Assembly (NCBI GenBank): GCA_016617785.1
Contig: JADILM010000007.1
Coordinates: forward strand, 124,001 to 188,000
Length of the DNA: 64,000 bases
Direction: 5' to 3'
From: Sporobolomyces roseus
Taxonomy: Eukaryota > Basidiomycota > Microbotryomycetes > Sporidiobolales > Sporidiobolaceae
Below the pieces are notes generated by a model. The model saw nothing but the letters and a program-made list of their open reading frames with translations. It was not told the DNA's origin and searched no databases. The first letter of the stretch is position 1, and each line of letters begins with the position of its first letter. The translations under genes and the position numbers were made by a program. Of this stretch, positions 1-64,000 are shown in pieces.

Positions 1-808
1 CGATCTCTGTGTGTGTTCAGAATGGCTCGATTTCCCTTTCTACGTTTTCGATCCTCGCTTCTCCGATCCTGGATTCCCCATGCGAAGGATTATCGACGAA
101 TACGACGCAAGACGAAGCGGATTCTCACCTCAAGAATCACAAGCTTCACCTTTCCACCTCGGCTCTTACCACCGTCACTTGCAGCCTGAGTCGTTTCCAT
201 CGTCGATGTTCCCTTCCTCCGACTTTGCTCAAGAATCGACTCAACCTGCTCCTCATCTCTTCAGTCCTGGAGTTCCTCTCGATCTTACCGTGCCTCCTAG
301 TCGACACGGGAGACAGGATACCGCCAACACGAATCCTCACGGCAGCTTCGGCTCTTCACATACCGCAATCTCTCGCCAGAAACCCGACAACGAGGCCTTG
401 ATCGGTCTAGGGATCTCGATGTACAACTACTCGGATAACGCACTGGCACCTACGATGCAAGAAGAGATCTACTCGCATCAGCTCGAGAGCGATCGAATGG
501 AGGAGGAACAAAGATGGAGGATTGAAGAAGAGTTCAGCCCCGCACCTCCTCATCACCCTCGTCGATCTTCCGTCGCTCCAATCGTCGCTGGTGCTTCACT
601 CGGACCTTCTTCCTTCTCCCTCGTCGATTTCAACGATGTTCGTCCTGCAACCGCTACTGTCGGATCAGCTTCGTCTAAATCTCAACAGGTCAACATCGAA
701 GAACATCCTCGATCTGAGTCTACTGTTCAATACCAATCTCCAATCGAAGAAGAAGAGCCGACTTCTCGTCATGAAGATTTTGCAAAAACTGGAAACACTT
801 ATCCCTAA
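1..808 (+). CDS. 3' end of an unknown protein (partial)
   Basis: This is an open frame that enters from the left edge of the window and stops at 808, giving about 265 visible residues. A splice acceptor is possible at 15-20 (tgttcag), so the last exon may begin at 21. The protein is rich in Ser, Pro, Glu and His. It has an aromatic N-terminal patch (EWLDFPFYVFDP), a charged stretch around residues 155-170 with many Glu and Arg, and an acidic tail with EEEE near residue 247. I see no catalytic motif and no membrane segment. Codon use (many TCG, CTC and CGA) matches the neighbouring genes, which supports real coding. I do not recognise the family. It is convergent with the aldehyde dehydrogenase gene that ends at 1278. 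Confidence 0.6.
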   Translation, partial: DLCVCSEWLDFPFYVFDPRFSDPGFPMRRIIDEYDARRSGFSPQESQASPFHLGSYHRHLQPESFPSSMFPSSDFAQESTQPAPHLFSPGVPLDLTVPPSRHGRQDTANTNPHGSFGSSHTAISRQKPDNEALIGLGISMYNYSDNALAPTMQEEIYSHQLESDRMEEEQRWRIEEEFSPAPPHHPRRSSVAPIVAGASLGPSSFSLVDFNDVRPATATVGSASSKSQQVNIEEHPRSESTVQYQSPIEEEEPTSRHEDFAKTGNTYP

Positions 809-1277
809 TCAACCTCATCCTTCGCGCTGAAAACCCTTTCGACTCTTCCACATCACTCCTCTACGCCGATCTACTTCACTCTTCTTACCCTTGCACATAC
901 TAGTCTACGTCTCTCTCGCAAATAATCCCCATACCCTTATATGTATCTACTTTATCTTTCCTTATTCAGCGAGTACATATCTCCTTGATCCAACCACCCT
1001 TCTCTAGCTTTATACCAATTCGTTATCAGTACCGCTTCTTCTTCTTTCCTTAACTCTTCGAACCCAAAAGCTTTTGTCACTTTCCTTCGTTCCTTTCTTG
1101 TTCGCAATTTCGCAATTCTCAATTTGGCCCTCTCCCGCTCACCGTCGCAATGAATGAGTACAGCAAACAAATTTGACGATAACAACTGACAAAGCGAAGG
1201 AGGAGCTACAAAAAAACACTACTGATTGACTCGAAAACCTTTTTTTTCTTTCTGTCTTTCAACCCTGAACCGCGACA
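809..1277. other. Convergent intergenic region
   Basis: These 469 bases lie between the stop codons of two convergent genes. The stretch is pyrimidine-rich and holds short AT-rich runs and one run of eight T at 1242-1249. I see no supported gene in it. It should contain both 3' UTRs. Confidence 0.5.
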
Positions 1278-3831
1278 CTAGAGTTTACTCCTTCCTCTGA
1301 AGATAGCGATAACAGTCGTCAAGACCGCAAAGAGTTTCAACAAAGTCGAGAGTCCATATTTAGTAGGCTTCTTGATGACTGCCTTTGAAGCGAACATCAA
1401 GAACTTGAATTTCTTGTCTGTTTGTACCACTCTCACGGTTTTCATCAGTGACTCGTTCGAGCGAAGAGGAAGAGAGGTGAGATGAGAGAGACGTACCGGT
1501 GTAAGGAGGGTAACGAGAAGCCATTACTGCGTCCATCCAAGTTGGCACATGTGCGAAAGCTCGTTCGTGAGAGAAAGTATCGAATGACCTATCACTCGGA
1601 TCTCATCAGCTTGAGCTTCAAGGGAAGGTAAGGAAAAGAGAAAGGAGAGAGACTCACTTCTTGCCGTGATAGTTTCCGTGACCTGCTTTACCAGTTCCAC
1701 CGAAAGGTAATCCTGGAATCAAGAAATGAACGAGCACATCATTCTGAACGAAACCTCCTGAACGAGTGCGCTCAAAGACTGTATATTACCCAACTCTAGG
1801 AGATCAGCTCTTGACAGGAGAGGAGGGAATGAGGAAGAAAAGGAGACATACTGTAATCCTTTTCTTTGGTCGATTGAGTGAAGACGTAAATGACTAGAGG
1901 AGTATCACGACGCTGAACGAAATGAATCATGGCTTCCTTGTTAGGCATCGTCATGATTGGAAGAATAGGTCCAAAGATTTCATCTGCGAGATTCTTGCCA
2001 ATTATCAGCTTCTCCTCCCGACTATGAAGTTGAAGAGAGAGAGTTTCTCCAAACTCACCAGACATCAATGAATCATCAGGTTTAACGTTCCTAACCAAAG
2101 TAACCTCGATTTTCCTCTCCCCCTCGTCCCTCTTTCCTCCCGCAACAATCTCTCCTTTAGTCTCATCCAACAGTTTAGACAAACGTTTGAAATGGTTCTC
2201 GTTGATAATCTTTGAGAAGTTCTTCGAGGCGAGTAAAGAATTCGTCGTAGTACCGGAAGAGGGAGATGGGGCGGAGAATTCAGAGAGTGCTCGTTTGAGA
2301 GCTGCGATGAGTTTCGGCTCGAGTTCGGGAGTACAGAGAATGTAATCGGTGCTATAGGAGAGAGGGGGGAAGTTCAGCACAAAGAACAGTGGGAAGGGAG
2401 GGAGATATTGAGAGTTGAGCTTACGAGATACAAATCTGTCAAACGAGAACTAGTCAGTCATCAAGTCTTCTGTCACTTCCACTCAAACTAGAGGAGAGGA
2501 GAGTAGTGTGTGAAACTTACTTGACCAGCATTCGAGAATTTAGCCCAAATGATCCTCCTAGCAGCCACATCCAAATCTGCATCGTCCAAAACAATCGCGG
2601 GACTCTTACCCCCCAACTCCAAAGTGACAGGAGTCAAATGTTCCGCCGCAGCTTTACTGACGATTTTACCAACGTTCCCAGAACCAGTGTAGAAAATGTG
2701 ATCGAATTGAAGTTTGAGAAGGGACGAGGTTTGGTCGATTGCACCGGTTATACAGATGTAGGATTGAGGGTCGAGGTATTTGGGGAGGAGTCGTGCGATC
2801 AAAGCGGCACAGGATGGGGCTTGCTCAGCGGGCTAAATGGAAGGAGATGGGTGGAAAAAGGAAAAGAGTCAGTTTGAATGGCAGATGAAGAGCGAGGAGG
2901 CAAGGAGAGTCTACCTTGACGATAGCGGTACATCCTGCGGCGATGGCACCGAGAAGAGGAACGAGGAGGAGAGTGATGGGATCTGAGAAGATAATGCGAG
3001 AGAACGATCAGTTACCGTTCGATAATTTGACATTCTCTCGACATAATCGACTCACAGTTCCAAGTACCAATGATCAAAGTGACACCTGTAAGCGTCAATT
3101 TGCTCGTCGAATCGTCAGTCTTGTCACAAAAACGACATCAATTCGAAAGAATAAGCGATGCTCACCCTTTGGTTCATGGTAAACTTTTGGTTTAGCCGCT
3201 TTCCACATGAACACGGTACTGACATTATCAGGTTTCGCCCATTTCTCAACATGATCATAAACCTCATTAATCTCTGCTTTGACCGGATTCAATTCTGCGA
3301 CGATAGTTTCGAAAGCGGGTCTTCCAAAATCCGACTCCAAGGCTTTGACAAATGCATCTTCATTATCTTGCTATATAATCGAAACGAGAGGGTTAGTTGG
3401 GGAGAAGGAGGAGAGGGAGAAGGGAGAGGGGGACGGACGATGAGGAATCCTAATTGCTTGATTTGATGTTTACGCCAGGAAACGGGTCGGGTCTTGCCAG
3501 TCAAGAAAGTCTCGTAGACTGTATCATAAGCCTATAACGACAAGAAAGAAGGGGTAGAGTCAGTCTCAAGAAGGAAGTGAGATTTCAGGTGAGAGTGGGG
3601 ATCGATCGAGCCGAGAACTTGACGAGAGGAGTTGCTACTCGGTGAAGAGTATGTGTGCGTGCTTGTGAGAGTATTAGTGGTGTACCGAGAGTAGTTCGAC
3701 GTGAGAGAGGCGAGTAGTCAAGTCTTGATGAATCGGAATCTTGGAGAGGTGGGAAGCGACGAGAGGCGTGATTGAGAGGGGATACTTACAGGTTTGATCT
3801 GATCTACAGGAGTGAATTCCATGTTGCTCAT
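1278..3831 (-). CDS. Fatty-aldehyde-type aldehyde dehydrogenase (ALDH3 class)
   Basis: The product oxidises aldehydes to acids with NAD(P)+ and resembles fungal Hfd1-type fatty aldehyde dehydrogenases. The start at 3829-3831 begins MSNMEFTPVDQIKP, followed by a GTAAGT donor. The next exon reads AYDTVYETFLTGKTRP, typical of an ALDH3 N-terminus. Further motifs in order are FYTGSGNVGK (cofactor site), LELGGKSP with the general-base Glu, NAGQ, and the catalytic Cys in ICIS, then EIFGPILP and FVQRRDTPLV. The C-terminus has a hydrophobic segment (TLLKLFAVLTTVIAIF) before RGRSKL, a likely tail anchor to ER or lipid-droplet membrane as in fatty aldehyde dehydrogenases. The catalytic Cys sits in an 11-nt microexon at 2425-2435. 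The gene is divergent from the lipid phosphatase gene, with only 110 bp between start codons. The ALDH3 class call is firm; the exact substrate is inferred. Confidence 0.9.
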
Positions 3832-3941
3832 CTTTGATAGAATCGGGAGTGAAGTGGAAGAGAGCAAGAGATTCGATTCGGATCCCGGCGATCTTTCAAC
3901 TCCTTCCCTCGCTCACTACTACTCCCTTTCGAACGATAGGG
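3832..3941. promoter_or_regulatory. Short divergent promoter (ALDH / lipid phosphatase)
   Basis: Only 110 bp separate the two proposed start codons. The control elements must therefore be shared, or must overlap the transcribed regions. I see no clear TATA box. Confidence 0.4.
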
Positions 3942-5261
3942 ATGGCTAATCCATCCTCTGTCTTATCCTCACCACACGCCAAAAGGATTCAACGACAATT
4001 CTCATTCATTTCACCCGCTTTACTTTTCGACTGGATTATAGTCCTCCTCCTGGGCTTCCTCTCTCATTATATAGAACGTAGATACCCTTATGTAAACCCT
4101 ACACTCTTACTCTCCTCTCTTTACTCTCTACAAGCTAATAGAGTCCCTCGAACAGGAGAGACCTTTGGAACCTTACCTCGATGATCCAAATTATCATTAT
4201 CCTTTGTTGAAGGAACAAGTACCGGCAGGACCAGGGAGTAAAATGGAATGGATCACTTGGTACCTTCCTCTAGCGGTAATCGTCATCGTTGCCGCTTCGA
4301 AAAGGTCATTTCATGACATCCACCATGGCGTATTAGGATTAGCAGCCTCCAGAGCAATCATGAGATTGACAGTGGAATTTGTACGCACTCTTTCTCCCAC
4401 TCAGCCTCGTCGAGAAAAGAAGCTGATGATCAGAGAGAGAGCTACAGCTGAAAACTCAGGTCGGAAGATTGAGACCCTCGTTCTTTTCAAGGTGTGATTA
4501 CGACGCAGTTGCGAAAGTATGTCAGGGTTCATTCGAACTCGTCAAGGATGGTAGGAAATCATTCCCTTCTGGTGAGCTCTCAATTTTTTTTTTACTCTCT
4601 CCCTTTTCCTTCTTCCCCCTCTCTCTACATCTCTAATATCTATTCCTATTCCGCTCTCCCCTTCTCCTCCTCCTTCATCGTCTCCTCATTCATCTACCTG
4701 CACTCCTGCCGCCTTTCTCCCTTTCTCTTTCCACCCTCTCCATAAAACACGCAGCTGACAAACTTCTCTACATTCCAGGTCACTCCTCAACTTCTTTCCA
4801 AGGTTTATTCTTCCTAACCCTCTTCCTAGCGGGCAAGAACGGTATGTCCCCATCCTCCTTTCCCCTATCCCCTCTCTTCTCTCCCTTCCTAACCCCCCCT
4901 CTCTCCCTCTTCTCTCGTAGGTGCATTCGCCCTCTCCTCCCCCTACCCCCGTTCAACTCCTTTCCAATCCCGTTTCCTCCGACTCTCAATCTGTATCAGT
5001 CCCGTTTTCCTCGCGACCTGGGTCTGTCTAACTCGTTTACAAGATCATTGGCACCATCCAACCGACGTCATGGCTGGTGCACTCATTGGAAGTGCGTGTG
5101 CTCTCCTGAGTTATGGGGTTTATTATAAGGTACCTTTTTGGGTGGGTGAAGGGATGGAGTTGAGCGAGTTGGGGAGACCGAGAGAGGTTTATGGGTTTAA
5201 AGAGGGGGAAATTAGATTGGAGGATGAGGAGGAGGTTCGAGAGGGGGAGGAACAGGCATAG
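3942..5261 (+). CDS. PAP2-family lipid phosphate phosphatase
   Basis: This is an integral membrane phosphatase of the Dpp1/Lpp1 type that removes phosphate from phosphatidate, diacylglycerol pyrophosphate or related lipids. I chose the ATG at 3942 (MANPSSVLSS) because the first hydrophobic segment (LLFDWIIVLLLGFLSHY) follows at a normal distance; an in-frame ATG at 3834 adds 36 residues without conservation. Exon 1 ends at 4091 and exon 2 begins at 4144. The PAP2 signature runs over three exons: VGRLRPSFFSRC (motif 1, with the LRP form also found in yeast Dpp1), KSFPSGHSS (motif 2, catalytic His) and RLQDHWHHPTDVMAG (motif 3). Several further hydrophobic helices separate these motifs. The C-terminus is acidic (EDEEEVREGEEQA) and probably cytosolic. 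Substrate preference cannot be read from sequence. Confidence 0.9.
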
Positions 5262-5448
5262 AAATTCGAAGCTAGTATTATAGACTCGGTGGGAGAGGAG
5301 TAATAGAGTACAGAGAGCGAGAGAAGCGTAGCTTTTCAAAATGGGTAATACTATTATCATATTCCATCTTCTCATCTCCCTCGAACGAAAGCACGAGAGA
5401 AGGACCACGAGAACTACAACTGAGAGGTCACGAGAGAGATAGGCAGTA

Positions 5449-6699
5449 CTAGAGAAAAGAGTTCAAGGTGTTCATTCGATAAATCTTGATTTGACGATAC
5501 GAAAAGATTCGGTGTTTACACAATGATCGGTCGGCATGCGAATAGTGAGATGGAGAGCTGGGCCTGGAGCTCACCCGAGCTGTGGGAGCACGTTCACGGC
5601 TTGCGGGACCGGGAGAGGCAGAGGGTGAATAATCGATGAACTCTTCCCATGCGTCGTTGATATAGAGGTATCCTTTCTTTTCCGTCCAGCCAGTGGCTCC
5701 TTCTGGTACCTATGAGAGAATGGATGATCAGCAAAGTCTGCACAAAACTCTCCGAGGCTAAAATAAACGAACACTGAGCTCCTTCGTATCTTCATTCCAA
5801 ACCCTGTCATCATCGAAAGCGCGTCCTTCTTGCTTTCCTTTCGGACAGACTCGGCTATGAGCATTCCGAACTTGTCTGCAGAGGAGGTCAGCATGATGAC
5901 TCGAGTCTTGTAGACTGGGAAAACTTATGCTTTGAACCAAGCTTTGTGACAGTCTCCACATTCACCCTTTCCGGGGTCGCCTATAGTGTGGAACGACTTG
6001 ACGTGCACATGAAGGTGCTGCTCACAAGCATCCGATGTTAGCGAGTGAGCGAGATCCCGCCTGAACGATACACACTCTTACACCGGGCCTGACTACTATA
6101 TAACACCATTTGCACGCTGACTGCGGTATCTCGGACGGCAAGAGTTGTCGAGGCACGATGCGTTGAGCAGTTTGGTTAGAATAGATGTAGCCTTTTGTTG
6201 GCGTCCATTCAGAGGCTCCTTCTGGCAGCTGTGAGTATTCAGCTGATCAGCACTCGCAGCAATAGCTGTATTCAGCTGATCAGCACTCGCAGCAATAGCT
6301 GTATAGAGGTGAACAGGACTGACACTGAGCTCCTTCATCTCTTCGTTCCAAGTCCTCGTGTCTTCAGAAGCGCGTCTTTCTTGCTGCCCTTTGGGGCAGA
6401 CGAGTTGATGGGCATTGTAATACCGTCTGTAAAAGAGTCAGGCCCAAGACCGAACAAGCTCGCCCGTGGGCATACAGCTTACAGTTTGAACCAAGCTCGG
6501 TCACAAGGTTCGCATCCGAGCTTGTCGGGATCATCGTTTGTGTGGAACGCCTTCACGTGTATATGGAGGTTCTGCACACGAATTGTCAATGTCAGCTTAG
6601 TTTTGATTTGGCTTGATCAAATTGCTCGCTCACCCGAGGCTGGATCACTACATAGCACCATTTGCACACGGGCTGTGGCGTCAAGTGTGGCCGAGACAT
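5449..6699 (-). CDS. Two-unit zinc-finger protein, probably decaying
   Basis: The gene starts at 6697-6699 (MSRPHLTPQP) and holds two copies of one unit. Unit 1 reads CKWCYVVIQPR, intron, NLHIHVKAFH, then CEPCDRAWFKL, intron, then NAHQLVCPKG and TRTWNEEMKELS, intron, LPEGASEWTPTKGYIY. Unit 2 repeats this as CKWCYIVVRPG, HLHVHVKSFH, CGDCHKAWFKA, NAHSRVCPKG, RVWNEDTKELS and VPEGATGWTEKKGYLYIN. Each unit supplies a C2H2-like and a C2HC-like zinc site. In unit 2 the donor after AWFKA reads ATAAGT instead of GTAAGT (5938), so retention of that intron stops translation at 5935; the distal exons to 5449 may be untranslated. The downstream end is uncertain. The module is shared with the plus-strand genes at 16515 and 19426. 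A nucleic-acid-binding role is plausible but unproven. A pseudogene is the main alternative. Confidence 0.55.
6236..6301. repeat. 33-bp tandem duplication inside an intron
   Basis: Two adjacent perfect copies of a 33-bp unit (6236-6268 and 6269-6301) lie in the intron between the WNEEMKELS and LPEGASEW exons of the minus-strand zinc-finger gene. The unit contains a branch-site-like CTGAT, so the duplication also doubles the candidate branch point. Confidence 0.85.
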
Positions 6700-7264
6700 T
6701 CTTGACTTGTAAATCTTGCTGCAGGGAGGTACAATTAGGAAAGAAAGAGTCGAAAGGGAATCAGAACGGGAGACAGCGATCCGAGGCCTTTTTCGGAGGG
6801 AACGGGATTAGACGAATTATCGCTGACAACTCGCTCGATATATTCTTCACGCTACCGTCTCCCGCTATTGTAGCTCCTCTGAAGCTCCGGTCCGTGAAGG
6901 CAAGAGGGCGAAATCCTGAAAAGTCTGCTCGGAAAATGCGATTCATCAACTCAAACATGCGGCTACGAAGCGGAATTCGGCTCACCATATCCTCGAGCCG
7001 TTGCTATCTCTGTCTAAGCGCCTTCCGAAGCGTCAAGCGGGAGCAGAAGGGGAGAAAAGCAAACTTCGGGGGATTAAGCATACGGAAGCCTCGAGTCTCG
7101 TTCGCAATCGTTCCATCGGTATGAAGAGAGGATCTAGGTAGGTTTGAGGTAATCCCGAGATATCCTGAGCTAGCGAGGTGAAGTGAGAGAGCAGAAAAGA
7201 TCGACTCGCTTCTCTCCTTCTTACCCTTCACGACTCGACTCGAAGCTAGCTTGGATCAACTCGA
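6700..7264. promoter_or_regulatory. Divergent promoter region: zinc-finger gene / F-box copy 1
   Basis: These 565 bases lie between the start codons of divergent genes. The right half (from about 7103) is similar to the region upstream of the F-box copy at the right edge of the window. The left half (6720-7000) has open frames but nothing I recognise. Confidence 0.4.
7180..7264 (+). repeat. F-box family 5' flank, copy 1
   Basis: This stretch immediately before the F-box copy 1 start is repeated at 12700-12783 and 63808-63909. All three share a purine-rich start, then AAAAGATCGA, then AAGCTAGCTTGGATC. It is probably the conserved proximal promoter or 5' UTR of the family. Confidence 0.7.
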
Positions 7265-8729
7265 ATGACTTCAGTAGATGGTATGGAAGATATGGTAAGC
7301 CTCTCCTAGCTTTCCTCGCTCTTCTCGCTGTTGCTGACCCTTCCCCTCTCTCATCAGTCAACCTCGAATGAAACGAACGCTACATCAGGAGGGAAGAGTA
7401 CAGAGATGGAGAATAGTAATCAGGCAGCTCCCAAGGTGAGTTCCGATTGATCGCTCGCCCCTTTGAGCCTCACTTAATCGCTTCTCTCTCTCCCTCAGAT
7501 CGATCGACTTTCCCTCCTCCCAAACGAACTCCTCGATCACATCTTCGACCTCGCCTACTCTATCAGGAGTCCTTCAACCGGCGCTTTATCGAAAAGACTC
7601 AGTCCCTTTCACATAACCGGACTTTATCGTCGAATCTACCTCGCAAAACCCGATAATCTCAGCATGCTTATCGATAGGATCAAGAGCTCGCCAGATCTGG
7701 GCGAATTGGTGTCGGATCTAATGTTATATAAAGTCTACGGCGACAAAGTCCCGCCCTTCGAGACCGTTGAGCTCGATCAATTCTTCAGTCGCCTCATTCG
7801 CCTCGAATCGCTCGACCTCGACAATGATCCCTATGGCGTCCTTTCCCACTCTGCGATCCCTATCTATTATCGACTACAACAGAGACTATGGAGCATTCGA
7901 CACTACCAGTACACCACATCTTCCACTCCTCACTCACTTCACAGTCACAGGCTTCGATGCGGACGATCTCTCGATCGCCTCTTTCTGTAATCTCTGCCCT
8001 TCCCTTACGCACCTCGCACTAGAGTGCGACTCGCCGTCTCACTCTGATCTACTCGAACTACTCCCTGTCAATCTATCGAGACTTGACCTTGAGTGTCGAG
8101 GTCTCGAAGCCGACGACCTATGCGAACGACATCTCTCCCGTTTCACCCATCTTCAGCATCTCGTACTCGACGACGGAATGTTCACTAGCACCCTTCCCTC
8201 TCATCTCCTCGAACTCCGTGCACTCGCAATACTCGAACTCGGTGCCGGACGAATCTCGACCAGCGAAATGAGCAGACTGTTCAACAAAGTTCCGATCAAT
8301 CGTCTCAGGCTGGATTTGGCGAGAGGGGAGATTGGTTATCGATTGGAAGTGGATGAGAACGGATCAGCGGGAGGAAGGTGGGTGCCGGGAGAGGGAAGAT
8401 TGGCAGCGGGAGATTGGGTCATTCCGAAGTTCGATCTGCAGGGAGACGGAGACTTTACCCTCGAAGGAGCTCGTGAGATGTTACGTGAAGCTGAAGAGCT
8501 AGGTGTCGAGGTTGAGGGGTCGATTATCAGAGCTATCGAAGTGATGGACGCTTATTACCTCGAAATCGCCAACATCGCCATCTATCGCTGCTTCAGAGAC
8601 AGGACCTTCAGCCACTATTTGGACGTACAGGAGCTGCATCTACACTCTCGACTCCCTCATCTCGACCTCGCCTCTCTCGATCCGAACAACCTCAAACTCG
8701 TCAAGACAGATTTACCTGATGAAGGATGA
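7265..8729 (+). pseudogene. F-box/LRR family copy 1, frameshifted
   Basis: Exon 1 (7265-7294), exon 2 (7358-7435) and exon 3 (from 7499) are in phase and give an F-box-like segment, LSLLPNELLDHIFDLAY. This leads into DRIKSSPDLGELV and LIRLESLDLDNDPYG. Compared with copy 2 at 13192, 107 net bases are then missing near 7836-7842, so the leucine-rich remainder (PLLTHFTVTGFDADD and onward) lies in a different frame; the original frame stops by 7990. A second lesion changes a Trp codon to TGA at 8727-8729, eleven codons from the end seen in copy 2. Intact F-box/LRR proteins link substrates to SCF ubiquitin ligases. This copy could give only an F-box-bearing short protein or a separate C-terminal protein. 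Confidence 0.8.
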
Positions 8730-9126
8730 TTCGCTTTGAGCTTGGAAGCGGGAGAGGTCTGAGCAGGCGAGAATGCTGCACAAATCGGTGATAGCGGAAG
8801 AAGTGCGAGGAAAATAGCTAGACGAGGGTCCGAGACGAGGAGAAGATCTGGGTTTGAAAACTGTTTTGTAACGAGTAGTTCTTTTCATCTGTCTCTGTCT
8901 CTGAGTTCTCTCGACGTTACACGAGAGCAGACACTGATGCTAACCCAGCGAGTCTGACAAAGAAATTGCACAGAAAGAAAGTAAAACTTATTGTTGATCG
9001 CGAATTCGAGATCTAGCGAATGAACCTCCAGTCTAGCCATAAACATTCGTGTGATCTTTCCATCTACACGACGCGAACCTCTACAATGTTGATCAGGAGA
9101 TTACCTCGAGAACAGAGAGTTGAGAC
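8730..9126. other. Convergent intergenic region
   Basis: These 397 bases separate the F-box copy 1 frame from the AAA ATPase stop. I see no supported gene. The region 9000-9080 could hold one further AAA exon if GTGAGT at 9122-9127 is used as a splice donor. Confidence 0.4.
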
Positions 9127-12100
9127 TCACCCTTCACCTTTGACTTCATAGACTCCCAATTCATCCGCTTCTTTGTAATCTCTGACGAAAGCTTCGTTCG
9201 CTTTGATCACTACGTCGAGGTGTCGTTCCGAGAGAGGTACTGATTGAGCTAGAGCGAGTGATTGAGCAGTACGAACGATATTTTTGATGATACGACCTGC
9301 GGGTTACTGATCATCGTTAGCTAACCGAGATCGATCAAAGTGTGAAGTGAAAGAGATACAGACCATTGAAATCCTTCTTCTTCGCAAGTTTATTGACGAA
9401 ATCGGAACTCAACCAACCTTCGAACGATTTCTCCTTCTTCTTCTCCTCTCCTCCCGTTACTCCGTTCGACAACGTAGTTCCATTCACTTGCTTCTTGATG
9501 ACGTTCGAAGTGCCTTCGATACCGACTCCAGCATGTTCGAGGAAATCACACCAAATGACTCGTCGTTTGGCAGCATCGAGATTCGGATAAGTGATGGCGC
9601 TACATTCACGAATCATCGTCAGCAGCAAGAAGTAGATACTTTGAGAGTGAGAGAATAGGGGTCTCACAGGGAGAAACGAGAAAGGAAAGCTTCATCGATG
9701 TTTCGAATTCGATTCGTAGTGAGGAACAGAACGCCTGTGATTAGGCGCGATCGAATCAGCTATCGTCGAATCTGGCCAAGATCAAATCGAAAGGACTCTG
9801 CCTCACCAGAGTGATACTCGAGTAAACGAAGGAAGACCGAAACGAGAGCATTACGTTGGATATCGTGTTCGCTCGGGCTTCAAGGAAAACGTCCGCCTGT
9901 GTATCAACCGATTCGATCAGCGACAAGTACGTGTTATGCAGAGGATACAGCCAGCTCACTTCATCGATCAATAGGGTTGCTCCCCAAGTTTGAGCGATGT
10001 CGAGGATATCTCGCAGGCGTTTCTCGAGGATATCAGCCGAAACACCTGTATGTCTCGAGCGACGCAGATCAGCTGCGAGCGTCGATCATGACAGACGAGC
10101 GAGACGCACCTAGAGATCCAGCTCCGACGGTGTATAGAGGAACTCGTAGAGACTCGGCGACAGCTTCAGCGGTCAAGGTTTTACCTGAATCGATCGACGA
10201 ATCATCAGTCGACTGTCACCCACAAGATATCGAGGAGAGTGTTGAATGACTCACCTACACCAGGTTGACCATGTAACGCAATAATCAATCCTCCTCCCTT
10301 TCCCTCTACGACATCCTCCAACAATCCTTTCTTTTCCTCCTTGTCCTCTCCCAACTCTCCCACTTTGATCTCCCTCCTCTGTTCAACCCCAGGTACTGCA
10401 CTTTGTCCAACGAGACTCCTTATGAGCTCTTTATAATCCCGATCAATGACCAATCGATCCCAAGCATCATTCCTGAATTCAATCTCTCTGAATCCCAATA
10501 CACTCAATTCTCCCCATTCTCTTAGAGCGAGAGAGAAGGCGAATACCGTTGGAGGAAGGAGTACGAGGTCGGGGTGTGCGATGGTGGTTGGGGTTGAGGA
10601 CGAAGTTGGATCGGGAATAACTTTGTAAGAAGTGCTCGAGTAATCCGCTGGTCCATCATCATACCAATCATCTTCTTCGTCTTCAAAGTCACTGTGTATC
10701 GAGAATCACTTACTCAGCTCGATCAACTGTGCAGAGATGAGGAGAGTGTCTGCGACTTACAAATCTTTCCAAGCACCTCCGACAGCACGAGTAGGATTCA
10801 TCCTCTTGAAGCTCTTCGCATCTACCACAGCTCTTCCATCTGCCTGTGGCCACTTTCTTCTGCCTCATCAGCTCGGTTGTCCCTCTGAATGAGGAGAAGT
10901 AGTACGCACCCTCAATTTGATGATGGTCTTGTTCATTCCATACCCAACCTCCTGACTCAAAACTCCGTCATACTGTAAGAACCTGACCCCACTCAACGTA
11001 ACATAGACTTTTCCACGACTTGCGAGATCTTCGTAGAGTTTCGACGAGGGTTTGAGAGGTGAGAGAGGGAGGGAAGATAAGCGTCGGAGAGCTTTGAACT
11101 GAGGGAATGCGACAGAGGGCTGAGTCATTCAGAAAGGGAGAGCAAGAGACTGAAGGACAGTTATACCTTGTAGATGCGTTCGGAAGACCAACTTCGAGCG
11201 TACTGCATGATGTCAAGCGGAGATTCAGCTTACAAAGCGAGAAGTTGACGATCCGCCAATTTCGACGTACCTTTGTCCCATTCCAAGCCAAACTATATCC
11301 GGTAACCTCAAAGCAAAGGCCTTCAGTCGTATGCGTATCTGTACTTCGCCTCATTCATCAGCCACGATCAGAGAGGTAAGGTTGAAAAAGCGAGAAGCGA
11401 ATGTACAAACTGCATTTTTGACTTTGAAAGCGTACTTCTCACTACTGATCTCGTGAGTCGCTACAGCAAGAGAGTTCGGAGGGAAGATCGCCCATAGAAG
11501 CTGGTACGAGATTTGAGCGTGAGAGGAGTGAAGGTCGGTGGGTTTAGAAGAGTGAGGGAGTTGGAGTAAACGTGCGAGTTTAGCGGTACTGTGAGACTTC
11601 GGTCCCACTCAGTGGAATAAATACGCTGAGCAGAGAATAGTAGCTCACGTTGATGCGAATGATTCGTCGATATAATCAAGTAGGACTTTGACATGTTCGA
11701 TTTCTTCCTCCAATTCCTCTCGATCCTTATCCTCCTTCTTCTCATCCTTCTCTTCATCCTCTTCCTTCTCGTCTCCTCCGTCTTCCGCACTCTCACATTC
11801 TTTCTCACTTTCATCGCTTTCCTCGGATTCCTCTTTCATCGCCTCGAATTTCTTCTTCCTCGTTTCCAAGCCCTCCTTCAGTTGAGTACGAACCAAGTAG
11901 AGATCCTTCTCGTCGACGCTGGGTTCGTCCTCGTGTACTCCTTCAATCTCTTGTAACGCTTTGATGCTTCGTAAGAAATCGGTGATGTGAGACGAACGAA
12001 TCTCGAGTAACGTATAGTCCTGTGCGATCCCTCTTTCGACATCCCAGTCAGCTACAGTATGGCAGTTGAGTGGGTACGAGAGGAAGCGTACCTCTTGATC

Positions 12101-12533
12101 GTAATAGTCAGAAGATTTCGGCCAAGTTCTCTCACGGACGACAAACAAACGCCTGTGGATCAACCCTCAGCTCTAGTCTTCTCCCCTCGACACTGAGATG
12201 GAGAAGAACTACTCACTTTGACTTGCCCTCTCCCTCCTCTCCATCGTCGTCTTCGTCCTCTTGCCTCTCTTCCGAAGTTTTCCAATCTCCTTTCCCACTC
12301 GAATAGAACTCTTTCTTGACTTCATACCTCTTCCCTTCCTTATCCTCTTCTTCTTTACCCTTCTCTGAGTCCTCTGAACTGCTTGAGAAAGGAGAGAGGA
12401 GTTTCTTGAAGGGGAGCGAGCGGATTGATGAGGAAGACCCGAAGAGGAGACAGACCGAGAGGAGACTAGTGGCTGCTAGGGCGGTTACTGAAATCAATTG
12501 CGTGTGACTCAGTTGAGCCTGAGGAGGAGGCAT
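9127..12533 (-). CDS. AAA-type ATPase with N-terminal membrane anchor (DUF7025-like)
   Basis: The protein starts at 12533 (MPPPQAQLSH). A hydrophobic N-terminal helix, about residues 12-33 (ISVTALAATSLLSVCLLF), suggests membrane anchoring. An acidic linker, a DUF7025-like middle region and a C-terminal AAA module follow. The Walker A motif is GQPGVGKT, split by an intron after GVG. Then come AESLRVPLYTVGAGSLG and the Walker B LLIDE, with an intron right after the Glu, then ADVFLEARAN, QRNALVSVFLRLLEY and LTTNRIRNIDEAFLSRF (sensor and arginine-finger region). The lid contains FVNKLAKKKDFNGR. The layout matches the large fungal family of uncharacterised AAA proteins related to BCS1-like ATPases. 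The two acidic, Lys/Glu-rich stretches are long. The stop at 9127 overlaps a GTGAGT donor, so one extra 3' exon is possible. The substrate is unknown. Confidence 0.8.
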
Positions 12534-12699
12534 GACTCTTGAGGAGTGAGGAGAAGGAGAGAGAGGAGAACTCTCGGAAATTCGGGAGAATCGACGAGCG
12601 AGGGGAGTTTGAGGAATGACTAGCTAGCTTGCAGTAGAAGTATCTAGGCTATACAAGCTCGTCAGGGGGCTCATAGAGCTCGTCTGAGTGGGCGACTTG

Positions 12700-12783
12700 G
12701 AGTGGGAGAGGGGAAAAGATCGACTCGCTTTGCTCCTTCTCACACCTCACTACTCGACTCGAAGCTAGCTTGGATCAATTCGA
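12700..12783 (+). repeat. F-box family 5' flank, copy 2
   Basis: Second copy of the conserved flank (see 7180-7264), again ending directly at an ATGAC start. The intron that follows holds a short direct repeat of TCCTAGCTCCCCTCGCTC. Confidence 0.7.
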
Positions 12784-13206
12784 ATGACTACAGTAGATCT
12801 AATGAAAGATATGGTAATCCTCTCCTAGCTCCCCTCGCTCTCCTAGCTCCCCTCGCTCTCCTCGCTGGTGCTAACTCTTTCTCTCTCTCGTCAGTCAACT
12901 TTGAATCAAACGAACGCTACATCGAGAGAGAAGACTATGGAGGCAGTAGAGGATGATCAGACAGCTCACAAGGTAAGCCTCCACCATTTCGCTGACCGCT
13001 CTGAGCGTGACTCAATCCGAGTTCCCCTCCTCAGATCGATCGACTTTCCCTCCTCCCGAATGAACTCCTCGATCACATCTTCGACCTTGCATACTCTATC
13101 AGGAGTCATTCGACTGGTGTTCTATCGAAACGACTCCTTCCATTCCATATAACCGGACTTTATTTACCTCACGAAACGCGAAAGTATCAGCATGCTTATC
13201 GATAGG
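12784..13206 (+). pseudogene. Detached F-box exons of copy 2
   Basis: Exon 1 (12784-12813), exon 2 (12895-12972) and exon 3 (from 13035) keep the reading phase seen in copy 1 and encode the same F-box-like LSLLPNELLDHIFDLAY. Relative to copy 1, eight bases are missing just after GGACTTTAT (about 13162). The frame then runs into TAG at about 13204-13206, so these exons no longer join the leucine-rich frame that starts at 13192. Whether the cell still makes a short F-box peptide is unknown. Confidence 0.75.
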
Positions 13207-14385
13207 ATCAAGAACTCGCCAGATCTGAGCAAATTAGTGCTGCATCTGCTACTTTCCAAATCATCTGGCGACAAAGTCCCGACCTTCGAGACCGTCGAGA
13301 TCGATCAATTCTTCAGTCGCCTCGTTCGCCTCGAATCGCTCGACCTCGACCATGATCCCTTTGGCATGCTTGACGCTCTAGTAGCATCTATGTCTTCTTC
13401 CAAACTCCCTCGTCTTCGCCATCTTACTTCGTCGGTCTCATCCGACTTTGAACATCCGCTACTCGACTTTACCGCCTTTCCCACTCTCCAATCGATAACT
13501 GTCATCGACTACAACTCAGAAGATGGAGCGTACGATACTGCCATTATGCCACACCTTCCGCTCCTTACTCACCTCACAGTTGCAGGCTTGTACGCCGACG
13601 ACCTTTCGATCGCCTCTTTCTGTAATCTCTGCCCTTCCCTCACGCATCTCACACTAGAATGCGGCTCGCCGGCTTACTTTGACTTGCTCAACCTTCTTCC
13701 TGTCAATCTATTGAGGCTCGACCTTGAGTTTATGGGTCACAGAACCGACACTCTTTGCGAACGCCATCTCTCCCATTTTACCCATCTTCAGCATCTCGTA
13801 CTCGGCAACGGAATGTTCACCAGCACTCTGCCTTCTCATCTTTTACACCTGGATTCGTTAGAAATCCTTGAGCTTGGTAAGGGACAAATTTCGACCAAAG
13901 CAATGAGCGAACTCCTCAATAACGTTGCGATCACTCACCTCAAGCTCGATCTCGTGAATGGCAATGTCGGTTATAGGCTGAATGTGAACGACATTGGATC
14001 GGTAGAAGGGAGTCTGCCGCCAGGAGAGGGAAGAGTATTAGGTGGAGATTGGGTGGTTCCGAACTTTGATCTGCAGGGAGACGGAGACTTTGTACACGAA
14101 GGAGCTCGTGAGATGTTACGTGAAGCTGAAGAGCTAGGTGTCGAGGTTGAGGGGTCAATCATCAGAGCTATCGAAGTGATGGACGCTTATTACCTAGAAA
14201 TCGCCAACATCGCCATCTATCGTTGCTTCAGAGACAAGGCCTTCAATCACTACTCGAATGTCAAGGAACAGAATCTATACGCTCGACTTCCCCTCCTCGA
14301 CCTCGATTCTCTCGATGCGAGCAACCTCAAACTCGTCAAAATCGATTTACCCGAGGAAGGATGGTTCGCGTTGACGTTGGAATAG
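13192..14385 (+). CDS. F-box/LRR family copy 2, leucine-rich part
   Basis: This 397-residue open frame covers the whole leucine-rich region: FFSRLVRLESLDLDHDPFG, PHLPLLTHLTVAGLYADD, FCNLCPSLTHLTLEC, SHFTHLQHLVLGNGMF and HLDSLEILELGKGQIS. It ends with a charged tail (EGAREMLREAEELGVEVEGS, MDAYYLEIANIAIYRCF). Leucine-rich repeats of this kind normally form a curved protein-binding surface behind an F-box. The F-box exons lie upstream but are out of frame by an 8-bp deletion, so translation would need the internal ATG at 13192. The last 140 bp of homology to copy 1 differ only at synonymous sites. The product could be an F-box-less LRR protein or a very young pseudogene. Confidence 0.65.
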   Translation: MLIDRIKNSPDLSKLVLHLLLSKSSGDKVPTFETVEIDQFFSRLVRLESLDLDHDPFGMLDALVASMSSSKLPRLRHLTSSVSSDFEHPLLDFTAFPTLQSITVIDYNSEDGAYDTAIMPHLPLLTHLTVAGLYADDLSIASFCNLCPSLTHLTLECGSPAYFDLLNLLPVNLLRLDLEFMGHRTDTLCERHLSHFTHLQHLVLGNGMFTSTLPSHLLHLDSLEILELGKGQISTKAMSELLNNVAITHLKLDLVNGNVGYRLNVNDIGSVEGSLPPGEGRVLGGDWVVPNFDLQGDGDFVHEGAREMLREAEELGVEVEGSIIRAIEVMDAYYLEIANIAIYRCFRDKAFNHYSNVKEQNLYARLPLLDLDSLDASNLKLVKIDLPEEGWFALTLE

Positions 14386-14659
14386 TCGGAAGATTCACAG
14401 CAGTAACGTTGGGAAGGAGCAAACGGAAGGAAGCAGACGAAATAAATTGTGTACGAGTGAAGTTTTTCCGCTTGACAATGTTGATACTTTTTTTACTCTT
14501 TCTTCGGTTCAGCATCTCGTCGCTAAAGTAAACAAGTCGACCCTACGCAGAAAGTGCACCTCGAGACAAGCGTGAAATCGACCTCCTGTCGATTTTCTCA
14601 CTTCTCTCTCTCCTTTCTCACTTTCCTTCCTTTCACCACTCCGCATTACACCGTTGACT

Positions 14660-15718
14660 ATGACCACATCAAAACCCTCACCAGAAGAGATTCAAGCAGT
14701 CCTCGAATGTTTCCGTTACGGTGATTTGGAAGAAGGAGATTTTGAAGATATCAAAAAGTTTACTCAAGCGTACGGAGATGAGGTACTGAATGAACTCAAG
14801 GATGAACGAGGGAACACTGCGTTACATTTGTGTGGTGGGAATGGTCATCAAGGTAAGTGATAGCTCCTCGAGTTGGCTCGAAGAGAATCTTCATCTGGAA
14901 AAAGGTTGGACACGAGACGAAGACAACGTGAATGGATGAGACTACTACATTAGAGCTACTGAGGTGTTCGTACTACTACTGTGCCGGACGAAAGAGGGAG
15001 GGAGGCGAAACGGGGAATACGAGGAATTCGATGGGAGAGAGGAGGAGCACTACAAGAAAGACAGTCCGGTTTCGCACGCCTTCAACGTGAGAAGTCTACC
15101 AGAAAGCACACACGGAAGCGGGAGACTAGGGGCGATAGCGGGCTACGAGGAAGCGATGTTGGATATTCCGCTTTCTTCGCAACATTTCTATCTCTCGATA
15201 CCTCGAACTGATCTCTTCTCATTCCTTCATTCACAGAAATCGTTGCATGGCTATTACCGCGGCTCTCCCCTTCCACCCTTTCCATCCAAAACTCTTCCTC
15301 CTCGACCCCCCTCCACTGGATCGCTCTGAATTACCACCTCCCGATCCTCCAGCTTCTCTGTCCTCTCCTCCCCCTCGAAGCATTCTCAATCAAGAACAAA
15401 CACGACAAGACTGCAGTTCAAGAAGCAGAGGAAGCTTGTGAAGCTCTCGTCGTTCCCGAAGGTCAAGAAGATAGTGAATTGGGTAAAGAGCGAGTGAAAC
15501 GGGAGAAGGTGGTCGGTTATTTGTTGGGATGTATGGGATTAGGAGTGAGAAAACCTACGGGTGGTAACGAGGCGAAGGCAGAGGAGGAGGTCGAGACGAA
15601 GGAGGGTGAAGACGTCGTCGTGACAAGTACGGGAGCGGGAGAGAAGGAACAGGAGTTGATGAAGAAGCTGGAAGAACAAGCGGAAAGGATAAAGCTGGAA
15701 CAAGATGAGAAGAAGTAG
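14660..15718 (+). CDS. Ankyrin-repeat protein similar to Yar1
   Basis: Two exons (14660-14852 and 15237-15718) join in phase after GGNGHQ. The product of about 224 residues has an N-terminal acidic helix and two ankyrin repeats: RGNTALHLCGGNGHQEIVAW and STPLHWIALNYHLPILQLL. A third, degenerate repeat follows (NKHDKTAVQEAEEACEAL). The tail is acidic and helical (EQELMKKLEEQAERIKLEQ). Length, repeat number, the TALH and LHW positions and the charged tail all match yeast Yar1, which shields ribosomal protein Rps3 before its assembly into 40S. The assignment rests on this overall match, because ankyrin repeats alone are common. The intron is 383 nt, unusually long for this window. No F-box or membrane segment is present. 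Confidence 0.7.
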
Positions 15719-15812
15719 ACGAAACATCGTATGTGAATATCTTAGACCTTATCTCCGATTTGTGCACCCGTCAAGATCGACCTGTGAGGCAGTGAGCGAG
15801 AAGAGACGCGGT

Positions 15813-16244
15813 ACAGCAATCTTGGGAGCGAGGTAGTATCGAATGTGACCTTGTGGGAAAGGGTATTCGACGAGGAGAGGAACTGTTCGAGGGGAAGTGA
15901 GGAACGTCAACAAACGTGCACTCATGGGGCAGGACTAGAGGGGATGGACGAGAGACTCGCCTTCATTCGACATGTGCAACTATTCGAGAGTGACATGAGG
16001 TAGAGAAAGTCGATTTTGAGGGAGGGAAAGAGGAGAATTGAATCAGTTTCGTCGGTAACGATGCAAGTATCAGAACGAAAGACTCACGTGAACGCTTTCG
16101 GATAAAGGAGTACTCTTTGCAAAGTTGGAGAGATATTTGATCGAGAAAGTGAGGGAAACAGCCTATTCGAAAACGAACAAAAACGAACGAAAACGAAAAT
16201 CCGGGTCAGTCAGCGATTCTTGCGAGAGGACGGTGGAAGGATGG
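15813..16244 (-). pseudogene. Duplicated fragment of the PCNA 3' end
   Basis: These 432 bases are a close copy of 21757-22191 in the same orientation. They contain PCNA exon 8 ([20 protein letters not shown]), the 19-nt exon 9 and nearly all of exon 10 ([18 protein letters not shown]), with the introns between them. The upstream PCNA exons and the terminal Asp-Glu exon are absent, so it cannot make PCNA. Exon differences from the intact gene are all synonymous, and the intron between exons 8 and 9 is identical. Its left end abuts the 3' flank of the Yar1-like gene and its right end the promoter of the zinc-finger gene at 16515. Confidence 0.9.
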
Positions 16245-16514
16245 TGTGAGGGGCGAAGAACGAGAGCGGGTGGAGTTGGTAGCTGTGGAGCAGCGGAGCA
16301 AGAGACGCTCGACTCCTGTCTTTTGGTCTTTTACCGTCGTCCGGACTTGTCCTCGTGGATTGCTCAATTCCACGAAACGATGTGAATCGAGGAGAATCGA
16401 GGAGACCGTTTCTCCTCTATCTCTATCTCTCTCTCTCTCTGGGTGCCACCATCAGCGAATCACGACTTCTTACCGCCGTAACCCGCTAGGCTGTGAAGCC
16501 TCTCTGCTCGAAGG

Positions 16515-18043
16515 ATGCTGGTGCACCTCGGAGTGAACTACACAAACATTGACGCCAATACCAATCGGTGCGGTGAGTGCACGAATCTCATACGTGGTTC
16601 GGATGATCGCGTAAGTGAAGACTTCTGCGATCATCGTCGATATTTCGAAGACATCCTCGAATTCGCAATTAACTCACTCTTGGTCTCTTTCAACCTCTCA
16701 GAACATCCGACGACACATCGAAAATGTCCACCTCAAGCTCAAAGACAAGCATATCTACTGCCAGTATTGTGACTTTTCGTCGTTGAAAGAGGTTTGCGCT
16801 TTGCACAGAATTCTTTTTTCGCATCGATGGCTTATTTTTTCTTGAATTCAAAAGAACTTCCATACGCATCTTGAGCATCACAAACCCATCGTGGGCCGAA
16901 TTCTGTTCTGCTGTCCTGGTTGCAAGATCGCTTGGTTCACCACCATGTGAGTCTCGCAGAGTCTGCTTTTGCAAGTTTCGGATGGAGCAATGCTGATCTT
17001 GAGCAACATTTAGACGGTCCTTGAGCCGTTATCACCTCAATACAAAGGTCTGTCCTGATCCCAGCGATGGAAGCAGGGAGCCGAACCTCAATGGGCGCAA
17101 TTGGGACCGTGAGAGCCACAAGTTCATTTCGAATCCCAATGTGAGCGCGCTCACTATGGAGACACATGTGGGATACTGAGTCCGCGCTCTTTGTAGTTCC
17201 CTCAAGTCCGCCTAGGCCCCGCTCTCGACCCACCTCCTCGACCTTTGCAAAGAACGAGGTCAAACGAAGATTCGCCCTCGACGCAAATAATCGCAGACGC
17301 CCAGCGTTCGGCTGTTTCAGGTTTTTCCTCTGATAATGCTGTAGAGAATGGTGAGAGTCGCGTTGTAGAACAAGCTGAACAAGTGCGTCCCGCTGTCTCC
17401 GAAGCACATGCGATTCTAACAGCACTTTCACCTCTAGTCGCACGGCACGCTTCATCCGCAACCAGCTTTACAGCCGCCGCAGGAGGAAGCAACGACCAAG
17501 TTCAAGATTGATGCGTTTCAAAACAAGGTGAGCACAGAATTCCATTGTTCGTTCACATTCGTTTCGCGCTCATTTCGAATCTGAATGGGTCGAAGCTTCG
17601 AATTCGACGTCTCTTCGAGGAAGACATCGATCGGTACTACATCGCATTGACGAACCGTAGAACGTTCGAAGCTGAAGGCATTCTCCGCAAGATCATCGAA
17701 GAGGTGCAGAATTCGATCGCAACAGGTAAAACGTATTATCTCGATGTGAGCGGCGGTCCCTCACTCGACGCCTACCCTGCAGCGCTGAGAAAACACTTTT
17801 GTAATCGCACAGAAAATGGAACTCGAACATCAGGTCTACTACGCTTATATTCCGTTCGCCAAACGTTACTTTAGAGTCGACAAGCAAGGGAAAATTCATG
17901 AATATGCTGAGGAAGTCCGAGCGCGACGCAAGCGCAAGATAAGAGCATCTATTTCCCATCGAGTCGCTCAGATTCATGGATTGAGGAAAACGAGAAGAAT
18001 CGTCGTTTTTAGGGATCCCTTTTCGCCTTTCTCATCTGCCTAG
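16515..18043 (+). CDS. Zinc-finger family protein A
   Basis: The predicted protein of about 353 residues is assembled from eight exons. Zinc sites in order are CGEC with HIENVH across an intron, CQYCDFSSLKE with HTHLEHH, and a C2HC module, CPGCKIAWF with YHLNTKVCPDP. A Pro/Ser-rich linker follows, then a helical C-terminal domain ending KRYFRV and ASISHRVAQIHG. The exon borders match those of the paralogue at 19426 almost one to one. At about 17975-17985 one base appears to be missing: the alternative frame reads EENEKNRRF then stop, matching the paralogue's end (WERKMNRRF), while the open frame runs on to 18043. The ATG at 16515 gives an N-terminus a few residues shorter than in the paralogue. 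DNA or RNA binding is likely from the fingers, but I do not recognise the family. Confidence 0.65.
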
Positions 18044-18658
18044 AGTCTTCCCTCCCTTAGTACTCCCTCCTTCGCTATAGTCGCTTACTCTCGATTCGTC
18101 TGCTCTCTCACTTTAACCCTTGTCAATTAATTGCGTTTCAGTCTCGTTCAATCTTTCTACTCTGGTCCTCGATCGTCTCGGACCCTATCGACCGCCCGAC
18201 CATAAGCTAGCTACATCTTCGAGGTGTTAGTAGCTCCCTTAGTGGGAGGGGAGGGAAAGAGAGAAGCGGGGAGTGGGGGAGGAAAAGAGGGAGGAAGGGA
18301 GGAGAAGAGAGGAGAGGAGCTCACCTACAATGGGTCTCGCAGACAGATCTAGAGATAATGATATAGGTCTTGGGCCATCAGGAGCAGCAGCAGAAGTGGC
18401 GGACATTGGGTGGAGAGTAGGCAAAAGGGAGAGAAACGAAACAGCGAGGTTTGGTCCCTTACACTTCACTAGAATCATAAGAAAGTACTCAGGAGGCATC
18501 AAGACTACCCCACAAACACTCCCAGGCCGCTTTTGGACTCTTACAGCTCTCCCTCGCTCTTCTCTCTCCAATCTCATCAAGTCTCATCCGTCAACTTCTC
18601 GGTCTCATTCTGCTTTGTTGGATGCTCGCGAGGGTCAGCTGAGGAGACAAGAGGGGAA
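18044..18658. other. Intergenic region between zinc-finger gene A and a degenerate frame
   Basis: These 615 bases have overlapping open frames on both strands at 18240-18580, none of which I recognise. A purine-rich run (GGGAGG repeats) lies at 18240-18320. No supported gene is called. Confidence 0.35.
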
Positions 18659-19170
18659 TGGAGTCGAACATCACCAAGCTCGGCGGGGTTCTTTCGTTCT
18701 TTCGTAAGTCTCTGTTTTTCCACTGTTTTCCCCCGATTCCACTTTGTAGCGACGAGTTAAGCTGATCTTTTGCTCCTTCTGACTTCGTAGGTGCTACCGC
18801 AAGTTCCTTTCACAGAGCCAGAGACTGCTCATAAGGAATCGACGCTTCGCTTTCGTCCAAAACTTCGCTTCGATCGCTCTTCGCCCTCGCTTTCGTTCTC
18901 AGCTCTAGCTTCTCTCAACCTCAAACTGCATCCGTCGACTATGTTTAGTGTCTGCTCCTTCGTGACAGCCTCCTCTCGGTCCTCTCGGCCCTTTCGGCGA
19001 CGTCGAAGAGGAGTTCTGAAAGCAACACTTCGCTTCTCGCCAAATCGCAAAACACGGCACCGGATTCGCTCTTGCGACAGCTCAGATCGATCGCGCCTGC
19101 ATTGAGGAGTACAAGCAACGACACGCCTCTCAGAGCTGGACTGCCAGGCGAAGGATGCCGCTTGTGCTGA
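18659..19170 (+). pseudogene. Possible degenerate small coding region
   Basis: An ATG at 18659 opens MESNITKLGGVLSFF, followed by a GTAAGT donor and an acceptor at 18790. In one frame after that acceptor the reading continues to TGA at 19168-19170 with only two internal stops (TAA near 18832 and TAG near 18943). It ends with SLLRQLRSIAPALRS and AGLPGEGCRLC. Codon choice resembles real genes nearby. I do not recognise it. It may be a decayed gene, a gene with introns I have not resolved, or chance. Confidence 0.25.
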
Positions 19171-19425
19171 AAGTGGGTCCGAAAGTAAAGTGGGTCGCAT
19201 TTCTGAAAGCTTCCTTTAGCCGCTGATCTACGTCACTACGCATCGATCGTAAGCAGGGGTCTCACGTTAGATCTTGGCGCAAACGTGCTTCGAAACTTCC
19301 GAACCACGTCTCTTACCGTCACCCGCGGTCTCTTTCCTCTGAAAACTGGCTTGTGCCTCTTTCTCTCTCACTTCTGCCCCTTCTTGTCAGACTGTCAGCT
19401 ACTAACAAGTACACCAAGTTTGAGC

Positions 19426-20929
19426 ATGTCACAGCATGTCGAATACACAGCCGATGGCAAACCTCTCTGGGAAAAGGTTAAGAAAGGCCACTACCGTTGT
19501 CTTGTTTGCGAGGTTGAGTCTTTCAAGCGAAGTCACGGCGTGAGTCTTCTCATGCCGAGAAGCGACAGCGATTTGTGAAGTATTGACTGATCACAAGTGG
19601 TGATTGACCTCGCAGAACATCAAGAGGCACGTTAAACGCCATTTGGGGCTTGGTCGAATCTTTTGCCCGTACTGTGACGTTTCCGCAGCTGTGCCCTACG
19701 TCCGTAATCTTCTCTACAACCCGATGCTCAAATTGTCGACTGATCCTTCTCCACTCGGATACTACAGGACCTCGATAGACACATCCATCGAGTTCACGTG
19801 AAACGCCCTGAGTTCAAGTGCTGCCCCGGCTGCAAGATTGCGTGGTATCGCCAGCTGTAAGTCTGATCAGGCGTCTCTTGAGTCTGGTGTCTGGTTGCTG
19901 AATGTTCTGCTGATCCAGGCGCACACTCAGGCGAGAGCACGTAAACAAAAAAGACATCTGTCCTGATCCCCGGAACGGGCAAAGGCAGCCGAATCTGCAC
20001 GGACGTAAGTGGAACCGCCGACTCTGCAAATTCGAAGCCGTCGCAGGGGTGAGCTTGTTGATCCGTTTTTTAAATTCTCCACGCTGATACTGTCGTATCA
20101 ATCTTCAGCTTCCACAAGTTCGAGTAGGTGCAGCCTTGAACCCTCCCCCTCGTCCTGACCGTCAAGATTCGGACCGAGAGGTCGAGCAAAATGACGAGTC
20201 CGGAAACGAGCTAGAGACCGGGAGTGCGCACGAAGACTCGGGTGAAGAAGCGTACAGCTCGGAGGAGGAGTCAGCTCGCGAGGAGGAAGTGAGTAGCTTG
20301 TTGATTCGCTTTCGGTTTTTCTCTCATGCTAACGAAGTATTTTCATGTTCGAAGCCTCCTACTCCGGGACCCTCGACAGCTCCAGCTCGAGATGCTGCTC
20401 AGGAACAACGTGATCTGAATCACAGGAGGAAGGTGAGTCTCGCAGATAACGAGACTTGGCGATCAAGCTGATCAGTCTGTCTCGCACACACTGCACGCAG
20501 AATCAAATCCAAGCTCTCGTAAAGGCTGAATGGGGACGTTTCATGATCAGCTATGATGACCACCATTTCATCCAAGCTGGCAAGGAACTGCAAGAGATTG
20601 AGAGGACGGTGAAGAATTTCAAGAATGGAATACTTTACCCGTTTCTCGAGGTATGTTATCGATCATTCTTTCCTTCAATGTACAATGATCGACTTCACTG
20701 ACGTTCCAATGAACGCCTGTAGAAGAAACGCGAACACAACAGGCTCTTCTTCGAGTACATGCCCTTCACTGGTCGATACTTCCACGTTCTCGCCGACGGA
20801 AGTTTCGAAGAGCGCAAGTCTCCTGCTACCGGAGCTGGAAGACCTCAGGCCTCTATCTCTCACCGTACCGCAGCTCTACATGGGATTGACAAGGCAGATT
20901 GGGAGAGGAAGATGAACCGTCGTTTTTAG
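19426..20929 (+). CDS. Zinc-finger family protein B
   Basis: The predicted protein has about 343 residues in eight exons and starts MSQHVEYTADGKPLWEKV. It carries CLVC (Cys25/Cys28) with HVKRH, a classical C2H2 finger CPYCDVSAAVPYDLDRHIHRVH split by an intron after VPY, and a C2HC module (CPGCKIAWY, then EHVNKKDICPDP). An acidic Ser/Glu linker (about residues 155-200) and a Pro-rich piece follow. The helical C-terminal domain includes IQALVKAEWGRFMISYDD, KREHNRLFFEYMPFTGRYF and ASISHRTAALHG, ending NRRF. All phases join cleanly, so this copy looks intact. It shares exon layout with the gene at 16515 and its finger module with the minus-strand gene at 5449. A nuclear nucleic-acid-binding protein is the likeliest role. 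The C-terminal domain is not one I know. Confidence 0.75.
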
Positions 20930-21677
20930 CTTTTTCTTTCGTTCTTTTCAACCCTCGTTTTTTTAGTCGTCTCCCCTGGTTTTTTATTCGTCTCTTGCTA
21001 GCTTGCGACCCCAAGATACCTTGAGGCTCCCGAACCTGTGAATTTGAATTCTTTAACAGTCGTACGAGTGCCGTCGGGATTTTACAGAGGTTGATTGCTC
21101 TCTTCGTGATTGCCATTGCTTGTCTGTATCTTGTTTCAAGCTTCTTCTTTGACCTTAGCATAGAATACCGCGGACTGACGCTCGATGTCGCTGGTACGGG
21201 CACTCTGCATTCCGAATCTTACGATTCCTTTTATACCCGTTGAATCGAGAATTGTTGGTTCGCAGAAGTCCAGATTCCGTCATGATGCAAGCAGTACTCG
21301 TGCGAAGCAAGCGTCAGCGAGCGAGAATGGAGTCAGTATAGAGGGTTCCCCGATTCGCTACGAGCTCTTTCGCTCCGAGTCGGCTATCAATTTTCCTGCT
21401 CAAACAGTCAAAGAGGCGAGCCAGACGCTGATGTCGAGATACGCCGTCACACGAATGGAATCTGACGTTGATAGAAAAGTGCTCGATCCATGGAACGAGA
21501 AGCGAGCAGGTATTGGAAGAAAGAAAGAAGTCCCTTGATTTTACACAGAAAAGAGAAAGATGACGGGAACGACTACTACTGAAAGCCCTTTACGTTACAG
21601 ATTGACTGACAAGATTGAGGGGTGCGAGGTGAGACGACGAGGGGAAGAACAAGCGAAGTGAGTTAGATGGGGGAAGA
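20930..21677. other. Intergenic region, zinc-finger gene B to PCNA
   Basis: These 748 bases lie between two convergent genes. T-rich runs just after 20929 fit a 3' end. An open frame at 21185-21538 on the plus strand (117 codons) has no motif, intron or homologue I can see, so I leave it uncalled. Confidence 0.4.
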
Positions 21678-24106
21678 TTACTCGTCCTATGTGATCGGAT
21701 CAGTGTTTTTCGTCAGTGACGGAGTAGGATTGAGGTGAAGCTGATAATGTAGACTCACAGCGATCTTGGGAGCGAGGTAGTATCGAATGTGACCCTGTGG
21801 GAAAGGGTATTCGACGAGGAGAGGAACTGCTCGAGGGAAGGTGAAAAACGTCAATAAATGTGTACTTGAGAAGCAGGATTAGAGGGGATGGACGAGAGAC
21901 TCGCCTTCATTCGACATGTGCAACTATTCGAGAGTGACATGAGGTAGAGAAAGTCGATTTTGAGGGAGGGAAAGAGGAGAATTGAATCAGTTTCGTCGGT
22001 AACGATGCAAGTATCAGAACGAAAGACTCACGTGAACGCTTTCGGATAGAGGAGTACTCTTTGCAAAGTTGGAGAGATACTTGATCGAGAAAGTGAGGGA
22101 AACAGCCTATTCGAAAACGAACGAAAACGAACAAAAACGAAAATCCGGGTCAGTCAGCGACAATTCTTGCGAGAGGACGGTGCAAGGATGGCGAGAAGGG
22201 TGGAGACGAGAGAGTGGAGAGTGTGAAGAAGAGAAGAGAAAGGCGAGGAAAGCGTACCTGTTGTACGTTGATAACAACCTTCATCTTTTCCTCCTTGTCA
22301 TCAGCGCCAGCCTTGCCCTTACCCTTCGCCTTGGCTTTAGTAGTAGTCTTCTTCTTGGGTGCAACCTTCTTCTTGATCTCCTTCTTTGCTTTTTTCTTCT
22401 CTTTCTTCGGTTGAACCGAAGACTTTCGTTTCTTTGAAGCGGCAGATTCAACTTTAGGCTTCTTCTTGGGGGATTCGGAACCGTTCTTGCCGTTCGTTCC
22501 ATCCTCGTTGTCGGAGAGATCGATCACTTCAGGTTTCGTGTCCTCTTGAGTAGCATCAGCGGTTTCTCCATCTGCCTTCTTGATAACGACCTGAACAGAT
22601 TAAGCGACTCGTCAGCTTGCGATTCACAAAGACGTCGCATCGAGAGAGTTGTGCTTACATCACCATCCTCATCTTCTTCTTTAGGTTCAGCTTCCTCCTC
22701 ATCATCATCTTCTCTCGGTTCTTCTTCCTCTTCTTCCTCTTCTTCTTCCTCATCACTACCCTTCTCACTTCCCTCCTCATCCTCATCACTTCCCTCCTCA
22801 TCATCCGAACGACTCGCACCTTTCTCTTCACTAGGTTTGAGCGTAACTGAAGCAGTTCCAATATCACCATCCGCCGAGAACCTCACTCCATCTTTCGAAA
22901 CCTCAATCTTGACCGATTCTCCCAACTCTTTCAAGTCCCTAATGATCCTCGCGAATTCGGTAGCGGGTAAACTAATCTCTGCGTCGTAGACCGTGTCGGG
23001 AATCCCAAGGTGTTCTTGATCGATATCCATCAACTTCATCTCGTATTCTCCTACTCGATCTTGTTTCTTCGCTTCGAACAACAAGGCGAGTACGTCGACT
23101 GATTCGTCGGCTCGGAGAGTAACGAGATCGTTGTTGCCGGCACATTTGATGATTTTTTGAAGAGAAGTGAGTGACATTCCGAGTGACCTGTTCAACGATC
23201 AACAGTGTCAGTTTGACCTTATTCCAGCAGCAGTCTGAATGAGTTGAAAAATGCTTACATATCACGATCGCAACGGTATTCAGAGAATCCAGATTTTGCG
23301 AGATTTAGGGAAACCAAAGCGACGTGAGAGTTGTCCATAGCTTGAAGTTTCTGTTTCGTCTCGAATGCTCTCCATTAGTACCTGTAGCTTGAGTAGTGAT
23401 GGGGCGAGAGAAGGGAGAACGAACGATTCCTTCATCGGTGCAATCGAAATTGGCGTCGGTAACTAATTCCTTGACGGCTGTACATTGAGAAAGTTACTCC
23501 AGTCAGTGACACGGTCATACAGGCTTGGTACTCTTCCAACGTACCATCGAGAATCTGCAAGGGGAACAGAGAGAGGTCAGAAAAACGCGTCCGCATCAAT
23601 CAGAGAGAGGAAAGAGAACTCACTTTTTTGAGGAGTTCAGCTTGATCAAGTTTGGCTTCCTGTCATGATTTGTAATCGAGTTGGGTTTCTAGTCAGCGAG
23701 GAGGTCCACCAAGGGGAGAAGGGAGAGAGATTGCTGGAAGAGGTTTTTTCCGTCGCGTAGTAGAGTTCTGCTCCAAAAGCGCGTAGTTTACTACTTTGGA
23801 GAGCGTGTGAGAGTTGGATGAGGGTGGTGTGAATGTCTCTCGAGTGTAGGTTGAGCGCGATATCGAGTTTGGAAGTGGAAGCGAGATGGAGGAGGGAAGA
23901 GGGAAATCCAACGACTGGTTCCCTACTCGCAGATCTGCTTAGATCCCTCTCCCGTTCATCTACTACCTCCGTGTAGACAGTCGCGTTCAAGAGGTAAAGA
24001 TAGAGAGAGAAATGGAAAAAAGTTGGGAGGACGCGTCGAAGATCGGGAAAGAGGAGAAGAGGAGAGAGAGAGGAAAGGGAGTAGAAGGGGAGAGACTCAC
24101 GAGCAT
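21678..24106 (-). CDS. PCNA sliding clamp with a large loop insertion
   Basis: PCNA is the trimeric DNA clamp for replication and repair. Eleven coding exons join in phase to 409 residues; usual length is 258-265. Exon 1 has only 6 nt (ATGCTC at 24101-24106), exon 3 has 10 nt (23545-23554) and exon 9 has 19 nt (21905-21923). Clear motifs are [38 protein letters not shown] (interdomain region), [15 protein letters not shown] with Lys164 at the human number, and [10 protein letters not shown] at the end. After TLKPSEE (about 186) there are roughly 150 extra residues to [10 protein letters not shown] (353): an acidic run, [16 protein letters not shown] and a Lys-rich tail. The acidic part ends exon 6 and the rest is exon 7. 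Alternative splicing could remove some of it. The intron after exon 9 starts with GC. The gene is divergent from a DnaJ-TPR gene. Confidence 0.93.
21757..22191. repeat. Direct repeat, PCNA copy
   Basis: This part of the intact PCNA gene (exons 8-10 with introns and part of intron 7) is duplicated at 15813-16244 in the same orientation, about 5.9 kb away. The two copies bracket the zinc-finger genes A and B. Confidence 0.9.
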
Positions 24107-24332
24107 AGTGGAGAAGAGGTCTAGAGAATGGAAAGTGGGAGAGAGGATTTGAGGTTGAAGATGGAAGTGAGGGAGAATGAAGGGAGAGAGAGCGGAGCAG
24201 CTACTTGCTCGAGGGAGGTGGAATAATTCGCTGGGGTTTTTTGGGAGCGACTTGGACTTCAGCGTTTCAAAAACCATCTCTCTTCCTCACTCTCGCGAAT
24301 CAACAGTGACAAACTCTTCTCCTAAAAGAAAG
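24107..24332. promoter_or_regulatory. Divergent promoter: PCNA / DnaJ-TPR gene
   Basis: The two start codons are separated by 226 bp. I see no TATA box. ACGCGT sites, which match the MluI cell-cycle box, occur at 24031-24036 in PCNA intron 1 and at 23585-23590 in intron 2 rather than here. Confidence 0.4.
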
Positions 24333-26020
24333 ATGCCAAACGCACATCGTAGTGGTGCAGCAAGGAAAAAGGCTCAAAAGTAAGTTCACTCTCTAAAGAT
24401 GAATAAAAGTTGGAAATTCGAGGCAACATGACCGGGTCAAAGGGAGAGGTCCAGTTGGAGCATGAGTAGGCTCAGTTGGAGGTATAGATGAGGCCTCGAA
24501 TGGTCGGATAGGGTCACAGGGAGCCATAAAGGATAGAGACGAGGGAAAACGGAGATTAGCTACAACACGAGACCTAGACCGCTTAGGCTGTCTGAAGAGG
24601 CGCAGTGTGAGAATGGGTTCTTGAGGTCGATATAGAGCTCGTCTCGAGGAAGAACGAGGGGCATTCGACCCAACAATTTCTCTCTCTCAAATCTCGCAAA
24701 CCTCCCATGAGCTAACCTACTCGTTCCTCTCTCCCCTAAACAGAGCTCGACAATCGGGTACAAACGGTTCAAGTTCCTCCAACTTTACCCCTTCCGGCGA
24801 TTTCTCTTTCACTTCCCAACCTTCCTCCACCTCGAACGGTGCCTCCTCCTCGAAAAAGAATGGATTCTCCGCTCCATCTTCCGACACTTCTTCTTCCGCC
24901 GATTCCTCCGACCTCGAAGACGCAGAGAACGATTCCGATCTCGAATCGCTCGATGAAACTACTCCGAAAGAGAAACCGGATGATGAATTGACGGAACCTG
25001 AACGAGTCGCCCGAGCGATCGAACGAAAGGACGCTGGAAACGTCGCTTACAAGAAGGCCGATTACCCAACAGCGACGAGACTTTACAGTTCTGCCATCTC
25101 CCTCGATCCTAGCAATCCTTCCTTCCTGTTGAATCGCGCCGCCGCCAAAATGGGTTCGAAATTGTACAGTCAAGCGTTGGAGGATTGTTTGGTCGCGCAA
25201 GCTATCCAATCGAAAACGAAGGAAGGAATCGAAGGAAAGACGTACTTACGAACGGCGAAATGTCAATTATCTCTCGGATTGATCGGTCCCTCTCAACAAT
25301 CTCTACAAGAAGCTTTCCGACTCGACCCTTCGAATCGAGCAGTCATCACGGAGAAGAGTAAAGCGGATAGGATTGCGGGACATGTTGCGAAAGTGAAAGA
25401 GAATTTGGACAAGAAGGATTGGAGTATGGTTTTATTGGGAGTTGATGCTGCGGTGAGAGATCTAGGAGAAGGGAACAACACGCCGAGGGAATGGAGAGGA
25501 TGGAAAGTCGAGGCATTGATCGGAAAGAAGAGATACGATGAAGCTGCTGGATTAGCTGCGTGTGTTCTTGCATTCTCTGCTTCATTTACCTCTCTTCGAG
25601 ACTGATGTTGATTTTCTTGAGCTCACAGCGATCTACTTCGATTGGATCAGAGAAATTCTGAAGCGTTGTACTTGCGAGGTGTCTGTTTGTACTATCAGGG
25701 TCAACACGATCAAGCGATCAAACACGCCCAAGAGGCATTGAGGAATGATCCAGACGCTACGAAAGCAAGGTGAGTCTCGTCGTTACCTCTCGTGCTCTGA
25801 CACGGCGAGCTAATCCGTCGAAATCGAATTACAGAACTTTGATGAAGAAAGTGCGAGCGCTAGATGCTCTCAAGGAAGCTGGAAACACTGCATTCAAAGA
25901 ACAGAGGACTGAAGAGGCTATCGAGAAGTATAGCGAAGCGATTTCGTTCGACGAGGAGAACGAGACCATGAGATCTATCTTACTCTCAAATCGTGCTGCC
26001 GCTTACCTACGAGTGCGTTC

Positions 26021-26068
<48 letters not shown>

Positions 26069-27025
26069 ATCGTCTGTCATACTCATGCTTTGATGTCATT
26101 GTACAGTTGAAACAATACGATTCCGCCATTTCCGACTGCACGACCTGCCTTTCCCTCAACTCGTCCTACTTCAAAGCTCTCCGAACTCGAGCAAGATCTT
26201 ATCTCGCACAAGAGGAATTCGAAGATGCCGTACGAGATTTCAAGGCTGCGTTCGAACTCGCACCGAGTGGTAGCAACGACGAATCAATGTTGAAGAAGGA
26301 AGTGAGAGAAGCCGAACAAAAATTGAAGAAGAGTAAAATGAAGGTACGTTCCTTGTCTCCCTACTACTGCACTCAGTATGAGTAGTCGCTGACAATTCTG
26401 AGTTCTCATCGTTGTCGGTTTTCGCAGGATCACTACAAGATTCTCGGAGTCTCATCGGATGCCTCTGAAGTAGAGATCAAGAAGGGATACCGCAAGATGT
26501 CACTCCAATTCCATCCTGATAAGGGAGGATCGGATGAGAAATTCCAGGAGGTAAGCTACTCATTCGTCTCTGTCACTTCACCTCGTCGGATGAAGAGAAC
26601 TCGGACTGACTCTTCTCCGCCTCCCCTCTCTCACTATCTGCGTGACTACTAGATCGGTGAGAGTTACGCTATCTTGAGTGACCCGGAAAGAAGGAGGAAG
26701 TTCGATATGGGTATCGACGAGGTACGCTTTTTATATTCTTTCTCTTCGCTTCTCTTGCTGACACGTCTCCTTCTCTCTCTCTTGCGCTCTCTCTGTACCC
26801 TCTACTTCCCTCTTCACCTCTACTTGTCTGTTCGACTCTCGAATCATTCACGAACAGAATGACCCACATGGAGGTATGGACCCTCACGAACACTATCATG
26901 GAGGAGGATTCGGGGGATATGGCCAACCAGCTTTTAACATGGAAGATCTGTTTGGAGGAGGAGGCGGCTTCGGCGGAGGTGGAGGACGAAGAGCAGGAGG
27001 CTTTTCGTCATCATACGGGTTCTAG
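24333..27025 (+). CDS. TPR and J-domain co-chaperone (DNAJC7-like)
   Basis: The start [16 protein letters not shown] precedes a Ser-rich, then acidic N-terminal region. Tetratricopeptide repeats follow in two blocks: [20 protein letters not shown] with [14 protein letters not shown], and then [20 protein letters not shown] with [12 protein letters not shown] and [16 protein letters not shown]-terminal J domain begins [20 protein letters not shown] and carries the HPD motif in LQFHPDKGG, which stimulates Hsp70 ATPase. A Gly/Phe-rich tail ([19 protein letters not shown]) ends at 27025. TPR blocks followed by a J domain is the layout of DNAJC7 (TPR2), which shuttles clients between Hsp70 and Hsp90 in the cytosol. 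At least six introns are used; one of them holds a long CT repeat. Confidence 0.9.
26020..26063. repeat. CT dinucleotide repeat in an intron
   Basis: About 20 CT units lie in the intron between the AAAYLR and LKQYDSAI exons of the DnaJ-TPR gene. The repeat sits upstream of the branch site and acceptor and probably varies in length. Confidence 0.85.
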
Positions 27026-27493
27026 ACGATCCTCGCTGATTGTACGAAGTTACTTGCAACCTCAGTCGTTTATCAATACCCGCCGATTGTCAGTAGACAC
27101 GGCCGCGATTGTATTGGGGATCGTGCGAAAGAGCTGCAAGATTTGCGATGTTGGAATTTTTTTAGAATCGTTGAAAGAGGCGGCTGGCATCAGCATTGCT
27201 TCTACTTAGCGTTGACCATTACTGAGTCGTCGGCTCAGGTACGGGGCAGAGTGACAGGAGAGGCGGAGAGATAGAAATATTTCGCTCTTTCATCTCGAAA
27301 CGCCGAGTCACCTTCGACACCATTATCGCGAAGTCCCTGGATAGCTCGCAAAGCTAGAATTACTGTTGAGGTATGCTCACTATACCAGAGCTCTCCTGTC
27401 TGAGCTCTCGCTGACTGCTATTCTGGTCCATAGATTCGCTTCTTTCCTCACCTCTCCCACAGCTATCCACCTCTCGAGAGCTCTGCGGTAATC
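27026..27493. other. Intergenic region before PEX7
   Basis: These 468 bases separate two genes on the same strand. I see no supported gene or clear element. They should include the DnaJ-TPR 3' UTR and the PEX7 promoter. Confidence 0.35.
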
Positions 27494-29009
27494 ATGCAAC
27501 AGCCTTTCAAACGGATACGTACAGATGGGTGAGTCCCACAACCTCTCTCGTAGCTTCCTCATCGTTCAACTCCGGCCCACCCCCACTCACTCGACTTCCC
27601 CCATTCCTTCTCTCTCCTCTCTCAAACTCTGGCTGACCTTTGATCGGTCCTTGATAGGTTCGCTTGCTATTCAGTAGCATTCTCGCCTTTCTACCCAAAC
27701 AAACTAGCGATAGCGGGAAGTGCGAATTTTGGATTAGTTGGGAATGGGAGATTGAGTATATTACAGGATAGTCCAGCTGGTTTAGGGATCGAGAAAGGGT
27801 GAGCCCAATTTCTTTGCTTATCCGACCCGGACAACGAACGTGAGAAACCTGAGAGACGAGGGACTTCGGAATCGCTAATCTCGTTTCGCTCTCAAACTAG
27901 ATTCGACACTCAAGATGGACTTTACGACTTGGCTTGGAGTGAATGTCATGAGAATCAATTAGCGACGGCGAGTGGAGACGGAAGCGTCAAACTATGGGAT
28001 GTTATGTTGAATGTGAGTGCCGAACTCTTCGATCTGCTTCACAAAACGAGTCTTTACAAGACACGGAGAGAGATGAAAGCGGCACAGTCACGTCGCAGAA
28101 GTGACGGTCGAGCTGATCGATTCGTTGCGCTCTTCTAAACTCGTTCTCTAGGACTTCCCGATTCGAAAATGGCATGAGCATCAACGAGAAGTCTTCTCGA
28201 TCGATTGGAGTAACACGCAAAAGGAGTTATTCTGTACGAGTAGTTGGGACGGTACAATAAAAATCGTTCGTCCACCTCCCGAATCTCCTCTAAAGCTCTT
28301 TCACTGATGCCCTCGAATGCTATAGTGGACTCCTGATCGACCCGCTTCACTCACGACTATCCCTGCTCACTCTTCTTGCGTCTACTCGGCACTCTTCTCC
28401 CCTTCCCAGCCTTCCATCATCGCCTCTTGTTCATCCGACGGATCTCTCAAGCTTTGGGATACTCGCTCACCCCTTCCTCCCGCTTCCTCTTCTCCCGCCA
28501 ACCCAGGTCAAGCAAACCTCGCGACTCCTCAATTGACAATTCCAGCACATCCAAACGCAGAGATCCTCACCCTCGATTTCAACAAGTACGCACCTCATAT
28601 CATCGCTACCGGTTCAGTCGATCGCACAATCAGAATCCACGACGTACGAATGGCCGGTACCACTCCTCAGATGAACCCTTCAGTACCTCATCTCCAACCG
28701 AATGCGACAGTAGCGAATTTGTTGGGACACGAGTATGCGGTGCGAAGAGTCAGCTGGTCACCTCATCACTCGAATCGATTAGCTTCAGCTTCTTACGATA
28801 TGACTTGTCGATTGTGGACGACCGATGTGCCGAACGAAGGTAGAGGAGCGGGAGTCAGTCAATTTACGAGTCAAGGAGGAATGGGAGGAAGAATGGACAG
28901 AGTTTGGGACGGTCACAAAGAGTTTGTCGTTGGTTGCGCGTGGAGTTTATACGAAGAAGGATTAATGGCGAGTTGTAGTTGGGATCAAGAGGTGCATCTT
29001 TGGCGGTAG
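27494..29009 (+). CDS. PEX7: PEX7, receptor for PTS2 peroxisomal proteins
   Basis: The product is a WD40 propeller that binds the N-terminal PTS2 signal of peroxisomal enzymes in the cytosol and delivers them to the peroxisome. The start at 27494 ([12 protein letters not shown]) is followed by [20 protein letters not shown], the usual first blade. WD repeats follow in order: [20 protein letters not shown] with [46 protein letters not shown] with [27 protein letters not shown] with [27 protein letters not shown]; and a last blade, [20 protein letters not shown], ending VHLWR. Length and ending fit PEX7 proteins. Insertions between blades 4 and 5 (Pro/Ser-rich) and before the last blade (Gly-rich) are modest. 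It is neither clustered nor co-oriented with other peroxisomal genes here. Confidence 0.9.
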
Positions 29010-29323
29010 TCGACTCGAAAAAAGCGAAACGAGAAACTCGCATTTCTCAGGAATTGAGACCCTCGCATCTCACGTTCTCGGGTACTGTCAGCGTGAGAAG
29101 CGGGAGTATAAAGTGTCCACGTTGCGTCAAGAGGCTAACAAGAAAAGGCTCTGACGAAGGGCTGACTAAACATAGGGTGAAAATGACAGATTCATAAAGG
29201 ATAAAAAAACGGAAAAGATGAGGAGGAAAAGCGAAGGTAGTGTAGGCGAGAGGAGGTAGATGGGGCGAGGAAAGGGTTTGCGAATCCGAGAACGAAGAAG
29301 AGAGGCACAGACAAGCTCAACTT
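29010..29323. other. Convergent intergenic region
   Basis: These 314 bases separate the stops of PEX7 and the secreted glycoprotein gene. I see no supported gene. Confidence 0.4.
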
Positions 29324-31108
29324 TTACTCGTCGTGAGATCTCTTGACTTTGTGAGTCGAAGTTGCTTTCTTAGTGGTAGTCGTCTTCTTCTTTGGGGAAG
29401 TTTTCTTCGTCGTGGTGGTTGCTTTCTTAGTAGTAGTGGGCTTGGGAGTAGCATCTGCGAAGGGAAAAAGAAAAAAGTCAGTTTCTTGGTTCTTTCGTCT
29501 CGCTCCTTCCTTCTTGAGAATGACCAATCTATCGAGAGTTGTCTCGTTAGATTCACAGCGTTCCCAAGAATGGGAAGCAGGGTTTGTCTAACTAAACAAT
29601 CTAGAAAGGAGGAAATATCGCAAGAGAGGAAGGAGAGCGAGGTACATACTAGTGACGACGGTGCATCTTGGGCGGTGACGTACTACCGTAGGAAGCGGCG
29701 GTGATAGTCTTCTGAGCGTGGCAAGACGAAGACTTGGGAGGGTTTTGACCGTTGGGAGTGGGCTGTGGTTCGAAAAAGGGAAGTTAGCAACAGAGACAAA
29801 TCGACGAGAGAAGAGAGTGCTCACCTTGACGCCTTGGTGCCAGGTTGACGTAGCTCCGTTCTTGAGCTTGTATTCTCCCATAGCTTGAGCTGGGAGATCG
29901 GCGTTGCATTGCTCGAAAGATCCAGCGTCGTAGTTACCGGGAATGTTCCTAAGTGAAACGCATCAGCCTTGACTCCGTGCATCAGCCTAACCCAAAAAAA
30001 TTCTCACCAATAGCATCCCATCACATCGTAGATGTGGTCTAGGGAACGAGGGTGCGGTTAGTGAAGAGTAGGAGAGAAACGAAAGAGTTTTGAGAAAAGT
30101 TTGGCTACTCACTGCACCATTTCCACGAGTCAGGTCCGTCGTAGCAAGCACGGATACAGAACTCGTCATCAGAGACTGAACGAGAAGAGCAGGAGTCAAA
30201 AGTCAGCTTGGATTGATGCGTTCGATGAAAAGGAAGACGTACTGAATTGAGTCCACTCTTTGAACTGGAAGGTCTTGCCTCCGATGTTGGAGAGGACTAA
30301 TCCACCGATAGGGTTACCGTTACCATCAGCTCCGTGAGGGTCAAGCTCTCCTCCGTCGTCGCCAGCAGGAATGTTCATTTGGGTGAATTTTCCAGTTCCG
30401 GTGATTTGAACGAACTTCTCGGTCCATTGCCAGTGGACTCCGGTCAAGGTGCCAGGAGGGATCAAACGAGTACCGTGACCGGCCTTAGTACAGTAAGAAA
30501 CCTCGTAACGCTCTGAGTCGCCGATCGATTGTTTCGAAGGAGGTGCCCACACTGTTTCCCGACAGCTAGGTCAGCTTCTGAACGACACAGAGCACGAGAG
30601 TATATACGCACAGCACCAATCGTCGATGTCGTTGATCCAAACCTGCGAGAACGAGAAAGGTTAGCGAAATCGTCGAGTGCTGCGAAGGAAAGTAGTACTT
30701 ACATTTTGACACATGCTGTTTGGCGAATCGGGATAGTTCTTGCAGTCATTGTATCTATCAGAGTGTTCGAGTTCTTCGTCAGTTGCAGGAAAGGAGCATC
30801 GGGATGCGTCGACCGCATGAATCAAATTCTTCTCCCTCGCTAAACTTTTCCAACTCCCACTCTGCTGACAGCACGTCACACAGATGCCGACGACTACATG
30901 TCCTGACCTCTAGCCCGTCTACGCTCACCCCTCACAAATTGAAGCAATCTAACTCGGGAAATCCGCAACGAGTTGAATGAATTGATCAACGAACGACTCA
31001 CCCAGTTTGTCCGTTCTCCGAATTATGGGGAGGGTTCTTGGGATCTGACACGATAGCACCGGCGAAAACCGAGGTGACTAGAGTAGCAGCGGTGATGAAG
31101 GAAAGCAT
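29324..31108 (-). CDS. Secreted glycoprotein, macrophage-activating-glycoprotein family
   Basis: The start at 31106-31108 gives a signal peptide (MLSFITAATLVTSVFAGA). Small exons then encode YNDCKNYPDSPNSMCQN and VWINDIDDWC, and a large exon encodes VSYCTKAGHGTRLIPPGTL, VQITGTGKFTQMNIPAGDDG and ELDPHGADGNGNPIGGLVLS. Next come EFCIRACYDGPDSWKWC, HIYDVMGCYW and NIPGNYDAGSFEQC. This order and the Cys pattern match basidiomycete proteins annotated as macrofage activating glycoprotein, known as secreted mannoproteins. The C-terminus is Thr/Lys-rich (TTTKKATTTTKKTSPKKK) and is probably O-glycosylated; I see no GPI signal. The last intron is uncertain: a donor at about 29683 joined to the acceptor near 29457 keeps phase. 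The molecular function of the family is not established; wall or extracellular carbohydrate binding is an inference. Confidence 0.8.
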
Positions 31109-31624
31109 TGTTGATTGAAGGGGGATCGATGGAAGGGGTTAAACGAGTGTGGGAGTGAGAACCTGAAGGGAGAGGTCTCTGTTGAGGGATTTGTTTTGAA
31201 TCTGTCGAGAGGAAAGGGATGAATGAAAGGAAAGAAGGAGAGAGAGAGAAAACGCAATTCACCGCGAGGGAGAGGAGGTTTGTTTTTGGATCGAATTCGT
31301 TGCAAGTCTAGTCGTCAAATTTTGATGCTATAAAAACACGATCGACCTCAAACGACGCGTCCACTTCGTTCAACCAGGCTTCGAATGCGATTCTTCCTTT
31401 TCTACACAAGGAATCAGTTGAGGAGAAAGAAGTTCTCTGTCTGTTACCGAGTTCTTCTCAGAATTTCATGGCCTTCCAACTTCCAACCTTCCCAGGTTGA
31501 ATGATGACGAAACCATCTCTCTCTCCCTTTCTCGCTATCTCTCTCTCTCTCCAACCTCCTTCTCTGATCTTCGACACTTGACGCCGTGGCTTCGAAAATT
31601 CGCACTCTAGCTACACAACGAATC
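31109..31624. promoter_or_regulatory. Divergent promoter: secreted glycoprotein / NAD(P)HX dehydratase
   Basis: These 516 bases lie between divergent start codons. A TATAAAAA sequence (about 31330-31337) reads toward the plus-strand gene, roughly 290 bp upstream of its start. CT-rich runs at 31515-31555 fit a fungal pyrimidine-rich core promoter. Activity is inferred. Confidence 0.35.
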
Positions 31625-33158
31625 ATGACTGAACACTCTAGAGTGAGTCTTCCTTTCCCTCAAACCTCCACCTTCTTTGAGCCCGAACTCGCTGAACAAC
31701 TACAATCACACTAGACTATCACTCGCTGCAAGCAACTTATCCCTCCTCTATCTCCCGAATTGCACAAAGGTCAAGCTGGAAGAGTAGGAGTCATCGGCGG
31801 TTCGAAAGAGTGAGTTTCATCTGTGACCTCTCTCTCCCTTCCGTCCTAATGACAACTCCATGGGTAGTTATGCTGGAGCTCCTTACTTTGCGAGTATGAC
31901 GGCTTTACGGATGGTGACTTCGCGATTCCTCTCAGCAAAGAGACCCCTCAGAATTCTCACTTCTCGTAACTTTAGGGAGCCGATCTCTCGCACGTTATCT
32001 GTGAACCTGCCGCTGGAAGTGAGTCGCTAAGAGCTGCTTTCCGTAGTGAAAGTGGACAAGGAACTGACGACGCTCTTTAACCTTTCGCAGACGTTATCAA
32101 AACATATTCACCGGATTTGATCGTTCATACGGATCTCGGAGAAGATGTGTGAGTCTACATTACCTCTCTTATCAATCTTCGGAATCTCCTGACGTCTCCC
32201 TCCTTACAATCTGCGACAGCGGTGAGGAGAAGATCACAGAAATTCTGAAAAGCATTCTTCCCCGACTTCACACCCTCGTAATCGGACCTGGGTAAGTATC
32301 TCATTAAGCTCTTTCATCTGGAAATGAACTGACGGAGAAAATTGAGCAGACTCGGACGATCAGAGCACATGCAATTGGCTGCTCGAGTAGCAATCAAACT
32401 CGCTCGCGAGAACAATGTTTACATCGTTATCGATGCTGATGGACTGTTCCTGATTCAGACCGATCCCAGTATTATTAAAGGATACAGACGAGCGGTTCTG
32501 ACTCCGAATGTGGTCGAATTCGGTCGACTAGTCGAATCTTGCGTAAGTTTTCGTTTGCTGTCTGTTTCACTATCGATGCTTATGTCCCCAAGTTCTGTAT
32601 AGAAACTCGACAAGAATACAGACGATAGCGAGCTTGCTGCTGCTCTTTCTCGTGCTCTCGAAGGACCGACGATTGTTCAGAAAGGTGCTCAAGATCGAAT
32701 CACGAATGGAACCAAGACGCTCATCTCGGAGGTGACTGGCTCATCTCGACGATGTGGTGGACAAGGTGATGTACTGAGTGGTGCCGTTGGAACTTTCTTG
32801 GCTTGGGGCAAAAGTTACGAAGAGCGAAAAGACCAGACCAACGAGTGGGTTCACGATCTTTTTCCTTCTCACTCGCTTAACTTGGCTCACAAGGAGCTTC
32901 GTTCACAGTGATCCTATCGCACCCGAGGATGTCACACTCTACGCCGCGTACGGTGCCTCTACTCTCACTCGAACCGCTTCAAGATTGTGTTTCGCCGATT
33001 ACAAACGAGCGATGCAAACTGGAGAGATGCTCGGATACGTTGGAAAATCGTTCGAGGAGGTGTTTGGATCGGACAGCGTGACGGATCAAGCAGAAGTGAA
33101 GGGAGTTTTGGGACAAGTAGGAGGAATCGTCGAGGGTTTGAAGAAGAGTATCCTTTAG
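31625..33158 (+). CDS. ATP-dependent (S)-NAD(P)H-hydrate dehydratase
   Basis: This metabolite-repair enzyme of the CARKD/NAXD family (ribokinase-like fold) dehydrates the damaged hydrate forms of NADH and NADPH using ATP (ADP in bacteria). The ATG at 31625 gives MTEHSR before the first intron. Motifs in order are [79 protein letters not shown], and the signature [18 protein letters not shown] with the catalytic Asp. The end reads [19 protein letters not shown]. About eight short introns are used. An upstream in-frame route to add a mitochondrial presequence is not obvious, so cytosolic location is likely. Length (about 345 aa) is normal for the family. Confidence 0.92.
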
Positions 33159-33480
33159 AGATTGTTGGATATCTGTGAATAGACGATTTTTAACATGTCT
33201 CGCTCCTCTCGCCGTCTACCAAGCCTGACTTATGAAGAGGAGAAAAGGTCAATCTGTGATTCTTGCGAGAGATTCGATTTCTTGCGAGAGAACATTTTCT
33301 TGTGACGCTCTTTGCATCTGAAGCAGTGGTCTTCGCGAGACTGTCAATAAGGCAATCAGTCCTACTGAACCTGGAACTGCGAGAGATTGCGAGCTGAGAG
33401 ACTGTTCGAGTTCAAGTTTCTCTTTCTTTCACCCTTCACAACTACGACGTCAAACACCAGAACCCTCTAGAGCGCTCGTC
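33159..33480. other. Intergenic region before an F-box-like gene
   Basis: These 322 bases separate two plus-strand genes. TTGCGAGA occurs several times (about 33265-33300 and 33388). I see no gene. Confidence 0.3.
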
Positions 33481-34610
33481 ATGCCTAAGACTACTACAAA
33501 GATCACGCAGGTAAGCTGTCTCGAACTGTACTCCTCCCACAGAGAGCGTTCTGAACTTTGATCTCGAAACTCGGTTCACAGTCTACTCTGTTCGACAAGC
33601 TCCCGAACGAGCTCCTCGATATCATCTGGAGCGTAGCTTATGAAGACAAGATGTTATCTGCACGCCCAATCTGTCGATCTCTCTTCCCTTTCCAGCAGGC
33701 AGCACTTTATAGAAACATCACCATCTCAAGCCTCAAGAGCTTATCAAGCTTGCAGGACGTACTCCTAGAAAACAATCCGAACCTCGCGGCGCTCGTCACA
33801 TCGCTCAAGATCGATATTCAGAACTTACTTCCTCGATTCGATTTCCCTATTCTCAATAAACTCCTCTTCACTCTCTTCAACCTCGAATCGCTCGAACTCG
33901 TCGAACCTTGCAAACCTCAACACAACCTCGCCGAAGCGCTAAGTATAGGCTTCGTAGCTCTTCCCCGCCTCAAGACGTTGAACATTCAAACTTCTTCGAC
34001 TTGGTCGCGTCCATTCGACCCGATTCACTATCGCTTCCTCCTCTTGTTCCCCGTTCTCGAAACTCTAACGATCAGATGCGACCATGGGCAGAATACGACC
34101 GTTCGCGCAACTCGTTCCTCGGAGAACGGAGTCGGGCTGTCAAACTCAGTCAGGACACTCCTAGTCATTGGATCTTCTGCTGATCACATCCAGATTTCTC
34201 GCCTCTGTGATCGACTTACGGGATTGCAACACCTTCATCTCGCACTCGACAGTTTCTCAGCTCCCCGATACTCCTCCCTCCTTTCCTCCTTGCCTTCCGA
34301 CCTTCTCTCCCTTTCCCTCATCACCAATCCGAAGATTCCGAGCTCGAGAGGAACTTGCAACGAACTCCTCCCTCGCTTCAGCAGCCTTCAAGCCGTACAT
34401 TTAGGGAGAGGAACAGTCGACAAGCACGGATTGAAAGATGTACTCCGGCAACTCTCACGCTTGAAGATCGTTATTTTCGGCGAAGGGTTCAGCATTTCGC
34501 AGGACAGAGGGCGCAAGTATGTAGAAGGGACAAGGAGGGTACAAGGGTTAGAGACAGTCAAATTCCTCGGAAACGCAGGGGTAGGAGGGTGGGAGTTTAC
34601 CTCGAGCTGA
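33481..34610 (+). CDS. F-box-like LRR protein
   Basis: Exon 1 (33481-33510, MPKTTTKITQ) joins exon 2 (33582-34610), giving about 353 residues. The N-terminus has an F-box-like helix set: STLFDKLPNELLDIIWSVAY, then RSLFPFQQAALYRNITISSL. Leucine-rich repeats follow: NPNLAALVTSLKIDIQNLL, LFTLFNLESLELVEP, LFPVLETLTIRCDH, LCDRLTGLQHLHLALDSF and FSSLQAVHLGRGTVD. The layout, including the tiny first exon and the phase-0 intron before the F-box, matches the copies at 7265 and 12784, but sequence similarity is much lower, so this is an older relative and looks intact. Such proteins usually bind Skp1 through the F-box and targets through the repeats. The target is unknown. Confidence 0.75.
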
Positions 34611-35178
34611 ATCATCTGAGACGTGAGGAGCAGAGGAGAGGAGAGGAGACGGACTGGAGAGGAAGCAGAGAGGGGCTAGGAGAACGAGAATGCAAGGATC
34701 GCGAACGAGAACGAGAGGACATCGAGTTTTGAGGAAGTAATCCAGCTTGCAACAAACTAGACAATTCTCGACTATCCCTCGGAACAAATGAACTGTGACA
34801 TGTGAGAGGCAATTTGGGGAAGAATCGGATCTCCTCTTACCCGAAACGTCTCACTCTGATCAAAGCTAGCTTTAGTGGACTCGCACACGCTTTAGATGAG
34901 CATGAAGAACACCGCCGCGTTATTACTATATAGTCGAGCTTGTCCTCAGCAAGAGTGCTTCGTCTCTCTTTCAGTCCACCACAGTTGGTTGGCTGTGACG
35001 CTGGAGAAAGGAGACTGAGGAAGTAGGCGATCGGGGAAGTGAGGCTGTAGACGAGCGTTCGAAGGCGAAAGCGAGAGTCGTAATATTAGCAACAGACACA
35101 AAAAAAGTAAAACACAAGTCATTTATGCGAGTCCCGCTCTTCCCAATCAATCCTATCGTGACAAGAAGAAGCTATCAA
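34611..35178. other. Convergent intergenic region
   Basis: These 568 bases lie between the F-box-like gene and BRF1, which converge. An AAAGCTAGCTTT palindrome lies at 34863-34874. I see no supported gene. Confidence 0.35.
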
Positions 35179-37650
35179 CTAAACCTCGTCGAAGCCATAA
35201 TCTTCTTCTTGAGTCATCGTACCAAATTGTTGCCTCCAATCGTTCTCGTCGTCAACCGGTTCCTCCTCGTCGGCTTGACCTCCTCGATCGGGACTTCCGA
35301 CGACGCTCGAGCCACGAAGCTCACTAGGAGCGCGACTTGAAGCTCGAGAGCCGAAGGTTGGAGTCGGAACTTTGATCGGTGTACCCCTTTTCGAAGCTTT
35401 CCTCCTTCTCTTTGAACCGTACTCCTGACCTAGTAGCATGTTTGACCCGCCACCTCCATCCTCTTCCTCATCCGATCCTGCATACGCCGATCCAGCTTCA
35501 GATCCATTCTTGTCGAACAGATTTTTGATCGCATCGTAGTTGATCTTTTTGGAGAATTTCTTCTTCTCGAGCATCTTTTGAGTCGCGTCGGCAGCAGTCG
35601 CTCCCGTAGCGGTCGAAGCATCTTTCGGTTTGTTACGTTTGCGCTGTGTATTCCGAGAAATGATCAGCCCTATAAGCGCGTGAGACGGCAGAGAGAGGGA
35701 AACTCACTGGCCGTTTGTTGACGGGTCGAAGTTCTCCATCTGGACCGGTTTGTTTGTCTGTAGGAATGAGATGCTAAGTACTGAGCAAAGCGAGAGTGAA
35801 GAGATGCAGCAAGAGAAGGAGCTTACCTGCGAGCTCTTTCAGGTAATCCTTGTTCGTTTCCATCCAAACCCTCCTCTTCATCTGAACTTCTTCCGGTGTC
35901 AAGATGAAAGCATCCAACTCTTCCTCATCGAGATCGTCCAATCTATCACTCTGATTTAAATCCAGTCCACTCGAGATATTCCTGAGTGCTCGGGCTTTCT
36001 CGAGTTGTTCTTCGTCTCGACGGTCGAATTCGCTGGTGAGTTGAGAGAACTTGGCGAGCGGTCCTTCCACCTCGGCAGTCACGGCTTCGTCGATGACAGG
36101 GTTCTCTGGAATCTCGTCCTCATCCTCCGCTTCCTCGTCGTTTTCCGCTTGTTCTCCGTCTTGAGTTTGATCGGAAGGAAGCTGATGAGGTGGGGGTTGC
36201 GAGAAAGGGCGAGCTTGAGGAACTTCGTCGTTAGATCTCTTGCGTTTCCCGAGTGCTTTGGCAGAAGGTCGAGGAGGAGGAAGCATGTCGCCATCTTGGT
36301 TTTGTCGATTGTCGTCCATGATCTCGTCCTCATCCGGCTCGTCCCGATCTCCTCCCTCTCCCTCTTCAACAGCTCGATCAGCCAGCTCCTTGAATGCTTT
36401 CGCTCCTGCCATACTCTCCGTCTCACTAACATCCGTCATCGAGGTATCTTCCCTATCTTTCCTCTCCTTCTTCAACCTGTCCTTCTCTTCCTTCTGCAAA
36501 CCTTGGGTGAACGCTGGGGGGTCCGCGTTCTCATCCAACCAAACACTCCTAAAGTCTTCAATCGTCAATCCTCCGCTTGCAGTATCCTTGAACTCGGCCA
36601 ATCGTTTCCTCAAAGTAACATCGGCGATCTTGACGACTTGCACGACTTCTTCAATCGTTCTTCGGAAGTTGTTCATCCTCGCGGCGAGGAGGAGGCAAGC
36701 TCCACAGATTCCCGAAGGTCGTCGACCGATTTGCATCCAGTCCCGTCCCATTCGATTGACGAGCCGAGTTGCATCGAGGGCGACTTTTTGTGTTTCATCT
36801 CCGAAGTCGAGTAGGGCGGCGAAGCGAGTGATGTAGATAGCTGGATCGATGACGGAGCAGGAGATGGAGAGGGTCTTCTTGAGTTTGAGGAAAGTCGAAC
36901 CGAGAACGAAAACGTTGATCTATCAATTGCAAGAGTACAGTCAGCTCTCGGATAAGTCGGAAGATTTAAGTTAGACTCACTTCGAGAAGATCAGAGAAGT
37001 CGATGAGCATCTGAGTACCGTGGTTTTGCCTGACTGCAGCGTAGAGACATGCAGCAGCGACGTATTGAGTTCGACGACCTTTCGTGAATCCAAAGTTGAC
37101 TGCGAGGTTGAAGAATCGAGTAGCGACATTCTGCATGTGCTCTCCAAGATTGAGACCGTGAGCTAGTTCTTGAATACGCCTACGGCCTGATTCGGGGGTT
37201 CGAGGGAGAGTGAGGATTCGTTCGATGGGGGTTAATGAGAAGTGGAACGCACCATTTGCGAGAGTCTGTTCTCGAGATTCTTGACTTTGACCTTGACGGT
37301 ATCCAGCAGGAGCGCGTGCTCGAGCTATGCAAAGGAAGAGAGACGAATGTCAGCTCGAACTAATAGTGAATCTATAAGGCATCTCCATTCCCTCTCTTTC
37401 GCCCCCTTTCGCCTTCCACACAAGTGATTACACACAGAAACCTTCAGTCAGATCGAGAAGAGTGAGACTCACTTTGATCAGCGCCAACATAACTTCCTTG
37501 AACCATGGCAGCTCCCGAACCCGTTTCACCGAAAGTAACCTCTGACACGATGTTGTTCTCCGTCAATACTGTTCCACACTTCGTACACACCGTCTGTGCT
37601 GTATCTGCCATCTCGAGAACTGAATCCTCTCCACAAGAAGTGCAAATCAT
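35179..37650 (-). CDS. BRF1: BRF1, TFIIB-related subunit of TFIIIB
   Basis: The product is the RNA polymerase III initiation factor that places TBP and Pol III at tRNA and 5S genes. The start at 37650 opens a zinc ribbon: MICTSCGEDSVLEMADTAQT then VCTKCGTVL. After a short linker come two cyclin folds: RRRIQELAHGLNLGEHMQN, YVAAACLYAAVRQNHGTQML, then INVFVLGSTFLKLKKTL and GRRPSGICGACLLLAARMNN. The C-terminal half is acidic and Lys-rich and has the TBP-binding homology region: RRVWMETNKDYLKELA and FSKKINYDAIKNLFDKNG. The end is EEDYGFDEV. Order and length (about 700 aa) fit fungal BRF1. It is the only polymerase III factor in the window, which also carries two tRNA genes 24 kb away. Confidence 0.92.
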
Positions 37651-37962
37651 GTTGAATCAATTGAACAGAGGGTTAAGAGGTCGTTATCGGAAGGGGAAAG
37701 ACAAGGTGTATTCGAGAGTCCGAACTGAATGGCTGGCGATGGTAGTGTAGCAGCAGAGTCGATATTCGTCGAGTTTGTTGATTTGTTGTGAACTTGAGAA
37801 ACAAAGAGGTGGAAAGCGTCCAATCGCAACGGATGAAGTCACGCGCCTCCAAGATGATCGACTAGAGCTTGTGGGAGTATTTTGCGGGTAACTACAAGCT
37901 GGTTCGAGTTTTGAGGTGAGATGCAGGCAGTCAACCTGCTTTCTCTCATCTCGCGTTCGCAG
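37651..37962. other. Upstream region of BRF1
   Basis: These 312 bases hold the BRF1 promoter side. GTGAGA at 37916-37921 and an AG at 37962 would form a small intron leading into the orphan exon that follows. Confidence 0.35.
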
Positions 37963-38147
37963 CCTCACTTTTCTACAACATCGATGAACTGTTCCGTAAG
38001 GCTCTAGCCGATACTGGACCTCTTAGCTACCTCTACCTGGCCGCTTGGGTCGGACTTTGGATTTCAAGCCTCGTACTCAGTCGATCCTTGAAGTTCGTTC
38101 TAATTGTGATGGGATCTGCACAAGTATGCTACGAGATTGATCGGTAA
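37963..38147 (+). CDS. Orphan exon with two hydrophobic helices
   Basis: After an acceptor-like TTCGCAG at 37962, an open frame reads SLFYNIDELFRKALADTGPL and SYLYLAAWVGLWISSLVLS, then LKFVLIVMGSAQVCYEIDR, stopping at 38145-38147. The codons match local usage and the hydrophobic pattern suggests a membrane protein. No convincing start exon is visible upstream. The final CGGTAAAG could be a donor instead of a stop. It could be an exon of a gene I cannot complete or a remnant. It does not clearly match the membrane gene that follows. Confidence 0.3.
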
Positions 38148-38380
38148 AGTCGGCTGAAGACGCTTTCCGCTTTCTACCTCTGAGGAAGATTGTCGAAAGG
38201 TCTCGCTTCGCTCTTCGAGCTTTCTACTCTCTTCGTTTTCGGCAACTCGCACTGAGCGTGGGAAGTTTGCTCCGCCTGGATCTCTGCCTGATTGCCAGCC
38301 ATCCAAATCTACTATCGTCAAAGGAGAACCTGATCTCTCCCTTCACCTCTTCGTCTCTTCCTCTCGACGTTCGACTAACA

Positions 38381-40045
38381 ATGTCCCTATCTGGTGGCCT
38401 CAGCACGATCCTGCCAGCAAACGAGAATCCTTACCTTGCACTGAACGGAGCCTACAAGTCTCAACTCATCCTCAAACACCCAAATTCTGCCAATCCTCAA
38501 CTATACTTTCTTTCGATAGTTCACGCAATGTGAGTCTGTCGCCAGCTCTACTACCGATATAGCTCGCTGACAACCTGTCAGAAGCAGTACAATATTCGTT
38601 CTGATAGCGGCACTCTTTATCAACTGGTGGAAAGCACGATTTTGGTTCATTCGAAGACACGCACCTTCTCCATTACTCGTCCTCAACTTCTCGGTCGTAG
38701 GGAGCATCGTTGGAATCGTCTTGATCTCTTGTGAGCTTTACCTACCCTCTCACGTCTGAGCTGCACGTGTCCTGACAGATTGCAAACAGTCTTCGAAGTG
38801 GCTCTCGCTCGATCGATTCAAACTTTCGAAGGATGGTTACAGAAAGATTGGGGATTCTGGCTCCTTTTTGCAGGGTGCGTCTATCGATCTCGACCCAGTC
38901 TTCGAACAGTCGTACTGAATTGGTGCGAGAAACATGCAGGTCAACTCGACATGTAGCGGGCGAAGTGGTGATTTGGGCATTGGCAGCTTCGACGATCCTT
39001 CGCTATCAAGTCAAGGGACCTCAACTCAAGGTGTGGGCGTACGTCTGCAACACGATCGGCGTCGTCACCCCTATCGCAACAATCGCTACATCCCTCACCC
39101 TCTCCGTTTTGGGAGGGATCGCTTACTCGAACGCAGTTGGTACCTACGATAAGCTCAACGCTTTCTTCATTGAGGAGTCACTCACTTGGTCTTCGACAAA
39201 CCTCACGAATCACTTCGTTCCGCCTCCGAATGATCTTGTGCAAGATTTCGAGGCCAACCTAGGGAAGATCAAACGCTGGTGGAGAGTCAGCTTCCTCTTT
39301 CAAGGAATCGTCGGAGCAACTCTCACGGTCGCTCTCGTCGTCGTCGCCGTCATGTATCTATTCTCCCTCCGAAAGAGCATCGTCAAACTCGGGCAAACGC
39401 TAGGGACAGATAGTCTCGTTGGAAGAGAAGGAAGTCGGCAACACCTCAATACCACCTGGACAGTGAGTACACGACTTCGAGCTCATGATGGCATCGAGAC
39501 TGACCCGACCATTCTTTGTTTGACAGATGCTCGCGATCGTCTTGTCGACTGTGATCCTCGTTTCAGCCTGTGCTTTCGCCCTCGATCTCTACATCTACCT
39601 TCGTCCCTTCTCCTTCCGATCTCCTACAACAGCCATCGCGCTTCTCTTCGTGCCTTACTACCTCTCCTCGATCCCAGTTCTCGTATGCGCAATCGCCCTC
39701 CTCTACAGTGCGGCGATCGCGCACTCTTCCTCGAAGGACGCCGAGAAGAGTTGGAAGACGATCTTTGTACGGAAATGGATGATGTCGAGGCGAAAGGAGG
39801 CAGCGAGGTCGAGCAGCGGCAACGGAAACCATCAAAAGTTGGAAAGCGTCGTATCGTTACCCGAGACAACCGAGGCAGACAACGTGCAGGCTACAGTCGT
39901 TGTTGACGAGGAAGATAGGGTAAATGCAGGCGCGGACGAGACAGGCGATGATGCAGAATCAGAAAAGCCGAAAGAGGAGACGAAAGCGGTAGACATGGAG
40001 AAAAGCGACGCAGAGAAGCCAGAGATTGAAGTCGTAGTTCCATGA
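38381..40045 (+). CDS. Multi-pass membrane protein, tandem paralogue 1
   Basis: The start MSLSGGLSTILPANENPYLA matches the start of the next gene. Five exons give about 450 residues with seven likely hydrophobic helices: STIFVLIAALFINWW, LLVLNFSVVGSIVGIVLIS, WGFWLLFAGVVIWALAAS, TIGVVTPIATIATSLTLSVL, GIVGATLTVALVVVAVMYL, TVILVSACAFALDLYIYL and LSSIPVLVCAIALLYSAA. A long loop between helices 4 and 5 contains EESLTWSSTNLTNHFVPPPN with possible N-glycosylation sites. The C-terminal tail is soluble and acidic (EEDRVNAGADETGDDAESEK). Seven helices with an outside N-terminus would fit a receptor-like protein, but no family signature is seen, so function is open. The first intron has two possible acceptors 6 nt apart. 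Confidence 0.75.
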
Positions 40046-40640
40046 GCGTGAGCTTGTCGTTTGTTGTACTTGATTCATATTGTTCGCATTGTCTTTCACT
40101 TCGTCGTTGTTTTCCTCTGCGAGCTCATTCTTTGCGTTGACTACTTGATACTGGGTCCTGGGCTCTCCCACATGTACGCGCAGAGTGTATGCTGGCTTTG
40201 CGTCAGCCGACGAGAGGAGAGAAGGAGAAGAAAGGGAAAGGAGATGGAGAAGGGAGAAGCTCAAGTTTAGCCTTCTCATGCTTTCCCGACAAACTTCCTG
40301 TAAGCTTCCCTTTCTTCCTCCGTCGACGGTGGACAGCTGTCGGCACTTTCGCTTCTATTGGATATCAATGGAATCGTCTCTATGGTGGTGCCGAAGACAA
40401 AGGGAGTGAAACGGTTGAAGCCGAGTTTCGTGAGCTTGTAAGGGAAGATTTACAGTTATTACATATCCAATTGACTCGTTAAGCCCTTCCAGGGCAAGGT
40501 TTGCTGCATTCTAGACTTTGTGCAGATTGCCCCCTATTGGAATTTGCGAGTCCCCTTCTTGAGACTGGCTAGCTTCTTCTCCTTTGATACTGCCACACCA
40601 ATCCGAAGCTGTCGATTCGTTCAAAAACGAAGCGCTCTTG
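40046..40640. other. Intergenic region between tandem membrane genes
   Basis: These 595 bases lie between the paralogues. The stretch 40205-40260 is purine-rich. I see no further gene. Confidence 0.35.
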
Positions 40641-42413
40641 ATGGCGCTCAGCCTTTCCCCTTTAGCTGAGCAGCTCCTGGGGGATCTCGAGCAACTCCCG
40701 ACCAACGAGAACCCCTATACATTCATTATCGGACAGTTGAATGCGAGGTTGCTGCCAACCCTTCCTGACTCTGCGGCAAAACAACTCTACTTCCTCGCGG
40801 CAGTGTTTGGGCTGTGAGTTGCGTTCTCTCTTATCGACGACTGAATTCCGCTGATCTTGAGTTTACAGAGCGGGAATTTTGATTTTGGTTTCGCATTTGA
40901 TTCGGATCAAGAAGAACGCAATTTGGGTGTTTAGATGGCAGCCAGAGTATAAGCTGATACGTGTACACGCTACACTGAGCTGGTCCATACCCGCAATTCT
41001 GGTCGTTGCTCGTGAGTCCATTCGAAATCGTTTTCTTGCGAAGAATCAGATTTCTGACTCTTTTCTCTCTTTCTGCAGTCTTCGAAGTGCTGATCGCTCG
41101 AACGATACAATTGGCGAATGGAAACAGTAAGAGTGATTATGGTTATTGGTTGCTTCTGGTCTGGTGAGTCTTCTCTTTCTCGCAATGACCTCGAGAAAGA
41201 CGAGAGCTGAATACGTCCTCTACTCGGATTCCAGGGGTAGCGCATGGGTGTCTGGCTGTATCGCAACGTGGGCTCTAGCGTCGTCCTTTATCGTCCACCT
41301 ACATACGAACGGAGAATCAAGACAACCGCCGAAACCGATTCATTCGCAACTTTGCAACGTTCTCGGAATCGCAGCTCCCGTCGTCTATCTCGCAATTCTG
41401 TTACCCCTCGGCATCATTGCTGGACAACACTACGCAGCTTCTCAACGAACAGCAACTCAGATCAAGCGCTTCCTCAACGCTGCAGCATCCCAATGGAGCC
41501 CTGGAACTTCCTATTCGATCGCAACCCTCGCTCCCGGTTTCCCTCTTCTCGCTCAATTGGAGGATCAAGTCGGAGAGCTCATCAAGTGGTGGAAAGCTGT
41601 ATTCATGTTTTACGCCGTCTCAGCAATCGTTCTCCTCGCACCCATCTCATCGATCTCGTACCTCTACCTCACCTCACTACGACGGACGATCAAACTTACG
41701 GCGCAAGAGCTAGGTCAGTCGATCGGTCGGAATCGTGCAAGTCAGAGGCAGATCAAACACACTTGGATCGTACGTCTCTCGCATACGATTCTCTATTGCT
41801 CTTCCTTCGAGATTTCCTCTCCTCCATACTGACCGATCGCGACCTTGACGAAAAACAGTCACTCGTGGTCATCATGTCGGCATTCACGATCCTCGCCAGC
41901 ATCTTCTTCATCGTCAGTATTTACGCCTACGTCCGACCTACCTCCCTCCGCCGCGATTCGACGTTTCAAGGCTTGATCTTCAGTCCTCTGTATGCGTTCG
42001 CGCTGGGTGGTACCCCTTGCGCGGCGGTACTCGTCTTCAGGGCGATCGAAACTCGAAGTACGGAGAAGAAACGATCGACCGAAGGTGAGAAAGAAGGATC
42101 GAATTGTTGGAGCGCAGTGTGGAGTGGGTCAAAGAGCTCAGGCAACACAGCCGTCGATGCAAGGGAACGAGGAGAAATGCAAGGTCGTGACTCGGAAGCC
42201 ATCAGTTTCGGTGCGATGTTGAGAGGATTCGGAGGTGGAACAGGAGGAGGAGTAGGAACTCGAAGGTGTCGTGGGGATGACGAGTTGACTAGGTCAGTTG
42301 GAGCAGGATCGAGCGTTGTTGTAAGAGTCGAAGTCGAAGTGAGGGAAGATGGAGGAGGAAGCTCGGGAGAGGAAATGAAGAAAGAGCGGGAAAAGACGTT
42401 TGATCGAATCTAG
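40641..42413 (+). CDS. Multi-pass membrane protein, tandem paralogue 2
   Basis: The start MALSLSPLAEQ leads into LPTNENPYTFIIGQLNARLL, parallel to NENPYLALNGAYKSQL in the gene before it. Exon borders also correspond. Hydrophobic helices are AGILILVSHLIRI, LSWSIPAILVVA, DYGYWLLLVW, SGCIATWALASSFIVHLH, LGIAAPVVYLAILLPLGIIA, AVFMFYAVSAIVLLAPISSI and FTILASIFFIVSIYAYV. Shared landmarks are LFEV(A/L)(I/L)AR after helix 2, a Lys-Trp-Trp before helix 5, and YVRPTSLRR against YLRPFSFRS after helix 6. The tail is long and Gly/Glu-rich with no similarity to the paralogue. The pair probably arose by local duplication and has diverged strongly, yet topology is kept. Function is unknown. Confidence 0.75.
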
Positions 42414-42648
42414 ACGGAACACCCATCGAGGGTCTCCGTTGTTTAACTCTACCATATCATATTGTCATCTTGTTATATCCACCGGAATTGTTGTAGCGTT
42501 GTAGCCAATACCAAACATGAATCGTACTCAGCTTTCGCAAAACTACATTACTCAAAGACGTTGACCTCTCACTTCCCAGTCTCGCGCCATCAGGTCAGGA
42601 TCAAGAGTGAACCGATGTCAGATTTGCGTAAAGTACAAAGCGACCCAA

Positions 42649-44260
42649 TCATGCGTTGTCATCGAACACGATCTTCTTCCCCTTGACCGGTTTCGATTTC
42701 TTCGCTTTCTTCTTCTCGCCTCCTTCCGCATCTCCATTTCCTTGGACAGGAGCCTCGACCTCGTCCGTGGCCTCCGCTTTCCTCTTGTTGTTCTTGGCCT
42801 GGCCCTTTCCTTGTCCTTTGGATTGCGGCTTCTCCTTCTTCTCGAGTTCAGCGGCTGCTTCTGCCAACTTCCTCTTCTTCGCATTCGCCTTCTTCCCACT
42901 TCCAGTCACGCCATCATCCTCCGCGACCACCTCGACTTCTCCCGTAACTTCTCCCTCTTTCTCCGCTTCTACTCCTCGTTCAATCGCTTCATCAGGTTTG
43001 ACCGTGATGCAGAAATTGTTCCTCTTGACTCCTCCTACACACTCCTCTCGTTTCCAAATTGTTCCATCACCTTTCCTCTTGTCACCATCTTTCACCGTCT
43101 CCCTCAAGAACCAGTAGGTGAGTTTCGGCGAGTCGTGTTGAGCGATGGGTTCCCAGTTTGTCGATTTCAGGATGGAACGGAATCGGTTCTCGTCGAGGTA
43201 GCGCGAGTTGGTGAGGCAAGGTAGAGGAAGGACGACGTAGAGGTATCCAGGTGATTTACGCTTGAGGTAATCGTGAGCTCTCAACAGGAAATGACCTGGT
43301 TTCAAGCGAACTTTCCATCAGCAAAGGCATGTTTCAGTTGGGGAGGGGAACGCGTACCTCGGTTGACAAGCGATCCCTCAAAATTCATGACGAGCGATAG
43401 ACTGACTACGTCGAACAATTCGTCGTCGTTCTCGGAAGCGGGAATAGGGAAATCGAAGAAGTTGGATTTGATGACATGAGGAGCTTGAGGGTTCAGATCG
43501 ATCGAAGTCGTGTCGATCCACGGTTGCGATGCGTCTGTTATAATGAATAAAGATGCGTCAGTACTGGAGTCGAGGGTGGAAGCTTCGAACCGAAGAGGGG
43601 ACGTACAAGCAGTTCCAGCGATCGCTCCAACGTCCAACAGCTTCAACTGTATCGGATTCAAAGCTCTGTCAGTTCCTCGCTTTCCGAAACTCGCACGCAA
43701 GAGTGTGAGCTAACCTTTCTCCTTTCTTTCGGTTTCGGCCAAACTTTGGTTCCATCTTCCAAGATCTTTGGCTCTACCTTCTCCTTCTCCTTTCCTTTTC
43801 CATTCGAGTCTTGATCGAGTGCGACCTTGAAGTGCTTGAGCTGCTTGACAAGCCACTTTGAGCTTTCACCTCCGCGAACCTACGAAAGTTTGAGCATAGA
43901 ATCAGCTTTCGTCGTCCGTCTGTCACTCGCTCCTTCACTGATGCAGCGCGATCTTACCTTGTCTCCTCCATGCACTGAAGCTTCCTGATAAGTCTGTAAC
44001 CCACCCAACTCTTCCTGTCTCTTCCTAATTTTTACTTTCTCCTCTTCCGTCGTCGCACCACTCTTCAATTGTTTCTCCAACGCATGAAACTCTCTAATCA
44101 AAGCAGTCTTCTCCGCTCTGTCTTTCGGCATGGTCGAAGGGTCGAGGGGAACATTCGGAGTCGCTGGATCAGACTTTTTCCGTTTAGTCAAGAATGCGGG
44201 CTTCTTCTTTTGTCGTGAGGCCTTGCGGTCGGATGCATAGGCATTATTGGTGTGAGGCAT
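42649..44260 (-). CDS. BMT2: BMT2, 25S rRNA adenine-N1 methyltransferase
   Basis: The product methylates an adenine of 25S rRNA (m1A2142 in yeast) in the nucleolus. The start at 44260 gives a basic N-terminus, KASRQKKKPAFLTKRKK. The catalytic core shows LKLLDVGAIAGTA (SAM site), QPWIDTTSIDLNPQAPHVIK, NFFDFPIPASENDDELFDVV, SLSLVMNFEGSLVNRG and LYVVLPLPCLTNSRYLDEN, all characteristic of Bmt2. The C-terminus is extended by about 110 residues of Lys-rich, low-complexity sequence (KKANAKKRKLAEAAAELEKK, KKKAKKSKPVKGKK). This looks like a nucleolar targeting or RNA-binding tail and goes beyond what I know from yeast. It is divergent from the mitochondrial IF3 gene with 260 bp between starts. Confidence 0.9.
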
Positions 44261-44520
44261 CGAAAGGAGTCGAGTTCGGAGGGTCTAGCGGTGCTAGAAA
44301 ATTGGAAAGATGAAGTTTGGAAAAGTTGAGGGACAAAGATCGAGGGAAAGGCGAGGGCGACTGTGAGAGTTGTGGGCGGACCAGGAGGAGCTCAGTTGGT
44401 GATTTTTGTTGCGTTCGAGCACTTTCGTAGACTGTGAGGAAGTGGTAAGAAGTCTAAACTGCATTCGTTACATTCGACTCCTTTCCTTTCAACCTCGACC
44501 ACACCATCTCCTGAAACAAC
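44261..44520. promoter_or_regulatory. Divergent promoter: BMT2 / mitochondrial IF3
   Basis: A 260-bp spacer lies between the start codons of a cytosolic ribosome-modification gene and a mitochondrial translation gene. No TATA box is seen. Confidence 0.35.
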
Positions 44521-45219
44521 ATGTACTCAATACGGACAGTCAGAAATACTGTCAGGACCATCTCGAAAGCAGTCGCAACTCCTTCAACCTCTCAAATCAA
44601 CCAGTTCCTTCCCCTCATCTCCGCAAGACACTTCTCTCGCTCTACACCTCTTTCGAAAGGCCCTTCCAGCTCTGGGCCTCCACAGAAAGCCTCAAAGATT
44701 CTCCGAGATGAAGACATCCCACATAAAACCATCGTCCTCGTCGACCCTGAAACGAAATCCCTTCTTCCTCCTTCTACCCTCTCGTCCCTCCTCTCCGCCC
44801 TCGACCGTACCCGCTTCTCAATACAACTCGTAGATCCTTCGAACGACCCCCCGATCTGTCGAATATTGGACAAGAAGGAACAGTATCAGAAAGCAAAGGA
44901 CAAGAAAGTGAAAGATGCGGAAAGGGCTGCGAATCAAGTCGCGAACGCTGGAGGAGAAGTCAAGGAGGTTCATCTGACTTGGGGAGTCAGTGAACATGAT
45001 CTCGAGCACAAGTTGAAGAAGGGGAAAGAGTTGTTGGGGAAAGGGTATCGATTGTTGGTAGGATTGTCGGATAAGAAAAGGGCGGTAAAAGTCTCTCAGG
45101 ATGTAAGGAATCAGGTCATCAAGCAAGTGGAGGATGCGTTGGAAGGTCACGGTACACTGAAAGGGCGGCCAACGAACAGGGATGGAGCGAGTTGGCTGGA
45201 ATTCACAAGAGTCAAGTAG
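44521..45219 (+). CDS. Mitochondrial translation initiation factor IF-3
   Basis: A single exon of 232 codons. The N-terminus is Arg-rich and lacks acidic residues (MYSIRTVRNTVRTISKAV) and holds a likely presequence cleavage context, ARHFSRST. The IF3 N-domain includes ILRDEDIPHKTIVLVDPET and FSIQLVDPSNDPPICRILDK, followed by the linker helix (KAKDKKVKDAERAANQ). The C-domain holds KEVHLTWGVSEHDLEHKLKK and LLGKGYRLLVGLSDKKR. IF3 keeps ribosomal subunits apart and checks initiator tRNA pairing, here in mitochondria (yeast Aim23). Length fits. It is the only clearly intronless conserved gene of this size in the window. Confidence 0.9.
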   Translation: MYSIRTVRNTVRTISKAVATPSTSQINQFLPLISARHFSRSTPLSKGPSSSGPPQKASKILRDEDIPHKTIVLVDPETKSLLPPSTLSSLLSALDRTRFSIQLVDPSNDPPICRILDKKEQYQKAKDKKVKDAERAANQVANAGGEVKEVHLTWGVSEHDLEHKLKKGKELLGKGYRLLVGLSDKKRAVKVSQDVRNQVIKQVEDALEGHGTLKGRPTNRDGASWLEFTRVK

Positions 45220-45807
45220 CTTGAGTTCGTCCAGTCTCGTAAGTACTGCTCGTTCACCATCGCGCGCGAGCTAACAATGACATTACATCGTCACAGTCCC
45301 GCTCCTCTCGATGTATATACCCCTGCCTCGTTCGTCGCTGTTCTCACAATCATTCGCAATATTGTTCAGTTTTCATCGTTTCATCACTCTCGTCGAGCCT
45401 TTTCTCGGCGCCGCCGCTCGCTTCACGATCAAGCTCGTCCTTATGCGTCTATCTCTGAGCCGATAGACCTTCGACGACCCCTTTGAGTTGCCTTTGAGCG
45501 ATATTTCCGATATTTCGTTGTTTTAGCAAATATCCTTCTTTTCTCTCTGTCTCCAGCAGTCTCATATTGCTAAACACACTAGCAGCAAGCGCTCTGCGAG
45601 AATGATCTTGTTTTTTTTTTTGTACGACTTGGGAAAGCGAAATCGCGAAAAGAGATCGGCGTTCTCCTCATTCTCTCAACTCGACTTCAACGGCCAGCTA
45701 TCTACATCTACCAAACATCTACACCATCTGAAAGGAGACGCGTATGAAGTAGAGCGTACCAGTCTCCATCTCCGACTTTCCTTGCCAACTTTCACTATTC
45801 AGTCAAC
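45220..45807. other. Intergenic region with likely long MPS1 5' leader
   Basis: These 588 bases separate two plus-strand genes. A T run lies at about 45609-45621 and an ACGCGT site at about 45738-45743. Open frames here show no motif. I see no supported gene. Confidence 0.35.
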
Positions 45808-48800
45808 ATGTCGAGCACAACTCATTCAGCAGGCCAACCCTCGACTCCCAACTCTATTGGAAGATCTTCAAACCTATTTGGAAAAGTCTTGAACAAGCTA
45901 CGAACCCCTACGAGTGGAGATGGAACTCAAGGTGCAAACACCCATGAGAATCAAAACAGTACTCCAAAGAGATCCTTCTCTCCCATGTTGGGTCGCCGTT
46001 CATCTAGTAAACAATCTTTGAGAATGTTTGGATCATCTAGTCGCGCTGGGAACGCCCAATCTCATCCACTCCCTTCGAGTTCAACCAACACTTCCACTTC
46101 CTCCCTCGCTCTCCCTCACAATTCTTCTTTCGAATTCGACGACGACAGCCTCGACCTCCCACAGTTTGAATCAGATAAATACGCCCCTTCGACAGCGAGT
46201 CATCGCGCTTCGTCCCCTTATTCTCGCAATTTTCCCTCTTCCTCTTCCCTCTCCTCTGTCGCCCAACCACCACCAGCTCCTTCTTCTTCCTCAGATGTCA
46301 ACCCGCCGAATCACTATCAACCACCTCGACCGAGTACATCAATGTCGACGAGGAGCAGAGCGGGATCTGCGAGTAATGGAACGGGTTCAGCGGGAAGTGG
46401 TTGGAAAAGCGCTCTTCTTGGCAGGAGTACCGGAGCTAGCTCGACAACGTCGACTCAGCAACAGACGCAGGCGAACGGGAGTGACGGGATCAGCGGATCG
46501 TGGTCGAAGAGCAAGAACTTGGCAAAGAGTTTCGGGAGATCAACTGGAGAAGCGACAGCGAGGGAAGTCAAGGAGAATGATTTCGCGAACGAGGAAGTTA
46601 CTCACAAAGTTCCCACTCACTCTTCTCCGAATGTGAGTAGAACTTGCGATATGCGCATCGTAACGGAGAAACAGACTGGACTGACATTTGTCACATTACT
46701 CTTTCAAACAGGATTTGAATCGACCCTCTCTATCAGAATCCTCACGCTCAACTCAAACCCACCCGACTTCGACCGAACGGACCCTTCCTTCATCTAAACC
46801 AGATCCGTTCGATAGCGGCACGACCCCTGGTTTACCTCGAAACGGTTTATCGAGATCTGCAGCACCTTCGACCGCAGCATCATCGTCAATCCCGAATGCT
46901 GGCGCATCCGTCGGTCGTAAGAATTGGCTTGCGAGTCGAGGTACAGCTGGAGTAACAGGGAGAGCTCGTCGAGTCGTTCAACGGGTTCCTGAACCTTTAC
47001 CTTCGGAACCTGATGTGCCCTTGTCAAACGATGCCGAACGGGGCTCGACCACGACTCAAGAGCGTCGGATCTGTAAGTAACTCCTCGGTTTTTTTCTTTG
47101 ATCCGAAGCTGACGCATTTCGCTCGCTAGCGCCTGAACGACCATCGCCCGCACAACCTTCTTCGAGTTCCCGTCCCTCTCTATCGCCGAACGGACATGGA
47201 CGATCTCGCTCCGAGCTACCTCCATCGTCTCCAAAGCTCGTCCAGTCGACAGAACGTAGTGCGGCGACTTTGACCCTCGATTCCTCTTCCTACCTACGCA
47301 AACATCAGCTCGACTCTTCTCGTCTCGTTTCTTCCCTCGCCCACTTCAACACAAAGGAGTCGCCACAGGAAAGGGACGATCTACCGAGCAGCAAGAGTGC
47401 GGCAAGTGCAGCAGCTTCAGCAACCTTCTCTCAAATGAGGGCGACTCAAGCTCCTTCGAACAGTACTGCTTTCCGTAACCGATTCCTTCGCGGTGAATCC
47501 TCGACCTCCCTCTCGTCGTCATCTTCCAATAACTCTCCCGATCTACCTTCATTCTCCTCGACCGCATCCGACCCTTCTCCTCCTCTTCGTGCCGCTCCAC
47601 TCGCAACCTCGACGACACAGCCTCATCCTCGTAGCAATCCCACTCATGGACGAACTGTCAGCGGTAGCATCAAGCTGAATCCGATGGGTTCTGGTCTAGC
47701 ACGGAAAAACTCAGTCTCGCTACTTAACGCCGTCGATCAGCCGAACGATTCACCTCCCCCACCTCCGCTCGACCCTCGAAGAATGGATGCCAGCTCCCGC
47801 GCCGCCGCTCAAATCGCACAAGCTCGAGCTTCGATCGAAGAAAGCCGTGGAGTCGAATCGGAGGAGATCGTTCCTTACGCTTCTCGACGAACCTCGATCA
47901 GTCGAGGTCAAGGTGACGCTCGCCACGATCAACATCAACGACAACAACAAGATACTGTGACAGCAGCAAGTTCGACACTTGTTGGATCGCTCAATTCTAG
48001 TCTCAAGCGAAGCAACAGCGAAACGTTGATGGCTAGCACTCTGTCGTCCTCTTCCTCCCACCCTCCTCCCCACGCCACAACTCGACCTGCTTCGAGCATG
48101 AGTCTCTACCGGGATGAACCCAATTCACACCCTCCCGCGCACATGGCTGAGGCAGCTCTCGACTATCGCCAACCGATTCCTACCCATCAATCGCAAGCTC
48201 CAGCTTTCCCTTCGACATCTCTACCACCGATGCAACCATATCGTGACGAGAACGTCTACGAGGGACGGTCCACAGCTCCTTCCTCATACTCTCATCCCTC
48301 TGCGCCAACTCAACAATCGAACCCTTCTCACATTTCCTCTCAACCCCTTCAACATCAGTCTTCCTCGTTCCCTTCTTCTCAACCCCATCCTCAGTCGACT
48401 CTACCGAACGGACGTCAGGTTCTCGGCGAAGTCAACAGAGCTTACCCTCCTTCTTCTGTCGGTCCAGCTCAACCTTCGACGATTCAGCAAGGACAACGAG
48501 GATACGGAGGAGGTAAACCTCAAGACTTCCAAGTTCCTTTACGAGATCGTTCACCTGGAATCGCAGAAGCTACACCGAGTTACACGGCTCAGCAACATCA
48601 TTATCAGAGTCAACAAGCTTACCAGCATCAACAACAACAACAACAGCAACACGTTCATCCTTCGCAACAACAGCAAGGAATGATGTACCCTGGTCAAATT
48701 CCTCCGATGAGTGAACAGAGTCACGCAGAACCGATCAAAAGATTACCCAAACATATCATGGTACGTTCTGACAGTTTCGATTCACTTGTGATCATCCTTG

Positions 48801-50238
48801 ACTGAAGCAATGCGCGATCTGTACAGGTCAACGGAAAAGCGTATCATCGAGCAGGCATACTCGGTCGAGGAGGATCTTCGAAAGTTTACCGAGTCATCGC
48901 CGCTCACAACAACGAAATCTGCGCTCTCAAGAAAGTCGATACTAGGAACGACGCCGAGTCACGAGCAAGCTTCATTAACGAGATTACACTGCTAAAGAAA
49001 CTCTCTGGCAAACCCGAGATCATTCAGTTGATCGACGCTGAGGTTCAAAGTCGATACGTTTATATGGTGAGTTTTCGATTGTTTTCTTCATCGGATCAGC
49101 TCGAGCTGACGATCCCTCTGTCGAATTGTGACAGGTCATGGAAGCTGGAGATACAGATCTCAATAGCTTGTTGGCTGGTTACTCGGGACTCGAGTTGAGT
49201 TTGAATCGAGTTCGATATATATGGGAACAGGTTCGTCGAACATGCGTTTTCCATCTCACTTGGCAAGGAAGCTGATGAACACAGCATGGATGAACAGATG
49301 TTATGTGCAGTTCAAGTGATTCACGAAGAATCGATCGTCCACTCTGACCTCAAACCAGCAAATTTCGTCGTTGTCAAAGGTCGAGTCAAATTGATCGATT
49401 TCGGTATCTCGAAAGCGATTGCCGCCGATACTACGAACATTGGAAGGGATCAACAGATCGGTACTGCGAATTATATGCCTCCCGAAGCTCTACTCGATAC
49501 GGGTCTCGGAGATGATGGGAAACGGTTGATGAAGGTTAGCTTTCGTTCCACTCGCTTCTATCAGAAGACACCACTGACCTCAGAACGTCCCGTGAGTAGC
49601 TCGGTCGACCTGCAGACGTTTGGGAACTCGGTTGTATCCTGTATCAACTCGTCTATGGCCAACAACCTTTCGCACACATCCGAGACCTCTCCTCCAAGAT
49701 CCTCATGATCCAGAACCCTCTACACCGAATCAACTATCCGCCATACTCAGTCCCGAAAGGCCCAAGAGGAGAAGAATTGACGGATTTGAAAACGAAAGTT
49801 GGACCCGATCTTCTACAAACGATGCAGAGCTGTCTGAGGTACAACCCGAAGCAGAGAGCGACGATACCGGAACTATTACAGCAACCTTTCCTTCGGAGAT
49901 CGGGAGATGAGGAACCGAGTATGTTGCATTTAAACTCTTCTCATTTGCGAACTGCGACTGACTCTGAACCTTTCGACGCTTGCAGGTGTCACTTCGATTC
50001 CTCCGGGCTCGACAACAGTCAATGAATCCGAGATGGCGATCCTCACTCAACGGATAGCCTTCATGCTCGGAGGTCAAAATGCTATGGATCGATTACTGAA
50101 GAATCCAAACGAAAACGCTGATTTAGCAAGAGTGAGCCATTATTTCTCTCTCTCCTTTGCTCGCACGATTCGAAGGCTGACTCGTGACTGTGATTGTAGA
50201 AACTGATGGGTGAACTGCAACAATTGAAGAACCCTTAG
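45808..50238 (+). CDS. MPS1: MPS1/TTK dual-specificity spindle-checkpoint kinase
   Basis: The product is the kinase that starts spindle-assembly checkpoint signalling at kinetochores and supports spindle-pole duplication. The start is at 45808 (MSSTTHSAGQPSTPNSIGRS). About 980 residues of Ser/Pro/Gln-rich disordered sequence precede the kinase domain, including a Gln-rich patch near 48630-48680. Kinase motifs run over several exons: GILGRGGSSKVYRV (Gly loop), ICALKKVD (Lys), IVHSDLKPANFVV (catalytic loop, with HSD in place of HRD as in Mps1), LIDFGISKAIAAD, and QQIGTANYMPPEALLD (activation loop typical of Mps1). Then come DVWELGCILYQLVYGQQPF and RATIPELLQQPF. A C-terminal helix region ends KLMGELQQLKNP. 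The HSD and IGTANYMPPEA features make Mps1 specific. It is convergent with COQ9, with 236 bp between stops. Confidence 0.93.
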
Positions 50239-50474
50239 AACGAATTCCCCCTTTCCCCCTCTTCTACATACATACCCTTGTTTCTCCTCATTTTGAAGAG
50301 AACGATATTTACTTTACCATTAGCTATCTTCTGACGCTTTCTTGTTTCCCCTATTTTCGTCTTTCATCACTTTTCCTCATTTTTGGTTCTCTAGGATCTT
50401 TTCCTCGTCTCTGCCTTATTCTTCTGTTCTGTACTGTGAAACGAAGAAGGATGGACAATCGGAACATCTTGGTT

Positions 50475-51510
50475 TCACACGCCCAGACTACGTCCGATTC
50501 CCATCCAACTCTTCACAACCCAATTCCCAAAATTCCCAACTCCATCAACAGTATTTCCTACTTTCTCTGTCTCGTTGAAGAGCTTCTCCGAAAGTCGTAT
50601 CGCTGCTTGTATACGATCTGAAGGAGCGAGATTTGAATCGGGAGAGGGGGGAGGGGAGAGAAGATGTAATTCTGAAAGGGTATAGATAAATGACAGTCGA
50701 GCGCGGAGGGAGTACCAAGCGGTCTATATTCACCGGAAGAGTGTCAATTCTGTGAGCGTTCAGATTGAATCAGGAGGGTCTTTGAGCTAGACTCACGCCT
50801 TGAGCTTGCGAACCACTTGCTTTCGCTAAATCTTGAGCGATGCTTGCGACGTGTGAGAAATGGGGTATAGGCGAAGGAAAGGGAAGCATCGATGTTGGAG
50901 ATGATAGTGGTGTTGTCGTCGAGGCAGATAACAGAGCGAGAGCCTGGAAACGAGTGAGGATGGAAAAAGGAGAATTGTCAGTAGAGATCCGGTAAAAGAA
51001 AGGAAGACCCGAAGTACTGCTTACCTCTGGTAGCTTGTCGAGTACATTCTCGTTATACTCTAGCCTAGCCCTGATTCCTCTTCTCAACGCTGGTTCCCCT
51101 CTCAATCCGCTCTCCTTAACAGCCTTTACCATTTCGATCCTCCCTTCCTCCGACCATGCTTTGACGAGTGCTCTCGCCGGACCCGTCTTCTCCCTATCAG
51201 CCTGATTTGTTCCCTCTACTGTCCCTCTCCCTCTCGCCAATGCGATCAACTCCTGTCTCGAAAGGGATCGTTTTCCTCCATTCCCGATCGCTAGCCCTTT
51301 CAATGAGAAAGCGTTCGGTGAAGGTACGTTCGCTGGTGGAGATGGATAGAGTGCGTCGATCGTTCTTGAATCTAGTGGAGGAGAGTTTGGAGTTGAAGAG
51401 AGGGAAGAAGAAGCGATTGAAAGAGAAGAGGCAGTGAACCCGTGAGTTGGAATGAGTGGTATCGCTAACCGTGTGAGCTTGTGTGCGATATGTTGTGAAG
51501 GTGCTGACAT
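50475..51510 (-). CDS. COQ9: COQ9, coenzyme Q biosynthesis protein
   Basis: The product is a mitochondrial lipid-binding protein of the CoQ synthome that presents intermediates to Coq7. The start at 51510 (MSAPSQHIAHKLTRLAIPLI) is followed by PTHGFTASSLSIAS, the normal TetR-like beginning of the family. Then come RLEYNENVLDKLPEALALLS (with an intron after LPE) and HVASIAQDLAKASGSQAQG. The last exon starts after ATATAG with TAWYSLRARLSFIYTLSELH, matching the conserved W-Y-x-x-R-x-x-(x)5-Y-x-x-S-E-L, and ends WMGIGRSLGV. The middle region has an inserted Ser/Gly-rich stretch around residues 60-100. A mitochondrial presequence is weak, so import may rely on the basic first helix. The divergent neighbour's start is 114 bp away. 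Confidence 0.85.
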
Positions 51511-51624
51511 TCTGACTCAAGTCTCTCAAAGTGAAGTGGAGGAGAGAGACAAACTTTAGAACATCTCATTTGCATCTCGCGTCTCTCTCTATCCTCTCAC
51601 TCTATCTTACGCTTTAACGACTTT
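51511..51624. promoter_or_regulatory. Short divergent promoter: COQ9 / FAD oxidoreductase
   Basis: Only 114 bp separate the start codons, so control sequences are probably shared. No TATA box is seen; CTCTCTC runs are present. Confidence 0.35.
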
Positions 51625-53824
51625 ATGGATGATCAACAGACTAGAACAAGGGTAGCCGTGATCGGGTCTGGGTCAGTCTTGGCTCCATCTCTCTTCTTCT
51701 GCTCCCTCTTTTTCCCCGCCGAGCTAATTCTTTCTCCTCGACATCGCTCCCTCTTTACAGCCTCGCTGGACTCACTGCTGCACACTTACTCTCAATAGCT
51801 CCCGCTACTTGCTCGAATGGCTCGTCCCTCGACATCGAAGTTCATCTCTTCGAAAAGGTTCGCGAAAAGACTGAACTCCAGCGTGCAGCACCACAGGCTA
51901 ACCATACTTCACCATAACAGAGTGAACAACTAGGAATGGACAACTCGAGTATATCGATCAAGGGAGAGAAAGGATCTTACAGGGTGGATGTGCCAATGCG
52001 AAGTATCAACGGAGGTCAGTTTTCTCTAGCTCCTGCTTCAAACGAGCGTCCTCGAACGCTAACTTTCACTCGGTGGAATTGCCTGACATTAGGCTCTCAC
52101 GGGAGAGTGAAGAAGCTGTACGACTACCTTCGAGTCCCTCTCGAAAAGAATGAATTCTCCTACTCCTTTTCAAGACTCGATCATTCCACGCCAGTACTCG
52201 ACGATTCCTCCGCCTCTTCCTCTCCTTCTACCTCTTCGACTGTATTCGACTCGAGAGCCTCAACCCCTTTACCCCCATATAGCAAAGAATCGACAATCAG
52301 CGACGTTACGCAACGACGTCGCACGACTTCCAAATCGCCTAATCGCTCATCTATATCTCCATCTCACTCTTCCTCGACGACGACACGAACGACGACACTG
52401 CTGTACGAGGGCTCGTCGGGATTGAAATGGCCTCCTGTATCCCTTCCTTCCTCTCTTGCGACTTCGACTGTTTCACTGCCGGCCCTCCTCCGCTCGACCT
52501 GGAGTCAAGCACACTATATCGTCCACCTCTTATTCCTCGCCATCTCTTACCTTCATCTCTTACTCCTCTCCTTCTTCTACGTCAGCACGGGACTCACTCA
52601 GAATCGACAAACCCTTCGCCTTCCTCTGCTGAAACTCAACAATGTCGGAAAAGAACCTTTAGAAGTGTGGTGCGATCGGCATGGGGTGTTCAGAGCTATG
52701 AAGGAAGAAGTCTTGATCCCATTGATGGCGGCTGTTTGTACCGTTGGAATCGAAGAGGCGCGAACGATGCCTGTTGGTGAAGCACTAGGTAAGCTTCGGA
52801 TTCTCATTCCTCTGATCTCGTTCGCTGACGTAGGCTTTGACCCTCTCAATCAGAATACATCACTTCGACTTTCCTCTCTGCACATTACACGACCGCGCCT
52901 TCTTTCGGCGTACGAGGAATCGTTCGTCGATTGATTTCTCCCGTCCCAGTCTCCAATATCCACCTCTCTGCTCACATTCAAGGAATCAACTACAACTCGA
53001 GCGAATCGGGACGTCGATTGTATACTTTGTGCTATCATATTGGGGAAGCAGAAGGGAAAGAGCAGGAGGAAGGAGAAGAAGTGAAGGAAGTGAGGGAACT
53101 CGACGTCGATTATCTCGTTTTCGCTACTCAGGCGAATCAAGCTGCTTCCTTGCTCTCGACACTCTCCGCCTCAAGCACTCTTCCCGAAACTACCGGACTC
53201 GGCAAGACTCTCGAAGCTTTGAGATCGTTCGAATACGTTAGTGCGCTCGTAGTCAATCACACGGATCGTTCTTTCCTTCCTGCCGCATCTTCGGATCTCC
53301 GGGATCTCAACCTCGCAGCCTACAAGACGACGTTGAAGACGAAGCTCGAGAAACACCTGGAGGAGGAGGAAGATCGCGGGATTTGGACGACTCACCTACC
53401 ACCCACTTCAATCGAAACGACTCACATCGTATCTTCCCAGCCTTCATTACTCTCCCATCGCTCATCCTCTGCTCCTTCCACAATCCTGCAAACGACTAAC
53501 CCACTTCGACCTGTTCGAGAAGCAAACATTCTTTCGTCGAGTTGGTTCTCCCGAGCTTTTGTCAGCGCTCAATCAAAGGACGTTCTACCATCCTTCCTAC
53601 TCGGCGAACGAACGAACACGAGACCCTCACTGCAAGGTTTAGCTTTGGGAGGTGAGGGAGACGGATCACTCGAACGAAATCGCGGTGGTTGCTTCTTTGT
53701 TGGATCGTGGTGTGGAAGAGGGATACCATTACTCGAGGGATGTGTGACGAGTGCTGAGGAGGTCACGAAGTCACTGGTGCTGAGAGAAGGAGGGAAACTT
53801 AAACGAGGTTCATGGCCATTTTGA
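51625..53824 (+). CDS. FAD-dependent oxidoreductase, amine-oxidase-like
   Basis: The first exon gives MDDQQTRTRVAVIGSG, joined to LAGLTAAHLL, a complete GxGxxG dinucleotide-binding fold, with the acidic end of beta-2 in EVHLFEK. The next pieces, YRVDVPMRSINGG and SHGRVKKLYDYLRVP, match the second region of COG2907-type predicted FAD proteins, which oxidise unknown substrates and often neighbour cyclopropane-fatty-acid synthase genes in other organisms. A strongly hydrophobic stretch (AHYIVHLLFLAISYLHLLLL) suggests a membrane anchor. The C-terminal third has VDYLVFATQANQAASLL (FAD domain) and CFFVGSWCGRGIPLLEGCV (the terminal FAD-binding motif). Insertions rich in Ser and Thr lie near residues 140-190. 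No cyclopropane synthase gene is seen nearby. The reaction is unknown. Confidence 0.75.
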
Positions 53825-53947
53825 ACTGCAATATCTCATTGTGAAGTCCGTTAACCTCGCGGAAACTTGAGAGACGAGAGAAAACAAATGAGTATTATAA
53901 CAACAAGCTGAGGATCACTTCCCTATACATACAAAGCGATCCGGTGT

Positions 53948-56900
53948 TCAAGCGGTTCCCTTGACTTCCTTCATCTCTTTCTGTAATTCGACTGCTTTCC
54001 TCATTATGGCGAGAGTCCTGTTCAACTGTTCCTTCTTGTCGGTTCTTTCATACCCAAGCCCTCCTCCTGCAAGACTCATCTTTGCTAGCTTCATCAGGAA
54101 AGCAGCGTCGGCTTGAGCAGTTAGAGGAAGGGATTCATTGGCTCGTTGTTGACGTTCACGAGCTTTCGAACTCGTTTCGAATTGCTTCGAGATGGCGATA
54201 GCACGTTCGACAATTGATCTGAGGGTGACGGGCAAGACCGTAGGATAATCAGCGAATGCAGTCGAGGCAAGAAAGCGAAAGTATTGACGGACTCGGACAA
54301 ACCAGCCATCGAAGCGACGTGAGGTCCGTAAGATTTAGGTGCAGCACCGTCGATCTGCGAGGAAGCACAATTAGCTACATAACGAAGAAGGCTGATGAGA
54401 ATGTGCGTGAACGAACGAGTTTGTAGAGGAAAACGACTTCGCGAGTCTCGTCATTGACGTAAGTTTGCATGTTGCAACAGCGGATCCTATGCGGATAGAA
54501 AAACGGAATCAGCCATCGTCGAGTGACGACTGAAAACATGGAAGCTACATACTCGGGATGATACTGATCGAATTCGCAAGAGGATCAGTCGAGATTCGAA
54601 AGAAGTCAAGGAAGTAGAGACTCACGGCAAAATCTTCAGTGAGGGACGTGAAATGAGTGGCGAAGAATCCAACACATCCTACATGCGTAGCTAGGCGATG
54701 AAGTACTGAATAAGCGATTGCCATACCGTCGTAAGTCGAAGTTCCTCGACCGAGTTCGTCGAGAATGACGAGAGAGCGAGGAGTTGCCTGGATGGAGCGA
54801 TCCATTCGATCGGGGGTGAGTGATTGATGGATGACGAGGAAGAGGGCGAACAAAAAAGCTCACTTTGGTAAGAATCTTGTTGCAATCGTCCATCTCGACT
54901 TTGAAGGTCGAAGCGTTGGCGAAAATGAAATCGTTTGCTCCCATTCGAGAGTAGATTGCATCGACAGGAGCGATACGGGCTTTCGCAGCTGGAACGAAGC
55001 ATCCGACTATAGAGGCGGAAGAAACAGTCAGATGCGCGTCTCAGCGAATCGATTGAGGTGACTCGAACTCACGTTGAGCCATGATGACGGCGGTGCAAGT
55101 CATTCGTAACATCGTAGATTTACCGGCCATCTGTGAGTCAAGCGCACAGTCAGCTAGGGTTGAAAGGTGCTCAGAAGAGAGACCATCTCACATTCGGACC
55201 AGTGAGAAGCATGAGGTTTTGGGCGTCACCTCCGATCGCAACGTCGTTTGGAATAAAGTCAGTCGAAGCGCTGAACACAGTCGTGCGTCAGTTCAGTAAT
55301 GTATTCGAGATAGAGGAACTGAGGTTCAGCTCACCTCAATATGCAAGGGTGCCTCAATTCTTCGAATTCGAGAATCGCTTGATCGCTTTCGACAATCTCC
55401 GGTCGAACGCAAGGCTCACCGAGAGCTGCAGAACTCTTCGACAAGCTCATGAGACAGTCGAGCTGTGCGATGGTGCGAATGACCGTCATCCAGGTAGTAT
55501 AGTCTTTATCGAATTCGCCAAAGAGCTACGACAAGGGTAAAGATCAGCCCAGAAGGAGCGGAAGAGGGACATGACGATCGACTCACCTTGTATTGGAAGT
55601 TATTGAGCACCATGCCTTTGCGTTCTCGAGCTTCTTTCAGAGAGGAAACTAAGCGAGAAACTTCGGGAGAGTAGTATCGATTGACTTTTTGCGTGCTCGT
55701 CATTTTCACCCAGTTGTTCGGAACTTTGTGCTTGACCGGGACTTCAATCTGATTGATGCGATCGAGCGGTCAGTCGAGCACCACGGAGTAGCGAGACTGA
55801 GAATCCACAAACTTGGAAAATGTCTTTGGTTCCGATATCTTTGAATTGTACCGAAGTATCCTTGAATTGTTTCTGAGCTGCCTTGAGCTCGACCTGGAGC
55901 TTCTCTTCGATATCGTCGACTTTCTCGCGAATACGCTGTAACGGGAAAAGCAGAGTCAGATCAAAGCGGTCACCAAATTCTTTAGATCGCGTTGGAGCCT
56001 ACCTCATACTCGTCGTCCTTCCCATCGACAGGCAAGAGTTCTGCGAAATTGGAAGTCATTGTCATTAAGAAGACATGAGAAGCGTAGATCGACAACAGCT
56101 CACCTTCTCCGTCGTACGATTCTTGAAGCTCGACGAGAATCTCGCTAATATCGGGACAGTTCTTGATGAGAGAAGGTATCCCGGTCGATTTGAAGTCTTC
56201 GCAGAGATCAGCTAGGTTCGTCAATCCCTCGGATACTCGCTCGAAAGCCTGCAACAGGGTTGCACGAGATCAGAGACGCGGATCTGAGAAGACGGGAGAA
56301 GGAGAGGGGGACAAACAGCGACCACTTCGATGCTGTAATTCGACAATCAGGTTCGATAGTCAGGTATCGGTGAATGAGGAGACTTAGTAGGAGGATATCG
56401 ACTCACAATTCGCTCTTCTTGCAAGTTTTGGCATGAATCCTACTCAATTTACGCTCGAGATCCGGCAATTTCCTGACCATGTTGTCGAACGCGACCGAGA
56501 AGTTTGAGTTTGACAGGAGATCTTCGACGGCATCGAGACTAGCAAGCGGAAGAGACTCAGTTGAGCAGAAACCGTGGAAGACAGACTCAAAACGTCACGA
56601 ACCGGTCGTTGATTCCGGCTACATCTCGTAAAGGAGCACAGAGCCACACCTTGAAGAGACGCTTGCCGAAAGGTGTGATACATCGACTCAAGAGTTGGAA
56701 GAGGGTTCCTTCGTTTCCCCCTTGGGAGTTCTGAAGTACCTCGATGTGGGCGAGAGTTTGTCCATCGAGCACCAAAGCTTTCCCTTTCGAGAGGGGATCG
56801 TAGATATTGAAGTTGTTCGCCGTGACTAGCTCTGAATCGAGATTGAGCTGACGAAGATACCTGTAAAATACGAAAGTTTGGGTCAGTCATCGTTGAAAGA

Positions 56901-59363
56901 GTAGCGTAAAAAGGAAAAGTAACGAGCCAGATCATTCCTCCAAGAGCGCTCATTGCGAGTGGCTTGTCATACATCTTGCGAATGTCCTCTGGAACGAGGT
57001 CATCGTCGGATGCTTCTTCACCCTTCTTCGCCGCTTTGAAAAGCTTGAGAACTTCGTCTTTAGCGTCTTCACCTCGAAGGAACTCCTTCCCTTCCTTGAG
57101 CGCACTCCATTGACAGTCGATACCGAGACAGTTTCGTAAAAGTCTCGAGGTCGAGATGGACAAGTTGCCTTTCTGTTGAATGATTTCTTTCGGTTTGAGT
57201 TGGCGAATGAGCGTTTCGAGTTGAGTACGAGAGACATCGTCGGCGAAGTGTGAGAGCGAGAATTCGGCTGTCGAGGCATCGAGCACGCAGATTCCGAAGG
57301 TAGGGAGAGCGGTAGCGGTCGAGATCTCTTCCTGAGCACGAGAGCGAGGCGGAAATCAGCATGATCACGTTACGAGGATTGTGAAAACTCACTTTGATCG
57401 CGACGCAGTGATTCGACATGTCGTCGGTAAGCATAGATCCGTCTACGATCGTACCCGTGGTGAGAACACTCTTGAGCTCGCGACGAACAATCTCCTTCCC
57501 TCCCTTCGCTTTCCCTTTTCCTCCAGCAGCTTTCGCATCCTTGTTACGGATCTCTGCTCCCAACGCCGTCTCTGATTGATCTACTCGTCCGACTTTGTAA
57601 CCTTGAGCGAGGAACTACAGCTCAAAGTGCGCTCGAGTCAGTACACAAGGAATGAATCGAGTGATGCCCGAGACGAGCGTACCTTCGCAGCCCAGAAGTC
57701 GAAGCTCGATTCGGGAACACCCACCATAGCCATCTTGACACGATCGGTCAACTTGAGATCGAAAGCGGTGTGTCCAATCCGCTGTTAACGCGAAAGTAAG
57801 GGGGATCAGTTTCAGGAAGAACAGCGTGAAATAATAGGGAGGAAATCGCTTCACAGCATCATCTTCGTACTGTAACAGGCATCCAGTTGTCGTTAGCCCT
57901 TTTACGAAACGGGAAAGAATACGAAGAAGGACGCACGAGTTCGAAGAATTTTCCTTTCTGAAAGAACAAGACAGTGTCGAAGTGGTTTTGCTTGATTTCC
58001 CAGAATTGCTTCTCGAACGGAGTGAACGTGTCCCAGGCGGACGACGGAATGTAGAGTGTACGAGGATCAGCACCAGGCTGCCCGTGCGGGACACGATCGG
58101 CCTGCGAGCGAATATCCAGAAAATCAGCTGTCGTTAGATCTGGACGAGAGTGTAGTGAAGGAGGACGAACGTCTTTGGGCTTGGCGAGGAATCCGTACGA
58201 TGTCTCGTTGGCTTTCTTCTGCTGTTTCTCTTTCTGTATAGGCGTGAACAGGAGAGTCAGTTGTTTGCGACGATCGCTGAGAGAACGAGTGACGAGCTTA
58301 CCTCTTTCGCAGTTTCAGCAGCCGTCTTGATCGCACCACTGCCTGAGGTGGAGGGCTTGAGAGATGGCCTAGCCGAAGTGAAATTCGATTGTTTCGTCGA
58401 AGTGGATTTTGAAGCGCTCTGAGTTTTCGCCTTACTCTTGGCCGCTGGTTTCGATTTCGTGTTCGCAGCAGAGGATGAAGACGAAGCATCGGAGGCCATG
58501 TCGTCAGACGCGTTGGCGATCACGTCGTCGAGATCATCGTTGAAGTAATCCTCACCTGGCGACGAACCCATAGAAGATCAGCTTTGCTTTTTCAAGGGAG
58601 AAGAAAGCAAGGGAGACAGCTCACTCTCGCTAGCAGAACCTTCGCCACTTGCCATCGAGAAATCGTCGTCGTCTTTGCTCTTCTTCTTTCCCTTTCCTTT
58701 TGCTACACTCGATGATTTCGCTTTCTTCATTGGAGCTTGTTTCTGTTTCTTCGGCACTTTGACTTCGACGGTACAGCGGCATGTTGTATCAGCGTATGCT
58801 TCCCGTGTCAATGCAAGCAGACACCGAGACGTACCTTCACTCTCATCCTCTTCTTCGGAATCAACTACTTTCTTCTTTCCACCAAGGGATGCCCTCTTGC
58901 GTGGTTTGACGGGTTCTTCTTCCTCTTCGTCATCTTCATCGTCTTGATCTCTAATCGCAGCTGCTCGCTTCTTGGGTACCTGAAGAAAGGCAGAGTTGCG
59001 AAATTGAAGAGATGATAATGGGGTCGACAATGGGTCAGAATCGTTCCTCTAGAGCGTGTTCACGATAGAGTAGTAGCGTAGACTCACTTTGCTGGTACTC
59101 GCTGATGCCTCTACTTCTTCCTCATCCTCTTGTTCCATCAACAGATCATCTCCCTCGCTCGTCGCTGGCGTACTCTTGACTGCACTACTGGTACTCGTAC
59201 GCGCCGATGTAGTCTTGGAAGTGGTAGGAGTAGCCTTCTTGACTGCAGGACGGGACGCTGGAGATGAAGAAGCTAGAGATTCAACTTTGGGTTTGAAGAA
59301 TCCAAACAGCGTTGATTGGGAAGAGGTTGGTTTCGCGTTGCTACTCTTGTCTTTGCTGGCCAT
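53948..59363 (-). CDS. MSH6: MSH6, mismatch-recognition subunit of MutS-alpha
   Basis: The product pairs with MSH2 to detect base mismatches and small loops. The N-terminus carries a PCNA-interacting box, QSTLFGFF (residues 16-23), followed by a long disordered region with acidic and Lys-rich stretches. The mismatch-binding domain contains [13 protein letters not shown], with the Phe-x-Glu reader. Later motifs are [31 protein letters not shown] (Walker A, with an intron between GPN and MAG), and [20 protein letters not shown] (Walker B and signature), then GFFATHF. The C-terminal helix-turn-helix region ends at 53948. At least 15 short introns break the gene. Length (over 1200 aa) fits. Start codons of MSH6 and the BTB gene are 154 bp apart. 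Confidence 0.93.
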
Positions 59364-59517
59364 GCTGACCCGAAGCGGATGGGGGATTCCGGTGAGAGAG
59401 AGAGAAAGGAGGAAGTTCAGAGGAAGCGAAGTTCGAACTTCCTCTCTTTCCTCCGTCTACACCTCTCGAATCGCTTCGTTGTCTCCTCAAGTCGGCAGCA
59501 GCGTACCTGAATCACGT
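59364..59517. promoter_or_regulatory. Divergent promoter: MSH6 / BTB gene
   Basis: A 154-bp spacer between start codons. A GAACTTC/GAAGTTC pair forms an inverted repeat around 59415-59440. No function is known for it. Confidence 0.35.
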
Positions 59518-61286
59518 ATGGACGCGGTGAGTCATCATTTATCGCCCACACTTTCTACATCTCACGTACTATTTCCTCCAGGCTCTCCCCCATCAACGCA
59601 TGAACCCTTCGTCCGCCAACCTTGCTCGATCACTCGGGCCGAAGCCTCGACGAACCGAGCCTAGGAGAGTTGAAGCAAACGCCGCGACGGTGGGAATCAA
59701 AGAAGCCAAGAATGTTGAATTCGTTTTCGACATCCCGTTCGTAATCAAGCTGAGAGAGGAGGAGGAGGAGAGACCGCTCAGATCCCAACGATACACCGCT
59801 GACAAGCTACCCCGGCCTGCGACAACAACCTGTGGCCCCTTCACTTTCACCCTCTCATTTTCCGAGAGAACTTCGCCGATGTCATTCGCGATAGACCTCA
59901 AAATTATCAGGACAACAGCCGAAGCCGACGATGTCTTTGATTGCTCTGTTCCCTTCAACAACAGCCATTGTTGTTTCGGTTCGAGGTCCTACAAATTCGA
60001 AGAAACCAATTTTCTCGTACAGCCGAAGATTGGGCGCAAGGTCGGCAGCACTCTCTCACTACGCCACGTTGTTGCGTATCAAAACCTCTCGGAACTCTTC
60101 GGAGTCAAGGAACCCGTTGAAATGGAAGTCCGAGTTCACACTCTCGGTTCAACCTCTTTCCCAATCCCTCGCCGTCAGACAAAATGCGATACCCGAATCC
60201 TCGATTCGCTTCCTCACTACGTCGACTCGCCATCGCCCAACAACGTCGCATTCGTCCTCTCAAGATCCGGAAACAAACGACTCTTCGCCTCGAAAAGTCT
60301 CCTCGCGTCCTCCTCTTCCTACTTCAAAGAAGCTTTCAATCCTTCACGACGATCGTCCCGTACACCTTTCTCCAGTGATTCTGGTCCCTCGTTCGTTGAC
60401 GACTCGGATGCGGAGGAGGCAACGGAGGAACGTCCAGAGTCGGAGGAGGATGATCTTCCCCATCCCGATCAAATTGGCACTCGTTCAAGCAGCAAGCGAT
60501 TGACGGAGGGCAGGCAGTCTGGAGAAGACGCAGGAGGAACGCCGTCGAAGAGGAGAAAGACTGGTGGAGCTAAGCGGGAGGAGGAAGAGGCCGACCAGGA
60601 AGGGGAGGCACAGCAGGATATGACGGTGATTCATGTTGATGATGTCGAATACTCGACATTGCGAGCGCTACTGGTGTTTCTCATCGGAGGCAAAATTCAA
60701 TTCGCGTGAGCTTTCACTGTTGCTTCTCTGGTGATCTCCAGCTGTTAACTCCTTTTTACTTTCGCAAATAGACCTCTCTCATCTCAAGGACGTGCCGCTT
60801 TTATGAAAGATTATCGCGAAAAGCATCCTCTCGCTGTCGTCCCGGTTTCATCCAGATCAATCTAGTTAGTCCATCATCCTTCAATCAGGTCTCACAAACC
60901 TCCTGATCTGATTCATTCGTGTCCTTCTACTTTAGTCGTTTAGCTACGCGCTTCCGTCTTCCAGCTCTGCAAGATCTCGCCATTTCACATCTCAAGACTT
61001 CTCTCGATGAACGTACCGCCGGTGTGTCTCCCTCATTCTACCTCTCTGTAGAACTGCCTCTGACTAGCTTTGGTCTCGCTATCTAGCTCTCGAAGCACTC
61101 GGAGACGACTGTTATCACTTCCCAGCTTTCCGAGATGTGATTCACAATTTTCTCGTCGAGAAATGGTCAAGCGTCTCTCGATCAGACACCTGGAAAGATG
61201 TATTACGAAGGGCAAAGCAGAAAGAGTTTTCTCATACAGATTCTCTCTTGCCTGACTTGTTGGAAAAGGTAGCAAATGCAACTTAG
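59518..61286 (+). CDS. BTB/POZ-domain protein
   Basis: Exon 1 is MDA (59518-59526), followed by GTGAGT and a second exon from the acceptor at 59580. The N-terminal 190 residues form a beta-rich, MATH-like region (NVEFVFDIPFVIKL, CGPFTFTLSFSERT, MEVRVHTLGSTSFP). The BTB core begins NNVAFVLSRSGNKRLFASKS with SLLASSSSYFKEAF, is interrupted by about 90 acidic and basic low-complexity residues, and resumes VIHVDDVEYSTLRALLVFLI then GGKIQFA. Later exons give YRLATRFRLPALQDLAISHL and DVIHNFLVEKWSSV. BTB proteins of this type usually dimerise and can serve as Cullin-3 adaptors. The interrupted BTB core is common in basidiomycete members. The target is unknown. Confidence 0.8.
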
Positions 61287-61784
61287 CTCGAAAAAATTCT
61301 CTTTTGGAACGGAGCCTTTCGCACTCAATTTTACGCGTGGTTGGCAAGATTCCTATAGGTAGTGTAGGTAGATAGGAGAGATGCGTAGCTATCAGAAGAT
61401 TGAGACTGGGCTACGAGACTGGATTCAGCTGAATTTCAGCATAACGAAGAAAGATCCCAAATCTCGTATGCCGTCGTTATCGCTCGAGCTTCTCACCCTA
61501 CGCTTGTAGTTGAGAGTGAGATAGAGTTGCACTGTCGTCTGCGCCTCGGTTGAAGCGCCGTGACGGGAGAGACAGCGAGAGGCACTGTCGGTAATAGACA
61601 CGCTCGGATCGGCTCGAAGCGGGGGTACGTAGGAGCCATTGCCATAGTCCAGAACTTTCGAGGAAGGGCGGCAAGAATCGCGCGTGAGAGGAGTGTTCGT
61701 TCGCTACTGAAGATATTGGCAAAATTGAGGCAGCGAATATTTAATTAACAATCTGGCACACACTACATTAATGCGCAAAAAGTA
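61287..61784. other. Intergenic region before tRNA-Ala
   Basis: These 498 bases hold no supported protein gene. An A run at 61777-61781 reads as a T run on the minus strand and is the likely polymerase III terminator for tRNA-Ala. Confidence 0.4.
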
Positions 61785-61866
61785 TGGAGCAGCAGGGGAT
61801 TGAACCCTGGACTTTTCGCAGGATCGATGATGCAAAGCGAACGCGCTGCCACTGTGCTACAGCCCC
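61785..61866 (-). tRNA. tRNA-Ala (anticodon UGC) with a 10-nt intron
   Basis: Read on the minus strand, the gene folds as a cloverleaf. The acceptor is GGGGCTG with CTGCTCC plus discriminator A, including the alanine identity pair G3-U70. The T arm is CAGGG-TTCAATC-CCCTG, and the anticodon stem is TTCGC/GCGAA around TTTGCAT. A 10-nt intron (TCATCGATCC) sits after position 37, the canonical site. The acceptor has one T6-T67 mismatch and the D stem one A-C mismatch. Five T follow the 3' end. Confidence 0.88.
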
Positions 61867-62450
61867 ATCGTCGGACGCGGCCAAAATTACTGTATATATA
61901 TACAGTTGACAAACGAGTTTGTTCAGAAAATAAGTACAACAGCTCCGAATCGGCACGAGGTTCATCTCGCTCTGTTGCTGAGTTGCACGGATTTGACGGA
62001 ATGACACTATAACGCTACTATTGTTTTGTGAGTAAGAGAGGCTTCTCACCCGAATCTTCAGCTGAGAAAGGAATTCGGTTTCTTTGCGAAAAGTTCTCTT
62101 CGACGCAGATCAGTCACCGTAAAGACTTTCTTTGCGAGCGGCGAGCGACCAGATTGATTCGACAGAGGAGAATTGTCTTTTGCTCGCTTCGTAGGCTCGA
62201 CTCGCGATAGGAGACTTTTTTCGCCGCTCCCACTCGTGCGGATAATGCTCCTCGAGCGCCGTCAAATCCGTCGCACAGTCTGCTTGGTTCCCTCTGATTG
62301 AACTTTTCTTGCTCGGTTTGCCGCACTACGTTCTTGTGTCTTCACATAGCACTGGACATTGTAAACAGCTCACTGCAGTCGTAAAGGAGAAGGAACTAAG
62401 TTCACACCCAGTGCGTCCAAAGCTTGGTTTAGGTACTGCATTGTTCACGT
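61867..62450. other. Region between divergent tRNA genes
   Basis: These 584 bases contain a short TA repeat (about 61893-61903) upstream of tRNA-Ala. I see no gene. The two tRNA genes are transcribed away from each other. Confidence 0.4.
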
Positions 62451-62534
62451 GCGCCTATAGCTCAGCGGTAGAGCGGTCGACTGCAGCTTTCATAGCTTAT
62501 CGTCAGGTCCCTGGTTCAAACCCGGGTGGGCGCT
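62451..62534 (+). tRNA. tRNA-Cys (anticodon GCA) with a 12-nt intron
   Basis: The acceptor GCGCCTA pairs with TGGGCGC and is followed by discriminator U, which is typical of tRNA-Cys. The D arm is GCTC-AGCGGTA-GAGC, the anticodon loop CTGCAG, and the T arm CCTGG-TTCAAAC-CCGGG. A 12-nt intron (CTTTCATAGCTT) follows position 37. The anticodon stem has one T-T mismatch. A T-rich terminator lies at 62535-62548. Confidence 0.88.
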
Positions 62535-63187
62535 TTCTTCTTTTTGTCCGATCCTGCGACCTTTGCTGTCCCCCGCCAGCAACTCTGTTTTTTCCTTTTC
62601 GTCATTGTCATGCTACCGAATCCGAGCGGAGGCGGGCGGCAGAACGCAAACCTTTCACGACATTGCGCTTCATTCAAGTGGTTGTCATTTCGGCAGAGCC
62701 AAACAGTGTCGCGCTAGCTATCAATCCAGCTTGCGTTCTCCCAACATATCGAAGTCAATGTCAGGGACCACTTAAACACATGACAGAGCTGATGGAACAT
62801 GAATGTGTGAGAAATGTGGGTGAAGAGATAAAGATGCGAAGAAGGTTCGGATGAACGATGGGTTTCGTTAGAAGGAGATGAGGAGAAGAAGAGAAGAAGG
62901 AGGAGATAGAAGAGGTAGAAAGATTAGTTGAATGGTGGTCTGTGCGAAGAATCAGCAAGCGGGCAAACTCAGTGACAAGGCTTGATCTTCGACACCTCAC
63001 TTCAGTCGCTCATGCTATCACAACTTGCTCGCTAGTCCCGCTTGTTGAAGTCGGATCATCAAAGTTTTGCAGAATGCTAGGCCATAATCACGAGGGGAAA
63101 TACTGAAGAAGAAGAAAAGCGAAAACGACTTTCAGACGAATAAGCGATAGATCTTGATTTGACGGTGCGAGAAGGGGTTGTCTTTGC
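62535..63187. other. Intergenic region after tRNA-Cys
   Basis: These 653 bases contain a purine-rich AGAAGAAGG run (about 62875-62925). A short open frame on each strand shows no motif. No gene is supported. Confidence 0.35.
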
Positions 63188-63618
63188 TCAGAGAAGGAGA
63201 GTGAGATTGATTGAACGCATATCCTCGAGGTTCCGAATCTTCGAGCGGGAGATGACTAGACGGGAGAGGAAGAGGGATTCCGACACGGGTGAAGCCAGTG
63301 TTTCGTGACCAAGATGTTGCTCCAGCTGGTCACAGCGTAGAGATATCGTATCAGCAGTGAGGCTCGAGAGTGACCTGAGTTCAGGAAATCGAAGGGGACC
63401 AACACTCAATTCGAATTTTGTTCTGTCCCCCTCGCAAGTATCGCCCAGTGAGCGCCCTGAGATAATATGAGCGTCCCAAGCTAGATTGTTACTGTCGAGT
63501 CTGTATGGGTCTCAGCAGAAAGGGAAGATTCTGCAGAAAAACCGACTCACTTTCGGATCCACGCAGAGGCATTCAATCGGAGCGACGGTAAGAGAGCAAT
63601 ATCGATAACGAGACGCAT
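63188..63618 (-). CDS. Small LRR-like protein
   Basis: Two exons (63551-63618 and 63188-63500) join in phase to 126 residues: MRLVIDIALLPSLRLNASAW leading into LDSNNLAWDAHIISGRSLGD. Leucine-rich pieces follow: VGPLRFPELRSLSSLTADT and SESLFLSRLVISRSKIRNL. No F-box is visible in it. It is divergent from the F-box copy at the window edge and could be the truncated relic of a larger F-box/LRR gene, since family members are normally over 350 residues. Splice signals (GTGAGT and ATACAG) are good, so a small intact gene is possible. Confidence 0.45.
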
Positions 63619-63807
63619 GATCAGAGGGCTGAAGACCTAGAGCCTAGTGTTCGACAGCAAGAGTAGCAGGAATGAAGAGAAACCTTCGGAGATTGAGCAG
63701 TCAGAGTTCAAGGAAACTTTCAAGACCTGTTCGCGATCATGAGCTAGGTACGTAGAGAGGATCTGGATGGATCCGAGGTGCTTCAGAGTTATCCTGAGCG
63801 ATAGAAG

Positions 63808-63909
63808 TGAAGTGAAAGAGCAAAAAAGATCGAGCAGCATCTCTTCCTCTGACACTTCACGGCTCGAGTCAAAGCTAGCTTGGATCGGCTCGAATTAATT
63901 CAGTTTAGT
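63808..63909 (+). repeat. F-box family 5' flank, copy 3
   Basis: Third copy of the flank found at 7180-7264 and 12700-12783, with the same AAAAGATCGA and AAGCTAGCTTGGATC blocks. Similarity to copy 1 extends left to about 63735. Confidence 0.7.
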
Positions 63910-64000
63910 ATGCAAACAATGCGGTAAGCTCTGCTGTGCTCTACCTCACCATCTCGCTGTTACTGACCTTTTCTCTCTTTCGTCAGTGAACTTCGAATCC
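63910..64000 (+). CDS. F-box/LRR family copy 3, 5' end (partial)
   Basis: The family first exon and intron are recognisable: a GTAAGC donor at 63924 and a CGTCAG acceptor at 63986, with exon 2 running off the window. The ATG used by copies 1 and 2 has become ATT; the first ATG left is at 63910. Exon 1 then has 14 nt and exits in a different phase (ATGCAAACAATGCG). Whether the frame is restored lies beyond the window. Confidence 0.5.

What the first reader, a model, noticed from the sequence alone, without database searches (positions are those of the whole stretch)
21678..24106. PCNA with a ~150-residue insertion in one loop
The joined exons give 409 residues against the usual 258-265. All canonical segments are present and Lys164 keeps its human number, so residues 1-185 are collinear. 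The excess sits between TLKPSEE and [10 protein letters not shown], where human PCNA has a loop of about ten residues (about 184-195). The insert is an open frame over two exons with strong composition bias (acidic, then Lys-rich). PCNA length is highly conserved in eukaryotes, so a clamp with three such tails per ring would be striking.
Basis: partly seen in the sequence, partly recalled or inferred. Interest (0 to 1): 0.88.

Follow-up and report, generated by a model that had tools for sequence, protein, structure and literature searches.

The report
Fungal PCNA with a long arm
This yeast's DNA sliding clamp carries a long, floppy, charged arm on one face of the ring; relatives across its fungal phylum have the same kind of arm, which probably contains a nuclear entry signal.

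Summary
In detail: the minus-strand gene at 24106-21678 joins into an 11-exon, 409-residue PCNA with an intact clamp core and 156 extra residues (188-343) in the back-face loop. It is the only complete PCNA gene found in the genome. But such arms are not rare. In the search with this protein, 117 of 120 listed hits have a loop of at least 31 residues, every named one a basidiomycete; in a search from a chytrid PCNA, 120 of 120 listed hits have 6-19. A review already notes an insertion of over 80 residues in Cryptococcus neoformans PCNA. What I did not find in print is the phylum-wide pattern: a predicted disordered, acid- and lysine-rich arm with a nuclear-localisation-like cluster. K[KR]x[KR] is in 160 of 160 long loops from two searches and in 0 of 120 chytrid-search proteins. 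Best reading: the arm is a built-in nuclear import signal, useful where PCNA leaks out during semi-open mitosis, rooted beside K164 and the yeast Rad5/Rad18 contact. Function is inferred, not shown. A cryptic in-frame splice and three short gene models in relatives leave truncated isoforms possible.

The parts
21678..24106 (-). PCNA gene, start codon to stop codon, 11 exons, 409 aa
   Evidence: exon joining; Pfam PCNA_N E 7.3e-54 and PCNA_C E 4.1e-42
24101..24106 (-). exon 1 (Met-Leu)
23624..23659 (-). exon 2
23545..23554 (-). exon 3 (10 nt)
23425..23477 (-). exon 4
23259..23350 (-). exon 5
22659..23187 (-). exon 6: most of the core up to residue 187 and the acidic part of the arm
22258..22590 (-). 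exon 7: Lys-rich part of the arm and the strand [10 protein letters not shown]; 333 nt
22032..22106 (-). exon 8
21905..21923 (-). exon 9; the intron after it begins GC
21759..21826 (-). exon 10
21678..21686 (-). exon 11 (Asp-Glu-stop)
22659..22823 (-). arm, acidic part, residues 188-242
   Evidence: homologous region of P0001 predicted without structure, pLDDT mostly below 50
22591..22658 (-). intron 6, 68 nt, phase 0, inside the arm
22288..22590 (-). arm, Lys-rich part, residues 243-343
22525..22542 (-). DTKPEV (259-264), motif [DE]xKP[DE][VI]
   Evidence: 19 of 69 genus-level rows against 0.3 expected by shuffling
22501..22527 (-). VIDLSDNED (264-272), resembles a SUMO-interacting motif (recalled pattern)
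   Evidence: strict pattern in 4 of 10 Sporobolomyces rows and 3 of 69 genus-level rows
22453..22473 (-). SPKKKPK (282-288): S-P next to a basic cluster
   Evidence: kinase reading recalled, untested
22423..22434 (-). KKRK (295-298), nuclear-localisation-like cluster
   Evidence: KKRK in 136 of 160 long loops (98 of 117 and 38 of 43); 56 of 69 genus-level rows against 1.3 expected
22819..22819 (-). first base of a cryptic splice donor AAAG|GTGCGA
   Evidence: score 6.3, real donors 2.5-8.2 with each left out in turn; in frame with an acceptor before 22571, which would drop 60 residues
15813..16266 (-). partial copy of PCNA (intron 7 part to exon 10), 93.4% identical, no N-terminal exons

Best explanation
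SHOWN BY SEQUENCE OR PREDICTION: this is the replicative sliding clamp PCNA, the only complete copy found in a 22.4-Mb genome of a yeast close to Sporobolomyces roseus. The canonical core is intact, and the loop between the strands that end near residue 182 and begin near 347 is replaced by a 156-residue arm, acidic then lysine-rich, predicted disordered. Proteins from all three basidiomycete subphyla sampled have an arm at the same place, 34 to about 199 residues long; its shortest forms (smuts and Malassezia) are little more than an acidic run, usually K-P, and a KKRK-type cluster. INFERRED: the common and probably original job is nuclear import. The basic cluster is a classical nuclear localisation signal held away from the ring by a flexible linker; the acidic part screens it and keeps the arm off DNA. 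In basidiomycetes whose nuclear envelope opens at mitosis PCNA leaks into the cytoplasm and must be taken back before the next S phase. INFERRED, second layer: because the arm is rooted beside K164, lineage-specific motifs in it (KPE[VI], a SUMO-interacting-like VIDLSD in the Sporobolomyces roseus group, S-P beside KKxK) tune import or PCNA modification.
For: Gene model, core and fold; AlphaFold2 of the 94%-identical P0001 gives 91-97 mean pLDDT for most core blocks and 38-51 for residues 191-340 without structure, best Foldseek match Aspergillus fumigatus PCNA, target TM 0.96. Other PCNA matches in the genome: only a 3' fragment. Arm at the same place: 117 of 120 hits and 43 of 51 further hits have at least 31 residues; 120 of 120 hits of the chytrid-query one search have 6-19. 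K[KR]x[KR] in 160 of 160 of those long loops, KKRK in 136 of 160, and K[KR]x[KR] in 0 of 120 proteins anywhere. Genus-level rows: KKRK 56 of 69, 1.3 expected, at most 6 in 1000 shuffles. Arm present in proteins read from contigs too short for an intron-rich gene: P0022, P0043, P0047, P0059 leave 118, 137, 78 and 211 nt beyond the coding sequence, whereas this gene has 1199 nt of introns. In C. neoformans GFP-PCNA is nuclear and diffuses into the cytosol at mitotic envelope breakdown (passages of PMC6392335 and PMC7794384). Yeast Rad5 and Rad18 need PCNA K168 and K196, next to K164 on the back face (passages of PMC13050448); in the alignment these correspond to R168 and V348, on either side of the arm.
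Against: No transcript, protein or localisation data for this gene were available. PCNAs without the arm are nuclear too (general knowledge), so the signal is not needed in principle. K[KR]x[KR] is easy to meet in a lysine-rich stretch: chance alone gives 38.3 of 69. 24 of 160 long loops lack exact KKRK. The acidic-before-basic order holds in 60 of 69 rows, not all, and the second half is net positive in only 26 of 69. Animals also open their nuclear envelope and lack the arm. In a paper on Sporidiobolales nuclear division a term search found no mention of open mitosis, so semi-open mitosis is unproven for this yeast. Three basidiomycete gene models lack most or all of the arm (P0034, P0071, P0134).
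Confidence: 0.5

Rival explanations
1. The arm is chiefly a control element for PCNA modification. Rooted next to K164 and the Rad5/Rad18 contact, it docks or blocks E3 ligases, or is itself SUMO-modified at KPE or VKKE sites or binds SUMO, and so sets the choice of damage-tolerance pathway.
For: Position: K164 lies between strands 157-163 and 166-172 and the arm leaves strand 177-182 at the same end of the sheet (strand order); K168 and K196 of yeast flank it. [DE]xKP[DE][VI] in 19 of 69 rows, 0.3 expected; psi-K-x-E in 49 of 69, 23.4 expected, and 26 of 26 Agaricomycetes; strict SUMO-interacting pattern in 4 of 10 Sporobolomyces rows, about 0 expected. The minor yeast SUMO site K127 is absent here (G127).
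Against: The motifs differ between lineages: KPE[VI] is in 0 of 13 Ustilaginomycotina and 0 of 26 Agaricomycetes rows, and the strict SUMO-interacting pattern in 3 of 69. The shortest arms have no such motif, only acid plus KKRK.
Confidence: 0.22
2. An electrostatic arm that touches DNA, histones or other fork proteins, or repels them, and changes how the ring loads, slides or unloads.
For: Strong charge: 56 D/E and 36 K/R in 159 residues; acidic and basic blocks in most relatives.
Against: No matching domain in Pfam and no solved PCNA with such an arm among the 60 chains listed from the PDB; lengths vary from 34 to 199, which fits a linker better than a fixed surface.
Confidence: 0.12
3. A tolerated low-complexity expansion in a surface loop with no selected role.
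For: Rapid change: in the closest relative the core is 100% and the insert 88% identical, in S. blumeae 96% and 56%, in R. toruloides 91% and 47%; length varies within genera.
Against: Motifs stay while the rest turns over (KKRK, KPE, EPK); apart from three short or partial models, no named basidiomycete among the listed hits had lost the arm.
Confidence: 0.1
4. The arm is largely removed by alternative splicing, so that the working clamp is near normal length, with the long form minor or stage-specific.
For: Cryptic donor at 22819 with score 6.3 and in-frame acceptors that would drop 60 or 121 residues. Phakopsora pachyrhizi has both a 382-aa and a 264-aa model; Rhodotorula sp. JG-1b and Sporisorium scitamineum have short or partial models. 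A 2002 paper on Coprinus cinereus PCNA has 'alternative truncation' in its title (title seen only, in a reference list).
Against: The short Phakopsora and Rhodotorula models also delete the core strand residues VxLK, and the Sporisorium model deletes the next strand too, which looks like mis-modelling. No in-frame, core-sparing pair that removes 125 residues or more scores well (best 5.3, with an acceptor at -1.0). Arms are present in four contigs too short for intron-rich genes.
Confidence: 0.08

Closest known systems
Cryptococcus neoformans PCNA (PMC9225081; P0099, 344 aa)
   Same: Insertion at the same back loop; acidic run, K-P, PKKRK
   Different: 94 residues instead of 159; the review calls it an insertion of over 80 residues absent from the other species compared
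Ustilago / Sporisorium PCNA (P0126, P0125, 289 aa)
   Same: Same place; acidic run, K-P-A-KKKRK
   Different: 37-residue arm without a long Lys-rich part
Sporobolomyces roseus JCM 5353 protein (P0001, 413 aa)
   Same: 94% identical over the full length; identical core
   Different: four residues longer; insert 88% identical; VINLSD for VIDLSD
Coprinus cinereus PCNA (Hamada et al. 2002, title seen only)
   Same: A basidiomycete PCNA; the title mentions alternative truncation
   Different: Paper not read, so whether the truncation concerns this loop is unknown to me
Canonical PCNA, S. pombe 6qh1 and A. fumigatus 5tup
   Same: Core fold and collinear residues 1-185
   Different: Back loop of ordinary length

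Membership tests
Eukaryotic PCNA | PCNA_N and PCNA_C domains | tested here: met
   Pfam E 7.3e-54 and 4.1e-42, PCNA_C in two stretches around the arm
Eukaryotic PCNA | K164, L126/I128 and the LAPKI end conserved | tested here: met
   K164; HLGIPD, i.e. L126 and I128, and LAPKIADE; columns L126, I128, L252, A253 invariant in 61 rows
Eukaryotic PCNA | PCNA fold | tested here: met
   P0001 model: best Foldseek hits are PCNAs, target TM 0.96; tested on the 94%-identical relative, not on the window protein
Eukaryotic PCNA | Forms a trimeric ring on DNA | not testable with these tools
   no biochemistry
Basidiomycete long-loop PCNA (grouping made here) | Loop of at least 31 residues between the strand ending in VTLK and the next strand | tested here: met
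   159 residues
Basidiomycete long-loop PCNA (grouping made here) | Basic cluster K[KR]x[KR] in the arm | tested here: met
   KKRK at 295-298
Classical monopartite nuclear localisation signal | Binds importin-alpha and drives import | not testable with these tools
   pattern only; consensus K-K/R-x-K/R recalled
SUMO-interacting motif | Hydrophobic core followed by acidic residues, conserved | tested here: inconclusive
   VIDLSDNED fits the pattern; found in 4 of 10 Sporobolomyces rows and 3 of 69 genus-level rows
Rad1 (9-1-1 clamp) | Rad1 domain as best match | tested here: not met
   PF02144 E 9.5e-9, far weaker than the PCNA models

The most novel reading that the evidence does not exclude
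Basidiomycota as a phylum replaced the PCNA back loop with a disordered arm, three per ring, that couples nuclear re-import after (semi-)open mitosis to control of K164 modification: one flexible element carries the import signal and, in some lineages, SUMO-related and S-P motifs, and it stands where Rad5 and Rad18 dock in yeast. Regulated truncation by splicing would switch it off.
Probability: 0.2. Interest if true: 0.75.

Novelty: new variant of a known kind. Interest (0 to 1): 0.5.

Why it matters
PCNA is treated as a protein of fixed length and nearly fixed surface. Here a whole phylum appears to carry a charged disordered arm on the face that receives ubiquitin and SUMO, with a nuclear-localisation-like cluster that no protein listed in the chytrid-query search has. 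That makes two questions testable: whether clamp import had to be reinforced when nuclear envelopes open at mitosis, and how Rad5/Rad18-type docking works when the docking surface is interrupted. It also warns that gene predictors may splice the arm out.

Tried and rejected
Considered and set aside: (1) the excess as unspliced intron or mis-joined exons: rejected as the main reading, because the frame, position and motifs recur in relatives and four short contigs carry the arm in one frame. (2) A second, normal PCNA in the genome: PCNA_N matches only this gene; PCNA_C also matches a 3' fragment 5.9 kb away, which lacks the N-terminal exons. (3) A domain inside the insert: none in Pfam. (4) Sites for CDK: [ST]PxK in 7 of 69 rows against 4.7 expected, no enrichment; S-P beside a basic pair in 6 of 69 against 1.2, but one shuffle in 1000 also reached at least 6, so weak. 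(5) Donor scores were misaligned by one base and are replaced. (6) The shuffles keep composition but not local clustering, and rows are related, so the excess over shuffles is not a probability.

Rows dropped: the 100 basidiomycete rows were picked by hand: 86 of 120 hits, 13 of 51 further hits and the window protein. Left out were 33 other hits (mostly repeats of a genus, and the short models P0034 and P0071), one plant row (put with the outgroups), the short model P0134, and further rows. The unselected counts use all listed hits. The searches list only the best 120 of 1868, 2526 and 5784 hits. Wallemia, Dacrymycetes and other early lineages did not appear under those names in the lists I saw, so 'phylum-wide' means the lineages sampled.

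Literature: searches (open-licence library only). I read section 23 of PMC9225081 and passages only of PMC6392335, PMC7794384, PMC12584667, PMC13050448, PMC7225939 and PMC548137. Hamada et al. 2002 was seen as a title in a reference list.

Full report
WHAT IS THERE. The gene lies on the minus strand, start codon at 24106, stop codon ending at 21678. Eleven exons join to 1230 nt and 409 residues; all introns are GT-AG except intron 9, which is GC-AG. Pfam finds PCNA_N (E 7.3e-54) and PCNA_C (E 4.1e-42, in two stretches on either side of the excess). Against solved structures residues 1-185 align without gaps and the C-terminal part aligns again to the end. K164 is present; position 127 is Gly, 168 Arg, 178 Ala.

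ONE CLAMP GENE. In the 22.4-Mb, 15-contig genome PCNA_N matches only this gene. PCNA_C matches this gene and a second place at window 15813-16266, which is a 93.4% identical DNA copy of the stretch from intron 7 to exon 10 without the N-terminal exons. So the long protein should be the working clamp. The closest protein is from Sporobolomyces roseus JCM 5353 (P0001, 413 aa, 94% identical); the cores are identical and the inserts 88% identical.

THE ARM IS COMMON IN BASIDIOMYCETES. I measured the loop in every listed hit by aligning the two flanks. Of the 120 hits listed for this protein 117 have a loop of 35-199 residues; the exceptions are a plant protein (7), a partial Rhodotorula model (14) and a Phakopsora model (13) whose species also has a 132-residue version. 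Of the 51 further hits from a search with a Sympodiomycopsis PCNA 43 have at least 31; the eight short ones are three chytrids, two Sesamum, one bird, one unnamed and one Sporisorium model that lacks the loop although another model of that species has it. In a search from a chytrid PCNA 120 of 120 listed hits, including other fungi, plants and animals, have 6-19 residues, 119 of them at most 11. Median lengths in my genus-level rows are 37 in Ustilaginomycotina, 72 in Tremellomycetes, 117.5 in Agaricomycetes, 100 in rusts and 134 in Microbotryomycetes. A review of fungal PCNA had noted the insertion in one species, C. neoformans (PMC9225081). I found no statement that it belongs to the phylum in the searches, which cover open-licence papers only.

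IS IT IN THE MESSAGE? No transcript of this gene was available. In relatives, several proteins come from contigs barely longer than the coding sequence: P0022 (418 aa in 1375 nt), P0043 (357 in 1211), P0047 (362 in 1167) and P0059 (315 in 1159); all carry the arm, 152, 92, 111 and 65 residues. In P0022 the start MLEAK is continuous, where the window gene has an intron after ML. These look like spliced transcripts, though the intron number of their genes was not seen. On the other side, a cryptic donor at 22819 scores 6.3, within the range of real donors of this gene (2.5-8.2 when each is left out in turn), and is in frame with an acceptor before 22571 (drop of 60 residues) and another before 22388 (drop of 121). 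The short models of relatives mostly cut into the core strands. A truncated isoform is therefore possible, a fully spliced-out arm unlikely.

WHAT THE ARM LOOKS LIKE. AlphaFold2 on P0001 with a 61-row alignment gives mean pLDDT of 91-97 for most core blocks, 75 for the inter-domain linker and 38-51 with no helix or strand for residues 191-340; the model's best PDB match is A. fumigatus PCNA. Between this protein and other Sporobolomyces the core is 95-100% identical and the insert 56-88%. Some short motifs stay. K[KR]x[KR] is in 117 of 117 and 43 of 43 long loops of the two searches, exact KKRK in 98 of 117 and 38 of 43, and K[KR]x[KR] is nowhere in 120 of 120 proteins of the chytrid-query search. 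At genus level KKRK is in 56 of 69 rows with 1.3 expected from shuffles (at most 6 in 1000), while the loose pattern has 38.3 of 69 expected and is less telling. [DE]xKP[DE][VI] is in 19 of 69 (0.3 expected) but confined to Microbotryomycetes, Cystobasidiomycetes and Tremellomycetes; psi-K-x-E is in 26 of 26 Agaricomycetes rows; a strict SUMO-interacting pattern such as VIDLSD is in 3 of 69 rows and 4 of 10 Sporobolomyces. The most basic window follows the most acidic one in 60 of 69 rows. The shortest arms, in smuts, read acidic run, K-P, KKKRK, Gly/Ser, which suggests what the original core was.

HOW IT PROBABLY WORKS. The feature shared by the arms is a basic cluster of the classical nuclear-localisation type on a flexible, mostly acidic linker. 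In C. neoformans GFP-PCNA is nuclear and diffuses into the cytosol when the nuclear envelope opens in mitosis (PMC6392335 and PMC7794384, passages). A clamp that leaks out every cycle and must be back before S phase would profit from a strong import signal. This link is inference; animals open their envelope without such an arm, and I found no evidence on envelope opening in Sporobolomyces. The site of the arm adds a second possibility. Strands 157-163 and 166-172 enclose K164, and the arm leaves strand 177-182, so by strand order the root lies at the same edge of the sheet as K164. In yeast Rad5 and Rad18 bind a back-face surface that needs K168 and K196 (PMC13050448, passages); by the alignment these are R168 and V348 here, one on each side of the arm. 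The arm is thus placed to tune modification, and lineage-specific motifs might do that.

VERDICT. The idea of a unique oddity is replaced by that of a phylum-level variant of PCNA, already glimpsed in print in one species. Existence of a translated, disordered arm is very likely (about 0.9, my estimate); its role as import signal is the best single reading at about one half.

Noticed in passing
window 15813-16266 (-): 455-bp copy of the PCNA 3' part (part of intron 7 to exon 10), 93.4% identical, 5.9 kb downstream. Exon differences 2, 0 and 2 in exons 8, 9 and 10; the translated exons 8 and 10 are identical; intron 8 has 0 of 108 differences but intron 9 has 14 of 78, a patchiness that suggests gene conversion.
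   Followed up: partly
window about 16500-21000 (+): Two multi-exon, zinc-finger-like gene stretches between the PCNA gene and its fragment look alike by eye, as if a block had been duplicated in tandem with the PCNA end.
   Followed up: no
window 23585 and 24031: ACGCGT, the fungal MCB cell-cycle box (name recalled), inside introns 2 and 1 of PCNA; 7 such sites in the 64-kb window.
   Followed up: no
window 7840-8747 and 13475-14382: Direct DNA repeat of 908 bases, 79% identical, with a further 79% stretch at 7165-7843 / 12684-13371: tandem gene copies.
   Followed up: no
window 7100-7369 and 63729-63998: 75% identical stretches at the two ends of the window.
   Followed up: no
P0204 (Blyttiomyces helicus): The only chytrid-search hit with a loop above 11 residues: 19 residues, GSSVDDERDEKDEKDKKKL, a small charged loop in a chytrid.
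   Followed up: no
Agaricomycetes rows: All 26 have a psi-K-x-E site, mostly VKKE, in the arm, often followed by DVEM.
   Followed up: no
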